From Thermoflexales bacterium (GTDB taxonomy: Bacteria; Chloroflexota; Anaerolineae; J036; Brachytrichaceae), in assembly GCA_019694215.1 (NCBI GenBank), contig JAIBCK010000022.1, forward strand, positions 1 to 41,610: a DNA stretch of 41,610 bases, given 5' to 3'. The position numbers and the translations under genes are program-made. This document shows, piece after piece, positions 1 through 41,610 of this stretch. Within the stretch, counting starts at the first letter, position 1. Each line of letters starts with the position of its first letter. The notes under the pieces were generated by a model that was not told where the DNA came from, made no database searches, and was given only the letters and a program-made list of their open reading frames with translations.

Positions 1-60
1 CGCCAACACGGCGCCGCCAAAGCGGTGGTCGTCGCGCCGATGGCGCGCCCGCAGCGCTGA
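1..60 (+). CDS. C-terminal end of a gene cut by the window edge (unidentified)
   Basis: Frame 1 is open from the first base and closes with TGA at 58-60. The 19 visible residues end in AVVVAPMARPQR. Composition fits a high-GC coding end, but the stretch is too short to assign a family. It could be a chance open frame. Confidence 0.35.
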   Translation, partial: RQHGAAKAVVVAPMARPQR

Positions 61-421
61 GGCTGGGAGGGTCTCCGTCACGCCGTCGGGTCGTTGCCAC
101 CTCAGGCGGAACTGCCCACTGCCTGCCCGATTGCCGATGCATTGCATGGATTACACAACTATAGCGTTGTGCATCGCCGACGGCTGACGGAAGACCGACG
201 ACTGACCAACACACTGCCGTCGCTCTTCTAGGCGAAAGCGCCGACAACCCCCAGCTGTGGCTTACACCGAGTCGGACGGCGCGACGCCTTCTGCGCGCGA
301 GACTAGGATGAAAGCCGCCGGACAGATCGTCGCGCCCGACACTGTCCGATGACTCCGTGTGTCAGGTGAAGTAGTGGCTAGTGCACGATACGGCACCGGG
401 GTCGCCTGGCGCACCCGTCCG
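61..421. other. Intergenic stretch without a recognisable gene
   Basis: No ORF here has a credible start or family resemblance on either strand. It contains a short inverted repeat (CACAAC 154-159 and GTTGTG 166-171, 6-nt loop TATAGC) and a degenerate heptamer repeat at 179-206, annotated separately. Both flanking genes end here, so it is probably a transcription-termination zone at the edge of the accessory island. Confidence 0.5.
179..206 (+). repeat. Degenerate tandem heptamer, four copies of GACnGnn
   Basis: Four adjacent 7-mers are readable: GACGGCT, GACGGAA, GACCGAC, GACTGAC. They share GAC at positions 1-3 and G at position 5. The same heptamer family appears on the opposite strand at 4031-4079. 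Confidence 0.6.
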
Positions 422-1063
422 TCACTTGGTATAGAGGTCGCCCTTTCCTGGGAATAGTTCAGCCTTATCGAGCCTGTCGAATCGGAAACACAGCAGTTTC
501 TCCGCGATGCAAATGTCGGCCAGCCGCTTCGTGCACATGACCACGTAGCGTGAATAGTTCACATCGCGGAACAGGTCTGACCCATCCCAGGTACCCGGGA
601 CCAGCACGGTTTTGCTCACATGTATCGTTATCTTTCGCCGATAGCGTTTGTGTTCCTCACACCATCGCTCTGGAATGAGCCCTTTCGCCTCCAGGTCTAC
701 GGCGCACTTTCCGCGTGGTTCGATCCGCCAGTAGGTGGGTGGCGTGACGCCACGCAGGAGCTTGGGCTTCGCAATCCGTACGGTGACCCGGTACTGGTCG
801 AAGTTGGTGATGCCGTGTCGCTTCCAGGTCTCGACGGCCCGATCCGAAAGAATGAAGTAGGGCACGTGTCCACAGCCCAGAATGTCGGGATACTTGCTTC
901 CCTGCCCCACCACGACGTCGAAGCCGCCAGGCGTTTCCGCACCGTCATCGCCGCAGATTTCGCATTGCGGCCGCAGCGCGAAATCGGTCCAGAGGATCGT
1001 ATTCGCCCAGGCGTATCGATTTAGATAGGTTTGATTGTTCCTTACGATAAAGAAGGTGTCCAT
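422..1063 (-). CDS. Double-CXXCG-like (SitI6-type) putative immunity protein
   Basis: Putative cytoplasmic immunity protein of 213 aa. The start is ATG at 1063 because it is preceded by an AGGAG box with optimal spacing; the longer open frame upstream lacks one. Visible marks are CEIC near residue 37, a central GHVPYFILSDRAVETWKRHG segment, an IEPRGKCAVDLEAKG segment, a second degenerate Cys site (WCEEHKR), and a C-terminal part with S(R)YVV and TKRLAD. This order (first CxxC, lead-in to an IEPRG-like strand, second Cys site, short C-terminal strand) matches my knowledge of the myxobacterial double-CXXCG family, which includes SitI6 immunity proteins. The second CxxC is not intact here. It lies directly downstream of a toxin-tip-like remnant (1071-1313), whose stop overlaps this gene's Shine-Dalgarno region, as expected for a toxin-immunity pair. 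Family assignment is moderate; immunity function is inferred. Confidence 0.6.
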   Translation of the reverse strand: MDTFFIVRNNQTYLNRYAWANTILWTDFALRPQCEICGDDGAETPGGFDVVVGQGSKYPDILGCGHVPYFILSDRAVETWKRHGITNFDQYRVTVRIAKPKLLRGVTPPTYWRIEPRGKCAVDLEAKGLIPERWCEEHKRYRRKITIHVSKTVLVPGTWDGSDLFRDVNYSRYVVMCTKRLADICIAEKLLCFRFDRLDKAELFPGKGDLYTK

Positions 1064-1070
1064 TTCGCTC

Positions 1071-1313
1071 CTACTGGGATGGATACAGACCGCTATTTCG
1101 AAGTCGCCGCAAGAAATCCAGGACATCCTGGGCCGTGGCTTTCTGATGTAGATCAATCCACGCTTCCCAAGCGTTCTGATAGGCACGCGACCAGCGCTGA
1201 TGGACGCTCGAGTCGACCCGTCGACCCACGTGTAAGTCGGCCCCGGGATGAGCGCGTCCGGCGATCTCCTCGCGTGGAGGACCCGCCGCGCAGGCGGTCG
1301 CTCGCCAGCTCTG
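1071..1313 (-). pseudogene. Headless C-terminal fragment of a polymorphic toxin (SitA6/RHS-tip-like)
   Basis: Between the HEAT gene stop (1314-1316) and the immunity gene lies an 80-codon open stretch in the HEAT gene's own frame, ending in TAG at 1071-1073. It reads ...GRAHPGADLHVGRRVDSSVHQ-RWSRAYQNAWEAWID-LHQKATAQDVLDFLRRL... The pattern V-(D/E)-S-V-H, then W-N/x-AW-x-x-(W/F)-ID, then A-T-A-x-(D/E)-(V/I)-L resembles the C-terminus of SitA6-type lipoprotein toxins and related RHS tips, which sit directly before double-CXXCG immunity genes. No ATG or ribosome-binding site is seen, so it is probably a decapitated remnant. Read-through of the HEAT stop could in principle still express it. Confidence 0.5.
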
Positions 1314-2768
1314 TCACCGCTGGGGAGGATTGTCTTGCGCACGCCGCTTCCGCATGGTCTCCAGCGCAGCGCGCGCATCCTTCACGACCCCCTCATCGTC
1401 GTGCGTCAGCAGTGACCGTAGCACCCCTTCCACCGACTCTCCACCCAACCTGCCCAACGTTGGGATCACGAACTGGCTTGCGCCGACATCTGTGGCGAGC
1501 GCGTCTTGCAGGATCGCCAAGAGCGTCGGAACCGCCTCAACCGCTCCAAGGTCTCCCAGCGCGTGGATCGCCGCAACCTGTGTATAGTATTCATTTTCAT
1601 GATCATCGTATAGCGCAATCGGCCGATCTGCGGCTCGGATGAGCGCCGGAATCGCCTCCCTGGCGCCCATGGCACCAAGCGCGTATGCGACGACACTGTT
1701 TCGCGTATGCCCATGCGATGACAAACGGTCGATCAGAATCGGTGCAATGGTAGAACCCAACTCAACAAGTAGTGATGCGCGGCCCGCGTCCCATTTGTGG
1801 GTTCCATCCAGAATCTCGATGGCACGATTCCGGATTTGCTCGGGATTGCGGGTCGAGATTGCAATTGCGTTCCTGAACCGTTCGTGCAGCCACTCCAACA
1901 TGTGTGGCTCATTCTCCAATTGGATGGCATACCATTCACCAGTCGCGTGCTCCCGCCCACGCCACATGAGGATGAGCGAGTCGCGGAGGCGGAAGAACTC
2001 ATCACCAGTTGCTGACGTCCAGCGCCGCCCCCTGAGCGCAACACTGCCTCCGCAACTCGAGCGCGGCGTGTCAGTCAGCACGAAAGCGGCATACTGCCCG
2101 TTCGACAAGACGGCACCAAAGCCAAAATCCTTGGCGCGCATGTTCGCATGGTAGCAAAGATACAGCGACCGCTCCTCGATTGCTGCCCCTTCGGCTTCGA
2201 GCTTCAGAAGTTCGAAGTAGGGCCAAACCTGATAGGTGCTTCTCTGCTGTACGCCGCATTCCAGCCCCTCCAATGCCAACTTCGCCTGCTTTGCGAGTAC
2301 GCCGTTGGTGGTGTTCATGCTCCTGACAGATTCCGCCGCTTCGGTCGCGCCCATCTCCACGATGGTACGAATCACGAACCAGGCGAGGGTCGGATCCTTC
2401 TCCAGGCCGATTTCCAGTTGTTCCAGGAGCACCGGGAGGGCTTCACGGTCCTTTAGTGTGCCCAGCGCTTGGATCGCCTCGATCTGGGCAGAGAATGTGT
2501 CGGAATCCGCGTAGTTTCGGTCAGGCCATCGGCGTGCTTCCTCGCGCAGCATCGGAATCGCCGCGCGATAGCCCATTTCACCAAGGACCTTGGCTGCGAA
2601 TGCACGCCTCGCAGCGAAGCGGCTGCCGAGTGCCCGAACCAGAAGCTCGCCCGCCGTGTCGTTGTTCTCCCAAAATGCAACCCATGCCCAGGCATAGCGA
2701 ATACCTCCGCCTTTGCGCGGTGCTCGATGCACGATCGGAGCCAATTGGCGAACAAAGTTGTACGTCAT
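1314..2768 (-). CDS. HEAT-repeat protein, possible immunity or scaffold protein of the RHS locus
   Basis: A 484-aa soluble protein. HEAT-like helical hairpins are seen in the N-terminal part (AKVLGEMGYRAAIPMLREEA; AIQALGTLKDREALPVLLEQL) and in the C-terminal part (VAYALGAMGAREAIPALIRA; AIHALGDLGAVEAVPTLLAI; VIPTLGRLGGESVEGVLRSL). A different, roughly 150-residue domain is inserted between (about 190-330) with a conserved-looking WYAIQLENEP segment. HEAT proteins are interaction scaffolds; no catalytic motif is visible. Its ATG overlaps the stop of the RHS fragment as ATGA, and no Shine-Dalgarno sequence is seen, so translation looks coupled to that fragment. Position right after an RHS C-terminus suggests an immunity gene, but this is only positional. 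A generic HEAT protein is the alternative. Confidence 0.8.
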   Translation of the reverse strand: MTYNFVRQLAPIVHRAPRKGGGIRYAWAWVAFWENNDTAGELLVRALGSRFAARRAFAAKVLGEMGYRAAIPMLREEARRWPDRNYADSDTFSAQIEAIQALGTLKDREALPVLLEQLEIGLEKDPTLAWFVIRTIVEMGATEAAESVRSMNTTNGVLAKQAKLALEGLECGVQQRSTYQVWPYFELLKLEAEGAAIEERSLYLCYHANMRAKDFGFGAVLSNGQYAAFVLTDTPRSSCGGSVALRGRRWTSATGDEFFRLRDSLILMWRGREHATGEWYAIQLENEPHMLEWLHERFRNAIAISTRNPEQIRNRAIEILDGTHKWDAGRASLLVELGSTIAPILIDRLSSHGHTRNSVVAYALGAMGAREAIPALIRAADRPIALYDDHENEYYTQVAAIHALGDLGAVEAVPTLLAILQDALATDVGASQFVIPTLGRLGGESVEGVLRSLLTHDDEGVVKDARAALETMRKRRAQDNPPQR

Positions 2769-3071
2769 TTCGACAATTTGGCCAGCTCCTTCATGGCCGC
2801 GACCAATTGGTCGGTGAGTAGCAACCGCAAATTATCGTAGTTGGGAAGTGACGGGTCAAGCCCAATTGAGCCAATTATGGGCACAACCGTATCCGCGCTG
2901 ACGAAGCGTCCCCGGGCCGGCGAGTAAGCGCGCGCCTTGTAGTCCATGAGCGAGCCAACGTAGCCGGTCGGTCGGCATCGCGCCGCTCGCCCAACGAATC
3001 TCGCCATAAACCCTATGGCGCGTCTCGGCCACCACTGCCCCGCTCGCGTTTTGTCTCACCGCATCCGGCAC
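2765..3071 (-). pseudogene. RHS-repeat core fragment, frameshifted, toxin tip lost
   Basis: Two minus-strand frames share one RHS C-terminal core. The upstream frame reads DAVRQNASGAVVAETRHRVY then GEIRWASGAMPTD. The downstream frame reads GYVGSLMDYKARAYSPARGR then FVSADTVVP. In intact RHS proteins these are continuous (ETRH.pYGE.RW.sG..PTD, then YTGQR, then GLMDYKAR.YsP.lGRF.S.DT). The frame changes near 2970, with part of the middle missing. A TAG closes the upstream frame just before 3071, so the long N-terminal RHS barrel is gone. After the core only about 35 residues remain before TGA at 2765-2767, too few for a typical toxin domain. The stop overlaps the HEAT gene start. Confidence 0.8.
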
Positions 3072-3109
3072 ACGTGGCTACTCAGTTCGATTGAATTGCC
3101 AAACTCCAG

Positions 3110-3760
3110 TCACTTGAAGGTCTTGTCAACATATTGAATGTCACGGTAGCTTCCGGACCATGCGACAAAGGTCTCGACGTCATAGCCCACTGTGTTTGCG
3201 AGGACAAGCTGCCGATTGTATTCTTCCAACGTTGGGCTCGGCTTGTCCAGACTGATTCCAAGGACATCGGCATACTCCCAAATTCGCTTTCTACCCCTAA
3301 TATAGACAACTGTGGTCATTCCCTTTTGAGGCTGAACAAAATCCACACTTGTGTATGTGGCGTCGGGCGCTGAATGATAGCTTGCAGCGTAACCCTCCGA
3401 TATGCCCAGACATCTGTGCACCTTTGATATGGTTGGCGCATTGTGTGTCCAACCCACTAATACTCGCTCGCTCACTTCCTCCCTGCTGAAACTCATGTGG
3501 TATTCCCAATTGTCAACATTCCAGGTCAAGAAAAACCCAGGAAAGGCCCGGTGCCATTTGACTTCCCTGGCTCTCTCACCAAAGGTCGTCGTGACCCATT
3601 CCCGAGCCTGTATCTCCCCTTGTATTTCACCATACTGCCACGTCAGAATCTTAGAATCAATGACCGTGTTGCATGGCCCATAATTCGAATCAAGGGCCGT
3701 ACAACCCGTCACAAGAACAGCAAAGAATATGGCAATTGCCAGGGTAGCACGCGATTGCAT
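3110..3760 (-). CDS. Hypothetical lipoprotein
   Basis: A 216-aa protein. The start is supported by an AGGAG box 6 nt upstream. The N-terminus is a classical lipoprotein signal: MQSR, a hydrophobic stretch, then lipobox LVTGC with Cys20. The mature part has no recognisable domain; it is rich in Tyr, Trp and Thr with beta-strand-like alternation (TYTSVDFVQP, TTVVYIRGRKRIWEYADVLG). It should be anchored on the outer face of the cytoplasmic membrane. Lower GC than most of the window places it in the same island as the RHS remnant. It may share a transcript with the downstream genes, since only about 40 nt separate it from the RHS fragment. Function unknown. Confidence 0.75.
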   Translation of the reverse strand: MQSRATLAIAIFFAVLVTGCTALDSNYGPCNTVIDSKILTWQYGEIQGEIQAREWVTTTFGERAREVKWHRAFPGFFLTWNVDNWEYHMSFSREEVSERVLVGWTHNAPTISKVHRCLGISEGYAASYHSAPDATYTSVDFVQPQKGMTTVVYIRGRKRIWEYADVLGISLDKPSPTLEEYNRQLVLANTVGYDVETFVAWSGSYRDIQYVDKTFK

Positions 3761-3788
3761 CTTCTCTCCTTTGAGCCTTGGATCCTCA

Positions 3789-3872
3789 TCACGACTTCAT
3801 CCATGAATTGTAGAACTCCTCGATGCAGCTGAACTCCTCCCGTATCGCCCCGGCCTGTGTGGCGAAATCGGT
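3789..3872 (-). pseudogene. Scrap of an IS3-type transposase C-terminus
   Basis: Minus-strand codons read TDFATQAGAIREEFSCIEEF followed by YNSWMKS and a TGA at 3789-3791, with TAG directly upstream. The spacing of FAT, E(E)F..IE.FYN matches the well-known FATR.EA...IF.YIE.FYN.. segment near the end of IS3-family OrfB integrases. Only about 27 codons survive, with no inverted repeats or catalytic DDE part nearby. The call rests on one motif and could be chance. Confidence 0.35.
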
Positions 3873-4030
3873 CTACCGCAGACGCTCCATCTCCAACGAC
3901 GAGTAGCCCGACACCTTTGCCCGAATCGTTTCAGCCCGACCGAGCGTCATCTACTCCGGCCAACGGCCGGCCAATACCGCGGACGTCATCAACAGAAGAA
4001 CGAAGGCGATCTCACCCGTGCGTACTGGCT

Positions 4031-4079
4031 TCCGTCCTCCGTCATCGGTCCTCCGTCCTCCGTCCTCCGTCTTCCGTCC
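4031..4079 (-). repeat. Seven tandem copies of heptamer (N)GACGGA
   Basis: On the plus strand the run is TCCGTCC TCCGTCA TCGGTCC TCCGTCC TCCGTCC TCCGTCT TCCGTCC: seven exact-length heptamers with one to two changes each. Read on the minus strand it is the same GACnGAN family as the tract at 179-206. It lies upstream of the mntH promoter in otherwise gene-free DNA (3873-4100), in which I see nothing else. Confidence 0.8.
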
Positions 4080-4100
4080 GCGGCCTGCGGTCCGCCCCAA

Positions 4101-4116
4101 TTTAGGCATGCCTGAA
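4101..4116. promoter_or_regulatory. Upstream MntR/DtxR-like operator of mntH
   Basis: TTTAGGCATGCCTGAA is a near-perfect palindrome centred at 4108.5 and related to the second site at 4143-4158 (TTTAGG...CCTAAA). DtxR-family metalloregulators bind TTAGG-type palindromes. It covers the expected -35 region of the TATAAT box at 4127-4132. Confidence 0.65.
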
Positions 4117-4126
4117 TCGCATCGGG

Positions 4127-4132
4127 TATAAT
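4127..4132 (+). promoter_or_regulatory. -10 box (TATAAT) of mntH
   Basis: A consensus TATAAT lies between the two palindromes, 30 nt before the mntH ATG. No good -35 hexamer is seen; TTAGGC within the upstream palindrome is the nearest candidate. Confidence 0.6.
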
Positions 4133-4142
4133 CGCGCGATTA

Positions 4143-4158
4143 TTTAGGAGAGCCTAAA
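4143..4158. promoter_or_regulatory. Downstream MntR/DtxR-like operator of mntH
   Basis: TTTAGGAGAGCCTAAA has 6-bp perfect arms and is centred at 4150.5, 42 bp (about four helical turns) from the first palindrome. It covers the probable transcription start and contains the AGGAG that serves as the ribosome-binding site, so repressor binding would block initiation directly. Confidence 0.65.
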
Positions 4159-4162
4159 ACAG

Positions 4163-5488
4163 ATGCCCGAGTCGTTCCACCCGGCCCTGCACGAGCCCAC
4201 CGCAGATGAGGGCCATCGCAGCGTCCCCGTCCCCCGCACCGGCAGCCAGCTGCGCAAGTTTCTCGCCTTTGCCGGGCCCGGCTTTCTGGTCGCCGTGGGA
4301 TACATGGATCCCGGCAACTGGGCCACCGACATCGCGGGCGGCGCCCGCTACGGTTACACGCTTCTCTCCGTTGTGCTCATCTCGAGCCTGATGGCCATCG
4401 TCCTGCAGGCGCTGTCGGCGCGGCTGGGCATCGTCACGGGTCAGGACCTCGCGCAGGCCTGCCGCGCCCATTTCGGGCGGCGCACCGGCCATGTCCTGTG
4501 GGTGCTGGCCGAGATCGCCATCATCGCCACGGACCTGGCCGAGGTGATCGGCTCCGCGGTTGCGCTGCAGCTGCTCTTTGGGTTGCCTTTGCTCGTTGGC
4601 GTCGTCATCACCGTGCTGGATGTCTTCGTCGTGCTGTGGCTCAACCACAAGGGCGTGCGAGGGGTGGAGGCCGTGGTCGCCAGCCTGGTCGCGCTGATCG
4701 GGCTGTGCTTCGCCATCGAGCTTTTTCTCTCCCGCCCGGAGTGGTCGGGCGTGCTGGCCGGCTTCGTGCCCTCGCCTGAGATCATCCGCACGCCGGGCAT
4801 GTTGCTGATCGCCATCGGCATCCTGGGTGCCACCGTCATGCCGCACAACCTGTATCTGCACTCGTCGATCGTCCAGACGCGCGCCTTTGAGCGCACATCG
4901 GACGGCAAGCGCGAAGCGATCCGTTTCGCGACGCTCGATTCCTCGCTCGCGCTGGGTGGCTCGCTCTTCATCAACGCCGCCATCCTGATCCTCTCGGCTT
5001 CGACCTTTCACCGCGCCGGGCTGTTCGAGGTAGCCGAGATTCAGGACGCCCATCGCCTGCTCGCCCCGCTGCTGGGGACGGGCCTCTCCAGCACGCTGTT
5101 CGCCATCGCCCTGCTCGCCTCGGGTCAGAACTCCACGCTGACCGGAACAATGGCCGGGCAGATCGTGATGGATGGGTTTCTCAAGTTGCGCATGCGGCCG
5201 GTGATCCGCCGCCTGATCACGCGCGGGCTGGCCGTCATCCCCGCCATGCTCGTGATCGCGCTGGTGGGCGAGAACAGCGTCACCGATCTGCTCGTGCTGT
5301 CCCAGGTGATCCTGTCGATGCAGCTCTCGTTTGCCGTCTTCCCGCTGGTCGCCTTCACCAGCGACCGCCGCAAGATGGGCGAGTTTGTCAGCCCGGGCTG
5401 GCTCAAGGCGCTGGCGTGGGCCATCGCCATCGTAATCGCCGGGTTGAATGCCTATCTCCTGATCCAGCTGCTCAGCGGAGCGGGGTAA
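4163..5488 (+). CDS. mntH: NRAMP-family divalent metal (Mn2+/Fe2+) transporter
   Basis: Proton-coupled Mn(II)/Fe(II) importer of the cytoplasmic membrane, 441 aa, the usual family length with about 11 membrane helices. The metal-site motifs are intact: DPGNW in helix 1 (Asp49, Asn52) and MPHNLYLHS in helix 6 (Met226, His228). The ATG at 4163 follows AGGAG at 4146-4150. The promoter is bracketed by two DtxR-like palindromes, which supports metal-dependent repression and manganese as a main substrate. The regulator gene is not in the window. The next gene begins 9 nt after the stop and may be co-transcribed. Confidence 0.95.
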
Positions 5489-5497
5489 GCTTTGGGA

Positions 5498-6430
5498 ATG
5501 AACGAGCAAACGACGGATGCCGCGGTGAAAGCCGACATCGAGGCCGAGGCGCGCGTGCGCGAGTACTACGAGGTCAACACGAGGCTGTTCCTGCGGTTTG
5601 GGTTTGAGCGTGAGACCATGACCATCCACCGGGCGGTGTGGGCCAAAGGGATCTGGCACCGGCGGGATGCGCTCAACTACACCAACCAGCTGGCGCTGGA
5701 TGCGATGCGAGAGGGGATCGGGGATGGCCCCGCCGAAGTGATCGACCTGGGCTGCGGCGTCGGCGGCAGCCTGCTCTACTACGCCGGGCGCACCCCGGAG
5801 AACTGGCGCGGCGTCGGGGTGACGATTTCGCCCAGCCAGGCGCGGACCGCCATGCGCAATGCCGTCGCGCGGCGGTTTCACCATCGCCTCAAGTTCATCG
5901 AGGCGAGCTACCTCGACCTCCCGGTCCCCCCGGGCTTTGACGCCGCGGTGGCCATCGAGTCGCTGATCCACGCATCCGATCTCGGGCAGGCCCTGCGCGA
6001 GGCCGCGCGCGTGCTGCGCCCGGGCGGCCGCCTCGTCGTCATCGACGACTTCCTGCTCTTCCCGCCGCCGGCCGACGCGACACCGTGGTGGCGCGGCTTC
6101 CGCGGCTACTGGCATGCCAACAGCCCGCGCAGTGTGGATGACTTTGCAGCGTTGGCCGCGTCTGCGGGCCTGCGCCTGATCGAGCGCCGCGACCTGACCT
6201 CCAACCTGAGGCTGATCTGGCTGCCGAAGTGGCTGGCGAATGCCATGTTGCGCGTCGGGCTGGCGCTGCCCCGCAGCCTGCCTTTGGTCGAGAGCCAGGT
6301 CGGTGGGCTGGCGCTGCAGACAGGCTACCTGGATGGTTGGCTGGAATACGCCTTTCTGGTGTTCGAGAAGGCGGGCGGCGACGCGCCCGAGGCCGCGCTA
6401 CAGCCGGCCGGTCAGGCGGCGCAGAAATAG
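5498..6430 (+). CDS. SAM-dependent C-methyltransferase (class I, geranyl-PP/tocopherol methyltransferase-like)
   Basis: A 310-aa Rossmann methyltransferase. Motif I is VIDLGCGVGGS (around residue 81-91); after it come GVTISPSQ (acidic-loop region, SAM ribose site), FDAAVAIESLIHA (motif II) and LRPGGRLVVIDDF (motif III). The N-terminal VREYYEVNTRLFLRFGF segment and the overall layout resemble cyclopropane-synthase/tocopherol/geranyl-diphosphate methyltransferases. Substrate unknown; an isoprenoid or lipid is plausible. I prefer ATG 5498 over TTG 5492. Ribosome binding is weak (GGGG region at the mntH stop), so translation may be coupled to mntH. The last 33 nt overlap the convergent gene. Confidence 0.85.
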   Translation: MNEQTTDAAVKADIEAEARVREYYEVNTRLFLRFGFERETMTIHRAVWAKGIWHRRDALNYTNQLALDAMREGIGDGPAEVIDLGCGVGGSLLYYAGRTPENWRGVGVTISPSQARTAMRNAVARRFHHRLKFIEASYLDLPVPPGFDAAVAIESLIHASDLGQALREAARVLRPGGRLVVIDDFLLFPPPADATPWWRGFRGYWHANSPRSVDDFAALAASAGLRLIERRDLTSNLRLIWLPKWLANAMLRVGLALPRSLPLVESQVGGLALQTGYLDGWLEYAFLVFEKAGGDAPEAALQPAGQAAQK

Positions 6431-7102
6431 CCGGCCGACGGTGCCCATGCCCTTGCCGATTTCGGCCGAGGAAATCTTGGACACGCCGCGCGCGCGGTCG
6501 ACAAAGTCGATCGGCACCTCGGCCACCCGGATGCCGGTGCGCTGGGCGTAGGTGAGCATCTCGACCAGAAACGAGTAGCCGTTCGAGCGGATGCGGTCGA
6601 TGGGCGTCTTGCGCAGCGTCTCGGCGCGATACAGGCGAAAGCCGGCCGTGCAATCGAGCGGCGTCAACCCCAGGGCCGTCCGCGCGACAAAATTGGCCGT
6701 CCGGCTGAGAAAGCGCCGGTGAAAGGGATACCCCACCCGGCCGCCCTTGACGTAGCGCGAGCCGATCACCAGGTCGGCGTGCTCGGCGGCCGCGATCATC
6801 GGCGTGATGTAGCGGGGGTTGTGCGAGAAGTCGGCGTCGATGGTGATGACTGCTTCGGCGCCGTGCGCGAGGGCGTGGTTGAACCCGGCCACGTAGGCGG
6901 TGCCCAGGCCGAGTTTGCCCGCCCGTCGCACCACCGCCACGCGGGGCTCCCGGCGCGCCCAGGCCTCGGCGATGTCGCCCGTCCCGTCGGGGGAGTTGTC
7001 GTCCACCACGACGACGCTGACCGGCTGTTCGAGCAGCGCCGGGAGCATGAGGGGGACGTTTTCGGCCTCGTTATAGGTGGGCAATACGACTGTCACGCGC
7101 AT
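6398..7102 (-). CDS. Polyprenol-phosphate mannose synthase-like GT2 glycosyltransferase
   Basis: A 234-aa GT-A fold enzyme of the DPM1/Ppm1 type: it would transfer mannose (or another hexose) from a nucleotide sugar to polyprenyl phosphate on the cytoplasmic face. Visible are the N-terminal VVLPTYNEAENV, VVVDDNSPDGTG (Asp34/35), the DXD motif in TIDADFSHNP (Asp89, Asp91) and the SRYVKGG and YSFLVEML signatures of this subfamily. There is no C-terminal membrane domain, as in DPM1. A TATAAT box 14 nt before the ATG leaves only a very short leader. The product could feed the GT39-type transferase at 8506-10161; that link is inferred. Confidence 0.88.
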   Translation of the reverse strand: MRVTVVLPTYNEAENVPLMLPALLEQPVSVVVVDDNSPDGTGDIAEAWARREPRVAVVRRAGKLGLGTAYVAGFNHALAHGAEAVITIDADFSHNPRYITPMIAAAEHADLVIGSRYVKGGRVGYPFHRRFLSRTANFVARTALGLTPLDCTAGFRLYRAETLRKTPIDRIRSNGYSFLVEMLTYAQRTGIRVAEVPIDFVDRARGVSKISSAEIGKGMGTVGRLFLRRLTGRL

Positions 7103-7116
7103 GGGGCAAGGCGAAG

Positions 7117-7122
7117 ATTATA
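7117..7122 (-). promoter_or_regulatory. -10 box (TATAAT) of the polyprenol-P-mannose synthase gene
   Basis: Minus-strand TATAAT with 14 nt to the ATG at 7102. Transcription would start roughly 7 nt before the start codon, giving an almost leaderless mRNA without room for a Shine-Dalgarno sequence. Confidence 0.55.
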
Positions 7123-7149
7123 GGCCTGCCAGGGCCTGATAAACGGCGC

Positions 7150-7177
7150 TTTTCAAAGCCCACCGCCGGGGTAGAAT
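7150..7177 (+). promoter_or_regulatory. Promoter of the sugar-ABC ATPase gene
   Basis: -35-like TTTTCA (7150-7155) and -10-like TAGAAT (7172-7177) are separated by 16 bp. A leader of about 60 nt follows. Confidence 0.4.
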
Positions 7178-7185
7178 GTCGGCGT

Positions 7186-7220
7186 CCGACGATTCCAAAT
7201 CTATCTACCATATTCGTCGG
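7186..7220. promoter_or_regulatory. Inverted repeat in the leader of the ABC ATPase gene
   Basis: Arms CCGACGA (7186-7192) and TCGTCGG (7214-7220) are perfect complements separated by 21 nt, and end 22 nt before the ATG. It could be a leader hairpin or two half-sites of an operator. No known riboswitch fits. Confidence 0.35.
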
Positions 7221-7242
7221 AAAGTCCAATGGAGGCAGCTTT

Positions 7243-8343
<1,101 letters not shown>

Positions 8344-8392
8344 CGGGGAACGAACCCAGCGCGGGGCGCGTCGCCCGTCACCGTTTGCATGC

Positions 8393-8425
8393 AAGCGGGG
8401 CGGGCGATGCGCCCCGCTTCTTTTT
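8393..8425 (+). terminator. Rho-independent terminator after the ABC ATPase gene
   Basis: A 10-bp perfect stem AAGCGGGGCG / CGCCCCGCTT with a 7-nt loop (GGCGATG) is followed by CTTTTT. It lies 50 nt after the ATPase stop. Confidence 0.88.
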
Positions 8426-8463
8426 CGCCCGGCGAACATCGCCGCCGCCGGGAGGGTGCCGCC

Positions 8464-8508
8464 GGAACGGCGCTCGTCGGAACGACGCTCGTCGGGACGG
8501 CGCGGCTA
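8464..8508 (+). repeat. Tandem 15-mer GGAACGGCGCTCGTC, two copies plus a partial third
   Basis: Copies at 8464-8478 and 8479-8493 differ at one base; the third (8494-8508) keeps GGGACGGCGC and then diverges. It runs to the stop codon of the convergent glycosyltransferase. Confidence 0.6.
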
Positions 8509-10161
8509 CTTGCGCTCGAAGAGCAGATACGGCCCGACCTCGCCGATGTAGCCATAGTTGGCCTCGACAAAGTCGTGCACGGGCGTCATTTCCTTCCAAA
8601 TCTGCTGGAAGTCAAAATCGTTGGACGGCATGCCGACCGTCGGCAGCGCGAAGAAGCGCGGGCGATGCGCCTGCAGATCGGCGAGCAGGGCGGCCGTGTA
8701 GGCCTGCCGGACGGCGGGATCCCCGCCCTCCTTCGCCCAGCGCAGATACGGGAAGCGCGCGCCCATCGGTCGCTCGGCCAACGCATACACGGCCGGCGTG
8801 TCGCCGAAGACAAAGACGCTCTCGCCCGGCGCGCTCTTCAGGCGCAGGAAATCGCCCAACGTTGAATACGCAGATACGCGCGATTCGGCGTAGACCTGGT
8901 TGATCGGCTTGCGCTCGATGATGAGGTTGTTGATCGCGTCGCGCGTCCACGGCCAGATCGCCACGCACATCCCGTAGGCGGCGACGAAGACGGCCAGGAC
9001 CGGCAGGTAGGCCAGCCAGCGCCGGATCGAGAGCAGCCCGCCATCCCGCCCGCGGGTCGCGGCCCCGATCAGCAGGGCAAAGGGCGGCAGCAGGATGACG
9101 AAGTGATAGCGGTAGGAGTGGCCCTGCCAAACCTGCAGGGCAAACGCGACGCCCCAGTACACCAGCGCGAGGAAGGTGGCGCGGCGGGTCTCCTTGCCGA
9201 TCAGCCCGTAGACGGCACCCACCAGCGCCAGGATCATGAGGATGGGATAGCCGCGCCCCAGCACGTGGTCGGCGGCAATGACGGTATCCTTGTAGCCGGC
9301 GGTGGGGATGTTGCCGACCGAGACGAAGGCCTTGACCTCCACCCAGAAGATGCCGGTGAACCACTCCCAGCGTTGGGCAAGCGGCACGTTGTTGAAGGTG
9401 CTGATGGCGTACTGCAGGTGCTGGCCCAGCTCGGTCAGCAGGCCATTGCCGGCGAAATACACCAGGCCGAGCAGCAGCGCCGCGGCCACCCCGCCAGCGT
9501 AGCGCGTCACCGCCCCGAAGCCGGAGCGCCGCCACGTCCACACCGCCAGCGCCACGGCCAGCAGGGCGAAGGGGTACTTCGACCAGAACAGCAGCCCGGC
9601 CACAAAACCGGCCGCCAGCAGCCAGGGCAGGCGAAAGGCGCTGGCGATGCCCTTTGACTTGCCATCGCCCGTTGTGCCGGTCGCGCGCCAGACCAGCCAC
9701 ACCGCGCCGATGAAGAGGCCGTTGGCGAAGCCCTCGGCCTGCGCGGTGGCCCAGTAGTTCAGGCTGGCATACATCAGGAAGTAGACCAGCGCCGCGATGT
9801 TGCCAGCGGTCCGACCAAACAGGTCGCGCGTGACCATGCCAAGCAGCACCGCCGTCGCCATCTGCCACAGCACGTCAAAGAGGCGCACCGCGATCGGCGC
9901 CGCGCTGAACGTCATGGGAATGGCGTAGAGCAGCGGCGTGAGCGGGCCGCGGGCCTCCCAGCAATCGCGCAGGAAGATGCCGCCCGCATGCAGCGCGGCC
10001 CCGCAGGCGGCAAACGCGCCCTGGTCGAACCACAGCGGATACATCAGCTGCGGGAGCGCCGCGAGCGCCATCACCACCCAGGCCAGCCAGGGCAGGGCAT
10101 CGCCGGCCATGGACGGGATGCCGAGAAAGAGCGTGCGCAGGCGGGAGGGCGCGGGCGTCAT
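8506..10161 (-). CDS. GT39/PMT-like membrane glycosyltransferase (GT-C fold)
   Basis: A 551-aa polytopic membrane protein with about ten or more hydrophobic helices and a soluble C-terminal domain of roughly 150 residues. The first extracytoplasmic loop carries the GT-C acidic site (LWFDQGAF, Asp46) and the RDCWEARGPLTPLLY segment, which resembles the D...kPPL loop of ArnT/PMT-type transferases using polyprenyl-phosphate sugars. It probably transfers a hexose to a protein or envelope acceptor outside the cell. A polyprenol-P-mannose synthase-like gene lies 1.4 kb away, and several Thr/Pro-rich exported proteins are encoded in the window as possible acceptors; both are contextual arguments only. 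GATAAT lies 8 nt before the ATG. Confidence 0.8.
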   Translation of the reverse strand: MTPAPSRLRTLFLGIPSMAGDALPWLAWVVMALAALPQLMYPLWFDQGAFAACGAALHAGGIFLRDCWEARGPLTPLLYAIPMTFSAAPIAVRLFDVLWQMATAVLLGMVTRDLFGRTAGNIAALVYFLMYASLNYWATAQAEGFANGLFIGAVWLVWRATGTTGDGKSKGIASAFRLPWLLAAGFVAGLLFWSKYPFALLAVALAVWTWRRSGFGAVTRYAGGVAAALLLGLVYFAGNGLLTELGQHLQYAISTFNNVPLAQRWEWFTGIFWVEVKAFVSVGNIPTAGYKDTVIAADHVLGRGYPILMILALVGAVYGLIGKETRRATFLALVYWGVAFALQVWQGHSYRYHFVILLPPFALLIGAATRGRDGGLLSIRRWLAYLPVLAVFVAAYGMCVAIWPWTRDAINNLIIERKPINQVYAESRVSAYSTLGDFLRLKSAPGESVFVFGDTPAVYALAERPMGARFPYLRWAKEGGDPAVRQAYTAALLADLQAHRPRFFALPTVGMPSNDFDFQQIWKEMTPVHDFVEANYGYIGEVGPYLLFERK

Positions 10162-10169
10162 GATGCGGG

Positions 10170-10175
10170 ATTATC
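10170..10175 (-). promoter_or_regulatory. -10 box of the GT39-like gene, leaderless spacing
   Basis: Minus-strand GATAAT with 8 nt to ATG 10161; no Shine-Dalgarno sequence. The divergent ilvA has the same box at 10229-10234. Confidence 0.6.
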
Positions 10176-10228
10176 GCGTATCGGGGCGTCGACGCCAGAT
10201 CGGCCCCCGCGCATTGGCGGCAATCAAC

Positions 10229-10234
10229 GATAAT
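10229..10234 (+). promoter_or_regulatory. -10 box of ilvA, leaderless spacing
   Basis: GATAAT with 8 nt to ATG 10243; no Shine-Dalgarno sequence. Confidence 0.6.
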
Positions 10235-10242
10235 CACGCGTC

Positions 10243-11475
10243 ATGGCCGTGACCTTTGCCGATATCCATGCCGCGCGCGTGCGGCTGACCGATGTCATCA
10301 TCCCCACCCCGATCCTGCCCGACGAAGCCCTGTCGCGGCAGCTCGGCGCGCGCGTTTTTGTCAAGGCGGAGTGCACCCAGCGCTCGGGCTCGTTCAAGGT
10401 GCGCGGGGCCTACAACAAGCTCAGCACGCTCAGCGCCGAGGAACGCGGGCGCGGCGTGATCGCGCACTCGGCCGGCAACCACGCCCAGGGCGTGGCGCTG
10501 GCCGCGCAGCTCTTCGGCGCGCAGGCCACCATCGTCATGCCGGAGCGCGCACCGCTGACCAAGGTGATGGCAACCCGCCGTTATGGCGCGGAAGTCGTTC
10601 TGCATGGCGCCACCTTTGACGATGCCGGCGTCCACGCGCTGGAGATCCAGCGCGAGCGCGGGCTGACCTATGTGCATGCCTTCAACGACGAGGCCGTGAT
10701 TGCCGGCCAGGGCACGATCGGCATCGAGATCGTGGACGCGCTGCGCCAGCCTGATGTCGTCGTCGTCCCGATCGGCGGGGGCGGGCTGATCTCGGGGATT
10801 GCGCTGGCGGTGCGCGAGCTCATGCCGCGCGCGCGCATCATTGGCGTGCAGGCGGCGGGATGCTCGGCGGTGCGGCCCTCGCTGGAGGCCGGCCAGCCGG
10901 TGGCCATTGCGGCGGCCCGCACCATCGCCGATGGCATCGCGGTCAAGCGCCCGGGCGACATCACATTGCCGATCATCCAGCGGCTGGTCGACGATGTCGT
11001 GGAAGTGAGCGAGGACGAGTTTGCGCGCGCGATCGCGCATTGCGTTCAGGACATGCGCCTGGTCGTGGAGGGCGCGGGGGCCGCCGGCGTCGCGGCGCTG
11101 TTGGCCGGCAAGGTCAAGGTGCAGCCCAATCAGATCGTGGTCGCGCCGCTGGCGGGTGGGAACATCGACGGCAACCTGCTCTCGCGCGTGCTGGAACAGG
11201 TGATGGTGAAACAGGGGCGCTACCTGCTGCTCAAGACCACGGTCAACGACGCGCCCGGCAACCTTGGGCCGCTGATCGAGACCGTCGCGGCGGCGGGGGC
11301 GAATGTCATTGAAGTCTTTCACCGGCGCGCCTTCTGGCTTGCCCCGCTGAGCAAGGTCGGCATCGAGCTGCTGCTCGAAGTGCGCGATGAGGCCCACGGC
11401 CAACAGGTCATTCAATTTCTAGCCGAGCGCGGCTACGCGATTGACCGGGAAGGCCCCGGCCAGTGGCCGGTGTAG
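10243..11475 (+). CDS. ilvA: Threonine ammonia-lyase with C-terminal ACT domain
   Basis: PLP enzyme, 410 aa, converting L-threonine to 2-oxobutyrate and ammonia, the entry step to isoleucine or threonine catabolism. The PLP lysine is in SGSFKVRGA (Lys52). The glycine-rich phosphate loop is PIGGGGLISG, and the SAGNHAQGVA substrate loop is intact. The last ~80 residues (LLLKTTVNDAPGNLGPLIE...) form one ACT regulatory domain, the layout of short IlvA/TdcB-with-ACT enzymes. Feedback control by isoleucine is possible but cannot be read from the sequence. The MFS gene begins 13 nt downstream. With kbl and tdh 4-6 kb away, both routes of threonine breakdown are encoded here. Confidence 0.93.
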   Translation: MAVTFADIHAARVRLTDVIIPTPILPDEALSRQLGARVFVKAECTQRSGSFKVRGAYNKLSTLSAEERGRGVIAHSAGNHAQGVALAAQLFGAQATIVMPERAPLTKVMATRRYGAEVVLHGATFDDAGVHALEIQRERGLTYVHAFNDEAVIAGQGTIGIEIVDALRQPDVVVVPIGGGGLISGIALAVRELMPRARIIGVQAAGCSAVRPSLEAGQPVAIAAARTIADGIAVKRPGDITLPIIQRLVDDVVEVSEDEFARAIAHCVQDMRLVVEGAGAAGVAALLAGKVKVQPNQIVVAPLAGGNIDGNLLSRVLEQVMVKQGRYLLLKTTVNDAPGNLGPLIETVAAAGANVIEVFHRRAFWLAPLSKVGIELLLEVRDEAHGQQVIQFLAERGYAIDREGPGQWPV

Positions 11476-11488
11476 GCAACCCCACAGG

Positions 11489-12739
11489 ATGCAGCGCGTT
11501 CTCAACTTCCTGCGATCCCCCTTCGGGTTGATCGGCCTGGTCGCGTTTGTCGACGCGCTGGGCTTCGCCATCACGGTGCCGGTCTTTCCGCTGTATGCGA
11601 AGGAGCTGCTGGGGGCCAGCCCCGCCGAGATCACCGGCGTGCAGGCCGCCTACTTCTTCATGTCATTCCTGATGGGGCCTTTGCTGGGGCGCTTGAGCGA
11701 CCGCTTCGGCCGGCGGCCGATCCTCATCATCTCGCAGCTGGGCTCCCTGCTGAGCTATGTCGTCATCGCCTTCGCCCCAAACATCTGGATCGTCTACGTT
11801 GCGCGCATGCTGGACGGCATCACCGCGGGCAACTTCTCGACCGCGCAGGCCTACATCAGCGACATCACGGAGCCCGGCCAGCGCGTCAGCCGGCTGGGGA
11901 TGACGGCGCTGGCCTTCTCGCTCGGGCTGGCCATCGGCCCGGCCCTGGGCGGCATCGTTGCCAGCGCGCTGGGTCCCCGCGCCGCGTATGCCTGCGGTGC
12001 CCTGATCGCCACGATCACGATCACCCTGACCGCACTGCGGCTCAAGGAGTCGCTGACCGCGGAACGCCGCAGCCAGGCCGCCGCACACCCGGCCGCCCGC
12101 AGCAACGGCAGCACGGGTGAGCTGGTGCGCCTGCGCGGCGTGCTGCCGTTGCTGGTGATCGCGTTCTTCGCCCAGTTCGCCTTCTTCTGCTTTCAGACCG
12201 TCTTCGTGCTGTGGTCACAGGCCGTGGTCTTTCCGGGCCAACCCACTGCAGATGTCTCCCGCCTGGTGAGCTATGTGCTGGCGCTGATGGGCCTGGTTGG
12301 TATCGTTGTGCAGCTGCGCATGCTCGGGCCGCTGGTGCGCCGCTTTGGCGAGCGCCGCCTGCTCGTGATTGGGCTGGTGTCGCGGGCGTGCTTCTGTGGC
12401 CTGCTGCTCGCCGCCCCCTTCGCGTGGATGCTGCCCACCGCCGCGCCGCTGCTGGCCTTTGGCTCGGGCGTGTTGCTGCCCAGCCTCGCGGCGCTGCAGA
12501 CCTATGCGGCGCCCGCGCGGCGGGGTCAGATCCTTGGCCTGAATCAGTCGGCGGCTTCGCTGGGCAGTGTGCTTGGGCCCCTCGTCGGTGGCCAGCTCTT
12601 CGAGCGCGTCACGCCCAGCGCGCCCATCGGCGCTGCGCTCGGGCTGACACTGGTCGCGTTGATCGTCGCGCTGCTGTTGCAGCGAACGACCCTGGGCGCC
12701 GCCCGGCCGACGACGCCGCCCCCTTCGCCCGCCCACTGA
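11489..12739 (+). CDS. MFS exporter, TetA-like drug/metabolite:H+ antiporter
   Basis: A 416-aa membrane protein with 12 predicted helices in two halves joined by a charged loop around residues 190-215. MFS motif A is GRLSDRFGRRPIL between helices 2 and 3; helix 5 carries LGLAIGPALGG (antiporter motif C-like). I choose ATG 11489 (MQRVLNFLRSPFG) because helix 1 follows directly; the open frame extends upstream into ilvA. It lies 13 nt after ilvA, so co-transcription is likely. Substrate unknown; with ilvA, an amino-acid-related export role is possible but speculative. Confidence 0.85.
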   Translation: MQRVLNFLRSPFGLIGLVAFVDALGFAITVPVFPLYAKELLGASPAEITGVQAAYFFMSFLMGPLLGRLSDRFGRRPILIISQLGSLLSYVVIAFAPNIWIVYVARMLDGITAGNFSTAQAYISDITEPGQRVSRLGMTALAFSLGLAIGPALGGIVASALGPRAAYACGALIATITITLTALRLKESLTAERRSQAAAHPAARSNGSTGELVRLRGVLPLLVIAFFAQFAFFCFQTVFVLWSQAVVFPGQPTADVSRLVSYVLALMGLVGIVVQLRMLGPLVRRFGERRLLVIGLVSRACFCGLLLAAPFAWMLPTAAPLLAFGSGVLLPSLAALQTYAAPARRGQILGLNQSAASLGSVLGPLVGGQLFERVTPSAPIGAALGLTLVALIVALLLQRTTLGAARPTTPPPSPAH

Positions 12740-12760
12740 GGCGCGCAGGGGGCTGTGGGC

Positions 12761-12766
12761 TACAAT
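12761..12766 (+). promoter_or_regulatory. -10 box of the GNAT-like gene, leaderless spacing
   Basis: TACAAT with 6 nt to ATG 12773, located 21 nt after the MFS stop. It suggests a separate, leaderless transcript. Confidence 0.55.
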
Positions 12767-12772
12767 CCACGC

Positions 12773-13930
12773 ATGCCCAACCCCAGCCCCGTCAGCGTCT
12801 CCGCCTGTGAAACCGCCCAGGACCGGCGTGCCTTCATCGAGTTTCAGTGGGAGATCTACCGGGGGGATCCATACTGGGTTCCGCCGCTGATCAGCGAGCG
12901 GGTCGCCTTCTACGACAAGAAGAAGAATCCGTTTTTCGAGCACTCCGATGCGCAGATGTTCATCGCGCGGCGCGATGGCAAGATCGTCGGGACCATCGTC
13001 GCCATCGAGAACCGCCGGCACAACGAGTTCCACCACGAGAACATCGGCTTCTTCGGGGGCTTCGAGTGCGTGGAGGATCCTGCGGTCGCCACAGCCCTCT
13101 TCGATGCGGCCAGGCAGTGGTGCGCCGCGCGTGGGCTCGAAGCGTTGCGCGGGCCAGCCACGCTCAGCCTGAACGAGGAGTGCGGCCTGCTGGTGGATGG
13201 CTTCGACGGCGAGCCGCAGGTGCTGATGACCTACAACCCGCGCTATTACCCCGGGCTGCTGGAGGGCTACGGCTTCAAGAAGGCCATGGACCTGTGGGCG
13301 TATTGGAACCCCACCACGGCCGCGCGCGAGGGCACCTCGGGGCGCTTTGCCCGCATCGTGGAGGCCTCGCTCAAGCGCGGGCGCTTCACCATCCGCCCGG
13401 CCAACCTGAAGGAGCTCGACCGCGAGATTCAGGTGCTCAAGCAGATTTATGCCTCGGATGAGGGGGCCTGGAAGGACAACTGGGGCCACGTCCCGATGAC
13501 CGAGCACGAGCTCGATCACACCGTCAAGGGGCTGAAGCAGTTCGCCGAGTCCGACCTGATTCTGGTGGCCGAGCAGGACGGCAAGCCCGTCGCCGTCTCG
13601 GTGACGCTGCCCAATGTCAACCGGCCGCTGCGGATGGCCTACCCCAACCCGCGCACGCCTGAGCTCTTTACGTTGCTCAAGTTTCTGTGGTATCGCCGCA
13701 AGAACGTCAACTCGGTGCGCTTCATTCTGCTGGGCGTGCTGCCCTCGCACCGCATGAGCGGCATCGACGCCGCGCTGATCTTCGAGACCATCAAGGTGGT
13801 CGAGAAGAAGGGCTACATCGGTGGCGAGCTCGGCTGGATCCTCGAAAGCAACGAGGCCATGAACCGCGTCGCGGCGCATGGCGGCGGGACGGTGTATCGC
13901 ACCTACCGCATGTATCAGATCGCGCTCTAG
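12773..13930 (+). CDS. GNAT-like acyltransferase, double-domain family of unknown substrate
   Basis: A 385-aa soluble protein. The N-terminal part (RAFIEFQWEIYRGDPYWVPP, MFIARRDGKIVGTIVAIENR) and the C-terminal part (LILVAEQDGKPVAVSVTLPN, then LLGVLPSHRMSGIDAALIFE) both show the strand pattern of a GNAT fold. The second has a acetyl-CoA-loop-like region around SHRMSGIDAAL. It matches a family of about 380 aa common in Chloroflexota and Acidobacteriota annotated as GNAT N-acetyltransferase; substrate unknown. The polyprenyl glycosylphosphotransferase gene starts 18 nt downstream, so envelope or glycan work is plausible. The ATG at 12773 is preferred over the in-frame GTG 12755 because of the -10 box. 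Confidence 0.75.
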   Translation: MPNPSPVSVSACETAQDRRAFIEFQWEIYRGDPYWVPPLISERVAFYDKKKNPFFEHSDAQMFIARRDGKIVGTIVAIENRRHNEFHHENIGFFGGFECVEDPAVATALFDAARQWCAARGLEALRGPATLSLNEECGLLVDGFDGEPQVLMTYNPRYYPGLLEGYGFKKAMDLWAYWNPTTAAREGTSGRFARIVEASLKRGRFTIRPANLKELDREIQVLKQIYASDEGAWKDNWGHVPMTEHELDHTVKGLKQFAESDLILVAEQDGKPVAVSVTLPNVNRPLRMAYPNPRTPELFTLLKFLWYRRKNVNSVRFILLGVLPSHRMSGIDAALIFETIKVVEKKGYIGGELGWILESNEAMNRVAAHGGGTVYRTYRMYQIAL

Positions 13931-13948
13931 AACCCGGTCCGCGTTCGC

Positions 13949-15343
13949 ATGTTTCGTCGATTCGATCTATTCCTGCTCGATGGCCTGATGGTCAACCTGG
14001 GCTTTGCGCTGAGCTACGTCCTGCGCTACCAGGTCCAGTTCATCGCGCCGGTCGGCGAGCCGGCCGGGATGGACGACTACGTCCCCATCCTGATCCTGTT
14101 CAACATTGCGTATCTGCTCATGTTCCGCGTCGACGGCGTCTACCGGCGGCGGGGTTGGCTGGAGCAGATGGCGGCCATCGCCAACGCCACGGCCAAGGTC
14201 GTGGTGGTGGTCTGGGCGGTGATCTTTGCCACGCGCCCGCTGATCTACTCGCGCCTGATGATCGGCCAGGCCGCGGTGCTGACGGTGATTGGGATGGGGC
14301 TGGTGCGGCTGGTCGAGAGCGCGTTGGCCGCGCAGCTGCGCAAGCGCGGGATCGGGGTGTCCAATGTCCTGATCGTCGGCGCCGATGAGATGGGCCGCTC
14401 GGTCATGCGCACCCTCGTGGCCCGCCCGGAGCTGGGCTATCGCTGCATCGGCTTTGTCGACGATCACGCCGAGCGCGGCAGCACGGCGATCGGGCGCTTC
14501 CCGGCGCTGGGGCCGGTGTACAACACCCGCGACATCCTGAAAACCCAGCGCGTGGATGAGGTCGTCATCACCCTGCCCTGGACGGAGCAGCAGACCATCC
14601 TGGACCTGGTGCGGCTGTGTCACACGCGCAAAGTCAACGTCCGGGTCGCGCCGTCGCTGCTCCAGATCAACCTCAGCCACATCGATGTCAACGCCTTTGG
14701 CGGCATCCCGCTCATCAGCGCGAAGAACGTCGAGGCGCCGGTCTGGCAGCAGATCGGCAAGCGCCTGATCGACATCGTCGTCAGCGCGTTCGCCCTGCTG
14801 CTGGCGTCACCGATCATCCTGTTCTTCATGCTGCTGATCCGGCTGGAATCGCCGGGCTGGCCGATCTACTCGCACGTCCGCCTGGGCAAGAATGGCAAGC
14901 CCTTCCGGCTGTACAAGCTGCGCTCGATGCGCACCGGCGCCGACGAGGAGAAGGAACAGCTCCTGCGGGCCAACGAAGTGGACGGCCCGCTGTTTAAGAT
15001 GCGCGATGACCCGCGCAAGACGCGGGTGGGCAAGTTCATCCGCCGTTTCAGCATCGATGAGCTGCTCCAGTTCTGGAACGTGCTCAAGGGCGACATGAGC
15101 GTGGTCGGCCCGCGCCCGCACCTGCCTGCTGAGGCCGAGATGTACAAGGACTGGCAGCGCGAGCGCCAGCAGGTCATGCCCGGCATCACCGGCCTGTCCC
15201 AGATCAGCGGGCGCAGCGAGCTGACCTTTGACGAGACCTGTCTGCTCGACGTGTATTACGTCGAGAACTGGTCGCTGCGGATGGACCTCAAGATCATGCT
15301 GCTCACGCCGGCCTATCTGGTCTCGGCGCGTGGCGCGTATTGA
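13949..15343 (+). CDS. Polyprenyl-phosphate sugar-1-phosphate transferase (WbaP/EpsL-like)
   Basis: A 464-aa membrane enzyme that would start exopolysaccharide or glycan synthesis by moving a hexose-1-phosphate from a nucleotide sugar to undecaprenyl phosphate. Order: four N-terminal membrane helices, a CoA-binding-like Rossmann domain (NVLIVGADEMGRSVMRTL, about 145-160), one more hydrophobic segment (FALLLASPIILFFMLLIRLE), then the catalytic bacterial-sugar-transferase domain with KLRSMRTGAD, DPRKTRVGKFIRRFSIDELL, GDMSVVGPRPHLP and GITGLSQISGR. All hallmark residues are present and length is normal. Likely an operon with the GNAT-like gene. Confidence 0.92.
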   Translation: MFRRFDLFLLDGLMVNLGFALSYVLRYQVQFIAPVGEPAGMDDYVPILILFNIAYLLMFRVDGVYRRRGWLEQMAAIANATAKVVVVVWAVIFATRPLIYSRLMIGQAAVLTVIGMGLVRLVESALAAQLRKRGIGVSNVLIVGADEMGRSVMRTLVARPELGYRCIGFVDDHAERGSTAIGRFPALGPVYNTRDILKTQRVDEVVITLPWTEQQTILDLVRLCHTRKVNVRVAPSLLQINLSHIDVNAFGGIPLISAKNVEAPVWQQIGKRLIDIVVSAFALLLASPIILFFMLLIRLESPGWPIYSHVRLGKNGKPFRLYKLRSMRTGADEEKEQLLRANEVDGPLFKMRDDPRKTRVGKFIRRFSIDELLQFWNVLKGDMSVVGPRPHLPAEAEMYKDWQRERQQVMPGITGLSQISGRSELTFDETCLLDVYYVENWSLRMDLKIMLLTPAYLVSARGAY

Positions 15344-15352
15344 GCTTCGCCG

Positions 15353-16537
15353 TCAGGCGATGACGCCCAGCGCGCGGCCGACGCGCTCGAAGGCGGCCAG
15401 GCCGGTTTCCAGGTCCTCCGGGCTGTGCGCGGCGGTGTTCATCACGCGGATGCGCGCCTTGCCCTGTGGCACGGTCGGGAAGCCAATCGCCACGGCGAAC
15501 ACGCCTTCATCGAACAGCGCCTGGCTGAAGCGCTTGGCCAGCGCGGCATCCCCCAGCATGACCGGGACGATGGGCGTGCTGGACGCGCCGACATCAAAGC
15601 CCATCTTGCGCATCGCCGCGCTGAACAGGCGCGTGTTCTCCCACAGCCGGGTCACGCGCTCGCCGCTCTCCTCGAGCAGGTCGATGGCGGCCAGACAGGC
15701 GGCCGTGTCGGCCGGCGTCGTGGCGCTGCTGAAGAGCATCGGGCGCGCCTTCTGGCGGATGTAGTCGATGACGCGCTTCTTGCCGGCGATGGCGCCGCCA
15801 ATCACGCCAAAGGCCTTGCTGAAGGTGCCAATCTCGATGTCAAAGACGCCGTGCAGGCCGAAGTGATCGACGATGCCGCGCCCGTTGCGCCCGAGCACGC
15901 CTTCGCCATGCGCGTCATCGACCATGGTCATGACGCCGTGGCGGGCCGCGACCTCGGTCAGCTTGTCCAACGGTGCGATGTCACCATCCATGCTGAACAC
16001 GCCATCCGTGACGAGCAGGCCGCGCCGGTAGTTCGGCAGGTGCTCGCGGATGCGGGCCTCGCAGTCGGCCGCGTCGTTGTGCTCGTAGACGATGATCTTG
16101 GCCCCGCTCAGACGCGCGCCGTCGATGATGCTGGCGTGGTTGAGGCGGTCGGAGAAGATGACGTCCTCCTTGCCCACGAGCGGCGGGATGACGGCCTGGT
16201 TGGCGACAAAACCGCTGCCGAGGAAGAGCGCGCTCTCGACGCCCTTGAAGCGGGCCAGGCGCGCCTCGAGCTCGCAGTGCAGGGCCTGCGTCCCGGCCAG
16301 TGTGCGCACGGCGGCAGGGCCGGCCCCCCAGCGCTCGATGGCCGCGTGGGCGGCCTCCTTCAGGCGCGGGTGGTTGGCCAGGCCAAGGTAGTTGTTGGCG
16401 CAGAAATTGAGCACGCGCTTGCCGTCGACGACCATCCAGCCGTCGGCGGGGCTGCCCATCACGCGCGGGTTGTTGAGCAGGCTGGCCTCGCGCAGGCGCG
16501 TCATCTCTTCATCAATAAAGGCAAATTTGTCGAACAT
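15353..16537 (-). CDS. kbl: Glycine C-acetyltransferase (2-amino-3-ketobutyrate CoA ligase)
   Basis: A 394-aa PLP enzyme of the alpha-oxoamine synthase family; with CoA it cleaves 2-amino-3-ketobutyrate to glycine and acetyl-CoA. PLP lysine Lys241 lies in [24 protein letters not shown] and the [10 protein letters not shown]-terminal motif fit Kbl better than BioF. The start is set by AGAGGAA upstream of ATG 16537. It is divergent from tdh, the enzyme that makes its substrate, which makes the assignment firm. The 3' end converges on the glycosylphosphotransferase 9 nt away. Confidence 0.93.
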
Positions 16538-16570
16538 CTTGGTTCCTCTGGGAAAGTGATTGACCTTTGC

Positions 16571-16576
16571 ATTATC
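16571..16576 (-). promoter_or_regulatory. -10 box candidate of kbl
   Basis: Minus-strand GATAAT with 33 nt to the kbl ATG, leaving room for the AGAGGAA ribosome-binding site, unlike the leaderless genes in the window. Confidence 0.4.
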
Positions 16577-16626
16577 GCCTCATGCGACACGGCCGGTGTA
16601 CACTCGTTCTCCCGGAGGTTCCCACC

Positions 16627-17715
16627 ATGACGTCTGCAACCATGCGGGCCATCACAAAGCCACTTGGCCGGATTGGTCTTGAGATCAAGACGGTTCCCAT
16701 CCCCACCCCAGGCCCGCGCGACCTGAAGGTGCGCCTGCTCGCCACCTCGATCTGCGGCAGCGACCTGCACATCTACGACAGCGACCCCGCGTTCGAGGGC
16801 CGCATCAAGGACGGCAACATCAGCGGCCACGAGCTGTGCGGCGTGGTCGAGGCGACCGGCGCGCTGTGCGAGCGCATCAAACCCGGCGACATCGTCGCCC
16901 TCGAAAGCCACATCACCTGTGGCCATTGCTGGCACTGCCGCAATGCGCTCAGCCACCTGTGCGTCAACAATGTCACGATCGGCTTTGACCGCGATGGCGG
17001 CTTCGCCGACTACATCGTCATCCCCGAGGTCAACGCCATTCTCAAGCCGGCCTCGCTCAGCGTCGAGGAAGCGGCATTGCTCGAACCGTTTGGCAACGCC
17101 CTCGACACGGCCGGTGCCGTGGACCTGGTCGGCAAGAGCGTGCTGGTGACCGGTTGCGGCCCGCAGGGCGTGATGGCCCTCGCCGTCGCCAAGGCCTCGG
17201 GCGCCCGCCGGGTCATCGCCACGGAGATTCATGAACGCCGGCGCGAGTCCGCCCGTGCCATGCTGCGCCACGGCGCCGCAGCCAGCCGACGCGATGAGGA
17301 CCTCGTCCTCGATCCGCGTGACCCGGGCACCGCGGCCGCCATCGCGAAGGCCACCGACGGGCGCGGCGTGGATGTCGTGCTGGAGATGAGCGGCAACCCG
17401 AGCGCCATCAACTTTGGCCTGGCCAACCTGCGGCCGGGGGGCGATTTCGTCGCGCTCGGGCTCGCGGGTCAGAATATTACGTTGGATTGGAGCCATCACA
17501 TCGTCACGCGCGGGATCACCGTGCGCGGGATCTACGGCCGCCACGTGTATCAGACCTGGGACAAGGCGCGCGAGCTGCTCGACAGCGGCGCCGTCACGCT
17601 GGCCCCGCTCATCACCCATCGCTTCGGGCTGGATGACTTCGAGACCGCCTTCCAGCTGCTCAAGACCGGGCAGGCCGAAAAGGTCATCCTGTATCCGGAC
17701 CGCGCGCGCGCCTGA
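16627..17715 (+). CDS. tdh: L-threonine 3-dehydrogenase
   Basis: A zinc-dependent medium-chain dehydrogenase, 362 aa, oxidising L-threonine with NAD+ to 2-amino-3-ketobutyrate. Catalytic zinc ligands are Cys43 (SICGSDLH) and His68/Glu69 (GHELCG); the structural zinc site has Cys98, Cys101, Cys104 and Cys112. The NAD loop is GCGPQG. The start is ATG 16627 behind GGAGG (16614-16618). The open frame begins at 16567 but has no support there. Divergent from kbl, the next enzyme of the pathway, and followed by the DinB-fold gene after 22 nt. Confidence 0.93.
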   Translation: MTSATMRAITKPLGRIGLEIKTVPIPTPGPRDLKVRLLATSICGSDLHIYDSDPAFEGRIKDGNISGHELCGVVEATGALCERIKPGDIVALESHITCGHCWHCRNALSHLCVNNVTIGFDRDGGFADYIVIPEVNAILKPASLSVEEAALLEPFGNALDTAGAVDLVGKSVLVTGCGPQGVMALAVAKASGARRVIATEIHERRRESARAMLRHGAAASRRDEDLVLDPRDPGTAAAIAKATDGRGVDVVLEMSGNPSAINFGLANLRPGGDFVALGLAGQNITLDWSHHIVTRGITVRGIYGRHVYQTWDKARELLDSGAVTLAPLITHRFGLDDFETAFQLLKTGQAEKVILYPDRARA

Positions 17716-17737
17716 CCACGACGCGCGCTACGCCACC

Positions 17738-18301
17738 ATGACCCCCCAACGCGACAACGGCATCATGCCCGAGCTGCTGGCGCGCTATCGCGACAATCAG
17801 GACGCCGTGCTGGCGCGCGTCGGCGCGCTGAGCGAGGCGCAGATCGCGTGGTCGCCCAACGCAACGACCCCCTGCATCGGCTTTCACGTCTGGCACCTTG
17901 CCCGCTGGGCGGATTACCTGCACGAGCTCATCGACGGCCGCGGCACGCAAATCTGGGACGTCGAGGGGCTGGCCCATCGCTGGGGGTTTGGGCGCGCCGG
18001 CCTGGGCTATGCCGAGACGGGGATGGAGATGGACGCCACCGCCGCCCGCGCGCTGCCACTCCCGCGGCGCGAGGTGCTGCTGGACTACGCCCGACGCGCC
18101 TTCGAAGCCGCACAACGCTCTGTTGCGACAATCACGGACGAGGGCTTTTTCGCCCTGCATCCCGGATTGCACGGGGAGAACTGGCACGACGGCCAGATCG
18201 GCCCCATCATCATCACCTGGATGACGCACGACAACCGCCACATCGGGATGATCGAGTGCCTGATCGGCTTGCAGGGCGAGTCGGGCAGCGCGGATGCGTA
18301 G
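17738..18301 (+). CDS. DinB-superfamily putative metalloenzyme
   Basis: A 187-aa four-helix-bundle protein. The metal-binding His triad is visible as FHVWHLARW (around residue 50) and MTHDNRHIGMIE (near 168-175), the usual DinB spacing. The family includes thiol (bacillithiol, mycothiol, glutathione) transferases; substrate here unknown. It begins 22 nt after tdh and may be read from the same mRNA. No clear ribosome-binding site. The stop is 6 nt from the convergent thioesterase stop. Confidence 0.8.
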   Translation: MTPQRDNGIMPELLARYRDNQDAVLARVGALSEAQIAWSPNATTPCIGFHVWHLARWADYLHELIDGRGTQIWDVEGLAHRWGFGRAGLGYAETGMEMDATAARALPLPRREVLLDYARRAFEAAQRSVATITDEGFFALHPGLHGENWHDGQIGPIIITWMTHDNRHIGMIECLIGLQGESGSADA

Positions 18302-18307
18302 GCGCGG

Positions 18308-19045
18308 CTACGCGGCGGACGACAGCGCGGTATTGCGCGCGTGCAGCTCGCCCGTCTCCGCGTGGCGGATCTCCTGCGCCCACACCCCGTCTCCGGCCGG
18401 CTGGGTGGTCACGCGCATGGGCTCGCCCAACGTGATCTGCTTGAGGAACTCCAGGCGATGGCCGCGCAGGTCGGCCGGCACGCGGCCGCTGCGTTCGCAC
18501 CAGGCCTGCTCAAACCATTCGACGTAGACGGCGCTGTTGAGGTGGCGAAGCTGATCGAGCTCATGGTGCTGCGGCGCGCGCAGCATCACGCCGGCCTCGC
18601 CGCTGGCGGCGCCCGCGGCCCAGGTCAGCCGGCAGACGTGATCGGCCTCGGGGCTGAGACGATCGACCATTTCCTGCGGCATGCGGGTGGGCTGCAGCGT
18701 GTCGGCGCTGACATAGACCCAGTCCAGCTGCGCGCCGGCGATCCGGCGGCCATCCGACTGGGCGACCAGCGACACCTCGCGGAAGCCGCGCACGCGGCGG
18801 GCCTCGCTCAGCCACGTCGTCAGGGTGAGCGTCTCGTCCTCGCGCGCCCCGGATTCGAACTCCAGCCGCAGCCCGCGCACGACGAAGAAGGTGCCCTGCG
18901 CGGCATACCAGCTGGCATCCATGCCCAACGCCTGGGTGACCAGGTTCCCGGCATGCAGCACGTAGCGGGCGACGTGGGCGTGGTGAAGCAGGCCATCCGC
19001 GCCAACCTCGTAGCTGCGGACCTGAACTGGTGCTGTAAAACGCAT
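18308..19045 (-). CDS. Acyl-ACP thioesterase, double hotdog
   Basis: A 245-aa cytoplasmic protein made of two hotdog domains. The first starts VRSYEVGADGLLHHAHVARYV with the helix TQALGMDASWYAAQ. The second is seen at LDQLRHLNSAVYVEWFEQAW, where the H.N...Y...F pattern marks the catalytic face. This is the FatA-like arrangement in bacteria, releasing fatty acids or hydroxyacyl groups from ACP or CoA. The ATG is 9 nt after the stop of the AlbA_2-domain regulator, so they form an operon. Confidence 0.82.
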   Translation of the reverse strand: MRFTAPVQVRSYEVGADGLLHHAHVARYVLHAGNLVTQALGMDASWYAAQGTFFVVRGLRLEFESGAREDETLTLTTWLSEARRVRGFREVSLVAQSDGRRIAGAQLDWVYVSADTLQPTRMPQEMVDRLSPEADHVCRLTWAAGAASGEAGVMLRAPQHHELDQLRHLNSAVYVEWFEQAWCERSGRVPADLRGHRLEFLKQITLGEPMRVTTQPAGDGVWAQEIRHAETGELHARNTALSSAA

Positions 19046-19054
19046 GAAATCGAC

Positions 19055-20455
19055 CTACTTGAGGATGTAGTAGGTGCCCTTCTTCTCGCCCACCCGCATG
19101 GCGACGCCCTTGTCCACCAAATCGGACAGGTCCGAGCGCAGCGTCTCGGGCGTCACATCCGGGCACAGCGCCTGGTAGTCGCGGTTGGTGATGCGGCCGT
19201 GTTCGCGCATGTAGGTCAGGGCGCGGGCCTGGCGTTCATTGACCGTGCTCTGGCCGGCCACGCCCTTGACCGAACCCCCCGCCCCGGCGACGGGCGCGGG
19301 ATGAAAGGTCGCGGCCGGGCGTCGATCCCGATGGTTGGACATCGTGACGGTGAAGGCATGCGGCTGGGCGGAGAAGCGGGGCGGCGGATGGCCGACACCG
19401 GTCAGGTCCTCGATCATGCGGTCGATGCCAAAGCCCAGCTCCTCGATGTAGCCCCACTGCAACAGCCCCTGCACCAGGCGCGGGTTGCGCGAGAAGTGCT
19501 CCTCGATGATGTTGTCCAACGTCATGTAGCCCGCCAACCCGCCCGGCGACGTGATCTCCATGCGGTCGGCGAACTTGCGGATCTCGATGCGGCGGCCCTT
19601 GAGGCGGTAGTCACGGTGGGCGACGGCGTTGACCAGCGCTTCGCGGACGGCCGTCTCCGGATACTCCAGCACGTCCTGGCGCTCCAGCCCCTTGACCACC
19701 GCCCCGACGCGCATCTCTTCATACGTTACGCGCCAGGCATTCTCGACGATGCGCGCGAGCGGGCCGCCGATCTCCTCGCGCCGGCCATACCCGACCTTGC
19801 CTTCGTCGCTGCGCGCCTCGACGCCGGGAAACTTGACGAAGACCACGCCGCTGTGCGGCAGGAAGGCCTGCGGGTTGCGGCCAAACAGAAGCACGCCGGT
19901 CACGGTGGGGCGGTTGCGGCCGTCCAGCGCGCCAATCTCGCGCAGCAACGCCTCGCGGGTGCTGACGACCTTGCGGCGCGTGCGCGCCTCGCGCTTGTCG
20001 ATGTACTCGTCGATCACCGCGGGGTCGAGGTCGTCGACGGTCGCGCCGGCGACGGCCTCCATCTCGAAGTCACCGACCGACTTGCTGGAGGCGAGGTGGC
20101 GAATCTCCTCGCCAGCCAGGGCGCGGTTCTGCGCGCCGACCCGGATCAGCACGCGCCCATCCAGCAGCGAGTGCATCTCCGCGCTGCGCGGGACGCGGAT
20201 GACGAGGGCGGGCTGCGTGCCGCCGGCATCGGCCGACTCGATCATCGCGCGCACGGCCGGCGCGGTCCGGGACGCCGCGGCGCGCAACGCACTTTCGATA
20301 TCCTCAGGCATGATCTGTCCGATCGAGCGGCCGGCCTCGTCAAAGCCAAGCACCACGGTGCCGCCGTCGCTGTTGGCAAACGCGACGAGCGTCTCCGCGA
20401 GCGCGGTCGGATCGGGCTCGGGCATCAACGCAATGAGTTGTGAGGACGCGCGCAT
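19055..20455 (-). CDS. AlbA_2 (Schlafen-type) ATP-binding transcriptional regulator with winged helix
   Basis: A 466-aa protein. The N-terminal AlbA_2 domain (LVAFANSDGGTVVLGFDEAG, about 25-45) is followed by the linker domain typical of the family. A GHKL-like ATPase remnant carries AVREALVNAVAHRDY and RMEITSPGGL, with FSRNPRLVQGL and GFGIDRMIEDL. A C-terminal winged helix follows (ITNRDYQALCPDVTPETLRSDLSDLVDKG). These proteins usually act as transcription regulators. ATG 20455 is chosen because TATGAT lies 8 nt upstream, the leaderless pattern; the longer TTG start at 20464 would fall inside the -10 box. It is first gene of an operon with the thioesterase. Confidence 0.88.
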   Translation of the reverse strand: MRASSQLIALMPEPDPTALAETLVAFANSDGGTVVLGFDEAGRSIGQIMPEDIESALRAAASRTAPAVRAMIESADAGGTQPALVIRVPRSAEMHSLLDGRVLIRVGAQNRALAGEEIRHLASSKSVGDFEMEAVAGATVDDLDPAVIDEYIDKREARTRRKVVSTREALLREIGALDGRNRPTVTGVLLFGRNPQAFLPHSGVVFVKFPGVEARSDEGKVGYGRREEIGGPLARIVENAWRVTYEEMRVGAVVKGLERQDVLEYPETAVREALVNAVAHRDYRLKGRRIEIRKFADRMEITSPGGLAGYMTLDNIIEEHFSRNPRLVQGLLQWGYIEELGFGIDRMIEDLTGVGHPPPRFSAQPHAFTVTMSNHRDRRPAATFHPAPVAGAGGSVKGVAGQSTVNERQARALTYMREHGRITNRDYQALCPDVTPETLRSDLSDLVDKGVAMRVGEKKGTYYILK

Positions 20456-20463
20456 CGGCCGCA

Positions 20464-20469
20464 ATCATA
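20464..20469 (-). promoter_or_regulatory. -10 box of the AlbA_2 regulator gene, leaderless spacing
   Basis: Minus-strand TATGAT with 8 nt to ATG 20455. Confidence 0.55.
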
Positions 20470-20483
20470 CGCGACCAGCGCGC

Positions 20484-22772
20484 CTAGCGCACGCGCAGTA
20501 CCGTGCGCCCGTCGCTGACGAACTCGGCCGTCCCCAGCTCGCGCAGGCGGATCGGGCGGTAGGCGGCCGGCGCCCCCGCCGGCGGGACGGCACCGGCATC
20601 CGCCCACACCAGCCAGCGCGGCGGCTCGCGGGCGAGCACTTGCAGGATGGCGCGCGAGCGGCCCGCGGCATAGACAAGAGCGTTGGGCGGGCGGGGTCCG
20701 TCGGTCGGATCACCGGACCCGGACAGGTCGAAGACGGCCTCGCCGTGTTCGACCAACAGGCGCAGCCCACCCGGCGCGCGCGAGAGCAGCGTCAGGGTCA
20801 GCCCGGGCTCGACCTCGATGCGGGTGCCGACGGGCACGTCGCGGCGCTCGGCGGCGGAAAGCTGCGCCGCGGCCTGCCAGTCGTCGAGCATCCCGGTCGG
20901 CTCATCCGGCGCGCTGGCGGCCGGCGCGATCAGGGCGGCGACGCGATAGCGCTCGAGCACGGGCAGGGCCTGCCCGCGCGCGGTGTCGCTGCGCTCGGGC
21001 AGGATGAGCACATCGATCTCGCGGTCGAAGAGCGGCATGGCGCGACCCACGGCGGGGAGCAACGCACCGCCGCCGCCATACACGATCTGCCGTCCGCCCG
21101 GTGTTTGAATCAGCGCGCCGGTCCCCGCCAGCGTGACGTGCAGCCGCCCATCCGGGCGCTGGAGCAGCAGCACCGCCGCGAGGACCACGCCGATGAGCGC
21201 GGTCAGCGCGATGGTGCCGCCCCGCGCATGCGCGCGCAGCCAGTCCCGCAGACGCGCCCGCCAGCCGGCGGGTTGGGCGGCCAGCGCGGTCGTGCTGGCA
21301 AGAAACAGCGCGTAGCCAAGCGCGGCCGGCGTCTCGATGCCATGCACCGGCAGCGCCGCCAGCGGCAGGCGCGCCGTGGCCTCGACGACGCGCAGGGTGA
21401 GGGTGAGCAGCGCGTAGGCGGGCAGCGCCACCCAGCGCGCCAGCGCCTCGGACAGCACGCCGACGGCAGCCGCGAGCAGCCCGAGGATCATCGCCGCCGA
21501 CTGCAGCGGCAGGACCAGCGTGTTGGTCAGTGGCAGCGCCAGCGAGAGCTGGTGAAAGTTGGTCAGCAGCAGGGGCAGCGTCGTGACCTGCGCGGCCAGC
21601 GTCGTGAGCAGCGGCTCGAACGCGGCCAGGGCGACGCGGCGCGCCGGCCCCTCGCCCACGCGACGCAGCACGACCTGCGCGGTGCGGCGCTGGGCGCCCT
21701 CGGAATACAGCGCCAGGCCGAGCGTCGCCGCACAGCTGAGCTGATAGCCGCCGTCGAACAGCAGCCATGGATCGCCGACCAGCAGCGCGAACGCGCCGGC
21801 GCACAACGTATTGACGGTGAAACCGCGGCGCCACAGCAGCTGCCCGATCAGCCCGAGGATGGCCATGGCGGCCGCGCGCAACACCGACGCCGACCCACCG
21901 ACCAGCGCGGCGTAGGCGGCGATGGCGGGGATGGCGACCAGCGCGGCGCGGCGGCGGTTGAGCAGGCGGCTGAGCGCGGGCACGACCAGGGCGATGACGA
22001 TGCTGACGTTGAAACCCGAGATGGCGACGATGTGCGAGGTCCCGGTGCGGCGAAAGGCCTCCTGGATCTCGGGCGGCAGCTCGTTGTCATCGCCGATCAG
22101 GATACCGGTGAGCAGCGCCGACTCCGGCGAGGGCATCGAGCGTTGTGCGGAAGACCGCAGCGCGGTCCGGGCGCGCATCAGCAGCGCCAGCACGGGGGAT
22201 CCGCCCTCCCCGGCCAGGCGCGTCAGGCGCTCCGGGCGCGGCATCCACACCAGGATGCCTTTGCGGGCCAGGTAGTCGCGGTAGTCGAAGTCGCCCAGCA
22301 CGGGTGCGGCCTCGAGCGTGCCGCTCAGGCGGATGACATCGCCATAGCGCCAGCGGGCGCTGGAATCGGTGCGCACGAGGATCAGGCCATTGGGTTCAGC
22401 GCGTGGCGGCAGGGCCAGCCCGGTCGCATCGGCAGCCTCCACCGTGACCGTGCGGCTGCGCACGCGCAGGTAGGTGAAAGCGGGGCGCGCATCCGGGTCG
22501 TCGTCGATGACGCCCTCGATGACGACGGGTTTGTCGGTCAGCGCGCGGAGGGCTTCGGCCGAGGCATCCGGGGCGGCGAGCAGCAGCCGCAGCCCGCCCA
22601 ACGCAGCGACCATACTCAGCGCGGCCGGCCAGCCCACGCCCAGGCGCAGCGCGATGAGCGCACCGGCGGCGATCAGGGCCAGGGCATACGACGCGGGCGG
22701 GAACTGGCTGCTGAACCAGATCCCGCCCGCGAAGGCGATCAGAAGGGGCGCAAACGGGGCCGCGCGCGACAT
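20484..22772 (-). CDS. comEC: ComEC/Rec2 DNA-uptake channel with degenerate metallo-beta-lactamase domain
   Basis: Inner-membrane channel for single-stranded DNA during natural transformation, 762 aa, near normal length. Order: N-terminal helices; the extracellular OB-fold region (VIEGVIDDDPDARP..., about 80-180); the competence domain with TGTSHIVAISGFNVS (244-258) and about eight helices to residue 530; a C-terminal metallo-beta-lactamase-like domain (543-762). In that last domain the usual DVGQGDA reads VTLAGTGA, the LIDGG loop reads YGGGG, and the THxHxDH metal motif is replaced by LPERSDTARG, so it should not bind zinc. TATAAA lies 9 nt before the ATG. No other competence gene is in the window. 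Confidence 0.92.
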   Translation of the reverse strand: MSRAAPFAPLLIAFAGGIWFSSQFPPASYALALIAAGALIALRLGVGWPAALSMVAALGGLRLLLAAPDASAEALRALTDKPVVIEGVIDDDPDARPAFTYLRVRSRTVTVEAADATGLALPPRAEPNGLILVRTDSSARWRYGDVIRLSGTLEAAPVLGDFDYRDYLARKGILVWMPRPERLTRLAGEGGSPVLALLMRARTALRSSAQRSMPSPESALLTGILIGDDNELPPEIQEAFRRTGTSHIVAISGFNVSIVIALVVPALSRLLNRRRAALVAIPAIAAYAALVGGSASVLRAAAMAILGLIGQLLWRRGFTVNTLCAGAFALLVGDPWLLFDGGYQLSCAATLGLALYSEGAQRRTAQVVLRRVGEGPARRVALAAFEPLLTTLAAQVTTLPLLLTNFHQLSLALPLTNTLVLPLQSAAMILGLLAAAVGVLSEALARWVALPAYALLTLTLRVVEATARLPLAALPVHGIETPAALGYALFLASTTALAAQPAGWRARLRDWLRAHARGGTIALTALIGVVLAAVLLLQRPDGRLHVTLAGTGALIQTPGGRQIVYGGGGALLPAVGRAMPLFDREIDVLILPERSDTARGQALPVLERYRVAALIAPAASAPDEPTGMLDDWQAAAQLSAAERRDVPVGTRIEVEPGLTLTLLSRAPGGLRLLVEHGEAVFDLSGSGDPTDGPRPPNALVYAAGRSRAILQVLAREPPRWLVWADAGAVPPAGAPAAYRPIRLRELGTAEFVSDGRTVLRVR

Positions 22773-22781
22773 GCGCCCCGG

Positions 22782-22787
22782 TTTATA
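22782..22787 (-). promoter_or_regulatory. -10 box of comEC, leaderless spacing
   Basis: Minus-strand TATAAA with 9 nt to ATG 22772. Confidence 0.5.
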
Positions 22788-22850
22788 GCCCCGGACGCGC
22801 GCGGTGAAGCTGACGCTGCGCTGACAGCCCGCGCGCGCATCAGGCGTGGC

Positions 22851-23804
22851 TCAGCCCTTCACGCCACCCAGCGTCAGGCCGCCCACGATCTGCTTCTGCA
22901 GCGCGATGTAGATCACCGCGACCGGCGAGGCGATGATCAGGGCCATCGCGCTGAAGCGGTTCCATGGGATTTCCGTGGCGTACTTGCCCGTCATGTTGTA
23001 GAGCGACATGGCCAGCGTGAAGTCCGCCGGGTTGGTCAGGAACAGCCAGGACAGCACGAACTCCTGCCAGTTGCCCATGAAGCTGAGGAAGAAGGTCACC
23101 GCGAGGGCGGGTGCCGCCAGCGGCAGCACGATCTGATAGAACACCCGGTTGGCCGAGGCCCCATCGATGATCGCCGCCTCCTCGAGCTCCTTGGGGATGG
23201 TGTCCAGATACCCCTTCAGGTTCCAGATGGCGAAGGGAAGCGCGCCCGAGATCATGGCGATGCCGACGCCCACCAGCGAGTTGCGCAGGTTGAAGATGAC
23301 GGATCCGCTGGTCGGGTCGGTCACGCGGACGCCGTTGAAGAGCAGGAAGAGCGGCAGCGCCAGGCCGATGCCGGGCATGAGGATGACGAAGAAGACCGCC
23401 ATCATCAGGAACTGCCGGCCGGCGAACTTGAGGCGCGAGAAGGCATACGCCGCCGAGACCGCGATCATCAGCGCCACGCCGGCCACGCCGAGCGACAGCA
23501 TCAGGCTGTTCTTGAGCAGCTCGACAAAGGTGACGGGATTTCCCGTTGGGCGATCCAGCACCTGCTGATAGGCAACCAGCGAGAACTCGGTCGGGATGAG
23601 CTGCAGCGTGGACGGGCGCGAGCCGCTCGAACTGAGCGACAGCGTGATGATGTACATGATCGGGAAGAGCACCGTGATCGCAATCAGGATGCAGACCACC
23701 TGCAGGATGAGCTGCCGCCACAGCGGCAGGTAGCGCCCACCCTTCTCCCCGGACGTATTCATGTTGAACAGACGCGAGATGGGATTTGCGGATGTGTTTG
23801 TCAT
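22851..23804 (-). CDS. Carbohydrate ABC importer permease, MalG type
   Basis: A 317-aa membrane protein with six helices. The EAA loop that docks the ATPase is LEEAAIIDGASANRVFYQIVLP (here PKELEEAAIIDGA then SANRVFYQIVLPL). An N-terminal cytoplasmic tail precedes helix 1 (LQVVCILIAITVLFPIMYII). The ATG at 23804 follows the malF-like stop by 4 nt (TAATCCCATG); an in-frame ATG at 23822 overlapping that gene would add six residues. Last gene of the operon. No ATPase gene follows; the MsmX-like ATPase at 7243 is a candidate partner. Confidence 0.92.
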   Translation of the reverse strand: MTNTSANPISRLFNMNTSGEKGGRYLPLWRQLILQVVCILIAITVLFPIMYIITLSLSSSGSRPSTLQLIPTEFSLVAYQQVLDRPTGNPVTFVELLKNSLMLSLGVAGVALMIAVSAAYAFSRLKFAGRQFLMMAVFFVILMPGIGLALPLFLLFNGVRVTDPTSGSVIFNLRNSLVGVGIAMISGALPFAIWNLKGYLDTIPKELEEAAIIDGASANRVFYQIVLPLAAPALAVTFFLSFMGNWQEFVLSWLFLTNPADFTLAMSLYNMTGKYATEIPWNRFSAMALIIASPVAVIYIALQKQIVGGLTLGGVKG

Positions 23805-23808
23805 GGGA

Positions 23809-24837
23809 TTACGCCGCGTCATATGATTCCGTCGCCCGCGTGATGCGGTTGGTGATCAGGAACAGAATCATCGCCACAATGAAGACAATCACCGCGAATG
23901 CGGCCGCCGCGCCATACAGGCCCTGGTTCTTGGTCAGGTCGTAGGCGAAGGTGACCAGGATTTCGGTCGCGCGGGCCGGGCCACCGCCCGTCATCCAGAA
24001 GACAAGGCCGAACAGGTTGAAGGTGGTGTTGAAGCCGAGCACGGCCGCGGGCACCATCGTCGGTCGCAGCATCGGGACCGTGATGTTCCAAAACTGCTGC
24101 GGGCCAGACGCACCATCGATCTCCGCCGCCTCGTAGAGCTCCTTCGGGATGCTCTGCAGGGCGCCGGTCGCGACCACGCACATGAACGGCCAGCCCAGCC
24201 AGAAGTTGGCGATCATCATCGCGTAGTAGGCCCACACCAGCGGGACGCCGGGCAGCATGCCCGGGATGGGCTGGGCGTATTCCTCCAGCCAGCGCAGCCG
24301 CACGGGATCAACCGACCCGAAGAGCTGCGAAATCGACGTCAGCGCCTGGTTCATGGCGCCATACTGGCCATCGAAGATGTTGCGCCAAACAGTCGCAACC
24401 ACGATGGAGGGGAAGACCACCGGCAGAATATACAGGCCGCGGTAGATCTTCTTGAACCACAGGCCCTGCGTGTTGAGCAGGACGGCCACGAGAACACCGG
24501 CGGGCACGTGCAGCGCAACGTTCGAAAGCGCCCACCAGAAGTCGAAGCCGAGCGTGCGGAAGAATTCGAAGTCCTGGACCGGCAGACCGCCCGTCAGGAT
24601 GTCCTGATAGTTCTTGAGGCCCACCCACTTCAGGTTCTCCGAGGCGAAGCCGGAGCGGAGGTCCTTGATGGCGAAATCGGTGAATGAGACGGCGGCCTGA
24701 TAAAGCAAGGGGTAGAAGGCGATCACCCCCATGACGATGAAGGCGGGCAGCAGATAAAGATAGGCGATGTTCTGCTGTTCGGCCTTGGTCCGCTTGCGCT
24801 TGGCGGGTTTGGGCGTGCCCAACGTAATTGGTGCCAT
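23809..24837 (-). CDS. Carbohydrate ABC importer permease, MalF type
   Basis: A 342-aa permease with six or seven helices after a basic N-terminal tail (KPAKRKRTKAEQQN). The EAA loop is KELYEAAEIDGASGPQQFWN. The LLPAFIVMGVIAFYPLLYQ first helix is typical of the MalF/UgpA group. The start is fixed by AGGAG before ATG 24837. It is translated between the binding protein and the second permease. The 127-nt gap to the binding protein contains a strong hairpin. Confidence 0.92.
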   Translation of the reverse strand: MAPITLGTPKPAKRKRTKAEQQNIAYLYLLPAFIVMGVIAFYPLLYQAAVSFTDFAIKDLRSGFASENLKWVGLKNYQDILTGGLPVQDFEFFRTLGFDFWWALSNVALHVPAGVLVAVLLNTQGLWFKKIYRGLYILPVVFPSIVVATVWRNIFDGQYGAMNQALTSISQLFGSVDPVRLRWLEEYAQPIPGMLPGVPLVWAYYAMMIANFWLGWPFMCVVATGALQSIPKELYEAAEIDGASGPQQFWNITVPMLRPTMVPAAVLGFNTTFNLFGLVFWMTGGGPARATEILVTFAYDLTKNQGLYGAAAAFAVIVFIVAMILFLITNRITRATESYDAA

Positions 24838-24872
24838 ACGATGACTCCTGAACGTCTCGGTCGGAAAAGCGC

Positions 24873-24905
24873 GAGGAGCGACAGAAGGGTTTTCTGTCGC
24901 TCCTC
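24873..24905 (-). terminator. Intercistronic hairpin between binding-protein and permease genes
   Basis: A perfect 14-bp inverted repeat, GAGGAGCGACAGAA (24873-24886) and its complement (24892-24905), with a 5-nt loop. On the minus strand it is followed by GCGCTTTT. The T-run is short and offset, so it is likely an attenuator or mRNA-stabilising 3' structure giving more binding protein than permease, not a full stop. Confidence 0.75.
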
Positions 24906-24964
24906 GGTTTCGTCTTGGCAGACGGATCAGGCGGCGCGCCTGCGCGCGTCACCCGACGCTTGGC

Positions 24965-26260
24965 TTACTTCGTCGCGCCCTCGAAGGCCTTCTTGACGAA
25001 CTCGGCCGGGGCGACGCCCTTCTCGAAGATGTCGCCATCGCCGCAGAAGTTGCCCCAGTACTTGCCCATCGTGGTCGCCTGCGGGCGGACCATCGCGTTG
25101 GCAAACGTGCCCTCGAACGCCTTGACCAGCGCGTTGTCATACGTCACGCCGGTGCGGGCGGGCACGTGGCCGGCCTTCTCGGCCATGACCTTCTGGCTCG
25201 CGGCGCTGGTGAGATACAGCGCAACCTTCAGAGCGGCCTGCGCAACATCGTTCTTGTTGTTCGGGTTGAAGTAGAAGCCGTCCACGCCGAGCAGCGGGGA
25301 GGCGTTGCCCTTCGGGCCAGCGGGCAGCGGGGCCACGCCCAGCTTGTCACCCAGGGCCTTCTGGTAGTCGCCGAGCGCCCAGTTGCCATTGGCGGTCGCG
25401 GCGATCTTGCCCTCCTTGAAGGGGGCCGCGGCATCGCCGTCGCTCTTGGGGATGCCAGCCTTCTTGGCCACAACCCACCAGTCATTCAGGAACTTGTAGG
25501 CGTTGGCGAGGGCGGCCTGGTTGTCGGCCGAGTTCACGAACGCATTCTTGTCATCGAAGATCTTGGCGCCGAAGCCGCTGTAGAAGCCCCACTGGTGATA
25601 GCAACCCAGCGAGAGCGAGATCTTCGTGCCACCATTGACGGCCTTCATCAGGTCATCGGTGGTCTTGGGCACTTCCTTGAGAAGGTCCTTGTTGTAGAAC
25701 AGCGCAACGGCCTTGAGCGACTCAGGAATGCCGTAGAGCTTGCCATCGACCGTCATGCCATCCACGGCCAGCTTGCCATACCCATCGAGCTTGCCCTTGG
25801 CGAGGTCGGTGATGTCGGCATACAGCTTGGCGCGGCTGTCATCGCCGAGGCTGTCGTTCGGGGCCACGAACATGCTCGGGCCACCGCCGGCGGCGACGTC
25901 GGTCTTGTACTTGTTGAAGATGTCGTTGAACGGGACCTGCAGGACGTTGATCTTGACGCCAGCGAGGTCGGCCGAAGCGGCGGCACCCTTCACGAGCTCG
26001 GCGAGGGCGGTCTCTTCAGCGCTGCCGGTGCCATAGGAGTGCCACAGCGTCACTTCGATGGGCTTCGGCGTGGCGGTCGGGGGAACCGCGGTCGGGGCGA
26101 CCGTCGGGGGGACCGCGGTGGGGGCCGCAGTCGCGGGAGCCTTGGTGGGCTCGGCGGGCTTGGCGGTCGGCGCAACGGTGGGGGCCGCGGCCGGGGCGCA
26201 AGCCGCCAGGATCATGCTGCTCGCGAGGAGCAGAGACCCGAGGGCAACTTTCTTGTTCAT
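24965..26260 (-). CDS. Carbohydrate ABC importer solute-binding lipoprotein
   Basis: A 431-aa extracytoplasmic binding protein of the MalE/UgpB class. The start is ATG 26260 with AGAGGAA just upstream; the open frame extends further but without support. Signal peptide MNKKVALGSLLLASSMILAAC ends in a lipobox with Cys21 (first 20 residues plus C). A roughly 50-residue Pro/Thr/Ala linker (PTVAPTAKPAEPTKAPAT...) lifts the domain off the membrane. The binding domain begins IEVTLWHSYG, the usual SBP_bac_1 opening, and includes YGIPESLKAVALFYNKDLL. It heads the operon with two permeases. Substrate unknown; an oligosaccharide or similar compound is likely. Confidence 0.93.
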   Translation of the reverse strand: MNKKVALGSLLLASSMILAACAPAAAPTVAPTAKPAEPTKAPATAAPTAVPPTVAPTAVPPTATPKPIEVTLWHSYGTGSAEETALAELVKGAAASADLAGVKINVLQVPFNDIFNKYKTDVAAGGGPSMFVAPNDSLGDDSRAKLYADITDLAKGKLDGYGKLAVDGMTVDGKLYGIPESLKAVALFYNKDLLKEVPKTTDDLMKAVNGGTKISLSLGCYHQWGFYSGFGAKIFDDKNAFVNSADNQAALANAYKFLNDWWVVAKKAGIPKSDGDAAAPFKEGKIAATANGNWALGDYQKALGDKLGVAPLPAGPKGNASPLLGVDGFYFNPNNKNDVAQAALKVALYLTSAASQKVMAEKAGHVPARTGVTYDNALVKAFEGTFANAMVRPQATTMGKYWGNFCGDGDIFEKGVAPAEFVKKAFEGATK

Positions 26261-26294
26261 TTCCTCTTTCCTCTTTTTGGGAGATCCAATACGA

Positions 26295-26310
26295 TGGTCA
26301 CATGTGACCA
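26295..26310. promoter_or_regulatory. Perfect 16-bp palindrome in the leader of the sugar-importer operon
   Basis: TGGTCACATGTGACCA is its own reverse complement. It lies 35 nt before the binding-protein ATG and downstream of the candidate promoter, a roadblock position for a repressor. Regulator family cannot be named from the site alone. Confidence 0.6.
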
Positions 26311-26370
26311 CCAACATGAGTAGCCACGTCAAGGGGCGCATATGCCCCTCGAGGCAGCTTTGCTCACACA

Positions 26371-26376
26371 ATCATA
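26371..26376 (-). promoter_or_regulatory. Extended -10 candidate of the sugar-importer operon
   Basis: On the minus strand TGTATGAT gives a TG-extended -10 (TATGAT), about 110 nt before the binding-protein ATG. No convincing -35. A TTGACG at 26327-26332 lacks a partner -10. Confidence 0.35.
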
Positions 26377-26414
26377 CACCCCGCACCTGCACGAGAAACG
26401 TTTGATGCGAACTC

Positions 26415-26430
26415 GCACACCGCGGTGTGC
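26415..26430. promoter_or_regulatory. Second perfect 16-bp palindrome upstream of the sugar-importer operon
   Basis: GCACACCGCGGTGTGC is a perfect palindrome about 50-60 bp upstream of the candidate start of the importer transcript, an activator-like position. It is also upstream of the divergent DUF3891 gene. A further repeat, AATCAT-GGG-ATGATT (26441-26455), lies closer to that gene. Confidence 0.5.
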
Positions 26431-26525
26431 CACTCCCGCTAATCATGGGATGATTGGCACAGTCAAGCCTAACTAAATACCATGCCAGCAAGGGCGTGTC
26501 AACCAGTTTACAAGGTTTAGCTGAG

Positions 26526-27338
26526 ATGATCGTTCAAACGGCCAATCCGGGGCAGCCTCGCTTCATCATCCGCCAGATCGACCACGCGCGCGCCTGCGCG
26601 ACGTTTGCGCGCGCCTTTGGCAACCCCGCCTTTGCCCCGCTCGAACCCGCCGCCGAAGTCGTCTTCGCGACGGCACAGCATGACTCGGGCTGGGAGCCGA
26701 TCGACGCGCTGCCGGGGCGTGACCCGCAGACCGGGCTGCCGTGGCACCTCGGACAGGGGCCGCTGGCGGATCGCCTGCGCGCCAACGCGGGCTCGGCGGC
26801 CCTGGCCGAACGCGACAACGCCTACGTCGGCCTGTTGGTATCGCAGCACACCTGGCGGCTGTGGGGTGGCCAGCACGATGGCGGCATGGTCATCGATCCG
26901 GACCTCGACCCCGGAGCGCGCGCCCTCGTCGAGGCGCTGCTGCGTGGGGAGGCTGCGCGGCAGGCGCGGCTGCTGGCCGCCCTCACCGGCGATCCCCTGC
27001 TCGCCCCGCTGGCCAGCCCGGACTGGCGCCGCTACAACGACCTGCGGCTGCGCTTCTTCGACCGACTGGGCCTGTACTTCCACCTCACCCACCCGGCCGC
27101 CCGCGCCCGCGCCACGTTCGACCGCGTCCCGCGCAGCGTCAACGACGAGAGCGCGCTGACGATCGAGTCCGTTGGCAATGATCGTTATGCGCTCACGCCT
27201 TGGCCGTTTGCCGGAAACGAGCTGGTCTTCGAGACGCCGGGCCGCTGGCTGCTGCCGCTCCCGCCGGATGCCGACTTCGCGCACGCGCTGCGCTATGCCC
27301 CGGTCGACACCCAGCGCGCCGTGCTGACCGCGGGCTAG
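26526..27338 (+). CDS. DUF3891-family protein
   Basis: A 270-aa soluble protein. The start ATG 26526 gives the family's typical MIV... opening; the open frame reaches 26454 without support. The DUF3891 hallmarks are visible: IIRQIDHARACATFARAFG, then FATAQHDSGWEPIDALPGRD and YVGLLVSQHTWRLW, with several His/Asp that could hold a metal in an HD-like all-helical fold (QHDSGW, SQHTWRL). Function is not known to me. Convergent with the large fusion gene; their stop codons share CTAG. Confidence 0.8.
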   Translation: MIVQTANPGQPRFIIRQIDHARACATFARAFGNPAFAPLEPAAEVVFATAQHDSGWEPIDALPGRDPQTGLPWHLGQGPLADRLRANAGSAALAERDNAYVGLLVSQHTWRLWGGQHDGGMVIDPDLDPGARALVEALLRGEAARQARLLAALTGDPLLAPLASPDWRRYNDLRLRFFDRLGLYFHLTHPAARARATFDRVPRSVNDESALTIESVGNDRYALTPWPFAGNELVFETPGRWLLPLPPDADFAHALRYAPVDTQRAVLTAG

Positions 27339-30300
27339 CGCGCGGCGTCCTCGCCCAACGCAAGGTCCAGCATCTCCAACAGGAAGTCGGCATTGCGCGG
27401 CTCAAAGCACAGTGGCGGGCGGATCTTGAGCACGTTGTGGTCGGGGCCATCCGTGCCGAGCAACACGCCAAAGTCGCGCATGCGGTTGGCGACGTAGGCG
27501 GCCTGCGTGGTCGCCGGGGCGCGCGTGGCGGGGTCGCGGGTCATCTCGACGCCGATGAACAGGCCGGCCCCGCGCACATCGCCCAGGATGGGATGCCGCG
27601 CCAGCAGGGCGCGCAGCCCGTCCAGCAGCCGCGCCCCGACCCTCGCAGCATTGGCCTGCAGCTGCTCCTGCTCGACCACGTCGAGGGTGGCATTGGCGAT
27701 GACGCACGCCGCCGTGCTTCCGCCGAAGGTGCTGAAGAATTCCATGCCGTTGTCAAACGCGCGGGCGATCTCAGGCGTGGTGATGACGGCGCCCATCGGA
27801 TAGCCGTTGGCGATGGGCTTGCCGAGAACGACGATGTCGGGCACGACGCCGTAGCGCTCGAACGCCCAGAAGGTGTCGCCGGTGCGGCCAAAGCCCGTCT
27901 GAACTTCATCCGCAATGCAAATCCCACCCGCCGCGCGGACCGCGGCATACACGGCGGGGTAGAAGTCCTGCGGGGGGACGATCTGGCCGCCCACGCTCGG
28001 GAAGGTCTCGGCGAGGTAGGCGGCGGGCGGGCGCCCACGCGCCACGAGCCCGTCAACCAGCGCCGCCACCTGGCCGGCATAGCGCGCGCCGGTGTCCGGC
28101 ATCGGCGCGCGAAACGCGCCGCGGTAGACATCCGGCGTGGGCGAGACATGCACCCACTCCGGCGCGCCCTGCCCGCCCGGGCCATCATGCTTGTACGGGC
28201 TGAGGTCGATCAGGGTGTTGGTGTGGCCGTGATACGCGCCGCTCATCACCAGCATGTCGCGCCGGCCGGTGGCGGCGCGCGCCAGGCGCACCGCGAGCTC
28301 GTTGGCCTCGCTGCCGCTGGCGGTGAAGTAGCACACCCCGAGCGGCTGCGGGAGCTTCGCCGCCAGGCGCTCGGCATAACGCAGGATAGCATCATGCAGG
28401 TAGCGGGTGTTGGTGTTGAGCAGGGCGAACTGCTCGCGCGCCGCGGCGATCACGTGCGGATGGCTGTGCCCGACATGCGGAACGTTGTTGTAGGCATCCA
28501 GGAAACGCTGGCCATCGACGTCGTAGAGCCATTGCTTCCAGCCCCGCGTGATGTAGAGCGGCGTGCGATACGACAGGCTGAGGTTGCCCCCCAGGCGCGC
28601 GCGTCGCTCGGCGCGCAGGGCCTCGGCCGTCGGCGGCGGGGCCGGGAAGAGCGCCTCCGGCACCTGGGCGACGAGATTGGGGTTGGGGCACACGCTCAGC
28701 CAGATGGCGCGCTGGCTGGGCAGACAGGAGCCGAAGTAGTCGCCGCGTTTGCCGAGCATGTCCAGGATGATCTGAAAGTGCAGGTGCGGCGGCCAGTTGC
28801 CGTTGATCGGGAAGTTGCCCAACGTGGCAATTTGATCTCCCTTGCGGAACGGCCTGCCGTCATACAGGCCATCCAGCGAAGGCATGCTGAGATGGCCATA
28901 CAGCGTGAAGAAGGTGAACGGGCCGGCCTCGTCGCGCACGTGGTGTTCGAGCACGATGCAGGGGCCATAGTCGAAGACATCCGGGTTGTTGGCGAAGCTG
29001 TGGACCACGCCATCGAAGGGGGCGTAGACGGGCGTACCGGCATCCATGAACACGTCCAGCCCGATGTGCACCGTGCGCCACTCATGGCGGTCGTTGCCGC
29101 GATGGCGAAAGGCCTCGCTGCCATACACCGGGCGGGCATGGTCGTAACCGCCGATGGCGGCAACCGCGCCGGCCGCCTTCATCCGCTTCCAGATGCGCTC
29201 GGTGAAGCCCTCGGCATCCGCCATGTCCTCCGGCGTGCCGAGCTCGGGGCTGCCCACGCTCCAGTCGGTGTAGATCAACGGCGCGCTGCGCAGATCGGGC
29301 TCGATGACGCGGCCGTGCTCGGCCTGGTGGGCGCGCAGCCAGGCCGTCAGGCGGCCTTCGAGGGGATGGGCGGGATACCCGCACGCGGCGCGATAAGCAT
29401 AACGGGCGAAATTGGGCTGCACAGCGGCCAGCTGTTCGAGCAGCGCCCAGGCCGGCGCTTCGCTGATGGTGAGGTAGGCGTTGTCGGGCTCGACGGTCTT
29501 CTGATACGCGGAGTTGGTCACGCTCACGCACAGGCGCAGCAGGATGAGCGCATGCAACACGTCGAGCTCGGCCTCGCTGACCGGGCAGGCGGCGTGATAG
29601 CCGCCGATCAGCCGGGCGATGCCCGCCACCGGGTCGCGCAACCCCATCGCGGCATAGGCCGCGGCGATGGCCGGCTCGGCGATGCGCGCGGTGTGGCACA
29701 TGTCGCCGAAGTCGATCAGCCCGGCCACGCGCGCGCCATCCCCGCTGACGATGATGTTGTAGTCGTTGGCGTCGTTGTAGATCACGCCATGCGGCAGGGC
29801 CTCCAGCGCCGGCAGCACACGGGCCTCGAAGTCATCCAGGCAGCGCGTGACGAGCGCGCGGCGCGGCCCCTCCGGGATGTGATTGATAAACGCACGAATC
29901 CAACCCGCCTGACGCAGGTCCCACTTCAGGCTGCGGCGCGCCTGTGGCGCATCGAAATCCGCCAGCCCGCGATCGAGCGCGCCGAGCGCGGCGCCCAGGC
30001 TGGCCAGCAGGTCCATGCCATGCGGATGGACGTGCGCCCACAGCCGCCCCGGGATGAAGCTCAGCACGCGCACGAGGTGGTGCCGCCCATCGGCGGCGGC
30101 CACATCGAGCACGCTGCGCCCATCGCGGGCCGCGATCACGCGCTGCAAGCCGAGGGTGGGCGCGCGCGCCGCCAGGTGCGCCAGCGCCGCATGCTGCATT
30201 TCCAGGTCGCCGCGATCCTCCTCGGCATTGGCGATCTTGAGCGTAAACGCACCCGCCGCGGTCTGAATGCGAAAGTTGAGGTCGCGCTCGCCGGGCAGCT

Positions 30301-30394
30301 CGGTGACCGCGCCCTCGAGGGCGTAGTACTCGCGCGCGATGCGCGCGGCATCGGCCAGGGTGAAGGCGGGGCGGGGGTAGTGAATCGTGGGCAT
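27335..30394 (-). CDS. Kinase (RdoA/APH) - M23 peptidase-like - class III aminotransferase fusion
   Basis: A 1019-aa three-domain protein. Residues 1-330: aminoglycoside-phosphotransferase/hydroxylysine-kinase fold with catalytic loop [10 protein letters not shown] (HGD changed to YND) and metal loop IDFGD (228-231). Residues 420-560: LytM/M23-like domain with HIGLD (His443, Asp447), YGHLS (His501) and HLHF (His537, His539), so zinc ligands look intact. Residues 600-1019: class III PLP aminotransferase fold with [21 protein letters not shown] and PLP Lys859 (LGKPIANG). Close to AGXT2L-type phospho-lyases, which eliminate phosphate and ammonia from phosphoethanolamine or phosphohydroxylysine. 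Kinase plus lyase would phosphorylate and then deaminate an amino alcohol; the role of the M23 domain is unclear. No signal peptide. TACAAT lies 10 nt before the ATG. Confidence 0.9.
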
Positions 30395-30404
30395 GGCGGC
30401 ACCG

Positions 30405-30410
30405 ATTGTA
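30405..30410 (-). promoter_or_regulatory. -10 box of the three-domain fusion gene
   Basis: Minus-strand TACAAT with 10 nt to ATG 30394; faces the mirror-image box at 30437-30442. Confidence 0.55.
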
Positions 30411-30436
30411 GGCGGGGGAGGCGGCCGCGACGCGCC

Positions 30437-30442
30437 TACAAT
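30437..30442 (+). promoter_or_regulatory. -10 box of the DUF6882 gene, leaderless spacing
   Basis: TACAAT with 8 nt to ATG 30451. Together with 30405-30410 it makes a compact divergent promoter pair with 26 bp between the boxes. Confidence 0.55.
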
Positions 30443-30450
30443 CGCCGGGC

Positions 30451-31164
30451 ATGTCGTTCGACGCCCTCCACGTTCATCACGCCGTCGCCAGCTTTGACAA
30501 GCAGATCTATCTCGCGGCCATGTTTGGCAAACAGCGCTGGTCGTTCGATGCCGCGCGTGGCGTGCTGATCTTCGAGGGCGCGCACGCCGAGCGAACCGAG
30601 CTGGCCGTACAGGTGCTCGGGACCGAGTCGGACGAGGACGCGAGCTGGCGCTGGGCGTGGGCGCAAGCGGACAGCGCGCTGGCCTCCCGCCTGCTCACCG
30701 ACGCGCAGATGCTTCGTGCGTTGGGCGAACGCGAGGCCATCCCTGAGTTGCGCGATGCCGAGACGCCACTCCGATCGGGTTTTGACGGCGCGACACTGGC
30801 CGCGGTCGCCAGCGGGGTGTGCCGGGCCGGCTGCTTCTTCCGCGCGCCGTATCCGGGTGGCGCCCTGTTTCTGCTGGTCCGCGACGGTCACTTCCGACGC
30901 TTCGTCACCCGCCCGCTGCCCCGCATCCGGCGCATCTTCCCGATGTTCCTGTCCGATCATCGCGTGCCCGATGCGCGCGCGCATTACCTGCCCTATCTGG
31001 CCTTCTACCGGCTGGCGGTCACCGAGACGGCGAACACGGTCGAGGCGCGGCACGGGGAGGCGGATCCGCTCGTCGCAACCTTCGACGCGGCCGGGCAGCT
31101 CAAGGCGCTGCGCGGCGGGGACGGCGCGCCGGGCGGGCTCGACGTGCTCCGGCCCAACGGCTGA
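30451..31164 (+). CDS. DUF6882-like protein
   Basis: A 237-aa soluble protein. The pattern AAMFGKQRWSFDAARGVLIF, then VQVLGTESDEDASWRWAWAQ and a REAIPELR segment matches what I know of the DUF6882 family (short antiparallel-sheet start, LGTES..D.SWLWAWAN signature). Function unknown. The C-terminal third (FYRLAVTETANTVEARHGE) has no recognised match. Single-gene unit, stop 1 nt from the convergent YjjX-like gene. Confidence 0.72.
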   Translation: MSFDALHVHHAVASFDKQIYLAAMFGKQRWSFDAARGVLIFEGAHAERTELAVQVLGTESDEDASWRWAWAQADSALASRLLTDAQMLRALGEREAIPELRDAETPLRSGFDGATLAAVASGVCRAGCFFRAPYPGGALFLLVRDGHFRRFVTRPLPRIRRIFPMFLSDHRVPDARAHYLPYLAFYRLAVTETANTVEARHGEADPLVATFDAAGQLKALRGGDGAPGGLDVLRPNG

Positions 31165-31165
31165 G

Positions 31166-31687
31166 TTAACGCTCCCAGGTCACCCGCGCCAGGGCCAGCG
31201 TCACGGCCGGAGCATAGGCCTCGAGGCGCGTCAGCGCCCCGCGCGTGATCAGCCCGACGGCACCCTCGGCCTGCTTGGAGTTGTGACGGCCATACACCCG
31301 GTCACTGGCATCCCCAAGCTCCAGCCCGGCGCGGACGAGCTCGGCCAGCTCGCGCGGCAGCTCATAGCGCAGCGTGCAGACGGCGCTGGTCGCCCCGCCG
31401 CGTCGGGCGGCGACGCACCAGGTGAACGTAAAAAGTCGACCCTCTGTCTCGGCCACGCCGCCTTCGAGCCCGATGCCGTATTCGGCCTCCGGGCTGGCGC
31501 CCAGCGCCGCCGTCGCACGGGCGGTGGCGCCGGCGATGGTCTCGGCATCATCCTGCGGTTGCGCGCGCACGCCCGAGTCGGTCGCGACGGCGAGCACGCG
31601 CAGGTCGGCGACGCCAAAGAGGCGCCCGGCCCCGAGCCGGGCCGCATCCACCTTGACCGGGTTGGTTGAGCCGACCGCGATGATCAT
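31166..31687 (-). CDS. Inosine/xanthosine triphosphatase, YjjX/DUF84 family
   Basis: A 173-aa house-cleaning NTPase that hydrolyses non-canonical ITP/XTP. The family features are the start MIIAVGSTNPVKVDAARLG, VATDSGVRAQPQDDAETIAG (metal-binding acidic region), YGIGLEGGV, and NSKQAEGAVGLITRGALTR near the end. Length matches the family. Its ATG overlaps the stop of the PstS-like gene (ATGA) and it is last in a tightly coupled three-gene operon. Confidence 0.9.
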   Translation of the reverse strand: MIIAVGSTNPVKVDAARLGAGRLFGVADLRVLAVATDSGVRAQPQDDAETIAGATARATAALGASPEAEYGIGLEGGVAETEGRLFTFTWCVAARRGGATSAVCTLRYELPRELAELVRAGLELGDASDRVYGRHNSKQAEGAVGLITRGALTRLEAYAPAVTLALARVTWER

Positions 31688-32538
31688 CGGCGCAGATCGC
31701 CCTCGGCCACGAAACCGTGGCTGGTCAAAATACGTTGGCCGGGCGCGCTCAACACCCAGGCCACAAGCTCACGCGCCTCGCCGCCCGGCTCGGCGCGCGT
31801 GGCGATCTGCAGCGGCCGGGCGATGGGATAGCTGCCGTTGGCGATGCCGGCCGCGTTGGGGAGCAGGCCATCGATGGCCAGCACCTTGACCTGGTTGGTC
31901 ACCGTGCCGGTCAGGCGCGAGGCGGGGGCATAGCTGATCGCCGTGGGTTGCGCGGCGGCGAGGTTGATCGCAATCTCGAACGAGGACAGGATCAGGGCGT
32001 TCGAAGATAAACGCACATTTCCCATCACCTGGGCGTCAAAGGCCGCCCGCCCGCTGTCGCCCGGGTCGCGCACGGCGAGGTCGATGTCGCCCAGCGTCGG
32101 CGCCCCGACGTCGCTCCATCGGCTGCGCGCGCCGGAGAAGATGTCGCGCAGCTGCGGAAGCGTCAGCGTGGTGAGCGGGTTGCCCGGATGCGCGATCACG
32201 GCGATGCCCTCGTAGCCAAACTCGCGCGTCCACAGCGTCGACGCCGATCCGTCGACGGCGCTGCCGACCAGGGCCAGGTCCACCCGGCCCGTGGACACGG
32301 CCTCGAGCGCGGCGGCCGCATTCATGGTCTGGACGGCAAAGCCGGCGTTGGGTCGCACGGAGGAGTAGGCGTCCAGCAGCGCGCGCGGGAGCGGGCCCAG
32401 CGAGGCATCCGCAGCGACGCGCAGCTGAAACGGCGTCGGCGTGATGCGCGGCGACTCGGCGCGGCCGCACGCGGCGAGCAGGAAGACCCCCGCCAGCAGC
32501 AGGCGCAGGGCGCGGCGACCAATCCCGGGCGCGCGCAT
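31684..32538 (-). CDS. PstS-like solute-binding lipoprotein
   Basis: A 284-aa exported lipoprotein with lipobox LLAAC (Cys24-25 region). The mature part is a type II periplasmic-binding fold of the phosphate-binding group: LRVAADASLGPLPRALLDAY, a VDLALVGSAVDG loop, LPQLRDIFSGARSRWSDVG (the classical PstS segment where phosphate proteins have IF.G....W), PGDSGRAAFD, and the end part YPIARPLQIATR. The phosphate-contacting residues are not securely conserved, so the ligand is open. No pst permease is nearby. Start ATG 32538 overlaps the M28 peptidase stop by one base (TGATG). Confidence 0.8.
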   Translation of the reverse strand: MRAPGIGRRALRLLLAGVFLLAACGRAESPRITPTPFQLRVAADASLGPLPRALLDAYSSVRPNAGFAVQTMNAAAALEAVSTGRVDLALVGSAVDGSASTLWTREFGYEGIAVIAHPGNPLTTLTLPQLRDIFSGARSRWSDVGAPTLGDIDLAVRDPGDSGRAAFDAQVMGNVRLSSNALILSSFEIAINLAAAQPTAISYAPASRLTGTVTNQVKVLAIDGLLPNAAGIANGSYPIARPLQIATRAEPGGEARELVAWVLSAPGQRILTSHGFVAEGDLRR

Positions 32539-33755
32539 CACCCGCCGTGCGCCCCGTCGATCGCGCCCAGCAGCGCCCAGGCCGTCTCCTCGGCGCGCGC
32601 GAGCACGGCGTTGTCGAGGTGGGCGAGGGTGTCGGTGGGTTGATGCCAGTGCGGCGCGGTGCCGAGCGGATCGAGCCCGCCCAGGGCCAACGAACGAAGC
32701 CCATGCTTCACCGCCACGCTCAGCTCGCCATACGCCCCGGCGATGGCCCGCGAGGTCGCGCCGAGCTCAGGACGTTGGGCGATGACGGCGTCGGCCAGCG
32801 CCAGCAGGCCGGGATCGCTCGGGGCCGGGCGCAGAAAGCGCTCCTGCCGGATCACGCACGGCGCGCAGCCCTCGCCAGCCACCTGGTCGATGACCAGGCA
32901 GAGGCGGTCGGCGCGCTCGGCAACGAGTTTGCCCAGCAGCGCATCCGCGCCATAGCAGCCCACCTCCTCACATCCGGTAAAGGCGACGATGACTTCTGTG
33001 CGTTGGAGCGGCGTCTCCCGAAGCCGCTCGACCAGCCCCATCGCAACCGCGACGCCGGAGCCGTTGTCGGTGGCACCCGGCGAGTAGGGCGTGCGGTCGG
33101 CCTGCACCATCAGGGCAAAGACGCCGAGGATGATCAGGGCGGGCAACAGCGCGATCTGGCGCAGCAGCAGCGTGAGACCGGAGAACTCGCCGAGCCCGGT
33201 GCCGGCGCGCACACCGATGGGGAGGAAGATGCCGATCAGAAATAACACGGCCAGCACGCCCATCGAGGCGATGCCGATCGGCGTGAGCGTGCCAAACACG
33301 CGCAGCCAGAACGGGGAGCTGAAGACGAGCGGGGTGCGATGGCTGTCGTAGTGGGCGATGACGACCAGCGACTGTGCCGGTGCCTCGCGGGCGGGCAGGC
33401 GGACCGCGATGTTCTGGCTGCTCGCCGTGGGCAGCAGCCAGCGCAGCAGGTTGGGCTGAAAGGTCATCTCCCGCACGAGCGAAAACAGCGCCAGGCTGGT
33501 GAGGATGAAGGCCGCGGCGGCGGCGACGGGCTGCGGCTGCCAGTACAGAAAGACGCTCAGCAGCGTCACGCCAGTGGCCAGCGCATACGGCAGATAGGCC
33601 GATTGCGCGGACTGGAACGCCTGCCGCTCGGGATCGAGGCCGCGTTGCTGCAGCTGCCCGCTCAACCAGTCCGCGGCCTTGCGCTCGGCATCGGTGGTGC
33701 TGCCGCGAGGCCCAAGCTCGTCCATGAACGCGCGCACAAAATCTTGAATTGCCAT
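32538..33755 (-). CDS. M28-family zinc aminopeptidase with membrane segments
   Basis: A 405-aa co-catalytic metallopeptidase. Metal ligands are visible: HYDSHRTP (His in the first motif), PGATDNGSGVAV (Asp), TGCEEVGCYGA (Glu-Glu), and HWHQPTDT (His). Three hydrophobic stretches, ALATGVTLLSVFLYW, FILTSLALFSLV and FGTLTPIGIASMGVLAVLFL with GLTLLLRQIALLPALIILGVF, interrupt the N-terminal half, so it is membrane-anchored. TACAAT lies 9 nt before the ATG. First gene of the operon with the PstS-like lipoprotein and the YjjX-like NTPase. Confidence 0.88.
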   Translation of the reverse strand: MAIQDFVRAFMDELGPRGSTTDAERKAADWLSGQLQQRGLDPERQAFQSAQSAYLPYALATGVTLLSVFLYWQPQPVAAAAAFILTSLALFSLVREMTFQPNLLRWLLPTASSQNIAVRLPAREAPAQSLVVIAHYDSHRTPLVFSSPFWLRVFGTLTPIGIASMGVLAVLFLIGIFLPIGVRAGTGLGEFSGLTLLLRQIALLPALIILGVFALMVQADRTPYSPGATDNGSGVAVAMGLVERLRETPLQRTEVIVAFTGCEEVGCYGADALLGKLVAERADRLCLVIDQVAGEGCAPCVIRQERFLRPAPSDPGLLALADAVIAQRPELGATSRAIAGAYGELSVAVKHGLRSLALGGLDPLGTAPHWHQPTDTLAHLDNAVLARAEETAWALLGAIDGAHGG

Positions 33756-33764
33756 GCCGGGCGG

Positions 33765-33770
33765 ATTGTA
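33765..33770 (-). promoter_or_regulatory. -10 box of the M28 peptidase operon, leaderless spacing
   Basis: Minus-strand TACAAT with 9 nt to ATG 33755. Confidence 0.55.
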
Positions 33771-33809
33771 CCGGAGCGGCCGGGCCGAGGCAGACCGGCC
33801 CGTCGCGCC

Positions 33810-35717
33810 TCAGCGAATAACGGTCGGCACCCACATGCGGCGGGCGGGACAACCCGGCGCGTCGGGGACGCGATAGAGGGTCTGAGTCGTGAGGCGCTCG
33901 GCGGGCGTCCAGCGCCCGGCCAGCAGCTCGCCCCAGTTGGTCGGCCCGCGCACGGCATCGGTGACGACGAAGTTGGCCGCGACCGACAGGAAGTCGGCGT
34001 ATTCGCCCGTGATCTGTTGATACATCACCGAGACGGTGATGACGCTGGCGCAGGGATCGAGCGGGTAGTCGATCACATCCCAGTACTGGCCATCGGCATA
34101 GCTCGCCCCGACGGGCGCGGCCTGGGCCGCGGCATACGCGGCGTTCGTGAATCCGCGCGGCGGGATGCGCGTGTCATGCACGACCTCGTTGTTCAGCACC
34201 TGGTTGAAGCCGGCGCCGGCCAGCTCGGGCAGGCCGAGCTGCGTCGCGAGCGTGATGCCGATCCCGTTCTTGACCTCGTAGATGCGCGTCGGCGTGTCGA
34301 ACGTGCCACTCAGGATGCGCCCGGTCTCGGGCGCGAAGGCGCCGGAGGTAAAGACGGTCTGCCCGCTCACGCCGACAGAGGCCTCGACGCTCACCCAGGC
34401 CCGCCGCCCTTCCTCGTAGCCGCTGGGGAACTTGTGCCCGGCGTTGTTCGTCACCGTTATGCGCAGGCTGCTCTCGAGCGGCGTTGCGGCCACCGAGACG
34501 GCCACGCTGCGCAGGTTCGTGTAGCCCTCGCTCGCCGCGAGCCAGGTCTGCGCCTTCTTGACGGCGTCGTAGGCGGGGTCAAAGCCCGTCCAGATCGCAT
34601 CGAGCGTTTCGGCCATGATCGGGTGGGTGCCGCCGTACAGCGCGTGGTTGGAGACGAAGCGCTCGGGGTAGTCGGGCATGCTCACGATCGATCCCGTCGT
34701 GCGCGGCATGTGGCAATCCTGGCATACCGTGACGGGACCGGTGAGGGTGTCGTCACTGCGTTTCAGGCCCGGATAGAGCCCCGCGACCTCGCTCACGCCA
34801 GCCGGGCTGGCAAAGGCGCTCAGCTTCCACTCGGAGTAGGTGCGTTGGAGGGGGAAGCCCGCGCTGGTAAGCGGCGCGCTCGCATCCAACGCATTGAGCT
34901 GATACTCGCCGGTCGCCGGATCGAGTGAGAAGACCGGGTTGCTGACATCGTGACAGCCGCCGCACAGCTCGCCGGCGAGGGTGAGCGAGCTCTTTTGCAC
35001 GAAGTGCTGCGAATACGGCCCGGAGTTGAACGGCCCGCGCCGGTAGTCCTGGCGGTCGTAGATGTTGCGTGCGTTGCCAAGCGTGAGCCCGGCGGTCGGG
35101 ACTGCGGCGCGCTCGGCGGCGTCGCGAGGCGCCTCGCCCAGCGTCGTCGTGATTGCCACCATGCGGTGGCAGACAAAGCAGGACACGCCATGTTCCAGGT
35201 CGATGGCGGCGAAGGCCTGCACGCCATCCTGGCTGGCCGGTGCCTCACCGCGCAGCCAGTTGCCGGCCATGTGGCAGCGGCCGCAGAAGCTGGCCGCCGC
35301 CCCGATCTGCCGATCCGCAATGGCCAGCGCGGCGCGGTTGTAGGGATCACGCCCGGCGTTGCTCATCATCGCGCCGTTCCAGCCGCCGTGCCCGCTCTCC
35401 CCGCTCGCCCCGGTGATGGCATCGACGTGGCACTGCGCGCAGGACAGCGGCGAGAGCGTGGCGCCGGCCGTGCGCAACGCATCAGGGACACCTCCGACCT
35501 GTGTGCCGGGGCCGTCAAAGTCCGCGACGGTGGTGCTCAGGATGCGGCCGGCGGTCAGGGCGGCGTGCCCCGTTCGTGCGGCCGCCGCGTGCGCGGCCGC
35601 GGCGAGGGTTGCGGCATCGGCCGGCTGCGGTGAGGCCAGCAGCAGCCACACCCCCAGCGAGAACATCGAAACGATGAGCGACAGAAGCGCCAGGCGGCCG
35701 GCGCGCAGGGAGGACAT
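33810..35717 (-). CDS. Exported pentaheme c-type cytochrome
   Basis: A 635-aa protein with an N-terminal signal (hydrophobic residues 9-28, ASPQPADA cleavage region). Five CxxCH heme sites: CAQCH (93), CGRCH (145), CFVCH (180), CGGCH (252) and CQDCH (332). The segment TNNAGHKFPSG (423-433) is the (N)xGHxxPTG-like motif usual after the hemes in multiheme cytochromes, with a beta-rich C-terminal domain. Other His residues (H110, H176, H238, H358) could be distal ligands. Electron partner unknown. The C-terminus ends MWVPTVIR, resembling the ends of other exported proteins here. The ATG is 3 nt after the stop of the death-like-domain membrane protein, so they form an operon. Confidence 0.88.
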   Translation of the reverse strand: MSSLRAGRLALLSLIVSMFSLGVWLLLASPQPADAATLAAAAHAAAARTGHAALTAGRILSTTVADFDGPGTQVGGVPDALRTAGATLSPLSCAQCHVDAITGASGESGHGGWNGAMMSNAGRDPYNRAALAIADRQIGAAASFCGRCHMAGNWLRGEAPASQDGVQAFAAIDLEHGVSCFVCHRMVAITTTLGEAPRDAAERAAVPTAGLTLGNARNIYDRQDYRRGPFNSGPYSQHFVQKSSLTLAGELCGGCHDVSNPVFSLDPATGEYQLNALDASAPLTSAGFPLQRTYSEWKLSAFASPAGVSEVAGLYPGLKRSDDTLTGPVTVCQDCHMPRTTGSIVSMPDYPERFVSNHALYGGTHPIMAETLDAIWTGFDPAYDAVKKAQTWLAASEGYTNLRSVAVSVAATPLESSLRITVTNNAGHKFPSGYEEGRRAWVSVEASVGVSGQTVFTSGAFAPETGRILSGTFDTPTRIYEVKNGIGITLATQLGLPELAGAGFNQVLNNEVVHDTRIPPRGFTNAAYAAAQAAPVGASYADGQYWDVIDYPLDPCASVITVSVMYQQITGEYADFLSVAANFVVTDAVRGPTNWGELLAGRWTPAERLTTQTLYRVPDAPGCPARRMWVPTVIR

Positions 35718-35720
35718 GGC

Positions 35721-36809
35721 TTACTCCACACACTTGGTGTCAATCAAGGCACCGTCAAAGGATTCGACGACGTAGCGACCCTGGTCGACGATCAGGGTGT
35801 AGGTGTAGTCGCGGGTTTCGCACACGGCCTTGCCGGTTCGCGTGTTGGCATAGCGCCAGTATTCGCGCGAGACGACCACGGCGGAGTCGGCGGCCCGGCG
35901 CGACACGGTTGGCGCTTGAACGTAACGCATGGTGACCGAGAGCGCGGTCGCGCGGGTGGCCGAGGTCAACCCGAGCAGGCGCAACAGCGGGCTCTCCGCA
36001 AAGTCGAGCACGCTCTGACGCGGCCCGGCCTTCCAGAAGCGCGCGAGCGCCGCCTCATCGGTTCGCCCAACGTAAAACTCGATCAACTGCGCATTGAGGT
36101 CGCGCACGGTCTGCACCGGGTCGCCACCAATCGCATCGGTTGGCACGACCGTGCCAGTGATGAGCGGGGCGGCGGTCGCCGTCGCGCGTGGCGGCGGAAC
36201 GGTCGGGCTGGCCACCCCCGCGGGCGGCGCCAGGGTCACCACGGGAAGATCTGCCCGCGTCGAGGTCGGGATGGGGGTTGCGGCAGCGCCGGCAGACGGC
36301 GTGCGCGTCGGCGCGTTCGGCGGCACGACGGGTGGAATGGCGGCCTCGACCCGTGCGGTCGCAGCGGGCAGCGGCGTGGGCATCCCGCCGCGCGCCTCGG
36401 CAAACAGCTTCAGGGCGTTGGACGCGACCAGCCACACGCACAGCACCGCCAGAAACAGCAGGGCCGCGACACCCAGCAGGCTGCGCAAGTCGCGCCACTG
36501 GCGGCCATCCCGCACAACGGGCGCAGCTTCCGGAACAGATCCCTCCGCTGCGCTGACCGCTCCCTCGCCAGGTTGCGCGGTCAGCGTCTCGGCGAGCTGC
36601 GGCTTCATCTCGCGCGCGCAGGCGGCGAGCAGGCGCAGGCGATCCCGGGCCGCGGCGGCACGCACCAGCTCGCGCGTCTTGCCAAAGGCGCCCTCGCCGG
36701 GAAGCTGCGCGTAGTCCAGGCCCGTGGCCTGGGCGAGCGCGGTCAGTTCCTCCTCGTTGAAATTCTCGAAGAGGGCATCGCGCAGGCTCGTCGCCAGTCG
36801 ATCAGCCAC
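35721..36809 (-). CDS. Membrane protein with N-terminal effector-associated (death-like) domain and extracytoplasmic sensor-like domain
   Basis: A 362-aa single-pass membrane protein. Residues 1-75 match the short all-helical effector-associated domain family of Chloroflexota/cyanobacterial conflict systems: LRDALFENFNEEELTALAQA then GLDYAQLPGEG.FGKTRELV. One membrane helix at about 109-130 (LLGVAALLFLAVLCVWLVAS). A Pro/Thr/Ala-rich linker (142-225). A C-terminal NTF2-like domain (226-362: VRDLNAQLIEFYVGRTDEAA...YVVESFDG) with Cys330 and Cys360 that could pair. The death-like domain should face the cytoplasm, the NTF2-like part outside. GTG start, 6 nt after GATAAT. No NACHT, caspase or TIR gene is in the window; the partner would be elsewhere. 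Confidence 0.8.
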   Translation of the reverse strand: MADRLATSLRDALFENFNEEELTALAQATGLDYAQLPGEGAFGKTRELVRAAAARDRLRLLAACAREMKPQLAETLTAQPGEGAVSAAEGSVPEAAPVVRDGRQWRDLRSLLGVAALLFLAVLCVWLVASNALKLFAEARGGMPTPLPAATARVEAAIPPVVPPNAPTRTPSAGAAATPIPTSTRADLPVVTLAPPAGVASPTVPPPRATATAAPLITGTVVPTDAIGGDPVQTVRDLNAQLIEFYVGRTDEAALARFWKAGPRQSVLDFAESPLLRLLGLTSATRATALSVTMRYVQAPTVSRRAADSAVVVSREYWRYANTRTGKAVCETRDYTYTLIVDQGRYVVESFDGALIDTKCVE

Positions 36810-36815
36810 GCGTTG

Positions 36816-36821
36816 ATTATC
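36816..36821 (-). promoter_or_regulatory. -10 box of the death-like-domain/cytochrome operon, leaderless spacing
   Basis: Minus-strand GATAAT with 6 nt to GTG 36809. Confidence 0.6.
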
Positions 36822-36859
36822 CGCCTGCCTGCCGGCCAGCCGCCGTATCTGCGCCCAAG

Positions 36860-38407
36860 CTACAGCGGGATGTTGCCATGCTTGCGCGGCGGATTGCTGT
36901 CGCGCTTGTTGCGCAGCATCTGCAGGGCATTGATCAGGCGTGGGCGCGTCTCACGCGGCTCGATGATGTCATCGATGTGGCCCTTGGCGGCCGCGACATA
37001 CGGGTTGGCGAACTCCTCGCGGTAGTCGTTGACGAGCTCGGCCTTGCGGGCGACCGGGTCCGCGGCGCCGTTCAGCTCGCGCCGGAAGAGGATGTTCACC
37101 GCACCGTCCGGACCCATGACCGCGAGCTCGGTCGTCGGCCAGGCCAGCACCAGGTCACCGCGCGTGGCGCGCGGGCTCATGACGCAATACGCGCCGCCGT
37201 AAGCCTTGCGCGTGATCACGCAGATCTTGGGCACGGTTGCCTCGCAGTAGGCATACAACAGCTTGGCACCGCTGCGGATGATCCCGCCATGCTCCTGGGT
37301 CAGCCCGGGCAGGAAGCCCGGCACATCCTCGAAGGTGATGATGGGGATGTTAAAGCTGTCGCAGAAGCGCACGAAGCGCGCGGCCTTCTCGCTGGCGTTG
37401 ATGTCCAGCACACCGGCCAGCACCTGCGGCTGGTTGGCCACGATGCCCACCGAGTGCCCGCCCAGCCGGGCAAAGCCCACGACGATGTTGGCGGCGAAGG
37501 TGTCCTGGATCTCGAAGAAGCGGCCCTCATCGGCCACGGCGGTGATGACGCTCTTGATGTCGTAGGGCTTGTTCGGGTTGTCCGGCACGATGTGATCGAG
37601 CGCGGCATCGGTGCGCAACGGATCATCCTTGGTCGCCACCTGCGGCGGCTCTTCCAGGTTGTTGCTGGGAAGGTAGCTCAGCAGCTCCTGCATCATGAAG
37701 AGACAGTCGCCCTCGCTGTCCGCAGCAAAGTGCGCGACGCCGCTGGTCGTGGTGTGCGTCATCGCGCCGCCCAGGGTCTCAAACGTAGCATCTTCATGCG
37801 TCACGGCCTTGACGACATCCGGGCCGGTCAGGAACATGTGGCTGGTGTTCTTCACCATGAAGATGAAGTCGGTCAGGGCCGGTGAATACACGGCCCCGCC
37901 CGCGCAGGGCCCCATGATGGCCGAGAGCTGCGGGATGACACCGCTGGCCATGGTATTGCGCAGGAAGATCTCGCTGTAGCCGACCAGCGAGAACATGCCC
38001 TCCTGGATGCGCGCGCCACCGCTGTCGTTGATCGCGATCAGGGGCGCGCCGTTCTTGATCGCCATGTCCTGAATCTTGGTGATCTTGGCCGCGTGCGCCT
38101 CGCCGACGCTGCCTCCCAGCACGGTGAAGTCCTGGGCAAAGACATACACCAGCCGACCGCGAATCGTCCCCCAGCCCGTGATGACGCCATCAGTCATCAG
38201 CTTCTGCTTTTCGAGACCGAAGCCCGCCGCACGGTTTGTCACGAAGGCGTCCACCTCGCGGAAGGAGCCCTTGTCCAGCAGCAGTTCGATGCGCTCGCGG
38301 GCGGTCAGCTTGCCTTTGGCGCGATGGGCGGCCAGCTTGTCTGGCCCACCCCCGGCCTGGGATTGCGCGCGCAACTCACGGAGGCGTTCAAGCGGTGTCT
38401 GGTTCAT
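36860..38407 (-). CDS. Acyl-CoA carboxylase carboxyltransferase (propionyl-CoA type) beta subunit
   Basis: A 515-aa biotin-dependent carboxyltransferase of the PccB/MmdA family, adding CO2 from carboxybiotin to propionyl- or acetyl-CoA in the cytoplasm. Visible are [18 protein letters not shown], the first oxyanion loop [25 protein letters not shown], the second oxyanion loop [10 protein letters not shown], and the typical C-terminal [10 protein letters not shown], so the protein is full length. No biotin carboxylase or biotin carrier gene lies beside it. TATCAT is 8 nt before the ATG. Substrate (propionyl versus methylcrotonyl or decarboxylase role) cannot be fixed from motifs alone. Confidence 0.92.
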
Positions 38408-38415
38408 GCGGGCCG

Positions 38416-38421
38416 ATGATA
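38416..38421 (-). promoter_or_regulatory. -10 box of the acyl-CoA carboxylase gene, leaderless spacing
   Basis: Minus-strand TATCAT with 8 nt to ATG 38407. Confidence 0.5.
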
Positions 38422-38448
38422 GACCATCTCGCCCGGGATACGCCGTGC

Positions 38449-39087
38449 TCAGGGCAGGTCCAGCGGCGGATTGATCGCGCCGCTGCCGGCACGGGCAATC
38501 ATCGGCATGAATTGGCGCGGCGTCAGCGGGATGGGTGTGCGGGTCGGCGTCGCCGTCGGGGTCCGTGTCGGCGTCGGCGTCGTGGTCGGCGTTGGGGTCG
38601 GGGTTGCGGTGGGCGTCCTCGTTGGCGTTGCCGTCGGGGTGCGCGTCGGCGTCGCCGTTGGCGTGTGCGTCGGGGTCGCGGTGGGGGTCCGGGTCGGCGT
38701 CATTGTCGGGGTCGCGGTCGGCGTGTTCGTCGGCGTGGCCGTGGGCGTCCGGGTCGGCGTGTTCGTCGGCGTCGCGGTCGGTGTGTTTGTCGGCGTCGCG
38801 GTCGGCGTGTTCGTCGACGTGTTCGTCGGCGTCGCGGTCGGGGTGCGTGTCGGCGTGTTTGTCGACGTCGCGGTTGGCGTGTTCGTCGACGTGGCTGTCG
38901 GCGGGTTGATCGGCGTGTCCGTTGGCGTCGGCGTCAGAATGGGCGAGTCGATCGGTGAGATCAGGTGGATGCCGTGCGGCAACTCGGGCGGAAGCGCCGC
39001 CAGGCCCAGATCATGGGCACTCAGGAGCAATAGCCAGGCTGCCAGGAAAACCAGTACGGCTGGTGCAAGAAAACGCAGGTGTCGCAT
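38449..39087 (-). CDS. Secreted Thr/Pro-repeat protein with no globular domain (copy 1)
   Basis: A 212-aa protein. Start ATG 39087 behind GGAGG; the frame reaches 39138 without support. Signal peptide with [19 protein letters not shown], then about 130 residues of [11 protein letters not shown] repeats, then a short end [20 protein letters not shown]. There is no room for an enzyme domain. Thr density suggests an extended, possibly O-glycosylated stalk. The C-terminal FMPMIAR resembles the ends of the paralog next door and of the pentaheme cytochrome. It is paralogous to 39241-39945 in its signal peptide (LG.AALP). Thr/Pro repeats could hide a sequencing-related length uncertainty. Confidence 0.7.
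38505..38930 (-). repeat. Low-complexity GTCGGCGT-type repeats encoding the Thr/Pro stalk
   Basis: Short imperfect repeats with GTCGGCGT/GTCGGGGT recur in 6-, 18- and 24-nt spacing. They are in frame with the T/P protein and are not a CRISPR array. Confidence 0.7.
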
Positions 39088-39157
39088 GACAGATCCTCCG
39101 GGAGGAACGGCGCGAACACCACGAAGGCCCCTTCGCATCGCGGAAACGAAACACGCC

Positions 39158-39198
39158 CACTCTTGAACCCCGCCGTGGTACGGCGGGGCTCAGAAGTG
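39158..39198 (-). terminator. Long hairpin between the two Thr/Pro-repeat genes
   Basis: Core stem CCCCGCCGT / ACGGCGGGG (39168-39176 and 39180-39188, 3-nt loop) extends to 19 bp with three mismatches. No U-run follows, so intrinsic termination is uncertain; it could equally stabilise a 3' end. It lies 42 nt after the stop of copy 2. Confidence 0.5.
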
Positions 39199-39240
39199 TG
39201 CCACGCAGGCCTCTATGCCACGCTCCAGACGTTCTCTATG

Positions 39241-39945
39241 TCAGCGGACGAGAAGTGGAAGATAGGCGCTGTAGATCGAGCCGCCATACACCACCGGGAG
39301 ATACGCCATGGCTGACAAACTCGGTGGTACGGCGGTCGGCGTTGCCGTCGGCAATGGCGTGACGCTCCGCGTGGGCGTTGGACTCTGGGTCGGCGTCGGC
39401 GTCACCGTGACGAAGCCCGTCGGCAGAAGCGTGGGCGTTGGACTCTGAGTCGGCGTCGGCGTCACGGTCAGGAAGCCCGTGGGCACCGGCGTGTTGGTCG
39501 CGCTCGGCGTGGGCGTCGGCGGCAGCGTGCCCGCTGTCGGCGTCGGTGTCACCGTGACGAAGCCCGTTGGCACTGGCGTGTTGGTCGCGCTCGGCGTGGG
39601 CGTCGGCGGCAGCGTGCCCGCCGTCGGCATTGGCGTGTTGGTCGCGCTCGGCGTGGGCGTCGGCGGCAGCGTGCCTGCTGTCGGCGTCGGTGTCACCGTG
39701 ACAAAGCCGGTCGGGATCGCGGTGGGAGTCGCACTCGAGGTCGGCGTCGGCGGCAATACGAACGGGGTCGGTGTAGCCGTCAGCGCCGGGCTCGATGTTG
39801 CGGTGTCGGTGGGGGTCGGGAGCGGCGAATCCATCATGCCATCCACCGGAAGCGCCGCCTGGCCCAGCTCATTGACGCCCAACGTCAACGCCCAGGCAGC
39901 GATGACGCCAATCAGGCTGGGGAAGAAATACCGTGTCAGACGCAT
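39241..39945 (-). CDS. Secreted Thr/Pro-repeat protein with no globular domain (copy 2)
   Basis: A 234-aa protein: signal peptide MRLTRYFFPSLIGVIAAWAL then TLGVNELGQAALP, about 160 residues of repeats whose unit is roughly PTPTAGTLPPTPTPSATNTP with inserted VPTGFVTV, and a C-terminal segment AMAYLPVVYGGSIYSAYLPLLVR split as two YLP motifs. GGAG lies 11 nt before the ATG. It ends exactly with YLPLLVR. As in copy 1 there is only leader, stalk and end tag. The 126-aa membrane protein gene is 48 nt upstream, so the genes may be in one transcript. Confidence 0.72.
   Translation of the reverse strand: MRLTRYFFPSLIGVIAAWALTLGVNELGQAALPVDGMMDSPLPTPTDTATSSPALTATPTPFVLPPTPTSSATPTAIPTGFVTVTPTPTAGTLPPTPTPSATNTPMPTAGTLPPTPTPSATNTPVPTGFVTVTPTPTAGTLPPTPTPSATNTPVPTGFLTVTPTPTQSPTPTLLPTGFVTVTPTPTQSPTPTRSVTPLPTATPTAVPPSLSAMAYLPVVYGGSIYSAYLPLLVR
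39358..39720 (-). repeat. Long tandem-like repeats within Thr/Pro protein copy 2
   Basis: Blocks of about 48-87 nt recur, for example the block around GTTGGTCGCGCTCGGCGTG (near 39494, 39581, 39638) and the flanking GTCACCGTGACGAAGCCCG (near 39402, 39548). Near identity between copies suggests recent duplication. Confidence 0.7.
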
Positions 39946-39993
39946 GTCGATGTACTCCGCGATGAAACGCCCACACGCACAGCAACCCTCGGG

Positions 39994-40374
39994 TCACCGC
40001 GCCCTCTGATTCCCGCGCCAGACCAGCCCCCAACTGATCAGCACCATCAGCGCGCCGAGTATTGCATGAAAGCCAAGCGTCGCGCGGGCCTCGCTGGATA
40101 CCCCCAGGGCAGCGCGCAGGGTCACATCGAGGACGGCGGCGGCCACGCTGGCCCCAAGCGCCACGCCGCGCGCCCAGGGCGTGCGCAGCAGGACACCCAA
40201 CCAGGCAGCGCCAAACGCAACCATCCCAGCTGCGCCAAAGACGGCGCTCAAGACGGGCGCAGCCGGCACGCCCACGTCCGGCAAGGTCCGCCGCCAGGAA
40301 ATCGCCTCCCCCAGACGCCAGACGTTCAAGCCCGTGAGCAGCAACAGCCAGGCGAGCAGCGCGCGCCTCACCAC
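39994..40374 (-). CDS. Small integral membrane protein of unknown function
   Basis: A 126-aa protein with about four hydrophobic helices (LLAWLLLLTGLNVWRL; VLSAVFGAAGMVAFGAAWLGVLL; GVALGASVAAAVLDVTLRAAL; LGFHAILGALMVLISWGLVW). It starts with GTG 40374 (or GTG 40371), inside the 3' end of the FAD oxidoreductase gene, a 4-7 nt overlap that indicates translational coupling. No family recognised. Confidence 0.7.
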   Translation of the reverse strand: MVRRALLAWLLLLTGLNVWRLGEAISWRRTLPDVGVPAAPVLSAVFGAAGMVAFGAAWLGVLLRTPWARGVALGASVAAAVLDVTLRAALGVSSEARATLGFHAILGALMVLISWGLVWRGNQRAR

Positions 40375-41279
40375 AACCCCAGGACGCGGTGGGCCATCGG
40401 CATCGCCCAGGCCGCGCCAAAGGGGCCCGCGGCCAGCGCATACAGCACCCCGATTTCGCCGGGCAATTGCCCGACCAGCGGCTCGCCATCGCGCGATACG
40501 CTGGTCACGCCGGTCTGCCGATAGGCGATCTCATCCAGCGCCTCCGGGAAGTTGTGCTTGATGAAGCGGCGCGTCACGTCGTCGGGGTCCTCGCCGGCCC
40601 CCTCCCACCGCCAGGCGCCCACCCGGGCGCGCCCATCGGCATGCTGCGCAGCCAGGATGCGCCCGTGCCCGACCACCACCGGCTGAGACAGCGCCGGCAG
40701 CTCGCCCGGGTCGAGCGGTCGGCTCACCCAGACCGCGCCACGCGCCAGCGTAATGGCATCGGCGAGATACGGGGAGATCAGGCCGGCGTAGGCATTCGTG
40801 GCCAGGATCACCCGATCGCCCAACAAACGTTCTCCACTCACGACGGCCTCGAGCGGGCTGAGCGGCTGCGCGCCCACGCGCGACAATCCCCGGGCCTCGA
40901 TGCGCTGGCGCAGGCTTATGGCGGGATGGTTGAGCAAACGGACGGAGAGCGCCACCAGATCGATCAAGGCTGCCGGGCGCTGTTCGACGCGCTCGGCCGG
41001 GTCATCCAGCCGCACGGCCCCCTCGCGCGGCAGCCAGCGCGCAGCGACCTCCCGAAACGGCACCCGCAACCGGGTTGCCCAGTCGAGCAGCTCGCGCAGG
41101 CCGGGCTCGCTGCGCTCGGAGCGTTGTGGATCGGCCATCGCCACGCCAACGGCGCGACGGGTGGCGCCATCTGCCACGCCCTGCGCGGTCATCACCGTGA
41201 CCGAGCGGCCGGCCTCGGCCAACAGGCGCGCCACGCACGCCCCGATCAGCCCGGCCCCAATGACAAGCGCGTCTGCCAT
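40368..41279 (-). CDS. DAO-type FAD-dependent oxidoreductase
   Basis: A 303-aa flavoprotein. The FAD-binding Rossmann start is ALVIGAGLIGACVARLLAEAG (20 shown in two parts: ALVIGAGLIG and ACVARLLAEA). Further marks are VILATNAYAGL (DAO family loop before the sheet domain) and the C-terminal VTSVSRDGEPLVGQLP with GPFGAAWAMPMAHRV (FAD C-terminal site). At 303 aa it is shorter than typical 370-aa glycine-oxidase-type members. Substrate unknown. The small membrane gene overlaps its end; the peroxiredoxin gene ends 17 nt upstream of its start. Confidence 0.8.
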   Translation of the reverse strand: MADALVIGAGLIGACVARLLAEAGRSVTVMTAQGVADGATRRAVGVAMADPQRSERSEPGLRELLDWATRLRVPFREVAARWLPREGAVRLDDPAERVEQRPAALIDLVALSVRLLNHPAISLRQRIEARGLSRVGAQPLSPLEAVVSGERLLGDRVILATNAYAGLISPYLADAITLARGAVWVSRPLDPGELPALSQPVVVGHGRILAAQHADGRARVGAWRWEGAGEDPDDVTRRFIKHNFPEALDEIAYRQTGVTSVSRDGEPLVGQLPGEIGVLYALAAGPFGAAWAMPMAHRVLGLW

Positions 41280-41296
41280 CCCGGCACCCCACGCGG

Positions 41297-41610
41297 TTAG
41301 CGCGCCGTCTTCTTGCTGGCGTTCCCGGCCTTGGCCGCGGGCTTGGCCTTGGCGGTCGGCTTCTTCGCCGCGGGCTTGGCTTTGGCGGCCGGCTTCTTCG
41401 CCGCGGGCTTGGCTTTGGCGGCCGGCTTGCGCGCAGGAGGCGCAGCCGACTCCACGGGAGGGGGTGTCGCCGGGGCCTCGCGTAAATAAGCCAGCACTTC
41501 CTCGGCGTGACCGACGGGCTTCACGTCCTCCCAGATCTTTTCGATCCGGCCGTTTGCATCGACGATGAACGTTGTGCGAAGCACGCCCATGTAGCTGCGC
41601 CCCATGAACG
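41297..41610 (-). CDS. bcp: Bcp-type peroxiredoxin C-terminus fused to a histone-H1-like Lys/Ala/Pro tail (5' end beyond window)
   Basis: The frame is open to the window edge. The first part, F-MGRSYMGVLRTTFIVDANGR and IEKIWEDVKPVGHAEEVLAYL, is the end of a thioredoxin-dependent peroxiredoxin (bacterioferritin comigratory protein). Its peroxidatic Cys would lie outside the window. After a Pro-rich hinge (ATPPPVESAAPP) comes about 45 residues of KPAAKAKPAAK repeats ending ASKKTAR, as in H1-like nucleic-acid-binding tails. The tail would give a DNA- or membrane-binding patch. No ribosome-binding information is available. Confidence 0.85.
   Translation of the reverse strand, partial: FMGRSYMGVLRTTFIVDANGRIEKIWEDVKPVGHAEEVLAYLREAPATPPPVESAAPPARKPAAKAKPAAKKPAAKAKPAAKKPTAKAKPAAKAGNASKKTAR
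41358..41423 (-). repeat. Two identical 33-bp copies encoding KPAAKAKPAAK
   Basis: 41358-41390 and 41391-41423 are identical at every base; a partial copy precedes and follows. The identity at nucleotide level suggests recent slippage within the tail. Confidence 0.8.

Follow-up and report, generated by a model that had tools for sequence, protein, structure and literature searches.

Toxin tips of Rhs proteins are replaceable modules: incoming tips displace older ones, which can give rise to arrays of displaced tips (PMC2935791). In CDI and Rhs loci, orphan tips have been described that have no start codon and are followed by working immunity genes (PMC3150448). For SitA6 toxins, the immunity partner is encoded by double-CXXCG genes, and the double-CXXCG proteins are in turn linked with Imm11 in a common clan (CL0767; PMC12077181). 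In Myxococcus, the SitA6 toxins that are accompanied by double-CXXCG immunity genes are lipoproteins (PMC8546572, PMC12077181).

Here, we describe a related arrangement at the end of a contig from a Thermoflexales bacterium. This contig end coincides with position 1 of the window, by which we mean the whole 41,610-nucleotide stretch of DNA that was analysed. On the minus strand, the gene for a HEAT-repeat protein, an open frame of 80 codons and a complete gene for a protein of 213 residues follow each other, with a piece of an Rhs core at the upstream side (Table 1). An earlier note on this DNA had read the 80-codon frame as the remains of a decapitated toxin in front of its immunity gene, and the frame is indeed present, including all the residues quoted there. 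With a probability of roughly 85%, we consider this to be a decayed Rhs-type locus that holds an orphan polymorphic-toxin module, the toxin half having been lost and the immunity gene kept. It resembles the orphan rhs-CT/rhsI and cdiA-CT/cdiI modules (PMC3150448, PMC2935791) in its toxin fragment without a proper start and its intact immunity gene, with broken core fragments, possibly of the same gene, in the neighborhood. It differs from them in that truncation has reached the toxin domain and in that an unrelated HEAT gene lies in between.

Table 1. Features of the locus, in the direction of reading on the minus strand (positions in the window)
Feature	Position	Strand	Basis or detail
Rhs core fragment with an unrelated 37-aa tail	2765..3007	minus	TIGR03696, E 2.5e-4; motif SLMDYKARAYSPARGRFVSADTVVP at 2879-2953
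HEAT-repeat protein gene, 484 aa	1314..2768	minus	Pfam HEAT_2, 4.4e-21
80-codon open frame	1313-1071	minus	codons 1313-1074, TAG stop 1073-1071
27 open codons between HEAT stop and tip remnant	1233..1313	minus	without similarity to tips
SitA6/DUF2380-type toxin tip, C-terminal remnant, ~53 codons	1074..1232	minus	profile of class tips, 22-24 bits
AGGAG ribosome-binding site of the immunity gene	1068..1072	minus	read directly in CAGTAGGAGCGAAATG
Complete immunity-type gene, 213 aa, Imm11/double-CXXCG clan	422..1063	minus	profile and predicted fold

The toxin origin of the 80-codon frame was recognized with a profile built from five intact tips that occur in other genomes of the class (G065, G033, G143, G575 and G626). 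Three of these tips pass the DUF2380 cut-off or reach it; the window sequence was excluded from the profile. The frame scores 22.7 bits, compared to 10.0 bits for the best of 5000 shuffles, and its scores on leave-one-out profiles range from 14.8 bits, the value for one of them, to 24.6 bits. For comparison, G065, which diverges most among the true tips, reaches 19.2 bits with its matching C-terminal part, and the window frame 18.8 bits on the same profile. At 41-53 residues, the matched part is short; the profile match itself covers residues 33-73. This part has the C-terminal pattern that is common to SitA6/DUF2380 tips (H...W...Y...W..W/F......AT..e.l.f...L). The resemblance to the C-termini of SitA6 and Rhs tips that had been proposed earlier thus holds for codons ~28-80, but not for codons 1-27, which score below zero (-2.1 bits).

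No curated family reports this similarity directly. The remnant lies below every curated cut-off, and hmmscan against SitA6/DUF2380 (TIGR02269, PF09533) and the other Pfam and NCBIfam models returned no useful match, even at E <= 10, so that the link to SitA6/DUF2380 runs through the relatives in the class. A single-sequence search of 99 related genomes with the remnant gave a few weak matches (G065:C228 at E 0.006; further ones at L012-L014 and L016). The first of these, G065:C228, was also found independently by the Pfam model DUF2380 (PF09533) at E 2e-5; the frame read there encodes a DUF2380 tip, matches TIGR02269, the ‘SitA6 family polymorphic toxin lipoprotein’, and is directly followed by an immunity gene of the clan. 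Weak PF09533 matches at G042 and G491 were discarded, as they are located in unrelated proteins or frames, and a tblastn search of plasmids with the remnant gave no match.

All five relatives open the conserved region with an HH motif. This motif is absent from the remnant, whose similarity begins after the motif's place, and its product would therefore not be a working nuclease. Compared to a SitA6/DUF2380 toxin, only the last ~53 residues are left, without the HH end, an escort or Rhs part, or a proper start. As judged from its sequence, the remnant is a leftover of a SitA6/DUF2380 tip rather than a working toxin, and with the HH end and everything upstream missing, the description as a decapitated toxin is apt.

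The neighboring 213-aa protein is, by profile and predicted fold, a member of the Imm11/double-CXXCG clan (CL0767) and not of some unrelated cysteine-rich family. It scores 36.9 bits against a clan profile built from seven proteins that were found through family searches, whereas the best shuffle reaches 6.2 bits. Its predicted structure (pTM 0.70, mean pLDDT 63) has one strong match in the PDB, MXAN_0049 (6a4c; Foldseek E 2.3e-5), the Imm11 prototype. Through this predicted fold, the comparison with MXAN_0049 gives a VIA Z score of 11.0 over 165 residues with an rmsd of 4.3, while the next best structure reaches a Z score of 2.1; in sequence, the two proteins are just 13-14% identical. Furthermore, the 213-aa protein has the overall layout and the WDGSDLF-type motif (here TWDGSDLF) that are common to the genes behind the tips of the class and that, like the profile match, connect it to Imm11 (PF07791) and double-CXXCG/SitI6 (PF09535, TIGR02264). 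The earlier assignment as a double-CXXCG immunity protein was accordingly right about the clan, but not about the cysteines: instead of two CXXCG motifs, the protein contains a single CXXCG (CEICG at residues 34-38), accompanied by one CXXH (CEEH at residues 135-138), which makes it a clan member but, strictly speaking, not a double-CXXCG protein. Several of its relatives carry one or no CXXC.

Simpler searches do not recover this relationship. With hmmscan, the 213-aa protein has no useful match in Pfam and NCBIfam, including the Imm11 and double-CXXCG models, even at E <= 10; phmmer against PDB sequences returned unrelated proteins only; tblastn against plasmids gave no match; and single-sequence searches of 99 related genomes gave weak matches at most, the gene having no relative in its family beyond one doubtful match.

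The position of the two elements relative to each other is that of the family. In all DUF2380-type tips that we read in the class (5/5), a clan immunity gene follows directly, at spacings between an overlap of ~20 nt and a gap of ~15 nt. Here, the immunity ATG lies 7 nt past the stop codon of the remnant, directly behind the nuclease-tip coding region, and the AGGAG site, 4 nt before this ATG, overlaps that stop codon. Two of the class loci show additional features. At L018:1144-2800, an Rhs core end lies behind the immunity gene of the G143 tip, and nearly the same AGLDTAICIAAG start as in the first tip comes after it. This direct repeat suggests that a cassette was duplicated or displaced. 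At L019:75-1188, the immunity partner of a DUF2380 tip shows a weak match to Imm11 and lacks a CXXC motif; the pairing of toxin and immunity families is therefore looser here than the one known from Myxococcus.

The Rhs core fragment lies 1.6 kb upstream of the tip remnant on the same strand, with the HEAT gene, whose start it overlaps, in between. Over 28 residues, the motif of this fragment shares 64% identity with the Rhs core that neighbors the intact G143 tip (E 9e-8). It is the only trace of Rhs that we found in this 96% complete genome, in which no full Rhs gene was detected. The fragment appears to be frameshifted. A second frame on the minus strand (2856-3071) reads SGAVVAETRHRVYGEIRWASGAMPTDR and, by eye, resembles the portion of the Rhs core that immediately precedes the motif; it has no family match in Pfam or NCBIfam. 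The HEAT gene has no relatives at E <= 1e-12 among 78 related genomes; it is an accessory gene and may represent another immunity or cassette gene. Given the Rhs scrap, and a HEAT gene and a 213-aa gene without clear relatives, the locus is probably an acquired, partly decayed patch. At the other end of the window, long GC-rich tandem repeats (38541-38928 and 39369-39755) with units of 12 to 144 bases contain Val-Gly-rich frames.

These surroundings also bear on the kind of protein to which the tip once belonged. It could have been a solitary SitA-type lipoprotein, as in myxobacteria, instead of an Rhs protein: the SitA6 toxins of Myxococcus are lipoproteins, and upstream of the Rhs fragment there is a frame of 216 residues (3110-3760, minus strand; G+C ~0.5) with a lipoprotein-like signal (LVTGC). 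We consider this unlikely, since the tips of the class relatives follow Rhs cores wherever the upstream part is visible (at least two of the five, G033 and G626), since an Rhs core scrap is present in this very locus, and since the lipoprotein-like frame matches no family in Pfam or NCBIfam.

The boundaries of the remnant within its frame can be drawn fairly closely. After the TGA stop of the HEAT gene (1316-1314), the phase of that gene stays open for 80 further codons, filling the gap to the 213-aa gene. At the local G+C, ~9% of random 80-codon stretches are open, so that the openness itself is unremarkable and the argument is carried by similarity and position. The G+C of the first 27 codons is even and high across the codon positions (0.78/0.74/0.70), unlike that of the remaining codons. 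Together with their score below zero on the tip profile, this sets the remnant proper at ~1232-1074 and makes the first 27 codons probably a junction or unrelated DNA. A degraded HH region in these codons was considered, but it amounts to a few identities by eye in a gapless alignment, to which the profile lends no support. Shortly after the similarity begins, GTCGACCC occurs twice in direct succession (1212-1227), which could mark the junction at which the toxin was cut or be due to chance.

It had also been claimed that the frame lacks a start codon. In fact, a GTG at 1229 opens a frame of 52 codons almost exactly where the tip similarity begins, although no good ribosome site was seen before it, so that the claim is correct with regard to a proper start, but not to the letter. 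This coincidence, and the fact that the frame is in phase with the HEAT gene and separated from it by nothing but a TGA followed by a C, would fit a remnant that is still made, either as a peptide from this GTG or, by readthrough of the TGA, as a HEAT protein whose tip-like C-terminal extension has acquired a new function, for example in the folding or binding of the immunity protein. We regard this as improbable: agreement in phase is expected in one of three cases by chance, the 27 codons in between have a position-wise G+C that looks non-coding and match nothing, the GTG has no clear ribosome site, and a HEAT-tip fusion was not found in any relative. The more specific proposal that the toxin tail has been kept, as a TGA-separated HEAT extension or as a 52-aa peptide, and serves the immunity protein as a partner or decoy without toxicity is likewise improbable. 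Finally, there is very little to recommend chance similarity of mere spacer DNA before an ordinary immunity-like gene: the match is short and no curated model finds it, but none of the shuffles and no other frame of the window comes near its score, and it sits exactly where the family places a tip.

We thus return to the orphan toxin module as the best explanation of the locus. On this view, a longer delivery gene, which was most likely an Rhs gene, would once have carried a SitA6/DUF2380 nuclease tip with the accompanying immunity gene at its 3' end, and this very tip may have been joined to the Rhs core of which the scrap is left. Cassette exchange and later loss would then have eliminated the delivery part together with the toxin half that carried the HH motif, so that ~53 codons remain. 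Being whole and having its own ribosome site over the stop codon of the dead toxin, the immunity gene presumably can still be translated from a message that enters through the HEAT gene. Its product would bind and block incoming toxins of the same type from neighbors, and protection of this kind is its likely remaining function. The loss of the toxin half with retention of the immunity gene is a known phenomenon, and the locus is an ordinary leftover of toxin-cassette exchange.

A remnant of this kind would escape automatic annotation. The present case illustrates that a toxin remnant that is too short for curated models can be recognized via its immunity neighbor and its relatives in the class. 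It also adds a divergent immunity protein between Imm11 and double-CXXCG, in a genome without a close relative that carries this protein. The locus leaves the current understanding unchanged and agrees with the notion that orphan immunity genes are retained by bacteria when the toxin is lost.
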